From assembly GCA_029834535.1 (NCBI GenBank), contig JAQMWT010000009.1, positions 186,001 through 250,000 on the forward strand: a stretch of 64,000 nucleotides of DNA. The letters are read 5' to 3'. Origin of the DNA: Chrysophaeum taylorii (lineage: Eukaryota; Sar; Pelagophyceae; Pelagomonadales; Pelagomonadaceae). The notes below the pieces were generated by a model. The model saw nothing but the letters and a program-made list of their open reading frames with translations. It was not told the DNA's origin and did no database searches. The position numbers and the translations under genes are program-made. Of this stretch, positions 1 through 64,000 are shown in pieces. The first letter of the stretch is position 1. Each line of letters opens with the position of its first letter.

Positions 1-1
1 G

Positions 2-499
2 ATAGTCTCTTCGGTCGCTTCGTATCTCGGCTTCGAGGCCCACGCAACAGACCGTCCCCCCCTTCTCGTGGATGCGCAGACCTCGTGCCGCGCGCACCGG
101 CTGGCGGCCGCGCGCACCGATCCGATGAAGGGTCCTCCGGTCGAGGTCGGACCGCTCGACTGGAGCCGCCGGGCAGCCGCCGACTTCAACCGCGCCCGCG
201 GTGGCCCTTTTGACCTCGTTTTGGGCTCGGAGATCGTCTACGCCACCAGGGACCAGTCTTTGGAGACCGTCGTCGCAACCTTCGCCAAACTTTCCGCGAC
301 CATCAAGACCCTCCTCGCCCCTAACGGCGCCGCCGTCCTCGCCTGGTGCCCGCGCTCCCACGTCGAACCCCTCTTCTTCGACAACCTGGCGACCTTTCAC
401 CTCAAAGCCTCCGCCCCGCGTCCCATCGGCCACCTCGGCCTCTCCGACCTCCAGGCCCAAGGCATCCGCATCATCCACGTTTCCCACACCACTACTTAG
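2..499 (+). CDS. METTL21-like class I methyltransferase, 3' part
   Basis: The frame is open from base 2 to a TAG at 497-499, so the window holds only the C-terminal ~165 residues; the N-terminus lies to the left. Visible landmarks are a YLGFEAHATD stretch (the 'LGA-x-V-x-ATD' strand that holds the acidic SAM-binding residue), a LDW motif, then FDLVLGSEIVYA, which matches the post-motif region of METTL21/FAM86-type lysine methyltransferases (family pattern D-x-I-L-G-S-D-V-V-Y). A later LLAPNGAAVLAWCPRS strand fits the end of the Rossmann fold. Family members methylate lysines of chaperones, elongation factors and similar proteins in the cytosol. The substrate cannot be inferred here. The SAM-binding GxGxG motif should lie just outside the window. 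It is convergent with the next gene, only 20 bp away. Confidence 0.72.
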   Translation: MVSSVASYLGFEAHATDRPPLLVDAQTSCRAHRLAAARTDPMKGPPVEVGPLDWSRRAAADFNRARGGPFDLVLGSEIVYATRDQSLETVVATFAKLSATIKTLLAPNGAAVLAWCPRSHVEPLFFDNLATFHLKASAPRPIGHLGLSDLQAQGIRIIHVSHTTT

Positions 500-519
500 C
501 TGCTACGAGACCACTCCTC

Positions 520-987
520 CTAACTTTCAGTCGAGATCGCGCTATAGGTCGTTGTTGTTGTCGTTGTTGTTGTTGTTGTTCTCTGGGGGGGCTGGTTCTT
601 GGGTGGTCCATCTTTGATCAGGTACCAGTAGACAACCACCGTCCCGACATACAATACCGAGATCAACCAGAAACCAGGATCCGTGAAAAACTCCACGTGG
701 TCCTCGCCGTTCGGTATCATGAACACGGGGACGGTGATCGTCGCGTCGAGGATCGCGGCGAGCGCAAACATGGCAAGCCCCACCTTCAACCCGTGAGTCT
801 TGTCGCCCGTCCTGTAGTAGAACCGGGCACCGAGCGCGACGAGGGGCACGATCGCCACAGTCAGCACCAGATTCCCCTGGAGATCCGGGTCAGACATGAT
901 GGGCACCGCGTACGACCCCAAAAATAGGCTCACGCCCGCAACCCACACCACGACCGACGCGATGATCATTCGCCGAACGATCATCAT
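520..987 (-). CDS. Small four-helix membrane protein, DUF5367-like
   Basis: A 155-residue protein starting at ATG 987. Hydrophobic segments lie at about residues 8-28 (IIASVVVWVAGVSLFLGSYA), 39-56, 68-88 and 103-123, giving four predicted membrane spans. Signature pieces are R-F-Y-Y-R, the HGL-x-GLAMF block, then ITVP and FFTDPGFWLI. From memory this arrangement resembles the bacterial DUF5367 family of unknown function, including the 'VP...P.G...FF.DP.FWLI' pattern; a database search would have to confirm it. The C-terminus runs through a (GTT)n microsatellite that encodes about 11 threonines, unlikely to be functional. No intron is seen. If it is truly bacterial-like, horizontal transfer is a possible origin. 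Function unknown. Confidence 0.62.
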   Translation of the reverse strand: MMIVRRMIIASVVVWVAGVSLFLGSYAVPIMSDPDLQGNLVLTVAIVPLVALGARFYYRTGDKTHGLKVGLAMFALAAILDATITVPVFMIPNGEDHVEFFTDPGFWLISVLYVGTVVVYWYLIKDGPPKNQPPQRTTTTTTTTTTTYSAISTES

Positions 988-1740
988 CCTTTTGTTGTCG
1001 TCGGTGGCGTCGAGGAGGAACTTGTTTTGGGGGGAGGGAACCGAGGGAGGGGTTTAAAGGTCGACTGCGAAGGGGGGTGCGAACTTGAGCACGCAGGGCA
1101 CTCCGTGTTTTGGGGGGGGGGTATTCGAAGACGCGCATGTATCCCGAGGCCTTATCACCGAGCCGTGCGAGCCAGGCGAAGAGCGGAGGGGCCCCGCCCA
1201 CAGTCCGTACGCATGCTGCCGCCGAACGCATGTGCGACGAAGTGCGACGTCCTGCTGGGCGCAGGGGTGGCCTGAGTGGGGCTATACCCAAGGCGGCAAC
1301 ATGGCTGAGGTTGGTGAGGTCGCAGCCGACCTATGGCGTTGGCAATCCCCACTCGCGGTATAGATGCGGCGAACTTGGGCCGCCTTGGCCGCGGCGACGT
1401 TGGCAGAGCCACCTTCCCACCACGCCCTCGCTGCTGCTGCGATTCGCGCAGCATCGCAGGTTTTCTTCTTCTTACGTAAATAATAATATCTTATGTTTGT
1501 AATCCTTTTGTAAATAATGTTTGAAAATGTTTTTGTAAACATAGGATGTTTTCGTTTTGTTGTTTCATTAACAACATTTTTTTTAACGAACCGATGATCC
1601 AAGTTTTTGGATCGCAAGCTATTATTCATTATTCAGCCCCAAAAACCCCTCCCCCCAGGTCTTTCTTTATACAAAAATAAAACCCTTTTGAGACTTAACG
1701 AAAGACAAGGGACGTGCTAGTTGGATCCGATGATGCCGTG
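988..1740. other. Intergenic spacer before dynein gene
   Basis: No convincing gene. The left half is GC-rich with G-runs, and the right half from about 1460 turns AT-rich, as expected for a promoter or 5' UTR of the dynein gene. ORFs here are short, overlap on both strands and have no recognisable domain. A motif TTTAAAGGTCGACTGC (1053-1068) recurs at 43944-43959 in a similar G-rich context. No tRNA or snRNA pattern was recognised. Confidence 0.5.
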
Positions 1741-4700
1741 ATGCGGCGACGCGAGGAGAGGTCTGAGACCTCAAAAACTGCGAGCATGTTCTTGCTCGAT
1801 CCCGAGAGCGTGCACCGGTACGACCTCAAGACGGCGAGCTCGTTGCGGCGCAAGCCGCGGCAAATGGCGTCGTTGTCGCAGACGTCGCTGCACCCAACGT
1901 CGGGGAGCTCGGAAGCGGCGTCGTCGGCGCTGCGCAAGACCCTCGGGCCGCTCCTCGCGCCACAGTCGACGCCGAATCTCTTAGGCGGCAGCGGCGACGA
2001 ACGGCCTGAGGAGCGTTCAGCGGTTGCGCAGGCCGCGCTCGCCAAGCTCGTGGAACGCGAGGCCGAGCCCGCGGCGGAGCATTCCGACGAGCAGGATATA
2101 GAGATCGCGCGGCTTGGCATCAAGACGGGCGAGGACGCGGTCAACTTCTTGACGGCTGCGGCGAACAAGGGCAGCGCGATAAAGTTCGTCCATCTTATTC
2201 ACGCCGACGCCGGCACGGATTTTCGGCCGTACACTCTCGACGTCGTGCCCGCGGCGGTGGCCCTCGCGCGGGGGGATTATTTCACGATGAGCAAAACGGG
2301 ACTCGTCCACTGCGTTCTCCGGAAGGGCGCGAACGCGACCGAGTGCATCGCGATGAACGAGTGGGTGCGGCACTCGACTTTCTTCAACCTGCTGCGGTCG
2401 ATCAGCTTCTTTAAGAATTTCATTCCTTTCAAAATGTTTCGGCAGTGGCGCCGCAACGTGCGCCAAAAACTCTACGCCGAGCAGCGGCTGCGCATTCAGT
2501 CACGGCTCTTTCTCGCAAGAGCTTCGTTCTGCGCGCCGTGCATCGAGATCAAGAAGGAGACCTACGGGCTGAAGAAGGCGACGCTCGTCGTGACGCCCAA
2601 GGCGCGAATACAGTCGGACCCCCTCGAGGCGTTTATGGAGCAGCAAAACGCAACGCGCAAGGACGCGATGGTTCTGTGCGAGGCGACGATGAAGCGCGTC
2701 GTCGAGATCGCCGCGGCGGCGTGCGAGGCCGTGCAGACGCTCGACCAAAACAAGATCGAGTCCGAGGATCCGCGCAAGAGGCTCGACGCGCTCATGGCGG
2801 CCAAGCTCGAGAGCAAAAATACCAAGACAAAGTCGATGAATGCGACTGTCGAGGAGAAGAAGGCCAAGCGGCGGCTCGCGCTGCGCGCGGCCGAGGACCG
2901 CTCGATGCTGAGCGACTTCGTGCGCCTCGCGGACTGCATGATGGTCGAGGTCGTCGTCGTCCACGTTCTCCACTCGTTTTCGGGACACCTTCTCGCCGAT
3001 TTCACGGACATCCAGCACAAGATCGGGTTGTTCGAGGTGTCGATCGGCTTCGACGACACGGGCATGGTCTTCTCGCCAACCCTCGAGGACTTTTACGACA
3101 TGGCGACGAGGCTCGCCGACGACGTCGTCAATCTCGTCAGCCGCATTCCCCGGGTGCTGGATGCGCGGGGGTGCGCCGAACACTGCACGTCGGCAGCCTT
3201 CGCCTCCAAGTTTGAGCAACTCATCAGATCACTCCCCGCGTACAACAAATTCATGGCATCGCTCCGCCAAAAGTTCAGCGACGACTTCGAGGTGTCTCGA
3301 CGGCACAACGCGCAGGTCGCGATCACGGCGCAGCCGATCTACGATGCGAGCCGCACCTTCGACGCCGACACGTTTCACCTCGAAGACGACTCGTACGCCG
3401 AGGCACGCCGCGAATTCGAACGCATGCTCTCGTGGCACAAAGACCTCGAGAAACTCCGAATGCGCGACTCGGTCGGGACGATCGAGGTCACGTCGCGCCA
3501 ACTCAAGCAAATGCTCGCCGGATTCGTCGAGACCAAGCTCGACCTCCTCAAGGCCATCATTCGCGACAAGGCCCAGGTGCAGTGCGCGGAGGTTCTCAAG
3601 ACCCTCACCAAGCGCGTTCGGTTGCTCGAGGCGACGCCCGCGACGCTCGAGGAGTACGCGACGTACGTCGAGACGACGATGGACTACGACGAGCGCGAGA
3701 TGCGCAAGCTCCGCGCGCCGGTCGATCAGATGTACGCCTTGCTCCAGTCCAACGACGTCAAAATACCCCCCGACGACCTCGTCGCCCTCGACGAGATGCA
3801 CTCGTACTCGACCCAGTACTCGGAGCAACTCGCCAAATCAAAGGCCCTCAAGGAAACCGATCTTCAGGCGCACTCGGAGCAGCTCGACAGGGACATCGTC
3901 ACCCTCAACGTCAAGCTCAACGAATTCACCAGCAACCTCGGCACGGGCTCCTTCGTCCAAGCCGTCCATTTCGACGACCCGTCGCGGCCGCGCGAAGACG
4001 TCAAACGCATGACGCAGCGCCTCGACCATTTCGCGAACCTCGCAAAAACGTACTCCTCCTACAAGGAGCTCTTCGGATTCGCGGCCGACGACTGTCCGCC
4101 GCTCAAGAAAGCAAGCGACCGTCTCAAGCTCGTCGACAAGCTCTGGACGTCCGTCGCCGACTGGCACGAAGCCTACCACGCCTGGACCCAGGGTGATCTC
4201 ACCGAGCTCCAAGCCGAGGACGTCGATCGCCAGATGCAGCTGTTCGCTGCCGACGCGTTCTCGCTGAATCGCAAAATCAAGTCGGACGTCACCGATAAGC
4301 TTGCCGCGACCATCGACGGCTTCAAGCCCCTCGTGCCGCTCGTCGTGGACCTCGGCAACCAAGCCCTACTCCCGCGCCATTGGGGGAAACTCTACGCGGC
4401 GGTTGGCAAGACCTACGACAACACCAAGCCGTCCACGCTCTCGGACTTTCTCGAGTGGGGTATCCAGGAACACGCCGAGCTCGTGTCCGAGGTCTCGGGC
4501 ACCGCGTCGGGCGAAGCTCAGCTCGAGAAAGGCCTCGAAAAAATGGCCACGGCCTGGGACACCCTCAGGTTCCAGACAAAGGACTGGCGCGGTGGTTCAC
4601 ACATATTGGTGGGAATTGACGAAATCCAGCAAGAGCTCGACGACCAGCTCGTCAAGACCCAGGCGATGCGGGGCTCGCGCTTTGTCAAACCCTTCCTCGA

Positions 4701-7700
4701 ACGCGCCGCCGATTGGGAGAATATGCTCACGACGCTCCAGGAGATCATCGACAATTGGCTCACGGTGCAAGCCGCTTGGTTATATTTGGAGCCCATCTTC
4801 AGGTAACTAACTAGTGATTCGCGACGCGACGCTAGTAACGACGACGATTCTCGACCGCAGCTCGGATGACATCATGCGACAAATCCCCCAGGAAGGTCGG
4901 TCGGCATGTCGACAGATAGACAGACAGACAGACAGAAACCCGTGATTTTTTTTTCTCACGGCCTTCTTCGCGTCCTCAGGCCGGATGTTCAAGGTGGTCA
5001 ACCAGGTCTGGAAAGAGTCGATGGCGGCCACCGTCGCCGATCCGGCGGTCGTATCCGTCGCCCGCCGCCAGGGCCTCGTCGAGAGCCTCAAAGACGCGAA
5101 CGAAAAACTTGAGCGGATCAACAAGGGCTTGAGCGATTACTTGGAAACCAAGCGTCTCGCCTTTCCGCGCTTCTTCTTCCTGTCCAACGACGAGCTCCTC
5201 TCTATATTGGCCGAGACGAAAGACCCGCTGCTCGTGCAGCCGCACTTGAAGAAATGTTCTTTCCACCGCCGGTGTCAAAAAAAAAATATATATATCTCTC
5301 TCTCTGCTGGAAAAAGAACAATGTTTCACATCTCTCAGGTTTCGACGGCATCTGCAACCTGGAGTTCACCGAGCGCCAAGATATCCTGGCCGCGTTCGAC
5401 GGACCCGTCGGCAAGAGTGAGCGCCTCGAGTTTGCCTACGATGCGTGCCAGCACAAGAAAATCAATCCCCGCGACAGCGCTGGGAACGTAGAAGTGTGGT
5501 TGGTCGAGGTCGAAGCGATCATGAAAAAGTCGCTAGCACACGCGATCGACCAGTCCCTCGCGGACTTTCACGCGTCCGATCGCGACCGATGGCTCGAGAG
5601 CTGGCAGGGCCAGACCATTTTGACTGTGAACCAAATCACGTGGGTCCTCGCGGTCGAGGCAGCCATCGAGTCCGGAGGCGACGCGCTTAAGAATCTCCAT
5701 TCCAAACGATGCACCGAGCTTCTCGACGTCGTCAAGTTGGTGCGCGGCGACATTCCGAAAGCTCTGCGCAAAACGCTTGGTTCGCTCGTCGTGATGGACG
5801 TCCACAATCGTGACGTGAGCCTTGAGTTGTCCAACGCCAACCTAAAATCGCCGACCGACTTTGATTGGCTTGCGCATCTGCGCTACTACGTTCGAGACCT
5901 CAAAAAGGGCCAGAACTCTGCCCTCAGCGGCGAACCCGGGACGATTGACTGTCGAATGATCAATGCCAGCATCCTGTACGCGTACGAGTACATCGGAAAC
6001 TGCGGCCGCCTCGTCATCACGCCGCTCACCGACCGGTTCGTTTTCTCTCGTACTCGCTGGCGAAACGTTTGCGCACAGATGCTACCGCACGCTGATGGGA
6101 GCAATCCACCTGAACCTCGGCGGCGCGCCAGAAGGCCCTGCTGGCACGGGCAAGACTGAGGTGACCCAGTCTGCCGTTGGTGCCGTGACCGCGTTGGCGC
6201 ACAGACTACTAAGGACCTCGGAAAGGCGATCGCGATCCAATGCGTCGTCACCAATTGTGAGTGTCCAAGGACTGGCCGTTCATCACTTGCCGCCGCCGCC
6301 GCCGCCGCCGTCAGGCTCGGATGCGCTCGACTACAAGGCCATGGGTAAATTCTTCAAGGGCCTCGCGGCCTCGGGGGCCTGGGCATGGTGCGTAATGCCG
6401 CTCTGTGTGCCCAAACGTGTTCTTTTTGACGACGACATGATGGATGGACGTGCACAGCTTTGACGAATTCAACCGCATCCAACTCGAAGTGTTGTCGGTT
6501 ATCGCGCAGCAAGTGCTCACGATACAACAGGCCAAGGCGCGCCGCGCCGAACGCTTCATGTTCGAAGGAACTGATCTGCCGCTAAAAATGACGTGCTGTC
6601 CCTTCATCACCATGAATCCGGGCTACGCCGGTCGTGCTGAACTTCCAGATAATCTCAAGGTTCTCTTCCGAACTGTTGCCATGATGGTTCCCGACTACGC
6701 AATGATCGGTGAGATCCTCCTGTACTCGATGGGCTACACCGAAGCAAAAGCCCTCGCGGTCAAGATTGTCACGACGTACAAGCTCTGTTCCGAGCAGCTC
6801 TCATCGCAGTCGCATTACGACTACGGGATGCGCGCCGTCATGGCCGTGCTTCGCGCCGCGGGGAATCTCAAGAGGAATGAAGGCCACTTGAACGAGGCTA
6901 TCCTCGTGCTACGGTCAATCATCGACGTCAACTTGCCCAAGTTTTTGTCTCCCGATGTGCCGCTTTTTGAAGGCATCACGTCCGATCTTTTTCCGGGGGT
7001 CAAGATCGATCCGCCCGACCGGTCGGCGATGGAAGCGGCTTTCAAAGACGTGTGCGCCAAGCGAAACCTCCAGCCGACCACGTATTTCTGGGACAAGGTA
7101 GTTCAAATTTATGACATGATGGTTGTGCGGCACGGCTTCATGATTGTTGGAATGCCCTTGTCCGGTAAAACAATGGCCTGGAAGGTTCTTGCCGATACGC
7201 TCGGATTACTCCACCAAACATTTCCGGATGAAACTAGGTGGACCAACGTCATTTCGCTCGTCATGAATCCGAAAAGCATCACGATGGGTCAGCTCTACGG
7301 GCAGTTCGGTGCGTTTTTCGGTCGGGGCGTCGTGACGGTGCCTTTGTTGTTTTGCACAGATCCTATAAGTACCGAGTGGACGGACGGCTGCCTTGCGATC
7401 AACTACAGAAATGCAGCCATGTCCAAGGTCGGGACTCAGGCAGATCGCAAATGGATCGTCCTCGACGGTACGTTCGTCGGCGAAAATGTCCTTGATGATG
7501 ATGAGCACGACGCACGTTTTTGACTGGTTTTGTTTTCATCCATCACCACTCTGCGACTTGACTCTACTCCGCAGGCCCTGTTGATGCGATATGGATTGAA
7601 AACATGAACACGGTCCTTGACGACAACAAGAAGCTTTGTCTCATGAGCGGCGAAATCATTGCGATGTCGGACACCATGTCCATGATATTCGAACCGATGG

Positions 7701-10700
7701 ATCTGCTCGTCGCGTCACCGGCTACCGTCTCGCGCTGCGGCATGATATACCTCGAACCCGAGCAGTTGGGTTGGCAGCCGCTCCTCGACTCGTGGCTGTA
7801 CGAATGGAGAAAGAAGGAAGCTGTGCCAAAAGAAGGCGCGGAATTTGATGCCGAGCACACCATTCGTCGTTTCGAGCTCGAGCTGGCCGACGAGGCACGC
7901 CTGCGCGTACTGTTTCAGTGGCTGGTCGAACCGATGATGTGCTTGCTGAGACGCGACCTCAAGGAAATGTCGCCGAGCGTCGACTCCGCGCTTCTCGTCT
8001 CACTTCTGAAGCAACTGGAGATTCTGTATAAAGAATCCATTCCCGCGGGTGGCAGCAACGCGGACGCTGATCTCAGGACCAAGCACCTGGAAAGCGCCTT
8101 CCTCTTTGCGCTCGTGTGGAGTATTGGCGCAACAGTTGGCGGGGACGGCCGTAAGCGGTTCTCTGCTTTTCTGCGCGCAATAATCGCCGATGTGGAAACC
8201 GTCAGCGCGCCCGAGTATAATGGTGTGAAGACTCTGCTCACCATGCGCGAGTGGCAGTCGCCCGCGTCGACGGCGCAACTTTCGTTTTTAAATCCGCTTC
8301 CGAGCGAAGGAGACTGCCACGACTGGTGTTACGACCACAAGGAAGGACGGTGGGTTTCGTGGATCGAGACGCTCCCGCAGTTCGACGCGCCCAGCGATAC
8401 CAAATTTTCACAAATCCTGGTGCCAACCGTTTGCACGGCTCAAATGTCCTTCTTCTGCTGCAAAATGTTGCCGGCAGGAACGCGCCCGCTCATCGTGGGA
8501 CCGACTGGCACGGGAAAGAGCGTGTGCGTCGCCAAGGCTCTCAGCAAGGAGCTCTCCCAAGATAAGTTTAAGGCCATCAATTTGAATTTCAGCGCCAAAA
8601 CGTCTGCCAACACGACCCAGAACATCATCGACGGTGCGCTAACCAAACGCCGCAAGGGTGTCTTTGGCCCGCCCGTCGGCTTGAGCGCTGTGGTCATGGT
8701 CGATGACCTCAATATGCCAGAAGTTGAGACTTATGGTGCGCAACCACCGATCGAGCTGCTTCGGCAGCTCGTGGACTCGGGTGGCTATTACGACCTAAAG
8801 GACAAGTCTTGGACGACGATCATTGATACCGTCGTCATGTGCGCCATGGGACCACCTGGTGGCGGTCGCAATCCAACGACGCCTCGTTTTCTCCGTCATT
8901 TCAGCGCTCTGTGCTTTAGCGAGTTTGATGACGCGACGCTGACGCGCATTTTCACCACGATAGTCAGTCACGCCTTCAACGTTGGTGACCTGTCCGAAAA
9001 TGTCCGCGCCACCGGCGGCGCAATCGTCGAAGCCACGCTTCGCACCTACCGAGAGGCCATGCGAGTCCTCCTGCCAACCCCAAGCAAAAGCCAGTGAGTC
9101 TTTCGTCGTTGGGATGTATCGCTTCGACGTCGCGACTCTCGTTCTCCGCACAGCTACACTTTCAACCTTCGCGACTTCTCGCGCGTGATCCAGGGTGTTC
9201 TCATGGCAGACTCGTCGCAGATTGCCGACGGCAATGCCATGGCGCGTGTCTGGATGCACGAGGCGCTCCGCGTATTCGCCGACCGTCTGACCGACGATCA
9301 CGATCGCGATTGGTTCGTCGCGCACACCAAGACTATGGTCGACGAGGTATATAAGCTCAAGTTCGACGACGCGCTCGAGCACGTAAGGGGCGACGCATCG
9401 TCAATCGGCTACGCCCAGCTCCGCAGCCTCTTCTTCGGGAACTACATGTTGTCACCCGACGAGGACGTTCGACCGTACGCGGAGATCAAGGATTTGGCTG
9501 CGCTCCAGCAAACAATCGAACAGTATCTGGTCGACTTCAACGCTCAGTCACGCAAGCCTATGGACCTCGTCATGTTCCGTTTTGCCATCGAGCACATCTC
9601 GCGAATCGCGCGCATCCTCCAAATGCCGGGTGGCAACGCGCTTCTCGTGGGCGTAGGCGGCTCTGGCCGCCAATCGCTGACGATTCTCGCCGCCGAAATC
9701 GCCGGGTGCAAGCTGAGGCGTATTGAGATTTCTAAGAACTACGGCATGGTCGAGTGGCACGACGATGTCAAGCTCATCCTCCGCGACGCCGGTACCGGCG
9801 ACAAACCGGTGGTCTTTCTCTTCGCCGATACGCAGATTAAGCTGCCCGCGTTCACTGAAGATATCAACAACGTGCGTCCCCGCAATCGTAGACGATCATC
9901 GTCACCGACTCCCCGTGACACGTGTTGCGCGCAGGTCCTCAACGGTGGTAAGAAGCAGCCGCAAGGTCGTGTTATATGTTTGTTCACGGTTGTTGCGTCT
10001 TCTAGGCGAGGTGCCAAATTTGTTCGCGAACGACGAGAAGGTCTCGATTAACGAAGCCGTGCGGCCGTTAGCAAACGCGCAGTTTGGCAAGCAAGCTGCG
10101 GGCAACATGACGCCTTTCGAGCTCTATGCGTACTTTGTACAGCGCGTGCGAGAGCGGTTACACGTCGTGCTTGCCTTCTCGCCCATCGGTGACGCGTTTA
10201 GAGAGCGTCTGCGGCTCTTTCCGTCGCTCGTGAACTGTCGCGCACGCAGCGTCTTCTTCTTCTTCTTCTTCTTCTTCTTCTCGTGCTTTCTTCTTATAGT
10301 GTGGAAACGCGCCGTGACGTCGCACTCGCAGGTTGTGCCATCGATTGGTTCACGGCGTGGCCTCGCGACGCACTCGTCGCGGTTGCCGATAAAAAACTGG
10401 CTGATGTCGAGCTGGACGATGCCATTCGGCCAGCGATCGTCGAGACGTGCCAGAACTTCCACACGTCAGCCGCCGAGCTCTCCGAGCACTTCAAGCAAGC
10501 GACGGGCAGAATTACTTACGTGACGCCAACGTCGTACCTCGAGTTGCTCATTGCGTTCAAGTCGGCACTCGCGACGCGTCGCGCGACAGTCGTGGGACAA
10601 AAGACGCGCTATCAAAACGGCCTCGAGCAGCTCGCGTCGGCCGAAAACAATGTCGGCAACATGCAGAAGGAACTGACGGACCTCCAACCCGTGCTAAAAG

Positions 10701-13700
10701 TGTCGCAGGAAGATACCGACCGGCTTATGGGCGAAATCGAGGCGAAGCTGCCGGGTGTCCGAAAGGAGGAGGAACAAGTTGGAGCCGAGGCCGCCGTCGC
10801 TCAAAGGGAGGCCGACGCCGTCAAGAAGCAAGTCGACGAGGTCCAGGCCGATCTCGACGAGGCAATCCCAGCGCTCAACGACGCGCTCAAGGCGCTGGAC
10901 ACGATCAAACCGAACGACATCAACGAGATCAAGGTCCTAGCGAAACCGCCAGCGACCGTCAAGCTGGTGTGCGAGGCCGTCTGCGTGATGCTCGGCGAGA
11001 AACCTGTCAAGGCGCCCGATCCCGACGACCCGTCGCGCAAAATCATGGACTACTGGCCGTCGGCGCAGAAAATGCTCGCCGACAAGAATTTCATTTCGCG
11101 CATGAAGACATACGACAAGGATAACATTCCTGTCAAAACAATCTCGACGTTGCGCGACAAGTATATGACGCAAGACAACTTCACGCCCGACGCCGCCGCC
11201 AAGGCGTCGTCGGCCGCGAGCGGCCTTTGTCGATGGTGTTACGCCATGTCGACCTACGATCGCGTCGCAAAGGTCGTGGGGCCCAAGAAACAAGCCCTTT
11301 CCAAGGCTCAGGACGCCCTCGAGGTGACTATGAGCAACCTCGCCAAGAAAAAAGCGTCGCTCGAAGAGACGCGAGACGCGCTCGCCGCGCTCCAATCAAA
11401 GCTCGAGGCGTCGAAGAAAAAGAAAGAGGAACTCGCTGCCCAGGTCGACCTTTGCGCAGCCAAGCTCGTCCGCGCGAAGAAACTGATCGAGGATCTCGGC
11501 GGCGAGAAAATCCGCTGGTCGGGTTTTGTCGAAGAACTTTCGGGGGTATTTTCCAACTTGACCGGGGACGTCCTCGTCTCGGCCGCCCTCATGGCGTACC
11601 TTGGCCCCTTCACGTCCAAGTTCCGCGAGGAGCAGATGAAGAGCTGGGTGTCGCAAATTCAGGCGCTCGATATACCCAGGTCGGCGAGTCCGACGCTAGC
11701 CAAGACCCTCGGCGATCCGGTCAAGATCCGCCAGGCCATCGTCGACGGCCTGCCGACCGACAACTTTTCGATCGAAAATGCCATCGTCGTCTGGAGCGCC
11801 AAGCGATGGCCCTACGCGATCGACCCCGACTCGCAAGCTAACCGATGGATCAAGTGCAGCGAGTCAGGTAACGGGCTCAAGACCGTCAAGCCCACGGACG
11901 ACTTCGTGCGCACGTTGGAGTCAGCGATCGCCTACGGCACGCCCGTGCTTTTGGAGAACTGCAGCGCCGACCTGCCCGCCGTTTTGGAGCCGCTCCTCTT
12001 GAAACGTGAGAACAAAGTCGTCGTCGTCGTCGTCGGGGTGTCAACCAACGTGTCCCCGCAGAGATATTTAAGAGTGGTGGCCTGGACAGCATTCGACTGG
12101 GTGACTCCACAATAACCTACGACTTGAACTTCAGGCGAGCGCAAAAAAGACTGTGCTTGAAAACGACGAATAAAATTTTTTCACGCAGGTTCTACATGAC
12201 GAGTCGCGAGCGAAACCCGCACCTGTTGCCGGAGACCGCGGTCAAGGTGTCCCTGCTGGCGTTTCTTGTAACGCCCGAGGGTCTGGCCGACCAGCTTTTG
12301 GGGGTCGTCGTCGCGCAAGAACGCCAGGATCTGGAGAAGAAGAAGAACGAACTAGTTGTCGAGGGCGCGACCAACGCTGCCAAGCTCAAGCAAATCGAAG
12401 ACTCGATCCTCGAGATATTGTCTTCCGAAGGGAACATTTTAGAAGACGAGACGGCGATTACCACTCTGGGCAAATCCAAGGTGACATCAGATACGATAAA
12501 GTCCAAGCAGGAAGTCGCCGAAGCGACGGAGAAGGAGAACGACGAGGCGAGGTCAAAATACTACCCTGGCGCGTTCGCAACCCAAGTTCTGTTTTTCTGC
12601 ATCAGCGACTTGGTCAACATCGAACCGACGTACAGCTACAGCCTGACGTGGTTCACCAACCTGTTTAGGCGATCGATCCAAAACTCGGAGCCGGCGGACG
12701 ATGTTCCGACGAGACTCGAGAACCTGCGACGACACTTCGAGTTTTCTCTCTACCAGAATGTCTGCCGGTCTCTCCTCGAGAAGGACAAACTGCTCTTTTC
12801 CTTTTTGCTCGCCGTACGCATCCAGGCCAACACCGAAAACGGCGGCGGCGGCGGCGGCGGCTTTAACGCGGCCGAGTGGCGATTCCTGCTCACGGGCGGA
12901 GTCGGCGGCGACAACCCCCACCGAAACCCCTGTTCCGAGTGGCTCAGCGACAAGTCCTGGGACGAACTGTGTCGGCTGAGCGACATCTCCGCGTTTCGGG
13001 GGTTGAAAGAAAGCTTCGGCGCTCACAAGGTTGGCTACAAAGAGATATACGACTGCGCGACGCCGCATCAATCGCCCCTTCCGGGCGAATGGGATGACAA
13101 GCTTCAGGGTCTTCGCCGGCTCTGCGTACTCCGCTGCATTCGACCGGACAAAGTCTCGCTGGCGGTACAGCACTTCGTCATCGAGGTTAAGGGGGCAAAA
13201 TTCGTCACACCTCCACCATTCGATCTCCAGGCGTGCTTCAAGGAGTCGCAGCGCACGACGCCGCTCGTCTTCGTGCTGTCCCCGGGCAGCGACCCAATGG
13301 CCGCCATCCTGCAGGCAGCGGCGGCCGAGACCCGAGAAGTCCGCTCCATTTCGTTGGGGCAGGGCCAAGGCCCCGTCGCCGAGAAGCTTATCTCCCAATC
13401 GCGGCGCGATGGTTCCTGGGTGGTCCTTCGCAGAGTCGTCGAACTTTTTCTCGTTATTGTCTACGATTAGAACGAACGAACGAACGAACGTGTGTGCCCG
13501 AGCGCGTCTGCGCCTGTCGTAGTGTATCTAGGATTTGTTTTGTGCGCCGCCGGTGCTCAATTCACACTGAGCAAGAAATCTCGAACGCAGGTCCTCCAAA
13601 ATTGCCACCTCGCGCCGTCGTGGATGCCGCGCTTGGAGCAGATCTGCGAGAACTTCACGCCCGACAACACGACGCGCGACTTCCGACTCTGGTGTACCAC

Positions 13701-15574
13701 CTATCCCTCGCCCGTGTTTCCGGTCTCGGTGCTGCAAAACGGCGTCAAGATGACCATCGAGCCACCCAAGGGCCTCAAGGCAAACCTGACCGGGAGCTTC
13801 TCGACGCCGCCGATTGCCGACGAAGGGTTCCTCGATTCATGCGGTACGTAAATGATCTTCCGCACGAACGCGCGCCGTCTGCAGGCAAAGGGGTCCTCTT
13901 CCGAAAGCTGCTCTTCTCGCTCTGCCTGTTCCACGCGTTACTCCAAGAGAGACGATTGTTCGGTCCGCTCGGATGGAACATCCCGTACGGATTCAACGCC
14001 TCCGACCTCGAGTGAGCATATCAGCCTTCCCGTGCTGCTCGTAGTGAGCGTGTTGCCATCGCAGGATCTCGATCCAGCAGCTGCGCATGTTTTTGGATGA
14101 GAACGAGTCGGTACCATTCGCGGCTCTCAAGTACTGCGTCGGTGAGCGTCGGTGGTCGTTGTGTTGCTCTTCGTGGTAGCGTGGATGATCAAGGTCGCGT
14201 TGCTTATTATTATCCAGGCGCGTGCAACTACGGCGGTCGCGTGACCGACGCGAAAGATCGACGAACCTTGAACTCGATTCTCGACCGCTTCTTCAACGAC
14301 GGCGTCGTCGCGGTCGACAACTTTAGTCTATCCGAGTCGGGCATCTACACGATCCCGCCTTCGGCCGAGACACTCGAGGATTTTCTCGCGTGGATTGAGG
14401 CACTCCCGTTGGTCGCCGAGCCCGAGATCTTCGGGTTCCACGAGAACGCCAACATCACGAAAGACGCGAAGGAGACAAATACCCTTTTCGCGACGATTTT
14501 GCTGACCGAAGGCGGCGGCTCCAGCGGTGGGGCGAGTTCGAATGCCGACGACGCGATCACCTCGACAGCAACGGAGATCCTGAACAAGGTGCCCGCGGAG
14601 TTTGACATCGAGGCCGCACGAGTGAAGTATCCGGTGCGACGGGACGAGTCGATGAATACCGTCCTCGTGCAAGAGCTCGGCAAGTTCAATAATCTGACAA
14701 AGCTCATCAAGTCGTCGCTGATAAGCGTCATTCGCGCGTGCAAGGGCGAGGTCGTCATGACCGGCGAGCTCGAAAAATTCGGGCACGCGCTTGAAATTGG
14801 CGCTATCCCGAGCGCGTGGAAGACAAAGTCTTATCCGAGTTTCAAGAGCTGCGCGGCGTACGTCGCCGACCTCCTCGCACGGCTCGAGTTCTTTGGCACA
14901 TGGTTGGAGGACAAGCCGCCAAACTCCTATTGGATTTCGGCCTTCTTTTTCTCGCACGTGAGTGGCGCCTTTATTATTATTTTTTTTGTTTGCGGAATCT
15001 AGTCGCGTCGAACAGGCATTCTTTACGGCGAGCAAGCAAAACCTGGCGAGGAAAGACGCTATTCCGATTGATGCCCTCGGTGAGAGAGAGAGAGAGACCG
15101 ACCGACCTTGATGCGGAAAAAAAACGACACATTTTTCATCTTCTTCTTCTACGCAGGGTTCCGTTACGAGATGGTGCCGCCCGCGGCCAGCGCCGAGCCG
15201 CCGACCGTCGGAGTCTATGGCTATGGCCTTTTCTTCGAGGCGGCGCGATGGGACGGTGACGCGAAACTCCTCAAGGATTCTTACCCGAAGGTCCTCTTTT
15301 CTCCGGCACCATTGATGCTCTTTGAGCCGAAGAAAATCGACCGGATATGCCACCCGCCGGGCTGCTACAGCTGTCCGGTATACAAGACGGGTATGTCACC
15401 TCCCCGACGATGTGTTCTTCTGACACTTTTTTCTCACTCGCAGGTGATCGACGAGGCGTCTTGGCAACGACTGGGCACTCGACGAACTTTATCATGGATA
15501 TACTCGTCCCGTCCGACAAGCCAGAATCGCACTGGATACAGCGCGGGACCGCGCTCCTCTCGCAATTGGATTGA
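1741..15574 (+). CDS. Axonemal inner-arm-type dynein heavy chain, 23 exons
   Basis: Force-generating motor of the ciliary/flagellar axoneme. Conserved dynein blocks across splice sites give exons 1741-4802, 4861-4895, 4980-5255, 5339-6035, 6079-6160, 6205-6256, 6315-6387, 6458-7308, 7360-7467, 7575-9093, 9154-9871, 9935-9947, 10006-10236, 10332-12005, 12062-12134, 12189-13422, 13591-13843, 13885-14011, 14065-14141, 14218-14957, 15016-15079, 15157-15390 and 15444-15574. They total 12,324 nt, an exact multiple of three, giving 4107 residues, normal for DNAH3/7/12-type chains. P-loops: AAA1 GPAGTGKTE (~1376), AAA2 GMPLSGKT (~1657), AAA3 GPTGTGKS (~2054), AAA4 GVGGSGRQS (~2418). Stalk coiled coils lie at ~2660-2760 and ~2880-2960. 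The C-terminal CPVYKTG and TTGHSTNF blocks are dynein hallmarks. The start chosen is the first ATG; an earlier GTG is ignored. Oddities are a GC-AG intron at 12135-12188 and a 13-nt exon. The exact paralogue is inferred. Confidence 0.96.
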
Positions 15575-15744
15575 TCGCGACCCCCGTCGATTCGAGACGA
15601 TCAGGAAGGAGTACGTAGTGTGTACGAAACGAGTAGAATGCGTGTGGGTGGGTAGGTGGGTGAATAAATAAATAAATAAAACGACGACTACCACGACGAC
15701 AAGGTGGGACTAGAAACATCAAAACTCGCGCGTCGTCCTCGCTG

Positions 15745-16836
15745 TTAGTAGTCGATGAGGGGGGGTGGCGTGACGAAACCGTCGCGGTGATGATGGTCGT
15801 CATCTTCCGTGGGGGGGCGGCGGGAGGAGCCACGCTCGCTGAGTTTGCGCTGGCTCGATTCGAGGCCGCGCCGAGCTTCGATTATCTTTAGTCTAAGGGC
15901 GTCTCGCTGCGTGAGCGCGGTAGCGTCTTCCTCGTTGTCGGCGCGAGACGAGAGGCGGACGTGCTTGTTGCTTTCCTCGGACGACTGGAAGAGCTTAAAT
16001 CGTTGCCAGAGTTGGAGCAGCTCCTGGGCTTTTTCGGCGGCGGCGACCTCGGCGACCCTCGCGCGCTCGCGATCGCGTTCGGCCCGCGCCTTGATAACAT
16101 CCTTGGCCTTCTCGCCGCGGGCGTGCTCGGCATCGAGGTCTTGTTTCATCTTGACCTTGAGGGCCTCGAGCTCGGCGAAGGCTTCGGCGGCTCGGTCTTC
16201 GGCGTCGTCGGCTCGTCGCTTCTGGCTGGCGGCTGCTCGGAGGGCGACGGCCTCGCGCGCTTCGGCCGCGGCCTTGTCGCCGAGCGCGCGGTCGAGGTCG
16301 AGCTTGCGTACCTCGAGGCGAGCGAGTTCCGAGTCGCGGTCGGCGAGGCGTTGATGTTCGGCGGCGCAGTCCGCCTCGGCGCGGCGGAGCGCTCGTTCGA
16401 CGTCGTCGGCGCGCCACCTTTGGTCGGCGAGGTCCTTGGCGCGTTTTCGAGCCGCGGCGTCGGCTCTTTTGCGTCGTTCCTCCTCGTCGCGTGCTATGGT
16501 TTCCGCTCGCTCCTTTGCGGCCTCGAGCTCGGCGACGCGCTGGCGAAGACTCGAAATTTCGCGCGAGGCAACGGCGTGGTCGGCTTCGGCGCGTTCCAAG
16601 AGTCTCGAGGCATCGTCGGCCCGCTGGCGCTCTCGCGCCGTCTCTGAGGCGTACGAGGGGGCCTCATCGAGGTCGGGCATCAGGGGCGCCCGGTACAACG
16701 ACCGTTTCCTCGTCACCGTCGCCTGCTGCTGCTGCTGCTGCTGCTGATGGATTGAAGGCCGAATGGGCGATGCCGACAGGAAAGGATGGTGCATGAGGCG
16801 CTCCTCCTGGTCGCGGAGCCACTCGAGGCCCCCCAT
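15745..16836 (-). CDS. Coiled-coil protein of unknown function
   Basis: About 363 residues from the ATG at 16836 (motif MGGLEWLRDQEERL). An upstream in-frame ATG at 16866 would add ten residues but looks less likely. After a poly-glutamine run encoded by a (CAG)n tract (residues ~30-38), residues ~65-310 are a nearly continuous charged coiled coil rich in A, R, E and K, with heptad spacing (for example ISSLRQRVAELEAAKERAE). The tail is Ser/Arg-rich and includes a DDDHHH cluster. No catalytic motif is visible. It could be a structural, cytoskeletal or basal-body protein. It is convergent with the dynein gene (170 bp between stops) and divergent from SF3B3 (254 bp between starts). No intron is visible, and homology cannot be assigned by eye because coiled coils look alike. 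Confidence 0.6.
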   Translation of the reverse strand: MGGLEWLRDQEERLMHHPFLSASPIRPSIHQQQQQQQQATVTRKRSLYRAPLMPDLDEAPSYASETARERQRADDASRLLERAEADHAVASREISSLRQRVAELEAAKERAETIARDEEERRKRADAAARKRAKDLADQRWRADDVERALRRAEADCAAEHQRLADRDSELARLEVRKLDLDRALGDKAAAEAREAVALRAAASQKRRADDAEDRAAEAFAELEALKVKMKQDLDAEHARGEKAKDVIKARAERDRERARVAEVAAAEKAQELLQLWQRFKLFQSSEESNKHVRLSSRADNEEDATALTQRDALRLKIIEARRGLESSQRKLSERGSSRRPPTEDDDHHHRDGFVTPPPLIDY

Positions 16837-17090
16837 TTTGTGTTGTGAGTGAGTGAGAGGGAACAAAACTTCCTTCGCAGCAGCAGCGACAGCAGCGACA
16901 GCAGCAGCAGCAGCAGAGGATTTTTTTTTTTTTCGGCGGCGGAGCGGAGGTAAACAGTCTGAGTCATCAGTTTAACGAACGAACGAACGAACGAAGAAAG
17001 GACAAGGAATGATGGGGTTAGTGTGTTTAATTCGCCGCGGCGATGAGAGAATGATGGGTCCTCGTTGTTGGTAGACATTAGATAGATAAT

Positions 17091-19264
17091 ATGCATTTCG
17101 TCGCGTCGACGCTCGAGCGCGGGACGTCGATTGTGACGGCGATTTATGGGCAGTTTAGCTCGAACAACAGCGGCGGCGTGGAGTCCAAGCAGGAGATCGT
17201 TGTCGCGCGTGTCGGGGGCGTGCTCGAGCTGGTTCGGCCCGACGAGGGAACCGGCAAGCTGATGTCTGTGGGGTGGAGCCAGACGTTTTGCGTGATTCGG
17301 TGTTTGTCCGCGTTTCGGCTGACCGGAAGTTCGCGGGACTACGTGGTGGTGGGGAGCGACGCGGGCGGGGTGACGGTGCTGGAGTTCGAGGGGTCGACGT
17401 TCCGGAAGGTCCACTGCGAGATGTTTGGGAAGAGCGGGTGTCGGCGGGCGGTCCCGGGGCAGTACGTGGCGTGCGATCCGCGGGGACGGGCGTTGATGGT
17501 GGCCGCCGTGGAGAAGCAGAAGCTGGTGTACGTGATGAACCGGGACGCGTCGTCGCGACCGACGATTTCTTCTCCGCTCGAAGCGCACAAGGCGTCGACG
17601 ATCGCGTTTCACGCGTGCGCCGTCGACGTCGGGTTCGAGAACCCGACGTTTGCGGTGCTGGAGCTCGATTACGCCGACGCCGACCTCGACGCCTCGGGGG
17701 AGGCGTTGGAGGAAACGGAGAAGATGCTGACGTACTACGAGCTCGATCTCGGGTTGAACCACGTGACGAGGCGATGGTCCGAGCCGGTGTCGCGGACGGC
17801 AAACCTGCTGATTTCCGTGCCGGGCGGCGACGAGGGTCCCTCGGGGGTGTTGGTTTGTGGGGAGAACTGGCTCGCCTACAAGCACGAAGGGCACGCCGAA
17901 GTGCGGGCGCCGTTGCCGCGACGCGACGGCTACCCGAGCGAACGAGGGTTGCTCGCGACGGCGGTCGCGACGCACAAGCAGCGCGACTTGTTTTTTTTTT
18001 TGGTCCAGACCGAAGTCGGGGACTTGTACAAGGTGTCGCTGGATGTGGTGGTGGCCCAAGACGACGCGCCCGCGACCGTCAAGGACGTCCGGGTTTCCGC
18101 GTTCGATACGATCTTTCCGTGCGTCGCGCTCTGCATCACCAAGACGGGGTTGTTGTTCGCGGCCTCGGAATTTGGCGACGCGGGTTTGTTCCAGTTCCAG
18201 GGCATCGGCGACGACGAGGACGCGGTGGTGTCGAGGGCCGTCCACGACCCCGAGCTCGGGGACGATTCGTTCTCGGCGGCGAAGGTGGCCCCGACTTTCG
18301 CGGTCGCCGACAGGCCCAAGAACCTCGTCCTGGTGGACGAACCCGAGTCGTTGGCGGTCGCGACAGATTTTTTGGTCGACGACCAGCACCACGCGTTGTA
18401 CGTGCTCTGCGGGGCGCGGGGTGCGCGGAGCTCGTTCCGCGTGCTCCGGCACGGCGTCGGGGTCTCGGAGATGGCGGTGTCCGAGCTTCCGGGCAGGCCG
18501 TCGGCCGTGTGGACGGTGAAGAAAGCGAGAGACGACGATTACGACAAGTATATCGTCGTCTCCTTCACCAACGCAACCCTCGTGCTGTCTATCGGGGAAA
18601 CGGTCGAGGAGGTGACCGATTCGAACTTTTTGGTGACGTCCCCGACTCTCGACGTCGCGCTCCTCGCTGACGACGGCTTCGTCCAGTGTCACGCGACGGG
18701 CATACGGCACGCGAGAGCCGACGGTCGCAAAAACGAGTGGCAAGCTCCGGGTACAAAAATGCTTCAGTGCGCCTCGTGCAACGAGCGGCAGGTTGTGGTG
18801 TCCCTCGAAGCGGGAGAACTCATTTACTTTGAGCTCGACGACCGGGGAGTTTTGGAAGAAGTTGGAACCAAAGATCTCGGGCTCGACGTCTCGTGTCTCG
18901 ACGTCGGCGTCGTGCCGACCGGTCGCCTCAGATCAAACTTCCTCTGCGTCGGGGGCTACGACGGCTCGCTCCGGCTCTTTTCTTTGGACCCCGTCGAACT
19001 CCTGGTCCAGCTCTCGACGATCCAGCTGGGGGCGCGGCCCGAGTCGGTAAAGCTTCTCGATCACCCGACCGCGACGCGAGCCCACGCCGGCCTCGCGAAC
19101 GGCGTGCTCCAGCGCGTCACGGTCGACGCGGCCACTGGAAGTCTCAGCGACGCGAGGTCCCGCTTCCTCGGGAGTCGCCCGGTCCGGTTGTTTCGGGTCT
19201 TTCTCCACGGTTCGCAGGCGCTTCTCGCGCTCTCCTCCAAGCCCTGGCTCGCGTACGACTCGGA

Positions 19265-19298
<34 letters not shown>

Positions 19299-20861
19299 TC
19301 GTCGTCGTCGTCGTCTTGGACGCTCGCGCCCCTCAGCTACGACGCCCTCGAATACGGGTCGACCTTCCGGTCCGAGCAGTGCCCCGAGGGTGTCGTCGCG
19401 ATCGCGGGATCGACCCTCCGCATATTCGTGACCGAAAAACTAGGGGAAACCTTCAACCAAACGACCGCGCACCTCAGGTACACGCCCCGCAAGCTCGTCC
19501 CTCTCCCCGGCTCGCGACGCCTGCTCGTCATCGAGGCCGACCAGCACCAGTACAACCAGGCCGAGCAGCAGGCCCTCCTCCTCCAACAACGCGGCAAACC
19601 GCCAAAGCCCGACGACGACGACGACGAGATGGACGTGGACGTCGAGGAGGACGGAGCGGCGGCGGAAAAGCAGCAGCAGCCTCGAAAAGAAGAAGAAGAA
19701 GAAGAAGAAGAAGACGACGAGGTGCCGCGCGTGACCGTACTGGGGCCGACGCCCCCGAGCGCCGGGAAATGGGCCTCGTGCGCGCGCGTGATCGAGCCGG
19801 TCTCGGGGGGAACCGGGGCCTCGTCGGAGACGTCGGCGTGCGCGACGCTCGAACTCCTGGAATTTGGCGAGTCGGAGGCCGCCGTGAGCTGCGCGACCTG
19901 CACCTTCGCCGACCGCGGGGGCGAGGTCTTCGTCGCCATCGGCACGACCAAGGGCCTGACCTTCCACCCGCGGGTCCACAAGGGCTGCTTCGTCCACGTC
20001 TATCGACTTCTCGACGCGCGCCTCGTCCTCCTTCATAAGACGTCCGTTGAAGACGTGCCGCTCGCGCTCGCGGAGTTCCGCGGACGTCTCGTTGTTAGCG
20101 TCGGCAACAAGCTCCGCATGTACGACCTCGGCAAGCGCAAGCTCCTCCGCAAGACCGAGGCCGCCGTCGTCCCGAACCTCGTCGTCAGGCTCGAGGTGAT
20201 GGGCGATCGCGTCTACGCGGCCGACGCGGCCGACTCGGTCTTCTTCGCCAAGTACGTCCGAGAGCACAACAGACTCATCGTCTTCGCCGACGACCCCGTC
20301 TCCCGCGCGTCCTCGGCCCTCTGCTGCCTCGACTACGACACGGTCGCCCTCGCCGACAAATTTGGGAATCTCGCGATTCTTCGTCTCCCCCCCGACGCCT
20401 CCGACGACGTCGACGATCCCTCCGGCCAGCGCATGCTCTGGGACGCCACAAATCTCGGAGGAGCCCCCAACAAACTCACCGCCCTCGCCAACTACCACGT
20501 CGGCGACACCATCACCCAGCTCCGCAAGGCCGTCCTCGCCCCGGGCGCCGCCGAGGCTCTCGTCTACGTCACCGTCGGCGGAGCCGTCGGCGCCCTCGTC
20601 CCCTCGCAGTCAAGACAGGACAAGGACTTTTTTCAGCACCTCGAGATGCACATGCGCCAGGAATTTCCCTTCCCCACCCTCCGCGACCACATTTCCTACC
20701 GCGGCTACTTCCTCCCCGTCAAGGACGTCACCGACGCCGACCTCTGCGAACAGTTCGACCGTCTCCCCCTCGACACCCAAAAGAAAATCGCCGCCGATCT
20801 CGACCGCACGCCCGCCGAAGTCAACAAGAAGCTCGAGGACACAAAGAACCGTCTCCTCTAG
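17091..20861 (+). CDS. SF3B3: Splicing factor 3B subunit 3 (SAP130/Rse1)
   Basis: 1256-residue, intronless gene. It encodes the WD40-like beta-propeller scaffold of the SF3b complex in the U2 snRNP, which supports branch-point recognition in the nucleus. The whole protein can be followed against the family: QEIVVARVGGVLELVRPD, FRLTGSSRDYVVVGSD, FGKSGCRRAVPGQ, AVEKQKLVYVMNRDA, TISSPLEAHKA, YELDLGLNHV, SVPGGDEGPSGVLVCGENW, ELPGRPSAVWTV and, near the end, FPTLRDHISYRGYFLPVKDV are typical SF3B3 strings. This distinguishes it from the related DDB1 and CPSF160. It is slightly longer than the animal protein (~1217) because of low-complexity inserts: a poly-Ser run (~residues 722-741, bases ~19259-19316) and Asp/Glu runs (~840-875), all from trinucleotide repeats. 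Start at ATG 17091. Confidence 0.97.
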
Positions 20862-21258
20862 TTCGCACTCGGACCGCTTTTTTGAAATAATATTATCACT
20901 GTGTTGTCACCTTATAATTATTATATTCTCCTCGTCCTCGGTCCTCCTTGCGTGCGTCCGCGTCTTTGTGGGACTGAAGGATATTAATTATTATTCGTCG
21001 TCTTTCGTTTTTGAAATCGGGGGCGACTGAATAGTATACAATAAAATTAAATAAAATCCAATCCAGTCCAATCAATAAGCCGCACCACCATCAGCGCAGG
21101 ATGATTGATGGCGGCGGGTCGGCACCGAGTAAAAAACAAAATCTCACACGCCAAGCTCGAGGCGGCGTTCTTCGAGGCGACTGTAATACATACAGTCCCC
21201 GAAAGAAAAAAAATAAATAAGACCACCCCTTTGTTGATTAGTTAGTTAGTTAGTTAGT
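20862..21258. other. Convergent 3' intergenic region
   Basis: AT-rich spacer between the stops of SF3B3 (+) and the YGGT gene (-). It contains AATAAA-like stretches (AAATAATATT, AAATAAATAAG) that could serve as polyadenylation signals for both genes, and a short (GTTA)n run near 21240-21258. No gene or structured RNA was recognised. Confidence 0.5.
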
Positions 21259-21721
21259 TTACTGGAGAAGCGAGATGTCGGCGCCGAGGGCCGCGACACT
21301 GTTGCCGGCGGCCTGGAGCAGGAAAAAAGCCGGGATCAAGGAGAAGTCCAGGCCGCCAAAGGTGAGGAGACTGCCGAAGAAGTTGCGGAACAATCCGAGG
21401 AAGGGCTCGGTGACGATAAAAATGGGCTGTAGTAGGGGAACCCCCATCGTTTGCGGGAACCAGGAGAGCAAGATGCGCGCCGTGAGGACGAGGTTGTAGA
21501 TGCCGATGAAGTTGACAGTGCCTGAGAGAGAGAGAGAGAGAGAGAGAGAGGGCCATCATCATCGGATGCGCGCGTTACTCACCCCCGAGCACGACGAGCT
21601 CTGCGACCGAGTCCCCAGGGATGACGGCGTTGAGAGGTTGCGTCCGAACAGGCTTGCAGACAGAGGGCGGGGGCACGGAGAAGGCCGCGACGCTCGCGAT
21701 GAGAAGGAGGATTCGCCTCAT
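21259..21721 (-). CDS. YGGT-family membrane protein, predicted plastid-targeted
   Basis: Two exons, 21583-21721 and 21259-21521, joined across a GT-AG intron that contains an (AG/CT)n tract, giving 133 residues. The mature part has two hydrophobic hairpin segments: IYNLVLTARILLSWFPQ, then an amphipathic QPIFIVTEPFLGLFRNF, then DFSLIPAFFLLQ. This is the classic YGGT/Ycf19 layout (cyanobacteria and plastids; roles in thylakoid organisation or complex assembly). The N-terminus MRRILLLIASVAAFSVPPPS reads as a signal peptide followed at the cleavage site by A-F, the hallmark of bipartite ER-then-plastid presequences in algae with secondary red plastids. It is divergent from the myosin gene, with 168 bp between starts. 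A TAGGGTTAG motif lies just upstream of the ATG. Confidence 0.82.
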
Positions 21722-21889
21722 CGTTACCTAACCCTAGAGACAGACCGATTAAAAACCCTCCTATAAGGGTAAAGGATACGGGATGATTGATAATAGAGGT
21801 GGTTTGACACGAAAAAAAAGTTTGCGATTCTTCTTGCGCGAGCGAAAAAAAAAACCCTCGCGGTGGTGGGTCGGGGAGAGTGAGTGAGT

Positions 21890-24800
21890 ATGAACCACAG
21901 CGCCAACTGGGCCGAGACGGATGTGGGGGGGCTGTGTTGGATCTCGGACCCGGCGCAGGCGTACTTGGAGGCGCAGGTGACGGCGGTGAGCGACGGGCAT
22001 GTGGTGGCCGCGACGAGCGACGGTCGCGAGTTCCACATAGATTTGGAAGCGCCGTTGAAGCCGCCGTCGCGCAAGCAGAAGGAGCCGCCGCGGCGGATTC
22101 TGCAGCGCGTGCCGCTGCGGTCGGCGAATGGGGTGGAGAACATGGACAACCTGTCGGCTTTGCACGAGGCGTCGATCTTGGACAACATCCAGCTGCGGTT
22201 TCGGATGGACCTCATATACACCAACACGGGTCCGATTTTGATCGCGATGAATCCCTTCAAGTGGCTGCCGATCTACGGCGACGACGTGATCAATCGGTTC
22301 CACGGGAGGCCCTACGGCCAGATGCCGCCGCACTGCTACCAGGAGGCCGAGGACGCGTTCGTGCAGCTCGAGAAATACCGGAAGAATCAGGCGATAGTGA
22401 TATGCGGCGAATCTGGCGCCGGAAAAACGGAAACGACAAAGCTGATGCTTCATTATCTCGCCGTCGTGTCGAAGAAGACGGCCGAGCGCGAGGCGCGGCG
22501 GAAGTCGGGGGGCGAGGCACCGGAGAGCCAGCAGACGACGATCGCGGAGCGCATGGTCAACTCGAACCCTTTGCTCGAGGCGTTCGGGAACGCCAAGACG
22601 TTGCGGAACAACAACTCGAGCAGGTTCGGCAAGTTCACGCGGTTTGATTTTGGAATGAACTCGTCGGTGATTTGCGGGGGTCACCTGACGAACTTGTTGT
22701 TGGAGAAGGTGCGGGTCGTCGAGCAAGGGGAGGGCGAGCGAAACTACCACGTCTTTTACCAGCTGACGGCGGCGACCAAGGCGGGCAAGGCGGCGGTTTC
22801 GGAGACGGCCCTCGTGGGGCCCGCGGCCGACTGCGGAGCCCACGGCTACACCAACAAGTCGCATTGCGTGGACGTGGACGGGATGGACGACTTGGAGGAG
22901 TACGGGGCGATGATCGGGGCCTTAGAGGCGTTGGGCGTCAAGGAGGCGGAAATGGCGTCGATCCTGGAGATCGCCGCGGCTGTCTACTGGGCGGGCGACG
23001 TCGAGTTCGATCCCAAGGAGGACGACGAGACCGCCTCGGAGGTGCGGCGCGACGACGCCTCGAAGGTGGCGCTCGGGCACGCGGGGCGGCTCCTCGAGGT
23101 CCCCGACGCGACGGCGCTGGGGGAAGCGCTGTGCGTGCGCGTCCGCGAGCTGAGGGGCGGCGAGACGGTCGTCTCCAACAACGAACCCCACCAGGCCCAG
23201 CACCTCCGCGACGCCCTCTCCAAGGCTGTGTATGCGCGGCTCTTCGACTGGCTCGTGCACCGCGCCAACACGGCCTTTGACTTGTCCTCGGGCAAGGAAA
23301 CACAGTTTATCGGCGTTCTTGACATCTTTGGCTTCGAGGACATGCGCAGGAACGGCTTCGAGCAGCTTTTCATCAACACGACCAACGAGCAGCTCCAGAA
23401 GGTGTTCAACGACATCATCTTCAAGTCCGAAGAGGAGGAGTACCAGAGGGAGCAGATCGACTGGGACAAGACGGCCTTTCCCGACAACACCCCGTGCATC
23501 GACTTGCTGACGCGCCGACCCCAGGGTATTCTGAGGATCCTCGACGCCGAGTGTTTGAGGGGGAACGCCGCGAGCGACGGCGCCAAGCTCGCCGCCAAGT
23601 TCAACAAAGCCCACGGAAACCACAACTTCTACGAGGTCTGCGGGCCGGCCTCGGTCTGGCGCCGCAACACGGGGGATCGGACGCGCGACGAGGACTTTCT
23701 CGTCCAACATTTCGCGGGACCCATCGTCTACACGATCGACAACTTCATCGACAAGAATCGCGACGCGCTCTTCGGCCACGTCCACGATATCCTCGCTTCC
23801 TCCAAGAACCCCATCGTCAGCGATATCTTCCCGAAGCGGACCGAGGACGCCTCTTCTTCGTCGTCCACCGCGGGAGTCGTCGAGCAGCAGCACGCGTCGT
23901 CGTCGTCGTCGTCGTCGTCGGTGTCCAAGCAGACGGTCGCGAACCGCTACCTCGGGCAGCTCTCGGCGTTGGTGAGCGTACTGCGCGAGTCGAGCACGCG
24001 GTTCGTGCGGTGCATAAAAACAAACCAGGAGAAGATGCCGGCCAAGCTCGACAAGCCCTCGGTGCTCCGGCAGCTGATTTGCTCGGGCGTGATGGCAGCC
24101 TTGGAGGTGCGTCGCGCGGGGTTCCCGACGCGGGTCGCGTATCGCGAGTTCGTGCGAGAGTTCCGCGCGTTCACGCCCAAGGGGACGCGCACCTTCACCG
24201 ACGACAAGGACCTCGCCGCCAAGATGATGTCGCACCCGCACGTCCAGGAGCGGGTCCCGGCGTCGGCCTACCGCCTCGGCGTCTCCAAGCTCTTCTTGCA
24301 GGCCGAGGTCCTCTACGAGCTCCAGTCGGTCCGAAATGCCATGTTGTACCCGTTCGTGCGACGGCTCCAGCGCTGGTGGATCCACCTCCAGGGGTCGATC
24401 CTGCAGCGCAAGTTCACGCGGTGCGCCGCCGACCTCGGCGAGGCGCTGACCGAGGCGTCGATCAAGGCGGTCGGCGCAGTCGCCTACGTCATCGAGGCGC
24501 TCGAGGCGGGCAACCGCGCCAAGATGATCGCGTGGACGGGGGTCTCGGCGAGCGCGATGGGCGGCCCCGGCACGTCGGCGGCCGTCGACGCGATCGCGGC
24601 CTTCCGAATAGCCGCCGACAACGCGAAGAAGGTCGTCGCCGAGGCGGTCGCTCAGAAGGAAGAGGCGTACCGCATCCGCGCGACCCTCCTCTCGGAGATC
24701 GACTCGGGAACCGAGCGATGCTCGGCGCTCGCGGGCGTCGCGAACTCGCTCTACGACCCCAAGGACTGCGACAAGCTGCGGTCGGCGGCCGCCGAGGCCG

Positions 24801-26059
24801 ATCGCGCGCTGACGGCCTGCCGCGCCGAGCTGTTGACGGTCGCGACCCAGTGGGAGACGTCGACCCTCGCCGTCGCGAGCCGCCAGGGCCCCCACTCGCT
24901 GCGGCGCGCCGGCACCAAGATGAGCCTCTCGCAGCAGTCGACCTCGGATCTCGAGGCCGCGGGCATGACGCCCGAAGAGGCCAACGCGGCGCGCCGCAAG
25001 CGCCTCGACGAGGCGCTCGTCCTCGTCCGCGACGCCGAAACCCTGTCGGTGGTGATGCTGGAAAAGAAGAGCGCGATGGACGAGGCGCGCGCCGAGTTCC
25101 AGGGCTCCCTCGACCTCGCCTCGGAACGCCTCTCGGCGATCCAGGTGGACGTCTTCATCATCGCCGGCATCACGACCGTCTCGAACGCCGTCGCGGCCGC
25201 GCGCGACGCCATCTACGCCGCCCAAAAGGCCCTCCAGGCGATCGACCCCGACCCCGTCAAGCTCGCCGTCGAACGCGCGACCGCCGCCGTCGAGGACGCC
25301 CTCCAGGTCGCCCAGCACGAGGCCGCGCGCGTCGCGGCCATGGTCACCCTCGACGAGTCGGATCGCACGCTCCAGGAAATTTCGTACCAGGCCCAGTCGG
25401 CGGGCTTCGCCGACACCCTCAAGGACATGGTCGCGCTCGCCGAGGAGGCGATCAACACGGCGCGCCAGGCCTGCGCCTACCCCGACGTCCACGTCCTCCA
25501 GACCTCGACCCAGCGCGCCGTCGACGCCGTCAACGGCTGCGGCGAGCTCCTCGAGCGCGAGCAGGCGCGCAAACGCGCCGAAGAAAAGGCCAGGTTCAAC
25601 AAGCTCCTCGGTCGTTTCCAAAAAATGGACGAGGCCAACACCAGCGTCCCAAAATTCGCGCAAAAGGCCGGCGCCTCGAAGCCCCTCTTCAAGGTCAAGC
25701 GCGTCGTCGTCGCCGACGAAAACGTCTCGGGCGTCGGCTCCTCCTCGGACGTCGTACGTTCCGACAAGAAGACCGCCGTGCCTGCCGCCGCCAAGGAGCC
25801 GCCGCGGCAGGTCTCCACCCCGGCGCCCGTCCCCCCGCCACCCCCGCCTGCCGACCTCTCCCTCGACGAATGGATCGAGGCCAAGAACTTGTCTAAATAC
25901 GGCGCCCAAATCCGGGCCATCGCCGGCGACATCCTCGACCTCAAGGAAATTACGGACGACGACGCCGACGAGCTCGTCGCCGAGTGCGCCATGCCCAAGC
26001 TCGGGGCGCGCCGCTTCAAAAAGGCGCTTCTCGAGCTCGGCGCCGACGTTCGGCCATAA
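21890..26059 (+). CDS. Myosin heavy chain with C-terminal SAM-like domain
   Basis: 1389 residues, no introns. Actin-based motor. The start is the ATG at 21890; a GTG two codons upstream is not used. Motor: P-loop GESGAGKTETTK (~172), switch I NNNSSRFGKF (~240), switch II DIFGFED (~477), and an actin-binding region around RYLGQLSALVSVLRES and RFVRCIKTNQ (~690-725) preceded by a poly-Ser loop 2 from a (TCG)n repeat. The neck has one weak IQ-like segment (RRLQRWWIHLQGSILQRKF, ~825). The tail (850-1290) is alanine-rich and helical, made of repeating ~100-residue helical stretches rather than a classical long coiled coil. After a Pro-rich linker (PVPPPPPP), residues ~1323-1387 (SLDEWIEAKNLSKYGAQI ... 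KKALLELGA) look like a SAM domain. The class is uncertain; protist-specific myosins with unusual tails are known. Confidence 0.94.
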   Translation: MNHSANWAETDVGGLCWISDPAQAYLEAQVTAVSDGHVVAATSDGREFHIDLEAPLKPPSRKQKEPPRRILQRVPLRSANGVENMDNLSALHEASILDNIQLRFRMDLIYTNTGPILIAMNPFKWLPIYGDDVINRFHGRPYGQMPPHCYQEAEDAFVQLEKYRKNQAIVICGESGAGKTETTKLMLHYLAVVSKKTAEREARRKSGGEAPESQQTTIAERMVNSNPLLEAFGNAKTLRNNNSSRFGKFTRFDFGMNSSVICGGHLTNLLLEKVRVVEQGEGERNYHVFYQLTAATKAGKAAVSETALVGPAADCGAHGYTNKSHCVDVDGMDDLEEYGAMIGALEALGVKEAEMASILEIAAAVYWAGDVEFDPKEDDETASEVRRDDASKVALGHAGRLLEVPDATALGEALCVRVRELRGGETVVSNNEPHQAQHLRDALSKAVYARLFDWLVHRANTAFDLSSGKETQFIGVLDIFGFEDMRRNGFEQLFINTTNEQLQKVFNDIIFKSEEEEYQREQIDWDKTAFPDNTPCIDLLTRRPQGILRILDAECLRGNAASDGAKLAAKFNKAHGNHNFYEVCGPASVWRRNTGDRTRDEDFLVQHFAGPIVYTIDNFIDKNRDALFGHVHDILASSKNPIVSDIFPKRTEDASSSSSTAGVVEQQHASSSSSSSSVSKQTVANRYLGQLSALVSVLRESSTRFVRCIKTNQEKMPAKLDKPSVLRQLICSGVMAALEVRRAGFPTRVAYREFVREFRAFTPKGTRTFTDDKDLAAKMMSHPHVQERVPASAYRLGVSKLFLQAEVLYELQSVRNAMLYPFVRRLQRWWIHLQGSILQRKFTRCAADLGEALTEASIKAVGAVAYVIEALEAGNRAKMIAWTGVSASAMGGPGTSAAVDAIAAFRIAADNAKKVVAEAVAQKEEAYRIRATLLSEIDSGTERCSALAGVANSLYDPKDCDKLRSAAAEADRALTACRAELLTVATQWETSTLAVASRQGPHSLRRAGTKMSLSQQSTSDLEAAGMTPEEANAARRKRLDEALVLVRDAETLSVVMLEKKSAMDEARAEFQGSLDLASERLSAIQVDVFIIAGITTVSNAVAAARDAIYAAQKALQAIDPDPVKLAVERATAAVEDALQVAQHEAARVAAMVTLDESDRTLQEISYQAQSAGFADTLKDMVALAEEAINTARQACAYPDVHVLQTSTQRAVDAVNGCGELLEREQARKRAEEKARFNKLLGRFQKMDEANTSVPKFAQKAGASKPLFKVKRVVVADENVSGVGSSSDVVRSDKKTAVPAAAKEPPRQVSTPAPVPPPPPPADLSLDEWIEAKNLSKYGAQIRAIAGDILDLKEITDDDADELVAECAMPKLGARRFKKALLELGADVRP

Positions 26060-26413
26060 GCAACACGCACTAAAAAAAATTTTCTCCCCGACATCTTCCT
26101 AACCGAACCACTTTTTTGGAGCGAGTGCCCTCTCGACCGACGAGAGAGCGAGCGAGGGACACTTCAAGAGCGAGTCCGCCGAGCGAGTCCGAATGATGCT
26201 GATGATGAGGATATGCTTTTCACCACACCCCCCGTCGAGCACCAGCACCAGCACCAGCACCACCAGCACCACCAGCACCAGCAGCAGCAGCAGCAGCTTT
26301 TTTAATAAGCCTCGTCCTCCTCCTCCCTCCCCGTGTTTTCGATCGACGCGCATGCTTTACTAGTTCCCTCGCGATCCCCCCATTACTACTATCACGACTC
26401 CCTACCCGTCGTC
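26060..26413. other. Convergent 3' region with CAG/CAC microsatellite
   Basis: Spacer between the stops of the myosin gene (+) and the MYB gene (-). It contains the direct repeat GAGAGAGCGAGCGAGG-like purine tract (~26150) and a (CAG/CAC)n microsatellite at about 26230-26297. Reading frames across it translate only to homopolymers, so I call no gene. Confidence 0.5.
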
Positions 26414-27541
26414 TCAAATTAGGGCGTAACCCAGTTCCTCGTCTGTGATGCTGACGCGCTTTTTGTCTCGAGGGACATCCTCTTCGTCATTCTCCGGCAG
26501 CGGCGGCGGCGGCGGCTCCTTCGCCTCCACGACAGCTCTGCCGGGAGCAGGCAGCAAGGGCTCCTCCTTCGCCTCCTCGACAGCTCTACCGGGAGCAGCT
26601 GCCGCCGGTGGCGGAAGGACGAGAGTTGGAGCCCCCGGTGGTTGTTGTTGTTGGAGGTGGGGGGGCGGTCTCCCTTCGCGCTCGAGGCGCTTGAAATACT
26701 TGGTCAGGTGGCTGCGAACCTGCTCCGAAGTCCGAGTGCCGACCCGCGCGGAGATTCTCCGGTAATCCTTCGGGCCAAACTCGGCGACGGCGGCCATGCA
26801 GAGGCTATGCTCGTCGTCGGTCCAGCGGCGGCGGCCGCGGATCATGGCCGCGGGCGCGGGCGCGGGCGCGGGCGGGGCGGCGGCATCCCTTCGCGCTTTC
26901 TCTTCGGCCTCTTTCTTGCGTTCCATGTCCTCGAGGTCTTTCTGAAACTTGAGCCACGCGGCCTCGACCACCTCCGGGTCGTCGGTCGGACAGTCGACCT
27001 TTGGCCAAGCGTCGAGGGGGTTAACGTAGTTCCAGTTGGGGTCCTGATGGCGCAGGTCTTTTCGACAGGCCCTGCCCGACCTCTTGTTTCGCTTGCAGGC
27101 CGCACAAGGTACGTCGACGAGCATGTCGCAGGGGTTAAAGTCCTTGGGAAATTCCCGGGGCGTCCAGTACCCGGGGGGTTGGTGCGGAGGGTCGGCGTTC
27201 GGCCACATGTAGTCCTCGAGCTTCTCCCCTCGATCTAGGACTTCGTGCGCCGCGACCACGAGGTCGCGCAGCTTTTTGAGGTTGTTGTGGATGAGGTGGT
27301 GGTACCCAATGCACTCCTCGTGCCGTCCGATTTCATGGTTCTCGCGGACAGCTTGGAGCAGTTCCTCGTTTCGGGAGAGAACTTCCTCCACATCGATTAC
27401 CCCCGGCGGGGGGGGGACCTTCGACCAGTCGAACGGCGCGCTGGCCGGGGCGCTCGCGGGCCGCTCCTCCTCCTCCTCTTCCTCTTCCTCCTCCTCCTCC
27501 TCATCCTCCTGCTCGTCGTCGGCGTCCTCGTCTTCGGGCAT
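26414..27541 (-). CDS. MYB/SANT (SHAQKYF-like) DNA-binding protein
   Basis: 375 residues from ATG 27541. Order: acidic poly-Glu N-terminus (a (TCC)n repeat on the plus strand), a helical region (~50-105), a Cys-rich basic cluster C-A-A-C-K-R-N-K-R-S-G-R-A-C (~146-159), a charged helix, then a single MYB/SANT repeat (~236-287: RRRWTDDEHSLCMAAVAEFG ... VRSHLTKYFKRL). The VRSHLTKYF end matches the VRSHAQKYF signature of one-repeat MYB factors, which bind I-box or TATCC-type sites in plants and occur widely in stramenopiles. The C-terminal third is Pro/Gln-rich with an ~18-residue duplication (PGRAVEEAKE / PGRAVVEAKE), typical of activation regions. The Cys cluster before the SANT repeat is unusual and could bind zinc. 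Likely a nuclear transcription regulator; targets unknown. Confidence 0.82.
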   Translation of the reverse strand: MPEDEDADDEQEDEEEEEEEEEEEEERPASAPASAPFDWSKVPPPPGVIDVEEVLSRNEELLQAVRENHEIGRHEECIGYHHLIHNNLKKLRDLVVAAHEVLDRGEKLEDYMWPNADPPHQPPGYWTPREFPKDFNPCDMLVDVPCAACKRNKRSGRACRKDLRHQDPNWNYVNPLDAWPKVDCPTDDPEVVEAAWLKFQKDLEDMERKKEAEEKARRDAAAPPAPAPAPAAMIRGRRRWTDDEHSLCMAAVAEFGPKDYRRISARVGTRTSEQVRSHLTKYFKRLEREGRPPPHLQQQQPPGAPTLVLPPPAAAAPGRAVEEAKEEPLLPAPGRAVVEAKEPPPPPLPENDEEDVPRDKKRVSITDEELGYALI

Positions 27542-28242
27542 ATGTTATTTTCTGCCAGTTGCTTCTCTTGAGCCCTTATTTAATTGAATTGAATTTAATT
27601 TATTTACCCTGCGATCGCTAACCGTTGGTTGCGATGGAGGACGGCGCCTAACACGCTTGCTCCCTGCGGCGGCCCCAGCCGTCCCGGAGTGAGACGGTGC
27701 CTGCTCGGCTCCCGGACTGGCCGGTTAGCACCCGGAAAGTCCGCGCTGGGATGGGGTTCGCTCGGTTGGGCAGAACGCGACGGACAGGTCGATTGTTCGT
27801 GGACCAACACGTCCGCGGCCTGCGACGCTTTTGCACGACCTCGCACAAGACCGCGCGCAGTGACGGTCCACCATCAACAAGTCCGTCCTCGTCCCTCGCC
27901 TCTGCCCCAACTGCGTGAATTTTCCTCTGTGATTCCGTACCGGCTCCTGCCGGTCCGGCCTGGCTCCCATGCTCGGGAGAGGTCTGAAGTTAGTAGTTAG
28001 TTATTTATCGAGGGCAATAATGCGCCCATCGGCCGGCCCCTTGGTGTTTTTTATTATTTTTTTTTTTTCGGCGGCCCCAATAAAATTATTTCATTTCCTT
28101 TCCTTTGGCCGCTTTTTCAGCCTCTGGTGGTCCGCCAGACAGGCACCGGCGGCACGTGCTGACGAGGAAGGAGGAGGTGCCGGGATTTAAGACGTTCACT
28201 TGGAACCAACCCCGACCCTCTTCTTCACCAAAAGACTACTCC
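27542..28242. other. Intergenic region with GC-rich segment and dispersed repeat
   Basis: Between the start of the MYB gene and the 3' end of the Cwc2-like gene. 27604-27935 is a GC-rich block whose ORFs on both strands resemble nothing I recognise. It could be a transposon relic or an unidentified RNA. It ends in the dispersed repeat at 27941-28003. From 28010 on, the DNA is AT-rich with T-runs. Confidence 0.4.
27941..28003 (+). repeat. Dispersed ~63-bp repeat, copy 1
   Basis: Starts CGGCTCCTGCCGGTCCGGCC and ends in GTTAG units. It matches 43704-43767 with one substitution and a small length change in the terminal GTTA run. One copy lies near unique gene space and the other inside the hAT-like element's subterminal DNA, 16 kb away, so this is a mobile or amplified sequence. 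Confidence 0.75.
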
Positions 28243-29925
28243 CTAACCACCCGCAGGACGCGTCCAGGTCGTGGCCTGGGTGGCGGCGTGGTAGAAGTAG
28301 GTGGCGCCCGAGGCCGGGTCTACGGTCTGGGCCCAGCCTGCGGGGAGCGAGGGGGTCTCCTCCCCTTGGGGTGGTTGGTGGGGAGCAGGTGCCGCGGCAG
28401 CGGCTTGGGCGGCGGCTTTGTCGGCGGCGTCGAGGGCGGCCATCGCGCGGTCGGCGTTGGCGTCGGCGACTTGGTGCGGGGCCTCGCGGGAGGTCTCGTT
28501 CGTGCGCGGATTCCACCAGTAGGTTGATCCGTCCTGGGTATCGGCGACCGGGCGCCATTCGTCCTCGTACTGAGGATCGGTGTCGGGATAGCGAGCGGCC
28601 TCTTCTTCTTCATCGCCCGTCTTGAGGCGCTTGGGTGCCGGGAGGTGGTAGTCGGCGGGGTGGTCGGCGTCGGCGTCGACGGTCGCGCCGCGCGCATTCA
28701 TCATCTGCACCAAAGCGTCGGCGTCGGCGCGGGCGGAGGCGTCGCGGGCGACGGGGTTGGGGTCGTCGTGGGCCCAGCGCAAGTTGAGGTTTTCGTCGTG
28801 ATCGAGGGAGTTGTTGGACATGGCTTCGCGCGCGAACTCGGCCGACGAGCGGTACCGGTACCTGACGAAGGCTATCGACAGTCTCGACACGAGGTTGACG
28901 TTCTCGAGCTCGCCCCACTCCCCAAAGTGGCGCCATATCGTCTCCTCGAGGGCCGCCGGGTCGGCGTACTCGGCCTTGACGAGGCCGCCCACGTACAAGG
29001 TGCGGCAGGGTTTCATCATCGCGCCCACCCCCGTCATGTCGTCGCGAAAATCCTTGTGGCGCTCTCTCCCAAAGCAGTCGCGAGCCTCGTCCTTGGCCAG
29101 GCGCTCGAGGTCGGCCTTCGCCGGAATTCTGTGAAAGTAGCGGCACTCGGGGCCGAGGGCGCACGACCCCCTCGCAAAAAACAGGCAGAAATTCGCCTGC
29201 GCGCGGCGGCCCTTCTTGTCGGCCTTGGTGTAGCCGGCGTCGGTGGCTAAGACGCATCTCGTCTCCGACTTCTCGCGCTCCTCGTCCTTCCAGTGGTCCC
29301 CGACGTACTTTCCCCAGTAAATGTTGTACTCGTACGCTCCCTCCAGCACCGTGTTCTTCGAGGCAATGTACTCGACCTGCCGCCGCGCCGGCCTCTCGAC
29401 GTAAACGTCGTTGTTCCGCTCGTAGCCCGAAGCGGCCGTCGACCCGGCCGCCCCGCGACCGAACCACCCGGAGGCGTGCGGGGTCGGGCCCATCTCCTTC
29501 GGACGCTCCCACTGGGACTCGCCCGTGGCGGTGTTCACGTAGTACAGGTGCCGCGCCGATGGGTCGAAAATCTCCTTCCACTCGCCGTGAGCCGTCAAAG
29601 TCGTCGCTTCGTCGTTCGCCGCGCTCCCGTGGACGAGACCGCCCTCGCGCTTCTTCTTCTTGGCGCGACACTGGATGCACCGCGCCCGGCTCGCGTAGTT
29701 CTCCGTCTGGCACTCTTCGCACACCCAGTTCTTTTCGAACAAGGTGTAGGCCGACCCCATCTTCCCCACGACGCCCACGGGAATCATGTGACGCGACAGA
29801 CCACCACTGCTCCGCGAGCTCACGCCCGTCTCCGGCACAAAGTTCTGCGGCTTCTCCAGTCTCCCGGCCTCGCCGAGCCGCTCCTGCGACGGCGCCAATG
29901 GCACAACCGTCCCCTTCTCGGGCAT
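28243..29925 (-). CDS. Cwc2/RBM22-type spliceosome protein with RanBP2 and WW domains
   Basis: 560 residues, ATG at 29925, intronless. Domains in order: RanBP2-type zinc finger (C69-x2-C72-x10-C83-x2-C86); WW domain 1 (~114-144, GEWKEIFD ... TGESQWERP); CCCH zinc finger C247-x7-C255-x5-C261-x3-H265; the block DCFGRERHKDFRDDMTGVG (~283-301), diagnostic of the Cwc2/RBM22 Torus region; an RRM (~307-385, CRTLYVGGL ... RWAHDDPNP); WW-like domain 2 (~456-482); and WW domain 3 (~537-566, WAQTVDPASGATYFY ... TTWTRP). Cwc2/RBM22 proteins sit in the NineTeen-related part of the active spliceosome, contact U6 snRNA and stabilise the catalytic core. Yeast and animal homologues lack the added RanBP2 and WW modules. 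It is divergent from the next gene (95 bp). A TAGGGTTAGGG-like motif precedes the ATG. Confidence 0.87.
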   Translation of the reverse strand: MPEKGTVVPLAPSQERLGEAGRLEKPQNFVPETGVSSRSSGGLSRHMIPVGVVGKMGSAYTLFEKNWVCEECQTENYASRARCIQCRAKKKKREGGLVHGSAANDEATTLTAHGEWKEIFDPSARHLYYVNTATGESQWERPKEMGPTPHASGWFGRGAAGSTAASGYERNNDVYVERPARRQVEYIASKNTVLEGAYEYNIYWGKYVGDHWKDEEREKSETRCVLATDAGYTKADKKGRRAQANFCLFFARGSCALGPECRYFHRIPAKADLERLAKDEARDCFGRERHKDFRDDMTGVGAMMKPCRTLYVGGLVKAEYADPAALEETIWRHFGEWGELENVNLVSRLSIAFVRYRYRSSAEFAREAMSNNSLDHDENLNLRWAHDDPNPVARDASARADADALVQMMNARGATVDADADHPADYHLPAPKRLKTGDEEEEAARYPDTDPQYEDEWRPVADTQDGSTYWWNPRTNETSREAPHQVADANADRAMAALDAADKAAAQAAAAAPAPHQPPQGEETPSLPAGWAQTVDPASGATYFYHAATQATTWTRPAGG

Positions 29926-30020
29926 CTTCTTCTGTACACAACCCTAACCCTTACACCTGTTCGCTCACCCTTTTTTTGAGTTTACTCCTTCCTCCTAAAC
30001 CCTTCTTCTTCTTCTTCTTC

Positions 30021-30860
30021 ATGTTGTTCTTCTTCCTGGCCGGCGTCGCCGTCTCGCCTCGCGGCTTCGTCGCGCTCCTCTCGAACCACCGGCGCCTCTG
30101 CCCCGTCGTGATCTCGCCCCAAGATAAGGACAGGGTCGTGTCCGCCGAAGCCCTCACAATTCTCCAGCTCATCCAGGGCATCGACACGGCGACCTTCCTG
30201 CCGCCCGACGCCCTCGACTCCGCCTTCGACGGCGCCCAGACCGACCTCGAGAGGGTCTGCGTGCGCGTTGCCCCCGAAACTGCGTCCTCTCTTCTTCTTC
30301 GGGGGGTTACAGAGCCGCGGGGGGTCTGCGATCGGCGAACGGCGAGAGAGCGCGCCCGGGCCCTCGCCGAAGCCTTCTCGCGCCTTGGCCTCGCGACCAC
30401 TTTGGCCCAAGCCGAGGACCTCTTGGTGACCTTCGCCGACGCTCGAGGCGACCTCACGCGCGCGGCGTTCTCCGATGCCCTCGCCTCCGCCCGAGCCAAT
30501 CGGAGCCCGCCGAGCCCTATAGCGACGACCCTCGTCGCCACCGACGGACGCGAGGCCGACGTCGACAACTTCCAAGCTCTGGCCCTCGCGATGCGCTACA
30601 ATGCCGACCTCCGCGTCGACGACGCCCTCTTCGAGGCCGATTTTGCCATCGACGCCCGCGACGCCGAGACCCACTTCCCCCTCTTCAAGTCCCTCGGGGA
30701 CCTCCAGCTCGACGGCGCTCGCCTCGCGGCGCACTCGAACCGAATGTTCGCCGACGCCGCCCGCCGCATAGACTCCGACTCCTCCTTTTTGCCGGCCGAC
30801 GAACCATCTTCCTCCGACAGCGTCGGCCTCTTCAGGCCGGAGGACTACTACTATACGTAG
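30021..30860 (+). CDS. Hypothetical protein with signal-like N-terminus
   Basis: 279 residues from the ATG at 30021, which follows a (CTT)n run. An in-frame upstream extension exists but runs antisense through the neighbouring gene and is not credible. The first ~12 residues (MLFFFLAGVAVS) are hydrophobic and could act as a signal peptide or as the start of a plastid presequence. The rest is acidic, Ala/Asp-rich and mostly helical, with no motif that I recognise. Segments such as LVTFADARGDLTRAAFSDAL loosely resemble a degenerate EF-hand, but the loop lacks the full calcium-ligand spacing. It shares a 95-bp divergent promoter with the Cwc2-like gene. Base composition and codon use match the neighbours, which supports a real gene. 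Confidence 0.5.
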   Translation: MLFFFLAGVAVSPRGFVALLSNHRRLCPVVISPQDKDRVVSAEALTILQLIQGIDTATFLPPDALDSAFDGAQTDLERVCVRVAPETASSLLLRGVTEPRGVCDRRTARERARALAEAFSRLGLATTLAQAEDLLVTFADARGDLTRAAFSDALASARANRSPPSPIATTLVATDGREADVDNFQALALAMRYNADLRVDDALFEADFAIDARDAETHFPLFKSLGDLQLDGARLAAHSNRMFADAARRIDSDSSFLPADEPSSSDSVGLFRPEDYYYT

Positions 30861-31396
30861 ACTTTTGTTTTTATTGTGTCATTCATGCTTTTGATTCGTC
30901 GAGTGCTGCTGCTGCAAAAAGCCGAGCGGTCAGACTACCGTCTGGATACACGAGGCGGCGGCGGCCGGGAGACGTAGGCCTTTTGTCTTCTGAGTTGGCG
31001 GAGCCTCCTCCTCGAGGGTCAACTCGCGCGAAGTGCTGCGGCGTTGATCTAACTAACTTGAAGGCTTTATAGAGTATGCGCGCCTGTGGCCCGCAGCATT
31101 TGGGATCGTCGAAGGCGCTGGGTCGTCGATACTATGAGCGGGTGTGTTGGATGGACGCGAGGGCGACCTGTGTTGTCGCCAAAGGTCCAGTTGGTGGTTC
31201 GAGCGAAAGCGGGGAAGTCAAGCGAGACGCGGGCGATCAAACTCGTCGTCGAGGTCTTTAGAGCACAGACGTTAGTTATCCTACTACCTAGTTGGTTGTA
31301 ACTAACCCCTGGATGACCCACCCAACGGAATATCATCCATCTCCCGTTGTGTTGCTGTGTTGGTGGATTCAACGGAATAATAGGCTTCAAAATGCG
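30861..31396. other. Intergenic region upstream of GT-B-like gene
   Basis: Contains the 3' end of the preceding gene, a GC-rich stretch with CTG/CGG runs (30905-31030) and small ORFs on both strands (31067-31438) that have no recognisable domain. The region probably holds the promoter and 5' UTR of the gene starting at 31397. Nothing else can be supported. Confidence 0.45.
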
Positions 31397-32482
31397 ATGA
31401 AGGTAGCATTTTACGTGAGCGGGCACGGGCTCGAGCACGCGACTCGGTCGATTGTGGTGATGAACGAGCTGATGTCGCGGTACGGCGTGGAGCTCGTGGT
31501 GGTGAGCATGGCCCCCAAGTCGTTCTTTCTGAAGAACGTCAAGCCGTGTTGCGGGAGCGTGCGCGTGGAACGGCGTAAGACGGACGCGGAGGCTGTACAG
31601 AAGTCCGCGCTCGAGGTGGACCCGGAGGCGTCCGTCGCCAAGTATGCCGCCTTGGGCCGCGAGGCCCTCATCGTGACGGAGCAGCAGTGGCTCGGAGCGG
31701 AGGGGATCGACTTAGTTGTCGTGGACCTCGCGGCCGTTCCGGTTCGCGCGGCCTCGTTGGCCGGCATCCCGTCGGTCATTCTCTCCAATTTCACCTGGGA
31801 CGACATCTACGAAGCCTGGGGGGCAGAAATCGACCAGTGTCGAGCGGATTACAAATGTGCGACGCTCTATCTCCAATACCCGGGGGGCTCCCCCAACCGC
31901 CACCTCAACCCCAACCCCCTCCCGCTCCTCGCGCGGGCCGCGCGCAAACCCCGGCACCTCGTCCGCTCCGAGCTCGGGCTTGTGTCGGACCGCGTGGTCT
32001 TGTTAGGGTTTGGGAGTCGCGCGGGATGGCCGGCGCTTCCCAGAACACCCGACGGCTGGACCTGTCTCTCGATGCCGGGCGGAGACTCCTCCCGAAAACA
32101 CGCCCTCCCCGACGACGCCTACATCCCGGACTTCGTCAACGCGGCCGACTGCGTCATCTCCAAGTTGGGCTACGGCATAGTCAGCGAGTGTCTCTCCCAC
32201 GGCACGCCGCTCTTCTACCTCCAACGCCGGAAATGGCCCGAAGAGGCTTACCTCGTCAAACTTCTCGGCGACGCGGGGCACGAGATTCCACAAGCCGACT
32301 TCTTCAACGGCAACTGGCACCTTGACAGACTGGACACAATGCGATCCGCCATTAAATCTAACCCAAACTTCGGCCACCTCCGGCTCGAAACCGACCACCC
32401 GTCAAACTTCGCGGAAACAGACGATGTCCGGGTCGAGCCCGCGGCCATCGCCGCCGAAACCATCGCCAGCCTTCTTCTCTAG
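31397..32482 (+). CDS. GT-B-like protein related to arabinokinase N-terminal domain
   Basis: 361 residues. The start is the ATG immediately before KVAFYVSGHGLEHATRS; the longer ORF upstream has no conserved sequence. The opening strand 'FYVSGHG-x-x-HATR', then LVVVDLAAVPVRAASLAGIP, SVILSNFTWDDIYEAW, YLQYPGG, ELGLVSDRVVLLGFGS, GWTCLSMPG, DAYIPDFVNAADCVISKLGYG, VSECLSHGTPLFYLQR and EEAYLVKLL parallel the glycosyltransferase-like N-terminal half of plant L-arabinokinase (ARA1). That half precedes a GHMP kinase domain. Here the ORF stops after the GT-B-like half, and no kinase domain follows in the window. The fold suggests binding of a nucleotide sugar; the activity is unknown. Located in the cytosol by absence of a signal peptide. 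Confidence 0.75.
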   Translation: MKVAFYVSGHGLEHATRSIVVMNELMSRYGVELVVVSMAPKSFFLKNVKPCCGSVRVERRKTDAEAVQKSALEVDPEASVAKYAALGREALIVTEQQWLGAEGIDLVVVDLAAVPVRAASLAGIPSVILSNFTWDDIYEAWGAEIDQCRADYKCATLYLQYPGGSPNRHLNPNPLPLLARAARKPRHLVRSELGLVSDRVVLLGFGSRAGWPALPRTPDGWTCLSMPGGDSSRKHALPDDAYIPDFVNAADCVISKLGYGIVSECLSHGTPLFYLQRRKWPEEAYLVKLLGDAGHEIPQADFFNGNWHLDRLDTMRSAIKSNPNFGHLRLETDHPSNFAETDDVRVEPAAIAAETIASLLL

Positions 32483-32599
32483 CCAAGCTGCTGCCTTACT
32501 CCCCTGTCACCGCATGCTACTCAAGAATGCTGCATTGAAAAGTTCGTGATATATATCGTGCGACCATTTTGACTAGCTCACTAACTAACTTAACTACCT

Positions 32600-34690
32600 A
32601 CCTACCTAAAGGCTTGCTTGCCCAATGTGCATGGGGCGCAGCCTAATCCCAGCGGTATCAGAATTTTTCGCGGGAGGATCAGATGAGGGGACCACAGACG
32701 ACAGCAGTTGAATATCGAGGGCGACTCGACGTCCGTCCGTCCCCAGATTGATTGTATTGTCGCGGCCTTGAGTGTGGGGGAGTACCAGGTCTTCGTTGGT
32801 ACATGGAATGAGCGGAGTGGTGGTGGTGCCTTGTTGATGAGACCCCGGCCGGCCGTATGTGAACTATGGGGACCCGCGGGGGCGTTTGTTTGTTTGGAGG
32901 CGCACCGGGAGGAGAGCATCTTCCGAGGGAAGCGCTGACAGGATACGCGGGCAACGTGACCCGGCCAACGGAGTAGTCGGCGAGTGATGTAGGTATCGAT
33001 AGTGTCTCCCCGCCAAGGCACGGAGGGAGGGTTGAGGTTTTTTATATGGTGTTTCAAAGGTCTATGCGCAGTCTCGTAGCGCGGTACATCGCGCGTTGTG
33101 CGTGAAAAGTATCGTAAACGATTGAAGACAACTCCAGTTTTTTAGGCTATAAATGATTCCGCAGAATGGAGGAGGATGGCGAGGATGAGACGGACCTAAA
33201 GAGTTCGGTTGGCTTGAGCAGAGACGTATCTCGAGGCGAAAACGCGATGACGAAGAGCACCAAGAGCCGCCTTCTTTAGACGAGAGTCATCGTCCTCAGA
33301 GTAACTACATCTGCGCGAGTGTACCGATCCCAGGTAATTGAACGTCGCCACAACCGGCATATGACCACCACCATCGTAGGTTGCCGGGTTAACGTAAATA
33401 AAGACTGGCTTGGCAACGAATAAGAGTATCTCGGAATTCGGCTCTTTCCCTACTTGGTGTGGACTTCCACACCCCATCTGGCAAAGTGAGACGAGGCGTT
33501 TTTCCTCATTCACAGCTCGACGGTCGGGAAACGGAAACGGAAACAACAAATTATTTACATACGCTGACTCTTCAAGTGCAACAACGTCGCCAGTGCCACG
33601 TTTTGGGCATGGTATTATTATCTATCGACTTGCGAGTACGTCATTTTTTGCTTCGTCTTGATGAAAATGCCTGTTGGCAAACGACCTTAACGTCGTCGTC
33701 GTCGTCGCCGCCATGATATGGTTTTCACGGCCGCCAAGCACTGAACCAAAAGAACCGGGCATAGGACACCACCTTGCTTGACACCACCACCGGTGATTGA
33801 GTCGATCGACGCAGGAGCGCCAGAGACGGAGAGCCGCACTTATATACTTTGGAGCGCCACGACGAGGCGTACGAGCTTCGCTGGAACGCCGAACTTGGAC
33901 ACCACACCTGCCATAGTTGTGCACGCGGGATTCTGTCGAAAGCCTTGGCGAAATCAATAAATAGGACCCGCCATGCGACGCTTCTTCAGTGCCATCTTCA
34001 GGCTGAAGGTCGCGTCGGCAGTTCCCTGTTCCGACCGGAAGCTGCACTGCCATTCGTCTTCTAACTCAGCGGAAATGACACCACCGAGACGCACGCACGC
34101 ACGCACGCGTATGATGTTGGAGACAATCTTTTGCTCGACCTCGAGCATCATCATCACGCCGCGATAAGATCCTGCCAGCGAAAGGCCACCTTTCTTCCTT
34201 CCGTAAAATACAAAGAAGGCCGATATCCTACTCTTCCGGTTGTTTCGCGAACCACCAGAAAGCATGCACTAAAATTCTGAGAATCCCAAACGTGTTCTGA
34301 CGACCAGCGAGCGCCCATCATGTTGCCGCACGAACTTGCAATGCTCGAGCAGCTGAAAGATTGAGCTGCCGCACAGTACGCGACTGGTATCTCGTCCGAC
34401 GGTTCAACATCAAAAAAAATTGGCCGCTGTGCTATGTCATCAATGACACCTGCGTCAAAACAAGGTTGACGGCTATATAGTTTCGTTAAGTGTGCGCGGA
34501 ACACTTCAGCGAGTAACATCCGTGGCGTCTGACCCGACGACCAATCCTTGAACGAGCCGCCCTTAAGACAGCTAATAATCTCCCAATACCGCGAAGTGCC
34601 ACCACCAAGCGACTCACAGCCAGCATTCAGCCCGTCACACACCGAGCAGATCCATCGTTTCTTTGCCTATACCACAGCCGTGAAAACCTT
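32600..34690 (-). pseudogene. Non-LTR (LINE) retrotransposon remnant
   Basis: Read on the minus strand, pieces of a LINE ORF2 appear in order but in shifting frames. First comes a pre-RT linker (34154-34642, YWEIISCLKGG and VFRAHLTKLY). Reverse transcriptase motif A LLIDFAKAFDRIPR follows (~33926-33965). Motif B is GGGVKQGGVLCPVL (~33750-33800). Motif C reads AYVNNLL (~33543-33566), with both catalytic Asp of YxDD replaced. The thumb is FNYLGSVHSRRCSYSEDDDS (~33300-33356), then LILAILLHSAES, and the C-terminal RRLLRWPGHVARV ... FPRKML (~32915-32985). This C-terminal block is typical of L2/CR1/Jockey- or RTE-type elements. Multiple frameshifts and stops show it is dead. No endonuclease domain was found upstream. 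The likely 3' end is near a (CTAC)n-like run at ~32595-32607. Confidence 0.85.
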
Positions 34691-35606
34691 CGCACGCGAA
34701 AAACGCGCTTTACTTTTTTGATGGTGGTGTTGTTCTACGAAAAACAGCCGCTTGCGTGAGAAGTGCACCAAGATTGTGCTGTTCGTGTGCTTACGGTATT
34801 GGCGCTCGGGAGCGTAGCCGAATTGTTCCATAGTTTCGAAATAGTAAGTAAAAGAACAGCGTTGAGGTTAGATGGTTTTTCATTTTCCCGCGAGGAAATA
34901 CAAGAGGAGTGGAAGAGAGATAAAAAAGAGGGTCACTCGTCGGCTATATGTATCGTGGTCGCGGCAAATCAACGCTCTGCGACCAATGTGTGCGAAGTTC
35001 GTTGTCGTTAGCGACTACGACGATGTCATCCACAGACAGGCTGCAAATGAGCAAGCGATTGAAGGGTTTGAATCTTCTTCAACGAAGTTGGAACCTTGCT
35101 CAAAACATGCCATTTATAATAATAATACAAGCTCAAACATAAATATTTTTATCTAACATACCGAGATTGATTTTGTGTACTTTAAACGGATTCCGCTATT
35201 CTAAACGGCTCGAGCCGCAAATCTTTGTTGACGAAGTCGATTCGTGGCTGTTTTCATGGAACTCCGTTCCATCGACGGCGGGATAAAGGGGAAGAGACCG
35301 TAGATTATTTCTCTGCAAAAGTGAAATGGTGTGAAGTCGATTTAGGTGAGGTGAGCGGAGGCGCGGGTCGAACGAGTACGCAATGATAAAAAAAGACGAA
35401 GCTGAGGGTGCAGAAGAGTCACGAGAGATAGGTAGGAACCAGCAAGGACATCATCGAATTCGATTCGTGTGCTCGCGGCTCCCAGAAGCCGCAGTGGGAC
35501 TTACTGCCCAGCTTATCCCGCGCCGGAAGGCAGCGGGATTTTGTGTTCCAATGTCGGCGACAGACATTTTGAGGTGGAAATCTAGCTCGGCGACAATACT
35601 CTCTCT
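34691..35606. other. AT-rich region between LINE remnant and ankyrin gene
   Basis: Lower GC than the gene blocks. Minus-strand translation near 34680-34800 still resembles the basic linker before a LINE reverse transcriptase, so the element may begin here. 35150-35600 holds no gene that I recognise. An in-frame extension of the ankyrin ORF (35419-35606) lies beyond its frameshift and is probably noise. Confidence 0.4.
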
Positions 35607-37119
35607 CTACAGTCGCCCTTCGCGCTTGCTTGGATAGGTGACTTGGTTGTCGTCGTCGTTGTCGTCGAGAAGTTGTACAACAGCCGGGTGATTCGACGCC
35701 AACTCCCGAACATTCCGACCTTTTTGACTGAAAACCACGTGCGTCGTGTCGGCGTACGGCAGCCACGGCAAACCCCGCAAAAACCCACGCATGCGCACAA
35801 TGTAAAGAATCGACCTCACGTTTGTCATCGCCTCGTGCCGAATGTCGCGCCGGTGAGCGAGAAGAACTCTGACGGTCTCGGCCCGGCCACTCATGCAGGC
35901 GTGCGCAAGAGGCGTGAACCCCTTGGTCATCCGGGTGGTTCGCCGTCGCATTGTGCTCAAGAAGAACGCGCACGATATCATGATGACCTTCGCGGCTCGC
36001 AGAGTGAAGAGACATGACACCATATTCATTGGTCAGGTTGACGTTAGCCCCATGCTCGAGCAGAAGGCGCGCGACATGAACGCGACCGTTCTCGCTCGCA
36101 ATGTAAAGAGGCGAGATGCCGCGGATCGTGGTCTGGTTGACGTTGGCCCCGCGCTCGAGCAGAAGGCGTGCCACATCAACGTGACCGTTTTGGCTCGCGA
36201 TGTAAAGAGACGAGACGTCGTCGTTCGTGGCCTGGTTGACGTTGGCCCCGCGCTCGAGCAGAAGGCGTGCGACATCAACGTGACCGACTTGGCTCGCAAT
36301 GAAAAGAGATGAGACGCCGTCATTCGCGACCTGATTGACGTTGGCCCCGTGCTCGAACAGAAGGCATGCGACATCAACGTGACCGTTCTGGCTCGCAATG
36401 AAAAGAGACGAGACGCCGTCGTTCGTGACCTCGTTGACGTTGGCCCCGCGCTCGAGCAGAAGGCGTGCGACATGAACGTGACCATCCTCGCTCGCAGCGT
36501 AAAGAGACGAGACGCCACGGATAGTGGTCTCGTAGACGTTGGCCCCGCGCTCTAGCAGAAGGCGTGCGACGTCGACGTGACCGTTCTGGCTCGCAGTGTA
36601 AAGAGACGAGACGCCGTTGGTCGTAACCCGGTTAACGTTGGCTTCGCGCTCAAGCAGAAGGCGTGCGACATCAACGCGACCTTTTTCGCTCGCAATGAGA
36701 AGAGACGAGGCGCCGTCGATCGTAACCTGGTTGACGTTAGCCCCGCGTTCGAGCAGGAGGCGTGCGAGATCGACGTGACCGTTCTGGCTCGCAATGTAAA
36801 GAGACGAGAAGCCGCGGATCGTGGCCTGGTTGACGTTGGCCCCGAGCTCTAGCAGAAGACGTGCAACGTCAACGTGACCTTCCTCGCTCGCAATGTAAAG
36901 AGACGAGATGCCGTCGTTCGCGACCTGATTGACGTTGGCCCCGTGCTCGAACAGAAGGCGTGCGACATCAACGTGACCGTTCTGGCTCGCAATGAAAAGA
37001 GACGAGACGCCGTCGTTCGTGACCTGGTTGACGTTGGCCCCGCGCTCGAGCAGAAGGCGTGCGACATCGAACTGACCGTTCTTGCTCGCAATGATGAGCG
37101 CCGACTTATCGTTTTGCAT
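35607..37119 (-). pseudogene. Ankyrin-repeat protein gene with 1-nt frameshift
   Basis: Starting at the ATG at 37119, twelve 33-residue ankyrin repeats follow in frame, with consensus DGVSSLFIASQNGHVDVARL, then LLERGANVNQ. In-frame codons upstream of the ATG (ALQLKHGIDVNHA) look like another repeat, so the true 5' end may be further right. The repeats are 99-bp units (about 36040-37110) nearly identical in DNA, a sign of recent expansion. At the CCCC run 35919-35922 the frame shifts by one base. The original frame turns into unrelated basic sequence, while the next frame continues a proper repeat (GFTPLAHACMSGRAETVRVL) and a C-terminal tail ending at 35607. Either a sequencing error in the homopolymer or a real lesion would explain it. 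Ankyrin arrays mediate protein binding; the partner is unknown. Confidence 0.88.
36040..37110 (-). repeat. 99-bp tandem repeat array (ankyrin units)
   Basis: About eleven head-to-tail 99-bp units. Each carries the string GTTGACGTTGGCCCCGCGCT or a close variant on the plus strand at the same phase. The period equals 33 codons, so the array is coding ankyrin DNA and not a CRISPR (there are no spacers) or a satellite. Confidence 0.9.
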
Positions 37120-37708
37120 GGCGTGGTTGACGTCTATGCCGTGCTTGAGCTGGAGGGCGTGCGACGTCGCCGCGGTGTGATCGAGACTCCAAGAGTTTCT
37201 GATCTCATATCACACCACCAAATGTGGCGGAAAGCGACGAGACACCGCTGGCTCAGGGGTGCGCCAAGACACGTCGGCACCTCGGGAACCCGAGGTAAAC
37301 GCGCTAGGCAGGGGAGTGCCTGCCTCGTTCTCACCACAGAGAAAGCGCTAAAAAAGTCGCAAAGTTGAGGCTGGGAGTTGGTTTATGGTAAAAGATCCCC
37401 TTTATGATAGCCGTTCCAGAAAAGGGTAAGGAAAAGGAGTTAGGGTAAGCTCTAAGAAGCGGTGCCGCTCTCTGTGTCATAAGAGGACAGGACGAGTAGA
37501 GTGGCACTACCCTGCCATCATTCTGTACGAGGGGCACAGTGGTTTTATACTGTTCGCTAGGTTTGGACCCAGTCCGGTACTGGTAGAGAAACGTCCTCCG
37601 AAAGACATCGATCTCGTTCGACGTCTCGGACAAAGACTTAGGACTTAAAGGTAAGAGCAATCCCCTGAAGTTCCTGAAAGTTTTAAGACCGTAGTCAAGT
37701 CTCATCAC
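37120..37708. other. Region between ankyrin gene and A/C-rich ORF cluster
   Basis: The ~200 bp right of the ankyrin ATG contain a short minus-strand frame with no known domain. It may be the lost 5' exon of the ankyrin gene. From 37461 the left copy of the ~100-bp direct repeat begins. No other gene is supported. Confidence 0.4.
37461..37558 (+). repeat. Left direct repeat of ~10-kb interval
   Basis: Shares TAAGAGGACAGGACGA, CTGCCATCATTCT and GGGGCACAGTG blocks in the same order and orientation with 47581-47677, roughly 80% identity by eye with two or three small gaps. The two copies flank the A/C-rich ORF cluster and may be decayed long terminal repeats or other element ends. Confidence 0.7.
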
Positions 37709-40700
37709 TTGCTACTGGTGAACAAGTGTGAAAAGTGTGAAAGCAACCACCACAAGCGCGCAAAACGCAACCCCAAAACGATGGCGACTCACGACCCACA
37801 TGTCCCGAGTCTGGAAGTAGCGACGCAATTCGTTACACAACAAGCTCTCTTGCAACAGTTCAAAGCCGATTTCGTTGATCACCTCGCCGCTGATTGCCAA
37901 CAGCTCAAAGCTAATTTATTCGATCAACTCGCCGCTCATTACGCTGATCTCAGAGCCAAAATCGCTGCCGCAATCGAAGCTCAAGACGAGCAACTCGATC
38001 AAGACGTGCAACTCTATCAAGACGAGCAACTTGAACAGCTCCTCAACCAGCTGTTCTTACGGCACCCCCCCTCAAGCAAACTTCTCACGAAGTCGCGACC
38101 CAAGACCCGATCATCTCGATGGACACCCCCCCTCCTGCTGTTCAAAATGTTCTCGAACACGAACAGAACCCGCCTCCTGCCGACACCCCCACCGGATGTC
38201 AAACACCCCACGGCAAAGTCTCAGACCCCACTGCCTTCCCTCCGGACCCAGGCATCGCCAAGATTACTCCACAACCTGGCACACCCCACGTTCACGAGGA
38301 CACTCCACCTTGTTCGAATATCGCACCAGCAATATTGAACACTCCACCACCACCACCACTAAGCATTACTCCCTTCACTCCACCAACCCCACCGGAGCCT
38401 CCACCTCCTTCACTGGAGCCTAACTCCCCACTATCGGCGACTCCCACTTCACCATCTATTCATGTTCCCCAACATCCTTGTCAACCCCCTCGCCGCACCA
38501 CTCATCCCCTTCCTGATGATCATGCCACCTACGGCCATGACGGCCCCGGCACCGTCATCCCTGACCAAGCCCCCACCGCGGCTCAAGCTCCTGCCGCCCC
38601 ACCGTCGGACTCTCCTGTCCGATATCCATCATCTTCCGCAATTTACTCTCCTCAAGACTTCCATCTCCACTCGCAAGACCATGCCACCTACGGCCACAAC
38701 GGCCCTGGCACTTCCATCACTACCCCAGCTCCTTCCGCGGCTCAAGCTAGTGCCGCCCAACCATCGGACCATCCTAACCGACCTTCATCACCTTTCGAAA
38801 GTCGCTGTCCTCACGATTTTCACCCGCGCGCTTACGCACTCCACGGCTACGACCATTTCCCTATCTCCACCCAAGCGAAAACTCACCTTCTTTCTCAAAG
38901 TCCCCATGCACCTCCGTCTTCGCTTCAACGCGAGTTGGCCACCACTCAGGCTGCATTCCGCTCCCAAACCGCTGACTTGGCCGCAACCAAGGCCACGCTC
39001 ATTCGCAAGGACGACGCTTTATCCTCCACAGCCGCCAAACTCACCATAACCGACGCAGCCCCAGCTTTCGCCACTGCCAAGCTCGCCATCCAAGCCGACG
39101 ATCTGGTCTCCACCCACGCGGAACTCCATCTCACCCACACCCACTTCAAGGCACTCGAAACTGTCCACGCTGACATCCCACTTTGAAACCAACGCCGACC
39201 TCCACACCATTCTTACCTCCTTGGATGCCACCCACCCCACCCAAGATGCTGCATCGCATCTTTTACCTCCTTTCCTCATTCACCACGTACCTTCATCCCC
39301 TTCCGAACCAACCTCCAATACTTCTCTCCCGATTCTCCCCGAGTCTCATCACCACCTCCACGGATGCCCCGGACCTGGCTCTCCTGGTTCCCCACCCACT
39401 CCGCCTATCTGTTCTCAACCCCCCGCCATCTCTAGCCCCTCCTCCTCTGCTAACTCACTCTTCGCCTCTCTGGCACCCCCTGAACCCCTTTGCACCGTTC
39501 GCCTTCTCCGCCACCTGATTCATTCCAACTCCACCACATCCCCGCGTCCGAGTTGCGAGGGCGTACATCCAACACCAGCGACCGTACCCCTACCACCAGC
39601 GACATTCACCACGTGCAAAATCCCACCAAGAAACAAGACCACCAACATCAAGAGTCGACAAATTCCGTATTATCAAAAGACAGCTCTTTCCCTGATGGTC
39701 ATGCTCACCATCATGCTGCCAAGACACATGCACAAGGGCTTCTTCTCTCTTCGGGTACAACGGCCCAGGAAGCAGTCTTGTCGAAGGAACACCAAGCCAC
39801 CTCGTTCCCACTTTCGACAAGTCAAAGAACAAAACACCTCGAGATGCTCCCGAGTATTGCGCCTGCGTCGACTATGGCAACCATACTCAAGGACCTAAGG
39901 CTCCGCCGTACTCTATGCCCCAGGCACAAGAGCCGCAGGCCACTGACAACATCCCCTCGGATTCAGCCCCCTGGTATGATGCATACAGCGAAGAAGCAAG
40001 ACCCACTTCACTAGCCTCGAAGATGGTCTCCCCGACCATTCCAGATCAGCCACCTGATCCAAGCACCATCACCAATGCCCCCGCAATGCCGTATCCACAA
40101 GGACAAGACACGCTGTCAACGGTCCCACGATCAACAGACACGCAGGCACTCACCGCACCTGCAGGTGTCCGCTCAGATTCACCAGGCACTCCCGCCTTGT
40201 TCGATATCTCTCGATCAGCCGCTCCCGATCACTTCGAAGCTGGTTCCACCTCGCTGCCTTCTCTCCCCGAAGACAGGCGCGCACTGCCGCTCACCGGCGC
40301 TCGCTGCTGCACCCACCATCCACCTTCTCGGCCGAATGCACTGGATGACACTGCTCAGCAGGTTGCATGGACCCATCTGCGATCACCATTTCACGATTCG
40401 ATGGACGTCTTCGCACGAGCATCAGTCGCAGCACATGATCACCCGCTCCCCAACTCTCAGTCAGAGGACGCACTCCTTTCGGCTGCCGACCCTTACGTCT
40501 CACCGCAACCAAGCTTCTGGAAAGCCTTCACCACGGCTGCAGTAATAGACAAAGATTTCGAGGGTTCTGAACGACCCGATCAGCCGCAAACTATGCACGC
40601 TTCTATTGCGACCACTTCGGTCCTTTATGTCCCCTTGCATAGCTCTCTTCTGGACGCCACACTCTTGCGCTGCCTCCGGAATATCGATGTTGCGCTCTCA

Positions 40701-43500
40701 GGAGACATTCTCCGCGCACAATGCACAGACTCGCTCCACCTGAACCGCTTCTGTCAGCACCTTCGCATCACTGGAATGTACGACGAACGTTCCACGCCAG
40801 CTGCCGGCTCCACCACACACATGCACCCAAGTCACGCGCGTTGCCTCCCTCAAAAGCGTCTTCTCGCTCGGCACGTAACTCCTCATTCGAGGACGCATGT
40901 CAAATGCCCGCACCTTCGAATGCCCTACACGCCTATGGGCAACCCCGGGCACTACGGCAATCACTGCTCTGGTCCTCGCATCTCCGCCATTGAGGATGCA
41001 CCCAGCATAACTGACCCTTCCTTCCATCGCCCTTGGTTCTACTGCACTCTCCTTCGGCAATCCCCCTTTTCGATTTCCCACACTTTACCCCAAGCATTCC
41101 AGGCCGGATACTCTCCACCACGGGACCTCAGCACACGCGCCCATCTGCACTACCTTGCAGACAGGTCAGCCGCGAGCCACACCCCTTTTGGCACTGACTT
41201 CGGACCACCCGCATCACGCGCTTTTGCTCTTGGAGCATGACACGCTTCTCGATGCTCTCCGCGTCACCGCCTTGAACACCAAGACACTCGTCATTTCCAC
41301 CGACGCTCCGCGCCGCAACGTACCTCACGACCTTCGGATCACCAACATAAGTCGCTCGCGCCCGCGCACCACGTCGCGCACGCCTCGCGAGGGCGTATTT
41401 CAATTGGTGACCTCACAGGTTTTTCGATGCATTCTCCGACCTCCGACTTTGAACTTACGAGTTACTTTATGGCAATCCCCAATGCAAAGACGTGTGAAGC
41501 TGCGCAATCATGTCTCTGAAACTCCAAAGCCACAGAAACTGCCAGACAAGAAAGCACTCAGCTCTCCACAGCTGCTCAACAGCTACTTATAGTCTCGCAC
41601 ATAGCAACGAGCACTATCTCGCAGTCTCTATTGGACGACAAGACGAAAGATAAGACCACAACGGCCAGCTACACCAGCCAGCTCATTGATGTAGCAGACG
41701 AGACAATGCAAACCAACTGCACAGCACGGTTCCATACTATGCAGACGATGCTCAGGTCCAACGCTCAATTGCTCGACCACGCACACGTTCTGTCACCTGA
41801 CATTGCACTGCGACTGGCTCCTGTCTCATTCATAGCTGATGCACCCCATCCGATGGTTTAGTCCTTAAGATATGCCCCGCTCGCAGAAGCACCACCGCAG
41901 GACACACAGGTACATCATGAAGATACAGGTAAGCGCACCACGATCACGGGCACAAGCTCATTGCGCCTATCTGATCACGACGAGACGAAGCTACAGCTCT
42001 GCTTGCTCCCTTGACCTCTGGAAGACAAAGGCCGCCTTCCAGCCTCCCAGGCACCTGACCCGTCCCTGTCGCTGCAATCCGCATTAGCACAGACGATATC
42101 GCATCTCTGCACGACTGCAGATCAGGCACAAGCCAATGCCAGCATTCTCCAGAGTTATGCGCACCCGCTGGAATCTTACCAGCACGGCTACCTCAGCCAG
42201 TCAGGTCACTGCACCACCTCGGTCTCCCCTGACACCAGGTCGACGCATCGCTCATTCGCGACCACCTCAAGTCATCTATTGGACGACTATGATCTCGAGC
42301 ATGAACTCATCGCAACGCTTGAGTCATACCCAAGAAGGAATCCTACTTTGGAGTCACCTCGGCCACTCCCACAAGAACTTTGGCCACCAGACGCCACCTA
42401 TGTGCTCATGGCTTCTCCATTGGTTTCCACCAGAGCTTTTGACTGCAGCAGAGAAAAAATGCAACCTTCCCATGCGACTACACCCGCATCCTCGTTTGGG
42501 ACACGAGCATTTACTTCATGTCAGATGTTTACGCTCGTATTACCGCCACACACGACAACCAAGATAGAAGTGGACTGCGTTCCACCCTCATCTCTGAGCG
42601 TTACCCCAGACAAGCTGCTCCCGGCACTACTAGCCAGTCCCATCACGTCTGATTCAGCTCCCATCGCTTTGTATGACGCCACATGTCATATTCCGATTAC
42701 AGCCCAGACATCGCACAGGCTCACTCGCGACGGCACGCTCACCGCCCCTCTCGGCTTAGACTACCAGCATTGCGCCATCCTTATGGCACACTCATAGTCA
42801 ACTGAGATGCACGCTCGCTTGCCGCACTGTACGATGCCCGAGCACCTTTTGGCTCAAGCTAAGCAGAACACTGTCGTCTCAGCCACCCCCGACGCGCCCC
42901 CTCAGACCGCCGCCCGGCTCTGCGCTCGTTCCGCAACAACGTTTTCTCCGTCTCACCGGCAATTCGAAGATTTCACCCAGTTCGAACTACGAGGGCGCAC
43001 CAGTTTTCCACCGACGACAAGATTCGTTTCGATTCGTATAAGTCATGTCTCCTATGGCTACTCTGGCTACATCGGAATTCACTTCCAGGCACGTACCGAA
43101 GTCCCTCTTCCTGAGGACCTCTGTCACACGCAAAGACCTGATGAGCCCTCGTCGTTCCTCCCCGCTTCAACGCGACTCCCGACGACCAAATCCCCGACGA
43201 TTTGTGATGACACAAAGTTCCGTCATCAATGCAATTCCGAGCCTCCCACGCTCTTCCGTCAGTCTCTTGCAGGTCACACCTCTCAAGTTTCAGCTCGCTC
43301 GATTTTATCCTGCATGCTGCCGTATGCAAACGAAGTTCTGTCACGCCAAAGCCACACGTCGCAGTTATCACCAGTCTCGCGCAATAAATGCCCGCCACCA
43401 AATGATAGCCGCACGCAGAGTCCTTTGCTCACCTCTTTTAACGTCCCTCCCAGCACTATGCTTGACGTTGAAGCTCTGGACCACTATGGTAAAGGAAGCA
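37709..43500 (+). pseudogene. A/C-rich decaying coding region, left part
   Basis: Unlike the rest of the window, the plus strand is rich in A and C and poor in G. It carries overlapping open frames only on this strand (e.g. 37709-38338, 38119-39186, 39221-39898, 39915-41240, 42279-42797). Frames join logically across shifts. A helical N-terminus (MATHDPHVPSLEVATQFV ...) runs into a Pro-rich segment at ~38050-38120. A two-copy 53-residue repeat (HATYGH[D/N]GPGT) sits at 38521-38840, and a coiled coil (RELATTQAAFRSQTADLAAT) continues across a shift at ~39183 into ETNADLHTILTSLDA. No polymerase, integrase or protease motif was found. A gag-like or structural protein of a mobile element is a guess. 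No function is assigned. Confidence 0.5.
38521..38840 (+). repeat. Two tandem ~159-bp in-frame repeats
   Basis: Copies begin at 38521 and 38680 with CATGCCACCTACGGCCA. Both translate in the same frame to a 53-residue unit that starts HATYGH and ends near QDFH or HDFH. The unit length is a multiple of three, so the repeat arose or was kept as coding sequence. Confidence 0.75.
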
Positions 43501-43504
43501 ACGA

Positions 43505-43830
43505 ACCCAGGGTTCGCGTTCGCTTTGAGTTCGAGTTCGCTACTGGTTCGCGTTCGCTGCCGGTTCGCGTTCGATTAGTCGCCTCGTGTTCGCGGCGAGT
43601 TCGGGTTCGCTACTGGTTCGCGTTCGCGGCGAGTTCGGGTTCGCTACGGGTTCGCGTTCGCGGCGAGTTCGGGTTCGCTACTGGTTTGCGTTCGCGGCGA
43701 GTTCGGCTCCTGCCTGTCCGGCCTGGCTCCCATGCTCGGGAGAGGTCTGAAGTTAGTTAGTTAGTTACGGGTTCACGTTTGTGGCGAGTTCGCGTTCGCG
43801 GCGAGTTCGCGTTCGCTGCCTGTCCGCATT
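43505..43830 (+). repeat. TTCGCG-rich tandem repeat, left side of hAT-like element
   Basis: About ten imperfect copies of a ~34-bp unit built from GTTCGCGTTCGCGGCGAG and TTCGGGTTCGCTAC. Interrupted at 43704-43767 by the dispersed repeat also found at 27941. A shorter matching array lies at 45343-45470. Confidence 0.8.
43704..43767 (+). repeat. Dispersed ~63-bp repeat, copy 2
   Basis: Matches 27941-28003 almost exactly (CTGCCTGTCCGG here against CTGCCGGTCCGG there). It sits inside the TTCGCG array, so it probably inserted into it. Confidence 0.75.
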
Positions 43831-44196
43831 CGCGATTGTCTGCCCTCTGCACTAAGTCTTACTCACTTTTTGATAGTACAACTGCGTTGCCGCAGGCCGC
43901 AATTTGTGGACGCGGCAGTTTTGGGGAGGGGAGGGGAGGGTTTTTTAAAGGTCGACTGCTAAGAGGAGAGGGGTTGGTTACAGAGTTAACTCTAAGGATA
44001 AGGCGGGGCTGGCAAAGAAGGAAGGGGGGGGAGATCAAAGCCAGAGCGTTGAGTGAGGCGAGAGCAGAGCGAGGGGAGGGGGGTTGGGAGTAAAGGGGAG
44101 GGGGTAGTAGGGAGGGTGGTGGTGGTGGTAGAAGCTACGGCATGTCCTAGAGTCTTCGACGTTCCGAGACACGGCAGTTTTGATGCCTCTCAGTCG

Positions 44197-45320
44197 TCAG
44201 AAGTCGTTGTCGTTCTCTTCCTCTGCATCTTCGCCGTCATCATCATCATCGACGTCAGTTTCTTCGCCTTGAAAATCATGATCGCCTAGTGTGCTTGGCG
44301 TCTTCTTGTAGATTTCCCACCGGCGGTCATAATCAATGTCGCCATGCACGTACTTCCAGAAGGGGTAGTTGTGTTTGATGACGAGAAACGAACCAAGAAT
44401 TATCGGCGATAGACTTCAACGGAGCGCGCTTTTCGTCGGTTTCCCAAATCTTAACACATGTTCCTCGTGCGCCTCAGTTTGAGTCGCGCTGCCTTTACTT
44501 TCGAACATGAGCGTCGCAGTCGGGTAATCTGCCCGGATCTTGGGATCAGCGTACATTTGAAGCAGGTCCATTCGCTTGCCTCGAATGCCATCTTCTTTGA
44601 CAAAACGTGACGATTCTGTCCTGGGCATAGAGAGGAACTTCGCCCTTTCTACTTCTGCGTTGTGGGCTTGCAGAGCAGTTGCGGCCTTCGAGTTGTCGCT
44701 GTCGTCACCTAAATCTAGCAGATCGTCGTCGTCGTCGTCGTCGTCACTATGATTCGTTTTGCGTCGCTTCATTGGGGAAGGCAGCGTTGGCTCCGCTGCT
44801 TGCATCAAGTCCACCGCGCGCGCTGCCTCTCACCATGTACTGTCGAACCGAGTCTCTTGACTAAATTAGCCTGCGCAACAGGGAGCACTTTTTCAATATT
44901 GATCGAAGGGCTCAGCATCATCAGGTTGCCGACAGCCTTCGGTGCGGCGAACTGCGTGCAGCGCCTCTCCAGTTCTTTTATGCAAATGTCCCGAGCAGTT
45001 GAGACCAATCCACCGCATTCTTCCCATTCCACCTCATGGAACTTGCGCGTGTTCACGAGACCCGTCTTGCGCATCGGTACATAAAGTGTGTCTCGTTTCA
45101 GCTTGTTGAGTGCGCGGACGGTGAAGGCGCGAACCATATCGACGACCGGGACTTCGCCTTCGGTTTGGAGTGTCAGCACTTGCAGAGGCTTCATGAAGCC
45201 TTCCAGTTGAGCACTACATCTCCAGTCTCTTGACGACATCGCAGGGACTCGGGGCTGTGATGACGGATTCGAGCTGAATGATGATGGCTTGAATGGCTTC
45301 TCCTCGTCATCCTCGGCCAT
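44197..45320 (-). pseudogene. hAT-like transposase pseudogene
   Basis: On the minus strand the frame opens at 45320 (MAEDDEEKPFKPSSFSS) and runs through RDWRCSAQLEGFMKPLQVLT, which resembles the region before the hAT catalytic end. A frame change occurs near 44805-44814. The second frame has an acidic Asp run and then MDLLQMYADPKIRADYPTAT ... FGKPTKSALR, comparable to the hAT dimerisation block (WW...YP.L..LA ... ATS.SERVFS...R..L). An in-frame TGA at 44414-44416 interrupts it, after which SLSPIILGSFLVIKHNYPFW and an acidic tail continue to a stop at 44197-44199. The usual SER-FS residues are poorly kept. The assignment rests on the order of blocks and not on strong identity. Confidence 0.55.
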
Positions 45321-45489
45321 CGCTGTGCCTGCAGCCTGCGCGGTGAGTTCGCGTTCGCGACGGGTTCGCGTTCGCGGCGGTTCGGGTTCGCTACGGGTTC
45401 GCGTTCGCGGCGAGTTCGGGTTCGCGCGCTGTTGGGATGCGAACCACAGCGAACGCGGACCGAGTTCGCGCGTCGAACGCGAACCAGGT

Positions 45490-47560
45490 CGTCGTTCGTT
45501 GATTTGCTTCCTTTACACTATGGTTCGGTTACAACACAACTTCACGCGACATCCTCGCCCAGTTCTGATCATATCTCGCATCTGTCGACATTACTGTCAG
45601 AATCCTGCTTCGGACACAGCTCAGACTGCACTCGCGCATTACGCTATTATGACGCACCCGGTTCGCTCCTCTCCGTTCACAATGCAGATTCTATCTTGCA
45701 ATACTCTGAGCCCAACAGCCGCCATTGCGATTCGCACCCAGTCGACACTTTCCGTAGCACCCGCGAGGATAACCCCCAATGTCCACAGGTTGGACACGTG
45801 CTCTGCTCTCAGCATTCTACCGGATGTCATTACCGCACACCGCTAGCCCCACCCAGTTGTGTTACGAATCAAGGGAAGTCAACTGCCATGGCTATCTCCT
45901 CCTCGATTCCCGCACACTCGCTGCTAGCCACAGTCCTCGCATGACTCCTTATCGGACAGTTCTCGCATTATGGACATCACCTCACATCATGTTCATTCTT
46001 CGGACCTCCACCCTCCACAGATTAATCCTCTCTTGAAACATACGCTCCCTACGCGTTGTATACTGTAAAGCTCTCGCATACCGACAACACCCTTCTGTCG
46101 AATGTCTCCCCTTTCAGTCACTGCACGATTCACACGGGATGCACCACGCTCCCTCGCGCTTGTACATCAAGGGAAGTTTGATTCTGATGAAAACGACTCC
46201 GGACATGAACAAAAAATACTGGATCAGTCGATTGTCACAGTTCAGGATTACTTTGCCGAATAGAACACGAAAGATGCGACTTTTGACCATACCTTCGAAG
46301 TCTGCTCTTCCCCAAGCAAGGACAATATCTTCGAACAGTCCATCGCCTTCAGGCATTTTCTTTTCTTGCCCAACTCTTCGGCATTTTCTGCACAGGGCAC
46401 TGACTCTTCAGCACAGGACACACGCCCGTATCCACCATCATACGCGATACACTCGCAAACCTCAGTTCCAGCCCCATCATCTTTCGATGATAGCCACTGG
46501 CGACTTCCACCAGACCACAACTCGAAGTCTGCAGCAAATTTAGAGTTTTCATATTTATGGCCACCCCCAGACAACTTTATCTCAATATCCTCATCGCGCT
46601 ACGATTATCCGCATATTATTCTAGATGCTCATAGTTTAGCTTCAGCTGTCCCACGCTACGCTCAGGACGACAGCTTCGACACGTATGTGACAGGCAATTC
46701 TGGTTCTCTCATCTTCCAGGACCAGCTCCGCCTTACTCGCTATCATTACGACGATTACTTTACCATGTCGAAACCGATTTGGTTCAATGGTCATATCTCT
46801 TCATGGGACAACGCTGTCGCTCAGTCACATCGTCACACCTTTACTCGCCCAACTTTAGTCAAAATAGAATCTCATTCCTACGGCCACTCTCACTATTCGC
46901 CTTTCGATCAATCATTGGTCTGCTGCACAATTCCCGACTGCCCGACCCACGATCCCTACTGTTGTAGTCAGTTAGACCACCTGTTCTACTACGAAGAACC
47001 CCCAGTCACCTAGGATTTATCCACCCGCACGCACCGTCGTCTTACATCACGGAACGCCCACGACTTACTGCGCACAACTTTCGACTTCAACTATGACACT
47101 GTAACACTCGCTTCTTCTTCGCGTCTGATCTCTCGTACAGAATTCGCCATACTTCGCCATTAGCCTACCTAGCATTTTCCTCCACGTTCCCTCTTCCTTA
47201 CGATCGATGCCCTTTCCTTTCCTTGATCATTCACCTCTTCTTGCAATATCCTTTTCATTCTGCTTCTCCTCTCAGCCTATCCCACGTTCAACTTCGCGCT
47301 CTTTATCCTTTCTCACTCACAATCACCTCCTATTCCGCTCTACTCTAGCTCTCTCATGTACTTCGCACACTTCTCATTCCACGCCTCCTCACAACTCAAC
47401 GTCCATTTTTTGTCTCTGGCCAGACATTTGCTTTGTTCGTTCCAGATTTCGCTCATCACCGAGTTCAATCTGCGAGGGCGTAGAGCCTACTAGAGGTAGA
47501 AAATTCCATTTAGGGTTAGGAACCCCCCCCCCTTAGTCTCACACTCACACCTAAACACTC
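45490..47560 (+). pseudogene. A/C-rich decaying coding region, right part
   Basis: Same compositional style as 37709-43500: plus-strand C/A/T-rich, G-poor, with open frames at 45432-45944, 46139-46543 and 46366-47013. It looks like the continuation of the same region after the hAT-like insertion. Peptides are Ser/His/Pro-rich with no domain that I can name. The string YHYDDYFTM (~46742-46770) superficially resembles a reverse-transcriptase YxDD box but lacks neighbouring motifs. The region ends in a C-rich run (47521-47534) and the right direct repeat. Confidence 0.4.
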
Positions 47561-47580
47561 AAAATCGCTGTGTCGAACAC

Positions 47581-47677
47581 CGTGCCGCACTTTGTGTCGT
47601 AAGAGGACAGGACGAAAGGCAGCACTACCACTGCCATCATTCTCTACCAGGGGCACAGTGATTTTTACTGTTCTCTA
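47581..47677 (+). repeat. Right direct repeat of ~10-kb interval
   Basis: Second copy of the repeat at 37461-37558, same orientation. It also lies directly 3' (on the minus strand) of the gypsy integrase remnant. An alternative reading is therefore a 3' LTR of that element, with the left copy a solo LTR. Confidence 0.7.
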
Positions 47678-47753
47678 AAAACTCGTGAGGAGAGAAATCA
47701 GTAATGCAGGAGTGGAATCTTTGGCTATCAGTAAAGCTGCAACCATCATCAGT

Positions 47754-49260
47754 CTATATATTTGGGCTTGAGAAGGCGTTAGAAAGATGAAAAGTCGGCA
47801 TAAAGTAGGAAAGCTTGTCCTTGGGACAGAGATCGGAATCAGAGATCAGAATCCACGTGGAAAGCACCACGATCGTTCTCGAAATCATAGCGTTCGTACA
47901 ATTCGGCGACACGGATCTTCTTACGCCAATTGAACGAGATCCGGAAAGCAACCATGTTTGTAGTCGTGCCGAAAAGTTTCTTTCTTCGGCTTCGAAATAG
48001 CACGACCTACTACCGGAGGGACCATAGCAGGTATAATTGGTTGGACAGACACAGTCCGTCGCTCGGGAGGAGACTCGATATTGCAGGTAGCGGGCGGAGG
48101 GCGCTTGACGATGACAAACGGCCCACGCCACTCGGGTCGTAGTTTGTTCGGCGGACGAGGGATGTACAGCAAAGCATGGGATCTTCTGCATACTCGACAT
48201 CGATTGGATCAGCATCATAGGCCAACTTTAGCTTGTGCTTATTAGCTTTCTGGTGAACTTTCGCATCAACTAGAGTGAAGTAGGTTAACGCATAGCGAGT
48301 TTCGGTCAGGGCATCGGCACGGGTTTTGCGCAAGCGGTGAAACTAGCACAATTTAGTTCTTCGTCGGGAGCATAGGCTGACGGTTCAGACGAAGCATGAA
48401 CGGCAAAAGTTGCGTCGTACCAAGAACGAACTTGCAATTATAGCAAAAGGCTGCAGAGTATTCCGCAAGGCAGTCGTATTATTAAGTCACTGAAGGACCA
48501 TCCCGTCTCACCGTGTGAGTCTGGCAGGGTAGGTTCAGGGAACAAGGTTAGGTCCCCCTAGCCTCAGCACACGACAGACGATACATAGAAACACACCTAG
48601 GTTAACATGTGATCCTACATACCTACGGGGCGCGCTAGACCATGATGATGAGCGTGAGCACGAATCGAATCAGAGGGACTATTAAATTATGATTGCGGTA
48701 AAAGGGAAGAATAAGGGGAAGGAAGAGATCGCGTTCTCAACGGACGGAATAAGGGTAGGAGTTAGCAGATTTCTCTGCAAAGGCAACGTAGCGAGCAAAT
48801 AGGCGGGCCAGTGAAGCTCCGACCTTGATTAAAGGCTCGAGGAAAAGCAGCCTTGAGAAGAAGGTTCACACGCCCCGTAGGATTAACTTGAACATGATAG
48901 GGAATCGGCACTTTGAAGAGATGGCAGAACTCAGCCATCACTCTGAACGAGCGAGCTCACGAACGTGATCCGTACGAATCATTTAAGGCGAACGAATACC
49001 CTTTCATCAATACGATGTTAGCGACCAAGGACTCAAGAATAGCCTCTGCAGTCTTGTTGTGAAGCGCACTTAAAATCTTGTGTTAAAGCACAGCTAAAAT
49101 CAGGAAGTGAGGAAAAAGAACGAAGAAGACGATAACATACGTCTCGGGACCGTAATGATTTTGCGGAGAGAATGCAAGGGCACGGGGCCAAAGAAGTCGA
49201 CGAGACCTCGCTAGAAGTGGGAAACGCGATCAAGAATACTGACGTATAGCGCCATATGAT
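47754..49260 (-). pseudogene. Ty3/gypsy integrase remnant
   Basis: Minus-strand translation shows integrase pieces in order but in different frames. RGLVDFFGPLP (~49175-49207) matches the 'D.FGPLP' start of the catalytic core. EFCHLFKVPIPYHVQVNPTG (~48862-48925) matches the '..STPYHPQTNGQVER' region. FVLGTTQLLPFMLRLNRQPM is followed by VDAKVHQKANKHKLKLAYD (~48230-48280). The C-terminal chromodomain-like segment YIPRPPNKLRPEWRGPFVIV (~48108-48170) is diagnostic of gypsy integrases. Frameshifts, stops and the degraded core (P-Y-H-V-Q-V-N for P-Y-H-P-Q-T-N) show it is dead. Reverse transcriptase and RNase H should lie further upstream (49260-49800) but are not recognisable. Confidence 0.82.
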
Positions 49261-50174
49261 AGGGTCTTGCGGTTCGCGCCGTGTACTCTGATTTGTTCGA
49301 GTTTATCGTGCGGATCTTGGAAGAGAGTCGCCGGGAAGAAGATGGATGCACCGTTCGTCGAAATGCTTCAGTTTACGCCATCAGTGAGTGGCCTGTGATA
49401 ATACATGCATTGTGCTTTATCTTATCTTTTCGTCGACGCTTTCGGCAAGCCAAGCGCGATAAAACTGTGAACATTGTTGAGATTACGCCTTGGCGACATT
49501 ACTGCGAGCCAGAGAGAGCTGTTCTGGTTCGAGGGGGTGGCGTTCGTTGCGCACGAAACGTGCCACCGTGGCAGCAAGCGGTCGCAAGGAGGATCGTCGC
49601 GCGATCTGCGCCACGAAACACATCGCGTTTTGTTCCAAGAAATTGAAAGGAGCGCGACACTCGGCCTCGTTGAAGGCGACGATGCTCGTAAGATGATGAT
49701 GAAAGGCACCAAGACGGGCGGCGTTGTTTCCAAAAAATACTGAAGCGTCGCGCCGTCGAGGATAATCCTGTCATATTCTGACAACGTCGTGGACGGACAC
49801 TTACATCGTAAGGAAAGCGATCAAAGCGAAAATTTCGTTTGTCTTTGAAGAAAGTTCGCGTCAAACGTGCCGAACTAGGGCTTGGACGGATTTTCGGCTT
49901 TCAAACAACAAGATTCCGCTGGTCTCGATGTCCCCCGGCGCGCGTCGTTCGTAGCCCAAGGCGAGAGGTTAAACGACGTGTTCGCACCTCGCAGGACCGC
50001 GCGCTCGGCGCAGCAGTCCTCCGGAGAAGCCGGCAATAGAAGAACCAAAGAGGATGGTAATAAATAAATAATCCTGATTTGGGAAAAAATATGTGCTGCA
50101 ACGTCAGAATTTCTCTCTCTCCAAAAAAGGTGGTGATGACGTCATGGTGGCTTTTTATCCAAAATACTAGAGGT
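49261..50174. other. Spacer between gypsy remnant and FkbM gene
   Basis: 49281-49784 has open frames on both strands; the minus frames could be upstream gypsy polyprotein but show no clear zinc-binding HHCC motif. 49840-50050 is GC-rich without a domain. The last ~120 bp are AT-rich and probably hold the promoter of the next gene. Confidence 0.4.
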
Positions 50175-51149
50175 ATGCTGATGAGAAAGATGGTGGTTGT
50201 TGTTGTCCTCATCCTCATCATCGGCGCGTCGGGCATGGAGGTGTTGCGTGGAAATTCGAGCGCGAGTTTGGCGCAGGCCAGCCGCGACATCCGCGGGCGG
50301 TCTGTGATGCTGCCGTTCGCGACGTCGGCGTCGGAGGCGCGTCGGTGCATCCAGTTATTCCGGGAGGTGAGGACAGAGGTCGGGAACCGGCAGAGGCCGC
50401 GGAGCACGCACGACGAGGATTTGAAGGCGATCGAGAGCCTGAAAAATCTGGAGGGCGCGTGGTCGTCGAGCCCGCCGCTGGTGTTTCTGGAGATCGGAGC
50501 ATTCGACGGTCTGAGCGAATCGAATACGATTTTGCTCGAGCGATGCCTCAACTGGACGGGCGTTTTGGTCGAGGCGAATCCCACGGCATGGGCGACGCTG
50601 CGAAGGAGCCGCGAGCGCAGCACCCGGGTCCACGCGAGCCCGAGCTGTGCGACAGACGGCGTCGAGCGTATCTACGCGCACGCGTACACGAGCGCCGCTC
50701 TCGCGAGCGGCGATATCGAGGGGACCAAACCCGTGCGGTGCGTCGCGCTCAAGGCTCTCCTGAGACACCTCGACCTCGATCACGTCGATTTTTTCTCGCT
50801 CGATGTCGAGGGGGCCGAGCTCAAGGTGTTGTCCACCCTCTTCGACGACGAGGTTCCCGACTTCGACGTGACTTTAATTTACGCCGAGGCATATAACCGC
50901 CAGTGCGGCGCCGAGTGCCCCAAGCGCGACGCCGTTCGACGCCTCCTTACCAGCCGAGGTTACATTTTGAACCCCCCCTTCCTCCCGAAAGTCGGGAGCA
51001 GCGACGTCTTTTTGCGCGGCGACGTCGCGAACCTCGCCTCCGCAGAAGGACGACGCCTGGACCATCATCATCATCATCATCATCATCTTGACGGGGTGGC
51101 GCGTCTTCGGACGCTCCTCGCCCTTGTTGTTGGTCGCGACGACGACTGA
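50175..51149 (+). CDS. FkbM-family methyltransferase, membrane-anchored
   Basis: About 324 residues from ATG 50175, chosen because MLMRKMVVVVVLILIIGASG is a type II signal anchor. In-frame ATGs further upstream (e.g. 50091) give only a basic leader. The lumenal domain shows VFLEIGAFDGLSESNT (SAM-binding motif I, G-A-F-D-G), LLERCLNWTGVLVEANPTAW, and HVDFFSLDVEGAELKVLST, the central signature of FkbM methyltransferases (pfam FkbM; SAM-dependent O-methylation of sugars or small molecules). The layout with a short signal anchor suggests action in the Golgi/ER lumen on glycans, which is inferred from topology. The C-terminus contains a His run from a (CAT)n repeat. Substrate unknown. Confidence 0.84.
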   Translation: MLMRKMVVVVVLILIIGASGMEVLRGNSSASLAQASRDIRGRSVMLPFATSASEARRCIQLFREVRTEVGNRQRPRSTHDEDLKAIESLKNLEGAWSSSPPLVFLEIGAFDGLSESNTILLERCLNWTGVLVEANPTAWATLRRSRERSTRVHASPSCATDGVERIYAHAYTSAALASGDIEGTKPVRCVALKALLRHLDLDHVDFFSLDVEGAELKVLSTLFDDEVPDFDVTLIYAEAYNRQCGAECPKRDAVRRLLTSRGYILNPPFLPKVGSSDVFLRGDVANLASAEGRRLDHHHHHHHHLDGVARLRTLLALVVGRDDD

Positions 51150-51240
51150 ACGACGGACGACGACGAGGACGAGGAGCCCCCCCCAATGTTTTTGCTGTGA
51201 ATTGGGTGGAGACGGAGGTTGGTGTTTATTAGACGAAAAA

Positions 51241-52533
51241 TTAGCTGACGAAGGCGCCGGCGAGGGCGCCGGTTTCGATCGCGATGAAGTTCATCTGAGC
51301 GACGATGGGGCAGGCAAACTCGTGAGAGTGGCCGCAGACTTGGTGCGCCTTCTGGCTGAAGACGACCGTCGCGCGGCCAACCAGGAATGCGACGGCCGCG
51401 TAGAAAAGGAGCGGGATGACGTTGGAGTTGATCCCCATGTCGGCGTGGAAGACTTTGTAGAGGCGGATGCCCGCGTAGCCCAGGGGAGCCGCCAAAACGT
51501 AGACGGCCGGCCATTTGGCCGTCGGCGCGGGCGGCGGTCGGTCGATCGAACGGCCGAGGTAACCGCAGACGTTATTGGCGGCGATGCAGAGCGTCGGGAG
51601 GTAGGCGGCCCAGAACTGTCGTCGAGAGTGGCCAACGATCGGAAGGTCGGGGGAGACGAGGAGCATGACGACGAGGCAGAACGTGTTGAGGAACTGGGCC
51701 AGGGCGAGGGGCGCGACCTTTCGGACGCGGTCCTTGACGAAGTCGTGCTTTCCGCACTCCGAGCACCGACCAATCGTGTCCTCGATCGGATTGTTGCAGC
51801 GGCGCCACCCGAGGGTCTCGTCGCCCGCGCGCTCGGCATGCTCGCTCTCGCGAAAAATAGGGTCGCGAGCGATGCGCGAGGTCGCGAAAATCGAGCTGAA
51901 ACACAAAACGGCGGCCGCCGCGGCCGAGAGACCCGCGGCGATCGCCGTCTGCTCGGCGAGCCTCGAGGCGTCGATCACCGCGAGCGGCAGCATCGCCAGC
52001 TGGATGACCGTCGGCAAAAATATTCCAAACGCGGCGCCGCGCAGCTGAGTGACGCCGACGCCGCGAGACAAACTGTAAGCGTCGAAGATCCCGCTCACCG
52101 ACGCGCCCAGCGAGCACGAGACCCCCGTCGCGGCACCGTTCACCGCCACCAGGCCGTACAGCACCGTCCCCGATATCGAGCTCCGCATCGCCGCGATTAC
52201 CAGGAGCGTCACGTTGAACCCCGCCGCGAACGCGAACGCGCACAGGAGCATCCGCGCGTGCGACCGCAGCCTCGGCTTGCGCGGCGAGAAGCACAGCAGG
52301 CACATCACCGCGACCAGCATCATGTTGTGCCATCGCGCGAACTGGCACAACGCGCTCGAGGCGAGCCCGCCGTCCAACCGGAAGTACGCCACGGCCATCA
52401 CCACCGCGTTGTACGTCACCACGGCGCCGGCGCCGATCGAAAAGAAGGCGAGGTGCAGCGCCGGACCCGATGACTCCTTCTCGGTCTCCGGCGTTGTCAG
52501 CAAACTCCGTTCATCCGCCGCGCCTGCCCTCAT
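51241..52533 (-). CDS. ENT-like (equilibrative nucleoside transporter family) membrane protein
   Basis: 430 residues from the ATG at 52533; the longer frame starts with a GTG. About ten or eleven hydrophobic segments are visible. The first, FSIGAGAVVTYNAVVMAVAYF, resembles the ENT TM1 pattern 'G.G.L.P.N....A..YF'. A long cytosolic loop in the middle (about residues 205-260) contains CNNPIEDTIGRCSECGKHD, with four Cys, which is unusual. The second half has VCGYLGRSIDRP, comparable to ENT TM8 'FDxxGR', and a C-terminal glycine-rich helix (NFIAIETGALAGAFVS) like ENT TM11. ENT proteins move nucleosides or nucleobases down gradients across membranes. Substrate and membrane are not determined. Convergent with the FkbM gene, 91 bp apart. 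Confidence 0.68.
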   Translation of the reverse strand: MRAGAADERSLLTTPETEKESSGPALHLAFFSIGAGAVVTYNAVVMAVAYFRLDGGLASSALCQFARWHNMMLVAVMCLLCFSPRKPRLRSHARMLLCAFAFAAGFNVTLLVIAAMRSSISGTVLYGLVAVNGAATGVSCSLGASVSGIFDAYSLSRGVGVTQLRGAAFGIFLPTVIQLAMLPLAVIDASRLAEQTAIAAGLSAAAAAVLCFSSIFATSRIARDPIFRESEHAERAGDETLGWRRCNNPIEDTIGRCSECGKHDFVKDRVRKVAPLALAQFLNTFCLVVMLLVSPDLPIVGHSRRQFWAAYLPTLCIAANNVCGYLGRSIDRPPPAPTAKWPAVYVLAAPLGYAGIRLYKVFHADMGINSNVIPLLFYAAVAFLVGRATVVFSQKAHQVCGHSHEFACPIVAQMNFIAIETGALAGAFVS

Positions 52534-52957
52534 CTCTTCGAACCGACCCCGCCGCACGTCGTCGTCGTCGTCGTCGTTGTCGTCAGCACCCGTGGTGGGA
52601 GCCGAACATAGGGAGGGTTTAATAATTACTGTCGTCGTCGTCGTCGTCCATCGGCTATTGTTATAACAACACGATGGCGCTCGTTCTCATTAAAGAAAGC
52701 GCGCGTCCTAATCACTCCTTCCTCCCTTCCTACAAACACACTATCTTATCTATATATCTACCCTGCTGCTGGATGGAGCTGGAGCAAAATAAAAACAAAA
52801 TTTCTTTTTTTTCCTGGAAGGTAGAGAGCGATCGGTCTAGATTCCGTTCGTGCGGTCCTGATGACGATTGATGGTCACTCACATCGCATCGCGTGTAAGG
52901 GAGGGGCATCGTGTCTAGAAGAAGACAATCCCCCCCCCCCCTTCCTTCCTTCCTTCT
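52534..52957. other. Intergenic spacer with (TCG)n tracts
   Basis: Lies upstream of the ENT-like gene and downstream of the fusion gene (both minus). Holds two (GTC/TCG)n microsatellites (~52558-52575, ~52632-52650), AT-rich DNA and a C-run at ~52926-52938. No gene is supported. Confidence 0.5.
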
Positions 52958-55573
52958 TCAGATGGGGGGTAGATGATGATGATGATGGGAGCGGTCGACG
53001 AGACTGTGGGTTTCGGCCTGATCGTGGGCTCGGGCCCCGTGCTTGGCACGGCGCCAGAGGCCGAGGAGCTCGGAGCGCGCTGCCGAGTTGAGGGAGACGA
53101 CGACAGAATTTTTTTCGCTTTTAAAGATGGGGTTGTGGAAGGTAGAGAGAGGAGGCGCGCCATCAGCATGACCGTCTTTGGGAATAATCCGGCCGACGGC
53201 GGCGTTGGCGTCGACGAGGCGCTCGGTTCGGGCTTGGGCTCTGAGGACCAAAGAACTCGCCCCGAAAAGAATTGCCGCGCCGGCCAAGTAGGCGGGTCCG
53301 GGAAGGGGGGCGCCGGCGTAGACGTGGGCCTCGAGGACGGCGCAGAGGGGCTGGAAGAGCATGGCGAGGGTCGTGACGAGGGGGTCGACGTAAGCGAGGG
53401 CGACGACGTAGCCCATGGTGCCGAGGGTGTCGACGAAGATGCCCGAGTACAGAAAGGCGTCGCGGCGCTGGGGCGAGAAGAGGCCGAGGGCGCCGGCGAC
53501 GGGGTCCGTCGAGAAGAAGAGAGGGTCGTCGTTAGCACCGGAAAGGAAGAAGAGGACGGCCAAGCCGAACGCGGCGGATCCGGCTTGGAGTACGAAGTGG
53601 AGGTCGGGCGCCGCGAAGGAGGGCCGCACCATTTTGGTTAGGATGCTGGAGCAGGCGTTTGCGGCGACGCACAAGGCGCCGAGGGCCGCGGCGAGGAGCG
53701 GCCGGGCGTTTTTGTTGTTTTCGGTCGCATTCGACGACGACGACGACGACGGCGGCGCGTTCGCGCCGCAAACAAACGCTCCCGAGAGTCCGAGGAGCGT
53801 GCCGAGGACTTCGCCCCGCGAGGGCGCGGCGCCGTAGAGGCGAAGGAGGCGCGCCAGAACGACCGCGAGGGGCGCGAGCGACGTCACCAACACGACATCG
53901 TTGGGCGAGGTTGCGACGTCGAAAGCGAGCAGGTAGCTCGAGCCCATCAACCACTGGAGAGCGGCGCAGACGATAAGAACGCCGTAGTAGCGGGCCGTTC
54001 TCTCGGGAGGAGCACTGGTCCTGGTATGCGCACGACGGGCCGCGACGAGCGGCAAGACGCACAGGGAGGCGGCAAGCGGGCGCCAAAACGTGACCATAGC
54101 TTTCTCGGGCGGAGGTCGCGACTCGGCGACTCGGTCGAAGACGATCGCGGCCGAGGCCTGAAGGGCCGTCGCCGTGCCCAAGATGACCCATCCGATCAGG
54201 GGGACGCGGCGCTCGACGAGCACCTCGAGCATCTTTTCGGGGGGGTTGGCACGGAGTTTGAGATGTTGGATGTCGTCGACGTCTTCTATGCCCGTCGACG
54301 CGAGGAGCGTCGCGCACGCGGGCTCGTCGTCGACGTCGTCCGCGTCCGCCGCCGCCGGGGTCATCATAGCGGCGGCGGCGGCGGCGTCGTCGTCTTCTGG
54401 AACCAAAGCGACTATCTTATCCGCGTCGACCTTGGCCAGCAGCGCGTCGTCGTAGGGGAGCGAGACGGAAGTTTTTGGGGGAAGGGCCCCTCCCGCGACG
54501 GGCGCGACCAAGTAGCGTCGTTCGCGGCGAACGTACGCTGCTAGGGAACCGTTAGTAGAATCACGAGGAGGTCGTTTCTTGTAGTGGACCTCGAAGGGGA
54601 CTTTGTCTTGAAAGGAAGGGGACGCGAGGAGCACGCGCGTCGACTCGAGCTGCTCCTCGGTCTCGACGGCAAACCAGGGCCTCTTGTCGGCGAACACGGC
54701 CCTCAGCTCGTTTTTTCGAGCGAGAGCGTCCAGAGCTTCGCACAACGCAAAGTAGCGGTGGCGGTTTCTGGCGAGGCGCTCGAGGGCATCGAAGATCCGG
54801 GGCCCGCCAAGCCGCACGAGCCCGGCGTCGAAGGCATCGTGGTCCTCGACGCGTCGCCCCACGCGCTCGCACCAGAAAGACGAGACGTCGTCGTCCGAGA
54901 CGAGAACGGTCCTCGCGCGAACGGCCGTCGACGGGAGCAGGTAATCTTTCAGCTGGTCGTGAAGCTCGCCCTCGACCAGAAGCGCGTCGCCCTCGACCCC
55001 GCGCAAGACGGCATCCAGCAGCGAGGGGTCAAAAAGGTGGTCCGACGTCACCAGCAACGCCGGCCTCCTGCTCAAGCCCGGTCCGCACAGCCGTTCGACC
55101 GCGGGTTTTGCCCTCAATATCGACTCGGCGTGCGTGCCGCTCCACCCGTCCCCCAAATTCAAAATCTCGATCTCGAGCCGCGACTTGCGCCGGAACGATT
55201 CGATGTGACTTCGGATCTCCTCCCCCCGGTACCCTACGAGCACGATCACCGCGTCGAATCGGGCTCTTTCGAGCGATCGCAGCGAGTGAATCAGCACCGA
55301 CTGACCACCGATCTCCAAAAGCTCTTTCGGGGTCGACCTCCACTCCGCGCTCCCCGTCTGCCCCTTCGGCGGCCGTCGCGCCGCCGTGATGACGGCCACG
55401 CCCCCCTCCACCGCCGCCGACGACGACGACGACGACTTGATTTCCTCCTCCTCCTCCTCCTCCTTGATTTCCTCCTCCTCCTCCGGAAAGAGGTGCGCAA
55501 CGAGCCGCCGCCGAGAGGTCCCGACAACGCGCGCCAGCACGTCGAGGTCCAGCGCGAAGACCCATTTCTCCAT
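52958..55573 (-). CDS. Nucleotidyltransferase-DMT transporter fusion
   Basis: 871 residues from the ATG at 55573; the longer frame begins with TTG. Residues ~1-30 are followed by Glu and Ser runs. Residues ~55-325 form a nucleotidyltransferase: VAVITAARRPPKGQTG and STPKELLEIGGQSVLIHSL correspond to the family's G-rich loop and 'PK.L..i.g.pli'. GDGWSGTHAESILRAKP, LLVTSDHLFDPSLLDAVL, DAFDAGLVRLGGPRIFDALE and AVFADKRPWFAVETEEQLES follow the order of inositol-1-phosphate or phosphocholine cytidylyltransferases (IPCT, LicC). Residues ~465-770 are ten hydrophobic helices in two EamA/DMT halves (IGWVILGTATALQASAAIVF ... SPNDVVLVTSLAPLAVVLARL; FLYSGIFVDTLGTMGYVVAL ... LEAHVYAGAPLPGPAYLAGA). The C-terminal tail is charged with a His run. 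The NTase loop lacks the usual GxGxR, so catalysis is unproven. Bacterial licB and licC encode similar partners as separate genes. Confidence 0.8.
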   Translation of the reverse strand: MEKWVFALDLDVLARVVGTSRRRLVAHLFPEEEEEIKEEEEEEEIKSSSSSSAAVEGGVAVITAARRPPKGQTGSAEWRSTPKELLEIGGQSVLIHSLRSLERARFDAVIVLVGYRGEEIRSHIESFRRKSRLEIEILNLGDGWSGTHAESILRAKPAVERLCGPGLSRRPALLVTSDHLFDPSLLDAVLRGVEGDALLVEGELHDQLKDYLLPSTAVRARTVLVSDDDVSSFWCERVGRRVEDHDAFDAGLVRLGGPRIFDALERLARNRHRYFALCEALDALARKNELRAVFADKRPWFAVETEEQLESTRVLLASPSFQDKVPFEVHYKKRPPRDSTNGSLAAYVRRERRYLVAPVAGGALPPKTSVSLPYDDALLAKVDADKIVALVPEDDDAAAAAAMMTPAAADADDVDDEPACATLLASTGIEDVDDIQHLKLRANPPEKMLEVLVERRVPLIGWVILGTATALQASAAIVFDRVAESRPPPEKAMVTFWRPLAASLCVLPLVAARRAHTRTSAPPERTARYYGVLIVCAALQWLMGSSYLLAFDVATSPNDVVLVTSLAPLAVVLARLLRLYGAAPSRGEVLGTLLGLSGAFVCGANAPPSSSSSSNATENNKNARPLLAAALGALCVAANACSSILTKMVRPSFAAPDLHFVLQAGSAAFGLAVLFFLSGANDDPLFFSTDPVAGALGLFSPQRRDAFLYSGIFVDTLGTMGYVVALAYVDPLVTTLAMLFQPLCAVLEAHVYAGAPLPGPAYLAGAAILFGASSLVLRAQARTERLVDANAAVGRIIPKDGHADGAPPLSTFHNPIFKSEKNSVVVSLNSAARSELLGLWRRAKHGARAHDQAETHSLVDRSHHHHHLPPI

Positions 55574-55896
55574 CCTATACGGCACGTCTGAATTACTGTT
55601 CAAGCACCTCACATTTTGCGCGCGAGCCCAGCAGAACAAACACACCAATCACTCTCCCCGACCTCTAGCGGCTGACAACATCATCGATCGAGATGCCCAT
55701 CCGTGGCAAGGTCGGGGGGCTGTCTGTCTCACGCACCACTATCGTCGTCGTCGTCGTCGTCGACGCATTCTTTCTTTCTTCTCTCTCCCCCAAGAATGAA
55801 TTTGTTGTTGTTATTATTAATTCAACGATCTCTCGAACGGAAGCGAAAATTTGGGTACGCACGTTCGTTTCGTGGCTAACGCCAAAATAATAATAA
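55574..55896. promoter_or_regulatory. Divergent promoter region
   Basis: 323 bp between the starts of the fusion gene (-) and the MYND gene (+). AT-rich near the plus-strand ATG, with a (CGT)n microsatellite at ~55743-55771. No specific operator can be named. Confidence 0.4.
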
Positions 55897-56883
55897 ATGG
55901 TGAGAACTCAAACTGGGTTCAGGTGTCGCGAGGCGCAATGCGGCTGGTGTGGGTCTTCTTCGGGCACGCTACGAAACTGCAGTCGTTGCGGTCTAGTGAG
56001 ATATTGCAGCCGCGAGTGCCAGCGGGAGGCATTCCCTGGGCACAAAATCCTGTGCAAGATGTCCGGCGAAGCCTTTGAGCGAACCGATGAGAACGGTCGA
56101 CGACGCATTTTGTACGACAAGACCTTCGGCGGTGCGTACTCGCTCCTCGCCGCGGCGCAGCGTAGCCCGGGGATCGTCCTCGCCGAACTCTCGCACAAAG
56201 CGTCAGATTTCTGCGGGCGACGCCGCGACAGGTCGCCGAGGTCGATCAGACTGTCGCACGTCGACGCGACCGCCTTGGTCCCGTTGCTCGCATGCAATCA
56301 GCATCCCTCACTGCCGGAGCTGGCCTTGCGTGCGGCCGACACTTTCTGCACGAATATCGATCGAAGCAGCGTCACCGTCGTCGCGCTCCGCGAGGAAGGA
56401 CGTCTCGACTTTTACCTCATGGCGATGTGGTTGGGTCCCACGCACCCCGCGCACGCCTACTTTCGGGACGCCCTCGGCTCGCCGGCGCCTGTGATTTTGT
56501 GGGACGAGCAGGAACCGCGCGACAAGCGAGACGCCCTCGCCCAGTGGCTCTACCGCAACGCGGTAGGCTCGCAATTCTACCTCAGTTGTTCGCTCGAGTG
56601 GGACCGCTTACACACCGGCGAGGTCGATCCCCGGACTTGCCTCGATATGTCCCCGCCTGTCGCGTGCAACGTCGACGCGCGGAGTTGTGCGACCACGGGT
56701 GCTGACGCGTGCTTAATCTATCGCCGCATCGCCCCGACGACCAAGGCCCGAAAGCACCAAGACCCCAAAACGGGACGCTCGCTGGATCCTAACTACCAAA
56801 ACCGCCACATATCCGAAGAAGAGCACCGCAGCCACGTGGCCTGTGCTAAATCTGTATCGGCCGCACTAGCTCGCCAGAGCTGA
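55897..56883 (+). CDS. MYND zinc-finger protein
   Basis: 328 residues from ATG 55897. The N-terminal MYND finger is complete: CGWCGSSS ... LRNCSRCGLVRYCSRECQ ... GHKILC (residues ~15-53), with the C-x2-C / C-x2-C / C-x3-C / H-x3-C ligand pattern. MYND fingers bind proline-rich peptides. The remainder (~60-320) is a globular domain with no name I can give; it includes LDFYLMAMWLGPTHPAH and ILWDEQEPRDKRDALAQWLY. No SET domain motif is present, so it is not a SMYD methyltransferase. Such MYND-plus-unknown proteins are common in algae and fungi. Likely cytosolic or nuclear. No intron is visible. Base composition matches the gene block. Confidence 0.85.
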   Translation: MVRTQTGFRCREAQCGWCGSSSGTLRNCSRCGLVRYCSRECQREAFPGHKILCKMSGEAFERTDENGRRRILYDKTFGGAYSLLAAAQRSPGIVLAELSHKASDFCGRRRDRSPRSIRLSHVDATALVPLLACNQHPSLPELALRAADTFCTNIDRSSVTVVALREEGRLDFYLMAMWLGPTHPAHAYFRDALGSPAPVILWDEQEPRDKRDALAQWLYRNAVGSQFYLSCSLEWDRLHTGEVDPRTCLDMSPPVACNVDARSCATTGADACLIYRRIAPTTKARKHQDPKTGRSLDPNYQNRHISEEEHRSHVACAKSVSAALARQS

Positions 56884-57741
56884 CGCGAATATCAGCAGCT
56901 TGTACCCGTACCTTAAAATAATACACGGTGCGCTTCTTCTTCTTCTTCTTCTTCTTCTTCATTTTCGGCCTCCCCCCTCGGTGTTCATCTTCTTGATTCG
57001 CGCTTGCTGCTGCTGCTGTTGCAGGTACACTTACCTCACTTCATTTGCCCACGCCTTTTCTTCTTCGAAGTTACTTGTACTCAGTTCGTCGTTGCATTCC
57101 GCCGCCTCTGCGGTTATAGTGGTGGTGGTGCGCCCTTGCTTCTTCCTCTTCGATCCTCCGTTGTCCGGCTCCCTCCTCCTCCTCAAACGCCCGCTTTTTA
57201 GCCCGGGTGTGGTTTATTGTACGTGGGAGGAGGACTACTCGGTAGGTATCACAAAACATGCGCGAGCGAGCGGCCACCACTGTTTCTATATGTAAGTAAG
57301 TGTGCGCGGGCACAGCGTAGGAAGCGGAGGGAGGGCGAAATAATCAAACCGACGAGAAGGACACGTTCCAGCCACACGATGCTGTGCACCTGCGCGCGCA
57401 GGGCTGCCGCGCGCGCAAAGAATGCTAAATAATGGTTGCTTGCCTGCTTGCCGTGTGAGGTCGACGTCTCGTCTCTCGTGGTCTTATCGCGCTGCTGCTG
57501 TGTGGGGTGCTGGGGCGAACAGAAAAAGGGCAAAAGGGCGAAAATCCAGAGGCAGGCCATCAACCCTTGGGTGATGTCTCGCCACCATTGTCGCGGCGCG
57601 TCGTTGTTGCCTCACAACACACAGGGATGGTCAGTCAGTCAGTCAGTCAGTCAGTCAAACAAAAAAAGAAAGAAATCGAAAAGAAAATAAGCCCTGCAGA
57701 GGAGGTGGTGGTGGTGGTGGTGGTGAAATGGCGATTGATGA
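56884..57741. other. Convergent intergenic region with microsatellites
   Basis: Between the stops of the MYND gene (+) and the symporter (-). Contains (TTC)n at ~56936-56960, a (GCT)n run near 57005-57020 and (GTCA)n at 57631-57657. Plus-strand ORFs here are poly-Leu from the TTC repeat. I see no domain and call no gene. Confidence 0.5.
57631..57657 (+). repeat. (TCAG)n microsatellite
   Basis: Nearly seven perfect tetranucleotide units in the 3' intergenic region of the symporter gene. Confidence 0.95.
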
Positions 57742-59517
57742 TTAGGGATCGCCGACGAGGACCTCGCGGTCGGCTTTCGGTTGTTCGTCGTCGTCGTCGT
57801 CCTTGTCTTTCTGCTTGGGATCTGCATCGTAAACGTCGAGGACGACGGGGCGCGCGGTAACGAGGCGGGTGTCGCCGTCGTCGAGGCGCGGGACGATGAG
57901 GAAGGGCTCGCGAGCCTTGTCGCCTCCCAGGTATATATCGAGCTTGGAGAAAACGAAGCAGGCAGTCGTGGAAACGAGGGGCACGACGATGAAGGTGACC
58001 ATAGTCTTGACGCCGCAGAGCGAGCAATCGTAGGGTTCGCCGTTGGACTTGGTGTTCGTGAGCCAAAAGTAGGCGAGGAAGCCCTTTTCGTACACTTTGC
58101 CCGTGTAGGGGTTGACGGCTTTGTTGACGTCGTTGATCTCGCCGTTGACGATGACCGTCGCGAGGCCGGCGAGACAACCGGCGAAGGCCCCGAGTTCGGT
58201 GGGAGCCGGGATCGTGAAGATGCCGAAGACGTCGACATCCTTGTCGAGGAGGCCAGCGAAGAGGGGACCGACGGAGGTCGCGCAGACGAGATCGGCGACG
58301 AGAAACAACGGGACTACTTCAAAACGGTCCGCGGCCTGGATGACCGCGGCGATGTTGAAGACAACGACGACGATCCGCGACCAGTTGGCGGAAAGCTTGT
58401 GGCGGATGAGGTCGTGGGAGAGGACGCTCGAGAGGCCGTTCTGGAGGGTGTCGACGCTCGACGCGGCCAACGTCGTGAGGAGGGCGAGCGTGACGAAGTG
58501 CCAGAAGCGGGGGAGGGGGAGGAGCAAGTCGAAGAACGAGAGGTAGGCAAGCTTCTGGAACGAGTCGTAGGCGTCGCGGTCGTTCGCGTAGGCGATCATG
58601 CCCATGACGCCAAAGAACATCATCACGAGCGTGACGAAGAGCGCGCCGAGCGCGAAGCCGGCTCGCATGTCGAAATCAGACTTCGCGGCCCAGACGCGCT
58701 GCCAGGTTCCCTGGTTGAAGAGCTCGGCGCTCGCGATGGCGATGTAGAGCGTGACGAGGGCCTCGAATCCCTTGGAAAACCAGCCGGTCGCGTCGTCGAA
58801 CTCGTCGCGCGACAACTCGTTGCGCTTGAGCGAGGTCGTCGCCACCAGCAGCATCGTCACGACCGCGGCGATGACGACCCCCTGGAACTTGTCGGTAAAT
58901 ATGGAGGCGGGAAGCCCCGCGAGAGCCGTGTAGCTCCAGGTCATGATGGCGAGGGCGACGGCGATGTTCGTCGTGTAGTCCTTCGAGTCGTTGCCCGCGA
59001 TCGACTTGCCCGTCACGGTCGCGTACACGTTCGAGAGGCTCGTGAATTCGGCGACCATGTAGATGTACATGTAGAAGCACGAGATGCACACGACGTGGAG
59101 GTGCATGAGGCGGCCGTACCGCGCGAGCGCGAAGTCGGTCGCCGTGTACCCCGCGTCAGCGCCGACGCGTTTTTTTATCTTCGGACCCAGGAACATGAGC
59201 AACATCGCCGGAAAGCTCGAGGCCGTCGAATACCCGATCACTCCCCACCACGACAACGACCGCGTCGCCCCCATTTCCGTCGTGCCGTACACGATCCACG
59301 CGCCCATGCCACTCGCGAAGTACGACAAGCCGATAGAGTACCACGAGGCGCTCGACCGCGCGCTCAAAAAGGTGTCCGTCGGCCGCAAGATCGCCCGCAA
59401 ATCGCCCTTCAAAAATACCGACACCACCGTCATAACCGCGAAGAACCCGAGGATCCCGAGCAGCACGCCCCACGCATCGCTCACCGGCACGTTGAACTCC
59501 TCGTTGTCGGTCGCCAT
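57742..59517 (-). CDS. Sodium/solute symporter (SSS) family transporter
   Basis: 591 residues from ATG 59517 (MATDNEEFNV); the longer frame would run through a (GT)n microsatellite. About thirteen to fourteen membrane helices are visible. Landmarks include FLSARSSASWYSIGLSYFAS and GAWIVYGTTEMG (the broken first helix of the LeuT-like core), GYTATDFALARYG, VAEFTSLSNVYA, TWSYTALAGLPASIFTDKFQ (typical of SSS 'YT..GGl.Av.wTD..Q'), and LLTTLAASSVDTLQNGLSSV (the helix with Na2-site Ser/Thr residues). The C-terminal ~50 residues are charged and cytosolic with an Asp run. Family members couple sodium or proton gradients to uptake of urea, sugars, carboxylates or other solutes. The sequence looks closest in style to fungal/algal DUR3-like urea transporters, but the substrate is inferred, not shown. 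Plasma membrane is likely. Confidence 0.88.
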   Translation of the reverse strand: MATDNEEFNVPVSDAWGVLLGILGFFAVMTVVSVFLKGDLRAILRPTDTFLSARSSASWYSIGLSYFASGMGAWIVYGTTEMGATRSLSWWGVIGYSTASSFPAMLLMFLGPKIKKRVGADAGYTATDFALARYGRLMHLHVVCISCFYMYIYMVAEFTSLSNVYATVTGKSIAGNDSKDYTTNIAVALAIMTWSYTALAGLPASIFTDKFQGVVIAAVVTMLLVATTSLKRNELSRDEFDDATGWFSKGFEALVTLYIAIASAELFNQGTWQRVWAAKSDFDMRAGFALGALFVTLVMMFFGVMGMIAYANDRDAYDSFQKLAYLSFFDLLLPLPRFWHFVTLALLTTLAASSVDTLQNGLSSVLSHDLIRHKLSANWSRIVVVVFNIAAVIQAADRFEVVPLFLVADLVCATSVGPLFAGLLDKDVDVFGIFTIPAPTELGAFAGCLAGLATVIVNGEINDVNKAVNPYTGKVYEKGFLAYFWLTNTKSNGEPYDCSLCGVKTMVTFIVVPLVSTTACFVFSKLDIYLGGDKAREPFLIVPRLDDGDTRLVTARPVVLDVYDADPKQKDKDDDDDEQPKADREVLVGDP

Positions 59518-60376
59518 GCTTCTTTCTTCTTCTTTGCGAGTCTCTGTGTGTGTGTGTGTGTGTGCTCCCCGACGGTGTCTTAACACGTCCGGGTCCTGAC
59601 CGTCTTATCTCAGCTACGTCTTCCGCGTAGCACCGGTGCACACACTGCTCCGAGACCGCCGCGCCGCCTGCAAGCTTCAACTCGACTTGGCGGCTAACTT
59701 TACGTGCGTGGATCGCTGATCGCGGGGAATCGCGGAATCACAACTTAACAACAGCACCCATTAAGGGGTAAGGGATGGATCATTTACAGCACTCTACATA
59801 GGTCTAAGTCTATAATACTGCTAGTTATAGATAAATCGAAGCTGCGCCTACAACTGTGTGAAATCCTCAATGTACAGTCGGCTTCCCGGATAATCTGGCT
59901 TTTCGAGTTGTTGATTCCCTCCTTCCTTCAAGAGGTTTTGGGGTCCGTCCGTCCGTCCGTCCGTCCGTCCGTCCGTCCACATTCGCCGATCTGTTGGTGT
60001 TGCGATGACGTAAGGCCTTGTGATTGAGTAAAGCCACCTGGTGGGAGGTAGGTAGATGTGGCAGGCAGGGTATCTCAGATGCGTGTGTCGACCCCCGGCG
60101 GGCCGGAACTGAAGCCGCGACTGTCCGTTCGCTGTCGGGGGTGCAGAAGAAAGGCGACGACGAGCTGATGGTCAGTCATATCGTGGAGGTGTCTCTATAC
60201 ACGTCGCATAGCGCGAAGTAGGAACTCACACTGTCGCTCCTTTTCGCGACCCTCGTCTGACAACAAACAAAACGCCCTCTGAACTGAACGAACTACGGCG
60301 CTGAGATTAGCTATAGCCTACGGTCCACGCCCTTTAAAAAATAGTCAGGCAATCGACCTTTTGACCGACCGATCGA
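59518..60376. other. Intergenic region upstream of symporter
   Basis: Contains (TG)n at 59545-59564, AT-rich DNA (59700-59900) and (GTCC)n at 59943-59978. Short ORFs (e.g. 60024-60221) show no domain. It probably holds the symporter promoter and the 3' UTR of the Cys-rich gene. Confidence 0.45.
59943..59978 (+). repeat. (GTCC)n microsatellite
   Basis: Nine perfect tetranucleotide units. Confidence 0.95.
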
Positions 60377-61269
60377 TCAGGGCGTGACAACGGTGGTGGC
60401 TATGGCTAGGTCTGGGTGCTCCTGGGCGTAGGCGGCGACCCCGCACTCGGCAACGGTGAGGACCGTGACGAAAGTCTTGAGCTTGGCCTTGATGAGGGGG
60501 CATGTGTTGTGGACGATCGTGAATGCCTGGTGGAGCTGCTTGGCCCGGCTCTTGACCCAGGTCGTACCCTGGTAAGCGCTTGGGGGTGGCAGAAAGAGCT
60601 GGAGAGTGCGCTCGTTGCGGTCGGCGAGGGCGCAGAGAGGCTCGCGGATGACGGCGCAGAGGGCCCGGGTCGCGAAGGCGCGGATGAGGGTCGCCAGGAG
60701 AACCCGGTTCGAGCAGACGAGGCCCGAGGCGACCAGCCTGAGCTCGACCCAGTCCTCCCGGTCGACGGCGCGCTTGACGGCGTCGCTCAGCGCGCGGTGG
60801 TTTCGCGTGCAGCACGCGTCGCCGTCGCCGAGGGCATCGGTCAACCGCCGGAGCTGCTGCACCTTATCGGCCGCATCGGCCTCGATCTCGTCGATCTTGC
60901 AGGCGAGGCCCGCGAAGACCTCGTCTAGTGTCTCGCGCTCGAGCGCGGCCGCGTCGAACTTTCGCGGGCCGTCGCGGCCCGCCTGTGCACCCAGCAAATG
61001 CATGCCCGCCCCCATCTCCTTCCTGAATGACACGACGGCCGTGTTGGTCGCGCGCACGACGCCCTTGAGATCTCGAGACAGCTGGTTCCAAATCGCCACC
61101 TGCAACCGCCTCACGAAGCGCCGGAAAATCGACTCACGCAGCCGTGGAGGCACGCGCACTCCTCGTCAAAGTCCTCGAACGGATCGCCGGCCATTATATC
61201 GCCGACGCAGTGGCAGTCGGAACACTGACACGCCGCGCACTCGCATGCGAACGACTCGGCATTTCCCAT
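60377..61269 (-). CDS. Cys-rich, predicted N-myristoylated protein, two exons
   Basis: Exon 1 61138-61269, GT-AG intron 61100-61137 (38 nt, GTGAGT donor), exon 2 60377-61099, giving 284 residues. The start is the first ATG; an upstream GTG frame is not used. The N-terminus MGNAESFACE fits the N-myristoylation consensus (Gly2, Ser6) and is followed by dense Cys (C9, C11, C14, C16, C19, C21, then C38, C40, C44), candidates for palmitoylation or metal binding. After the splice junction, residues ~45-284 are helical: VAIWNQLSRDLKGVVRATNT, then DEIEADAADKVQQLRRLTDA, then a C-terminal amphipathic stretch (KSRAKQLHQAFTIVHNT). No known domain is recognised. A peripheral membrane protein is likely. 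Function unknown. Confidence 0.6.
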
Positions 61270-63426
61270 CTCACCGCCGCATTGCTTTTCGTCTGTAATT
61301 GCCACACCGATCGACAGTTCCGGGCGAGGCCCGATCGCTTTCCGGGCGTTCTTCGAGAAGCGTCACCGACGTGCATTTTGCACCAGACAGGAAGAAATAT
61401 TATTTTTCTTATAATATCTCTTGAATTCATTCTCCACCACGCCTTGGATCATATGCCTCAGATGGACCAGGTCCATAACATCGTATGACGTCGTTCGATG
61501 TCGTTGTCGCGCGTTCTTGCTGGACCTCAATCTTTTTTATTTAAAGGACTCGCCGATGGGAGGAGAGTCTCGGGGCACGGTCTTAATTAAAACTAATGAA
61601 GAGTCGACTGCCGAAGAAGCGGGGTTGCGCGAGGATCGACGAACAACCCCTGTTTGTTTTTTTTTTTTGTGTCCGTCCGCACAGTTCTGGTGGTGATCAA
61701 AGGTCGGTCGAAACCCTAATCCTAACTTCCCAATTCTGACACAGAATCAAGTTTTTCGCCGAAAAGCCAGGAGATGAGCAGCACGTCGTCGCCAGCGCTG
61801 TCCCTGCGTGAGGCGTCGAGTAATGCGTTCTCACGCCGGGTTTTATGGATGGTTGAGCAGCGTGTGGGTTGAATTCGGAAGTGGTGGTGTAGTTTGTTTC
61901 AGCGACGGCTGATGATGATGATGGGAAACGTTCGGTGGTATAGTCTCGGCTGAGTCGGCGGAGCTGGGGTGATCCTCGGCGTCTTGTGATGATGCTTCCA
62001 CATCTGTTGAGAACTTTGCGAATACGCCAATGTCACTAACCATATGGACAAGGCGCATCCGTTCTCGATTTGACGTCACACACTTTCCAGATTATTGGAT
62101 CTGTCGCAGCGGTTGGTTCGCGAATGCGCTCCCGTCGCAGATGCTGGCCCAGTTCAGCAGCACGCAGCCGCACAACTGTATACCTTCTGCTGTCGACAGG
62201 GACGTTGCGAGACTCCAGCTCATATATATCAACTTCGCGCCGGCTTTCTGGAAACAAACACTTGGATGCGCCAACGTCTCCATTCGCTGATGCTAGGACA
62301 ACGACGACATTTGCTCGAGGGAACCAATTAGCCGATAGGTCTCATCACGCTCCATCTGTGCTCGTTGCTTTTGGGAAACAACGACGTCGGCAACGTGAAA
62401 TTCATCACGAGGTTGCGAATGCTGCTTCTGAGAGGCTTTGCGACGGTCTAAATTTCTGGCCGCGGCTGCTATCAAGCTCCGTCGCGCGAAAAATAGGTCA
62501 TTCACGGCTTTTGATTTCAACGACGTCACGCGAGCTGCAGTTTCTGGTAGAAGGTCGCCCAACAACGAATTTTGCTGGTCCCGACATGGAGGTTCGCTGC
62601 CGCCACAAACAGCGACGTGCGTCACTCTCTCGTTTCCGACAGCTCGCACGGTGGAAAAAAGACGTCGTTGGCGAGAGAGTGACTGCGCCGCATCGCTGAC
62701 ACAACTTCACCTCGGTTGACTCCCGATCGATCCGCGATGCTCCCCAAGGGCAAATATCGCCTATACCAAGCTTCTGAAGAGTTGCGTAATCCAGGACAGA
62801 TCCGTCGTCGTCGCGTCGCAAATCACGCACTTCTCTTCACCGCGGGCGCTGCGCGCCGTAAAGACGACGAATCGGCGGCATATTTCTGTCGATCACTGTT
62901 GTTTTACGGGGTGCTCGAACTCGCGCGCGAGGCGCACGGCAAGACGACGCGTTTGCGCGCGCTGGACTCATGCGTCGTTCCAAGAGTTCGGCCTGTCACA
63001 ACGACGTTTTTGGATTAGGGTTTCGTCGACCTTTGATCTCGAGTTTTGTGCCCCACGAGAGGGGCCCTGACTCGTGGGGCCGTGACCCACAAGGAGTGGG
63101 GGGGATGTCGGTCTCCCGACCTGCGCGTGCTCGATACCGAAGACTGGAGCCACGCGACAGACGCGAGAAGGTGGGTCGCGTCCTCTCGGGCGAGACGACG
63201 TCGGCGACTCGCAAAACGAGAAGGGGGAGTGCCCGAGCAGGGAGCAGTTCTCGGCGCAGAGCTGCTGCTTCTTCTTCTTCTTCTTCTCCTGGGGGTGACG
63301 CACGCCAAGCGCGGAAGCGAAGGTCGGTCCCCAGTCGCTCTGGTCGGAGGCAAAAAGAACGGCCTCGGGTCGGAAATTTTGATTAAATCCGAGATGACGA
63401 GGACGACGACGGACCCGAGTCGTCGT
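61270..63426. other. Poorly resolved intergenic stretch, possible minus-strand gene
   Basis: 61306-61840 has no convincing gene. Between 61843 and 62830 several minus-strand frames read like protein: QRCGAVTLSPTTSFFHRASC (with Cys pairs), DEFHVADVVVSQKQRAQMER, VDIYELESRNVPVDSRRYTV, and a Ser/His/Pro-rich end. I could not join them with good splice sites, and a 209-residue plus-strand frame (62070-62699) competes. 62830-63426 is GC-rich with no domain. I list it as unresolved. Confidence 0.3.
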
Positions 63427-64000
63427 CTATCGCATCTCCTGCACATAGCGCGGGAGTCGGTCGGTGGGCCTCCGGCCTTGAGGATACCAGTCGAGCATCG
63501 CCGGGCCGTGGAGGTTGTCGTAAGCGCGGAACGGGTACTTTCCGAGGGCTTGGATGTGCCGGCGCCTCGCTTTTTGGCGGAGCCAGGTGAGGTGATGGTT
63601 GGCGACGTCGCGGTGGGTTTTGGAAGCAGCAGCAGCAGCAGCATCTAGTAGATTCACGTGGTCCCAGTCGTCCACGCGAAGGTCGGGGGGCCGATGGTCG
63701 TAGAGCTCCTCGGCGACCGGGAGCTGCGACCAGTCGACGGCGTCGAGGGTCTTGTTGAACGGCATCCAGGCGACGTAGCGCCAGCCGGCGGATCGGGCCG
63801 CGAAGCCGAGGAGCGCGTCGGAGCCCCAGGCGTACGACTTTCCCTGACACGAAAAGGGGACGCCGTACTCTCGCCGGCACTTTGGGATGATCGTGATAGC
63901 GATCTTCCGGTCGGCGTTCCACTTGTCGTCCGGAAGTTTTCGGTCGACGATGCGCTTCCACGACCTCCCGTCGAACACGTCGTACATGCCCGGGCCGTAC
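63427..64000 (-). CDS. Sulfatase-like protein, C-terminal part
   Basis: The frame is open to the right edge of the window (base 64000), so the N-terminus and the catalytic Cys/Ser motif are missing. The stop is at 63427-63429. About 190 residues are visible. The segment DALLGFAARSAGWRYVAWMP ... VDWSQLPVAEELYDHRPPDL ... DDWDHVNLLD matches the C-terminal region of arylsulfatases such as iduronate-2-sulfatase ('s.Rt..yRY..w...W......ELYDhr.D...N'). The ending (HLTWLRQKARRRHI ... RYVQEMR) is not typical and may be lineage-specific. A poly-Ala run comes from a (GCA)n repeat. If correct, it would remove sulfate from glycans or glycolipids. The call depends on one conserved block only. Confidence 0.5.
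   Translation of the reverse strand, partial: YGPGMYDVFDGRSWKRIVDRKLPDDKWNADRKIAITIIPKCRREYGVPFSCQGKSYAWGSDALLGFAARSAGWRYVAWMPFNKTLDAVDWSQLPVAEELYDHRPPDLRVDDWDHVNLLDAAAAAASKTHRDVANHHLTWLRQKARRRHIQALGKYPFRAYDNLHGPAMLDWYPQGRRPTDRLPRYVQEMR

Follow-up and report, generated by a model that had tools for sequence, protein, structure and literature searches.

An EamA transporter joined to an inositol-phosphate cytidylyltransferase-like domain with an altered phosphate loop in the alga Chrysophaeum taylorii

In bacterial lic operons, the choline importer LicB and the CTP:phosphocholine cytidylyltransferase LicC are encoded by separate genes. The cytidylyltransferase consensus is GXG(T/S)RX4-8PK, and in PntC the arginine and the lysine are among the residues whose alanine mutants dropped below 10% activity (excerpts of PMC6697681). 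In the inositol-phosphate cytidylyltransferase (IPCT) of T. maritima, R16, K26 and D112 are called critical (excerpts of PMC12275187). In the CTP:phosphoglycerate cytidylyltransferase CpgD, the cytosine base is bound by Thr93, the ribose is contacted by Asn90 and Gly12, and Trp201 shifts upon binding (excerpts of the preprint PMC13228409). GMPPA, a non-catalytic relative of nucleotidyltransferases, can bind GDP-mannose and regulates GMPPB (excerpts of PMC11228364). No fusion of a nucleotidyltransferase (NTase) to an EamA transporter was found reported in the open-licence literature covered, and none was seen in excerpts of PMC5898192. The gene described here combines these two halves; they are known parts, and their joint architecture is new.

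The window, that is, the whole 64,000-nucleotide stretch of Chrysophaeum taylorii DNA that was analysed, contains on its minus strand (52958-55573) an ATG-to-stop frame of 871 codons that begins MEKWVFALDL, ends HHHHHLPPI* and has no internal stop (Table 1). The initial annotation had described one uninterrupted frame, and translation bears this out. The three motifs it had quoted were located at residues 82-90 (PKELLEIGG), 176-186 (TSDHLFDPSLL) and 246-251 (DAFDAG). The frame is not a product of chance, since the longest frame in 200 mononucleotide shuffles read in three frames reached 432 codons and since third-position G+C is coding-like throughout, at 0.68-0.87 with the linker included. 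The N-terminal segment (residues 6-30) is conserved in five of seven close family members, the other two (P0003 and P0006), as called, starting downstream of it; it is weaker in two paralogues, with 28% and 42% identity over 25 columns.

Table 1. Positions of the fused gene, its domains and motifs in the window, and of its two paralogues
Feature	Position	Strand	Basis or remark
Whole gene, NTase-EamA fusion	52958..55573	-	871 aa + stop, no intron needed
Residues 6-30, N-terminal segment FALDLDVLARVVGTSRRRLVAHLFP	55484..55558	-	two short helices predicted, 10-16 and 21-28
Residues 36-54, low-complexity linker, acidic and serine-rich	55412..55468	-	pLDDT <50 at 42-54
Residues 56-330, nucleotidyltransferase domain, IPCT type	54584..55408	-	profile matches
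TAARR, residues 63-67, where the AGXGXR phosphate-binding loop would lie	55373..55387	-	Arg67 kept, both glycines lost
PKELL, residues 82-86, with Lys K83 of GXG(T/S)RX4-8PK	55316..55330	-	alignment
GTHAES, residues 146-151, presumed base-binding loop	55121..55138	-	Ser151 matches CpgD Thr93, His148 matches CpgD Asn90 (inferred)
SDHLF, residues 177-181, metal-binding type Asp178	55031..55045	-	alignment
HDAFDAG, residues 245-251, matching YD[AG][FY]DTG of two IPCT-like proteins	54821..54841	-	alignment
WFAVET, residues 300-305, in the position of W-x-D-[VI]-D-T	54659..54676	-	alignment
Residues 331-452, linker with TGIEDVDDI-like stretch, poorly conserved	54218..54583	-	alignment
Residues 453-780, EamA/DMT transporter, ten long helices, starts VERRVPxxGW	53234..54217	-	Pfam, alignment, model
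Residues 781-871, C-terminal tail, variable	52961..53233	-	alignment
Paralogue P0008	contig C531		1067 aa; NTase then transporter, one frame
Paralogue P0009	contig C330, L008:1801-4299	-	833 aa, fused open frame, NTase half degenerate (no PK, block missing)

Several other frames surround the fused gene. The next one on the same strand (51241-52557, minus) encodes 438 residues, is hydrophobic and probably multi-pass, and is unmatched by Pfam up to E 0.1; by eye it resembles equilibrative nucleoside transporters. On the other side lies a member of the sodium:solute symporter family (57742-59586, minus; E 3.4e-6), with a long open frame antisense to it. A 328-residue MYND-finger protein is encoded upstream of the fused gene on the opposite strand (55897-56883, plus; E 2.8e-11). 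The window also carries a dynein heavy chain fragment and WW and Torus proteins, which, with the MYND protein, mark the genome as eukaryotic. Another contig, of 103,599 bases, encodes a RuBisCO large subunit that reads as red-lineage type; the best solved matches of this subunit, 7yk5 and 5mz2, are diatom enzymes, pointing to a probable ochrophyte-like alga. Farther away, an ankyrin-repeat frame (35419-37119, minus) contains a tandem array at 36036-37093 with 10.7 copies of a 99-base unit and 84% matches. Positions 38001-42000 are strongly GC-skewed (-0.45 and -0.29 when read at 2-kb intervals), with a 159-base repeat at 38521-38813.

A search of 5.8 billion proteins, in which the 7996 candidates sharing most words with the query and having 0.55-1.75 times its length were scored (a design blind to stand-alone halves and possibly also to intron-split genes), revealed six other proteins of 799-892 aa. 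They come from six different contigs and match 91-99% of the 871-residue query length with 42-49% identity. Two diverged paralogues with identical domain order, each in one open frame, were found in the same 70.8-Mb, 697-contig genome. The order is the same in the query, the six full-length homologues and both paralogues; therefore, all nine members found are fused, and the fusion proposed from the first reading of the locus is real. In a eukaryote one might suspect that neighbouring genes, or a misassembly, had been read as one protein; the recurrence of the same order in six proteins from six contigs and in both paralogous loci, together with coding-like third positions across the linker, makes such an artefact extremely improbable. 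When the NTase half alone was used in a protein search, no stand-alone version was detected at E 0.001 or better among 7999 candidates. With the transporter half alone as query, no loci in the genome other than the three fused ones were hit at E 0.01 (four candidates scored), and a family search gave at least 67 EamA stretches elsewhere in the genome, in a listing from which the fused genes themselves are absent. A tree built from 91 NTase domains sets the nine fused ones to one side of a branch whose support is 100/100 and which recurs in 200/200 bootstrap trees; the branches of P0008 and P0009 are very long, these long branches meet at the nine-member split and the root is arbitrary. The simplest reading is a single old fusion followed by duplication.

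Profile searches place the N-terminal half with IPCT. The NCBIfam model NF041135 (IPCT/DIPPS) matches residues 79-321 of the query protein, P0001, with E 3.6e-10 (39.4 bits versus an equivalog cut-off of 580) and is matched by all nine fused members. The best solved relative by profile is IPCT 2xme (E 5.7e-6, profile positions 25-252), IPCT-DIPPS 4mnd giving E 4.6e-5 and LicC 1jyk a weak match at E 0.19. Pfam NTP_transf_3 is weak in P0001 (E 0.0012, 19.5 bits versus a cut-off of 27). The N-terminal region thus falls inside the nucleotidyltransferase superfamily, as had been suspected. Pyruvate kinases, the best single-sequence PDB matches (E 0.046 and above), were taken as chance. Elsewhere in the genome NTP_transf_3 matches three further loci, read as IspD (C314), an eIF2B-gamma-like protein (C334) and a frame with a HAD-like part (C157).

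Prokaryotic genomes were scanned twice. With a profile of the nine members, none of 46 stretches was confirmed. The alignment used for the second scan included two IPCT-like proteins and hence was steered to the IPCT family; 279 of 454 stretches were confirmed and 80 kept. Among these 80 of 279 relatives, the AGXG loop was found in 73 (strict GXG[TSR][RK] in 67, a looser form in 6), the pattern being unmatched in 7. By pattern reading, W-x-D was likewise found in 73, with D each time, and was unmatched in 7. A CDP-alcohol transferase motif lies in the same frame as the NTase in 45/80. Pfam analysis of ten hand-chosen frames gave CDP-OH_P_transf in 7, one of them missed by the motif, and LPG_synthase_TM in one. 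No transporter-like frame was detected at the 80 loci when plus-strand frames of at least 120 aa were searched with the transporter profile at E 0.01. The frame with LPG_synthase_TM is acidobacterial (L068:4833-6680) and joins this membrane domain to an IPCT-like NTase; three bacterial loci (L042, L050 and L056) carry NTase, CDP-alcohol transferase and HAD phosphatase in one protein. A viral origin was rejected: full-length and NTase profiles gave 82 and 69 pattern-matched stretches in viral contigs, none of them confirmed. The NTase half was also unmatched in phage records at E 0.01.

Alignment of the fused NTase domains with IPCT-like proteins indicated which catalytic features are kept and which are lost, several of the residue matches depending on alignments of 25-26% identity. 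The GXG(T/S)R signature is missing in all nine members, being TAARR in seven, STASR in P0008 and unrecognisable in P0009; the altered glycine-rich loop noted in the initial annotation is therefore right and general. The PK dipeptide is present in eight of nine; by hand count, the spacing from the arginine to PK is 4-8 residues in two of the nine (P0004 and P0007) and longer in six. By alignment, equivalents of Arg67, Lys83 and Asp178 are kept in eight members, while P0009 has no lysine and its arginine column is unsure. Where W-x-[DE]-[VI]-D would be expected, 8/9 have W-x-A-[VI]-E and P0009 has W-A-V-V-D. We take this motif to be the site of the LicC Glu216-type metal ligand. At the places of CpgD Thr93 and Asn90, which were matched through IPCT-like proteins with CpgD itself outside the alignment, eight members have Ser151 and His148 and P0009 is gapped. 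By inferred position, Ser151 and Trp300 are tentatively kept, CpgD Asn90 is replaced by His148 and the ribose glycine is gone.

The retention of phosphate- and metal-binding residues together with the loss of the phosphate loop and the carboxylate pair looks like a ligand-binding domain that is a slow or dead enzyme. Catalysis may still be possible, since the arginine, lysine and aspartate critical in T. maritima IPCT seem to be kept in eight of nine members. The NTase could accordingly be an active, retuned cytidylyltransferase coupled to the transporter, which activates an imported headgroup or passes its CDP-product on, as LicB and LicC in one chain; we regard this as possible but somewhat doubtful. 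The frequent joining of the nearest prokaryotic NTases to a membrane enzyme that uses their product (the CDP-alcohol transferase motif) favours it. Its difficulty is that GXG is lost in all nine members and W-x-D in eight, versus the presence of each in 73/80 relatives, and that paralogue P0009 is also without the lysine. A group translocation is an unlikely variant: here, the domain would cytidylylate, or capture as a CDP-adduct, a phospho-alcohol leaving the transporter on its cytosolic side, so that uptake and activation become one step, with a phosphate site independent of the glycine loop.

The two halves of the protein differ in constraint. When the seven close members are compared in pairs, the NTase half averages 65.5% identity, the transporter half 47.4% and the linker 32.9%; the invariant columns number 104/273, 65/328 and 4/115, respectively. 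Judged from these alignments, the main group's NTase half is strongly constrained even though its loop has been lost. Its higher conservation relative to the transporter would also suit an active enzyme. The same conservation is evidence against plain decay and bears on another explanation, in which the transporter is the sole working part and the NTase half survives as a relic or serves folding or targeting as a module kept for structure. The lost catalytic features and the degenerate NTase of P0009 agree with such a relic; with 104 invariant NTase columns in the seven close members, several of them in pocket motifs, we consider it improbable. P0008 is 35.3% identical to the seven in the NTase half and 27.2% in the transporter. 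For P0009 the corresponding values are 31.6%, with 58/273 NTase columns missing, and 34.9%; since its NTase is below its transporter half in identity, relaxed constraint or decay fits that copy. P0009 has lost the PK lysine and an NTase block and is still fused and open, as expected if catalysis is dispensable. It provides a natural comparison for a dead-enzyme reading.

Pfam detects EamA in P0001 as two stretches (E 1.6e-7, 32.1 bits versus a cut-off of 28.2), and a search up to E 10 reported EamA and NTP_transf_3 alone. In P0008 the EamA score falls short of the cut-off (19.9 bits), and a Pfam scan up to 0.1 leaves P0009 unmatched. The predicted model, which is of low confidence (mean pLDDT 50), has a DMT fold with ten long helices between residues 459 and 780, counting the once-broken 731-753 as one helix and omitting a five-residue helix at 695-699. 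Two EamA halves and ten helices, as first described, are thus found by the family profile and the model, respectively. If the N-terminus is inside, inside loops contain 17 Lys+Arg versus 7 in outside loops; this excess would place the NTase domain on the cytosolic side. Foldseek ranks LicB first for the model, which is also a point for an active cytidylyltransferase working on what the transporter brings in. In a second aligner, LicB ties with 5i20 and PfCRT, and SLC35 structures follow close behind. Of the earlier interpretation, the NTase-transporter fusion and the altered glycine loop stand; choline specificity is unsupported beyond the shared fold.

We propose, with about even confidence, that the gene product is a transporter of the DMT superfamily (EamA) with a cytosol-facing sensor domain that gates transport and is derived from inositol-phosphate-type cytidylyltransferases. 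The NTase domain would still bind a nucleotide or product, which may be CTP, a CDP-alcohol or a polyol or choline phosphate. Binding would be through the kept Arg67, Lys83, Asp178, Ser151 and Trp300, and the bound ligand would be turned over poorly or never. Ligand binding may alter the shape or packing of the NTase domain and in this way open or shut the transporter. Transport of the headgroup or a related metabolite would thereby be matched to the CDP-alcohol or CTP pool of the cell, by analogy with the way non-catalytic GMPPA reads GDP-mannose. Because of the GMPPA precedent and the conserved pocket with a lost loop, we favour a sensor over a retuned enzyme and place a relic after both.

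With the fusion, the range of membrane proteins joined to IPCT-like domains would extend to a transporter. The family is also a natural test case for the idea that a nucleotidyltransferase fold can become a metabolite sensor built into a solute carrier. Should the domain indeed read CTP or CDP-alcohols, algal transport of headgroups or osmolytes would be linked directly to the levels of lipid precursors. An altered loop inside an otherwise conserved pocket raises the pointed question whether the domain is active despite the missing GXG or binds its ligand without being active.

The systems closest to the fused protein resemble it in different parts. IPCT-DIPPS, a bifunctional L-myo-inositol-1-phosphate cytidylyltransferase and CDP-inositol phosphotransferase (NF041135, 4mnd, 2xme), belongs to the same NTase subfamily by profile, shares motifs DHxF, D-x-x-D-[AT]-G and W-x-x-x-[DE]-T, and likewise has an N-terminal NTase ahead of its membrane part. 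However, its membrane half is a CDP-alcohol phosphotransferase rather than an EamA transporter, and the fused algal family is without the GXG loop and W-x-D and scores far under the NF041135 cut-off. The bacterial NTase-LPG_synthase_TM protein (L068) likewise combines an IPCT-like NTase and a multi-pass membrane domain in one frame, but has both AGXG and W-x-D, and its membrane domain is unrelated to the EamA transporter. LicC with LicB pairs a cytidylyltransferase fold with a DMT transporter, as the fusion does, whereas the LicC profile match is weak and LicB is tied with other structures in the second aligner. PntC-AEPT (6pd1/6pd2) is a phosphonate cytidylyltransferase joined to a transaminase, not to a transporter, and keeps GXG(T/S)RX4-8PK. 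CpgD is IPCT-related, with comparable Arg, Lys, Asp and base-binding Thr/Ser; it is active and, unlike the fusion, has no transporter, and its Gly12 and Asn90 are, by inferred position, changed in the algal proteins. The partner of GMPPA is a sister enzyme, GMPPB, and not a fused transporter, yet GMPPA, as the proposed sensor would, binds a product without catalysis and regulates its partner.
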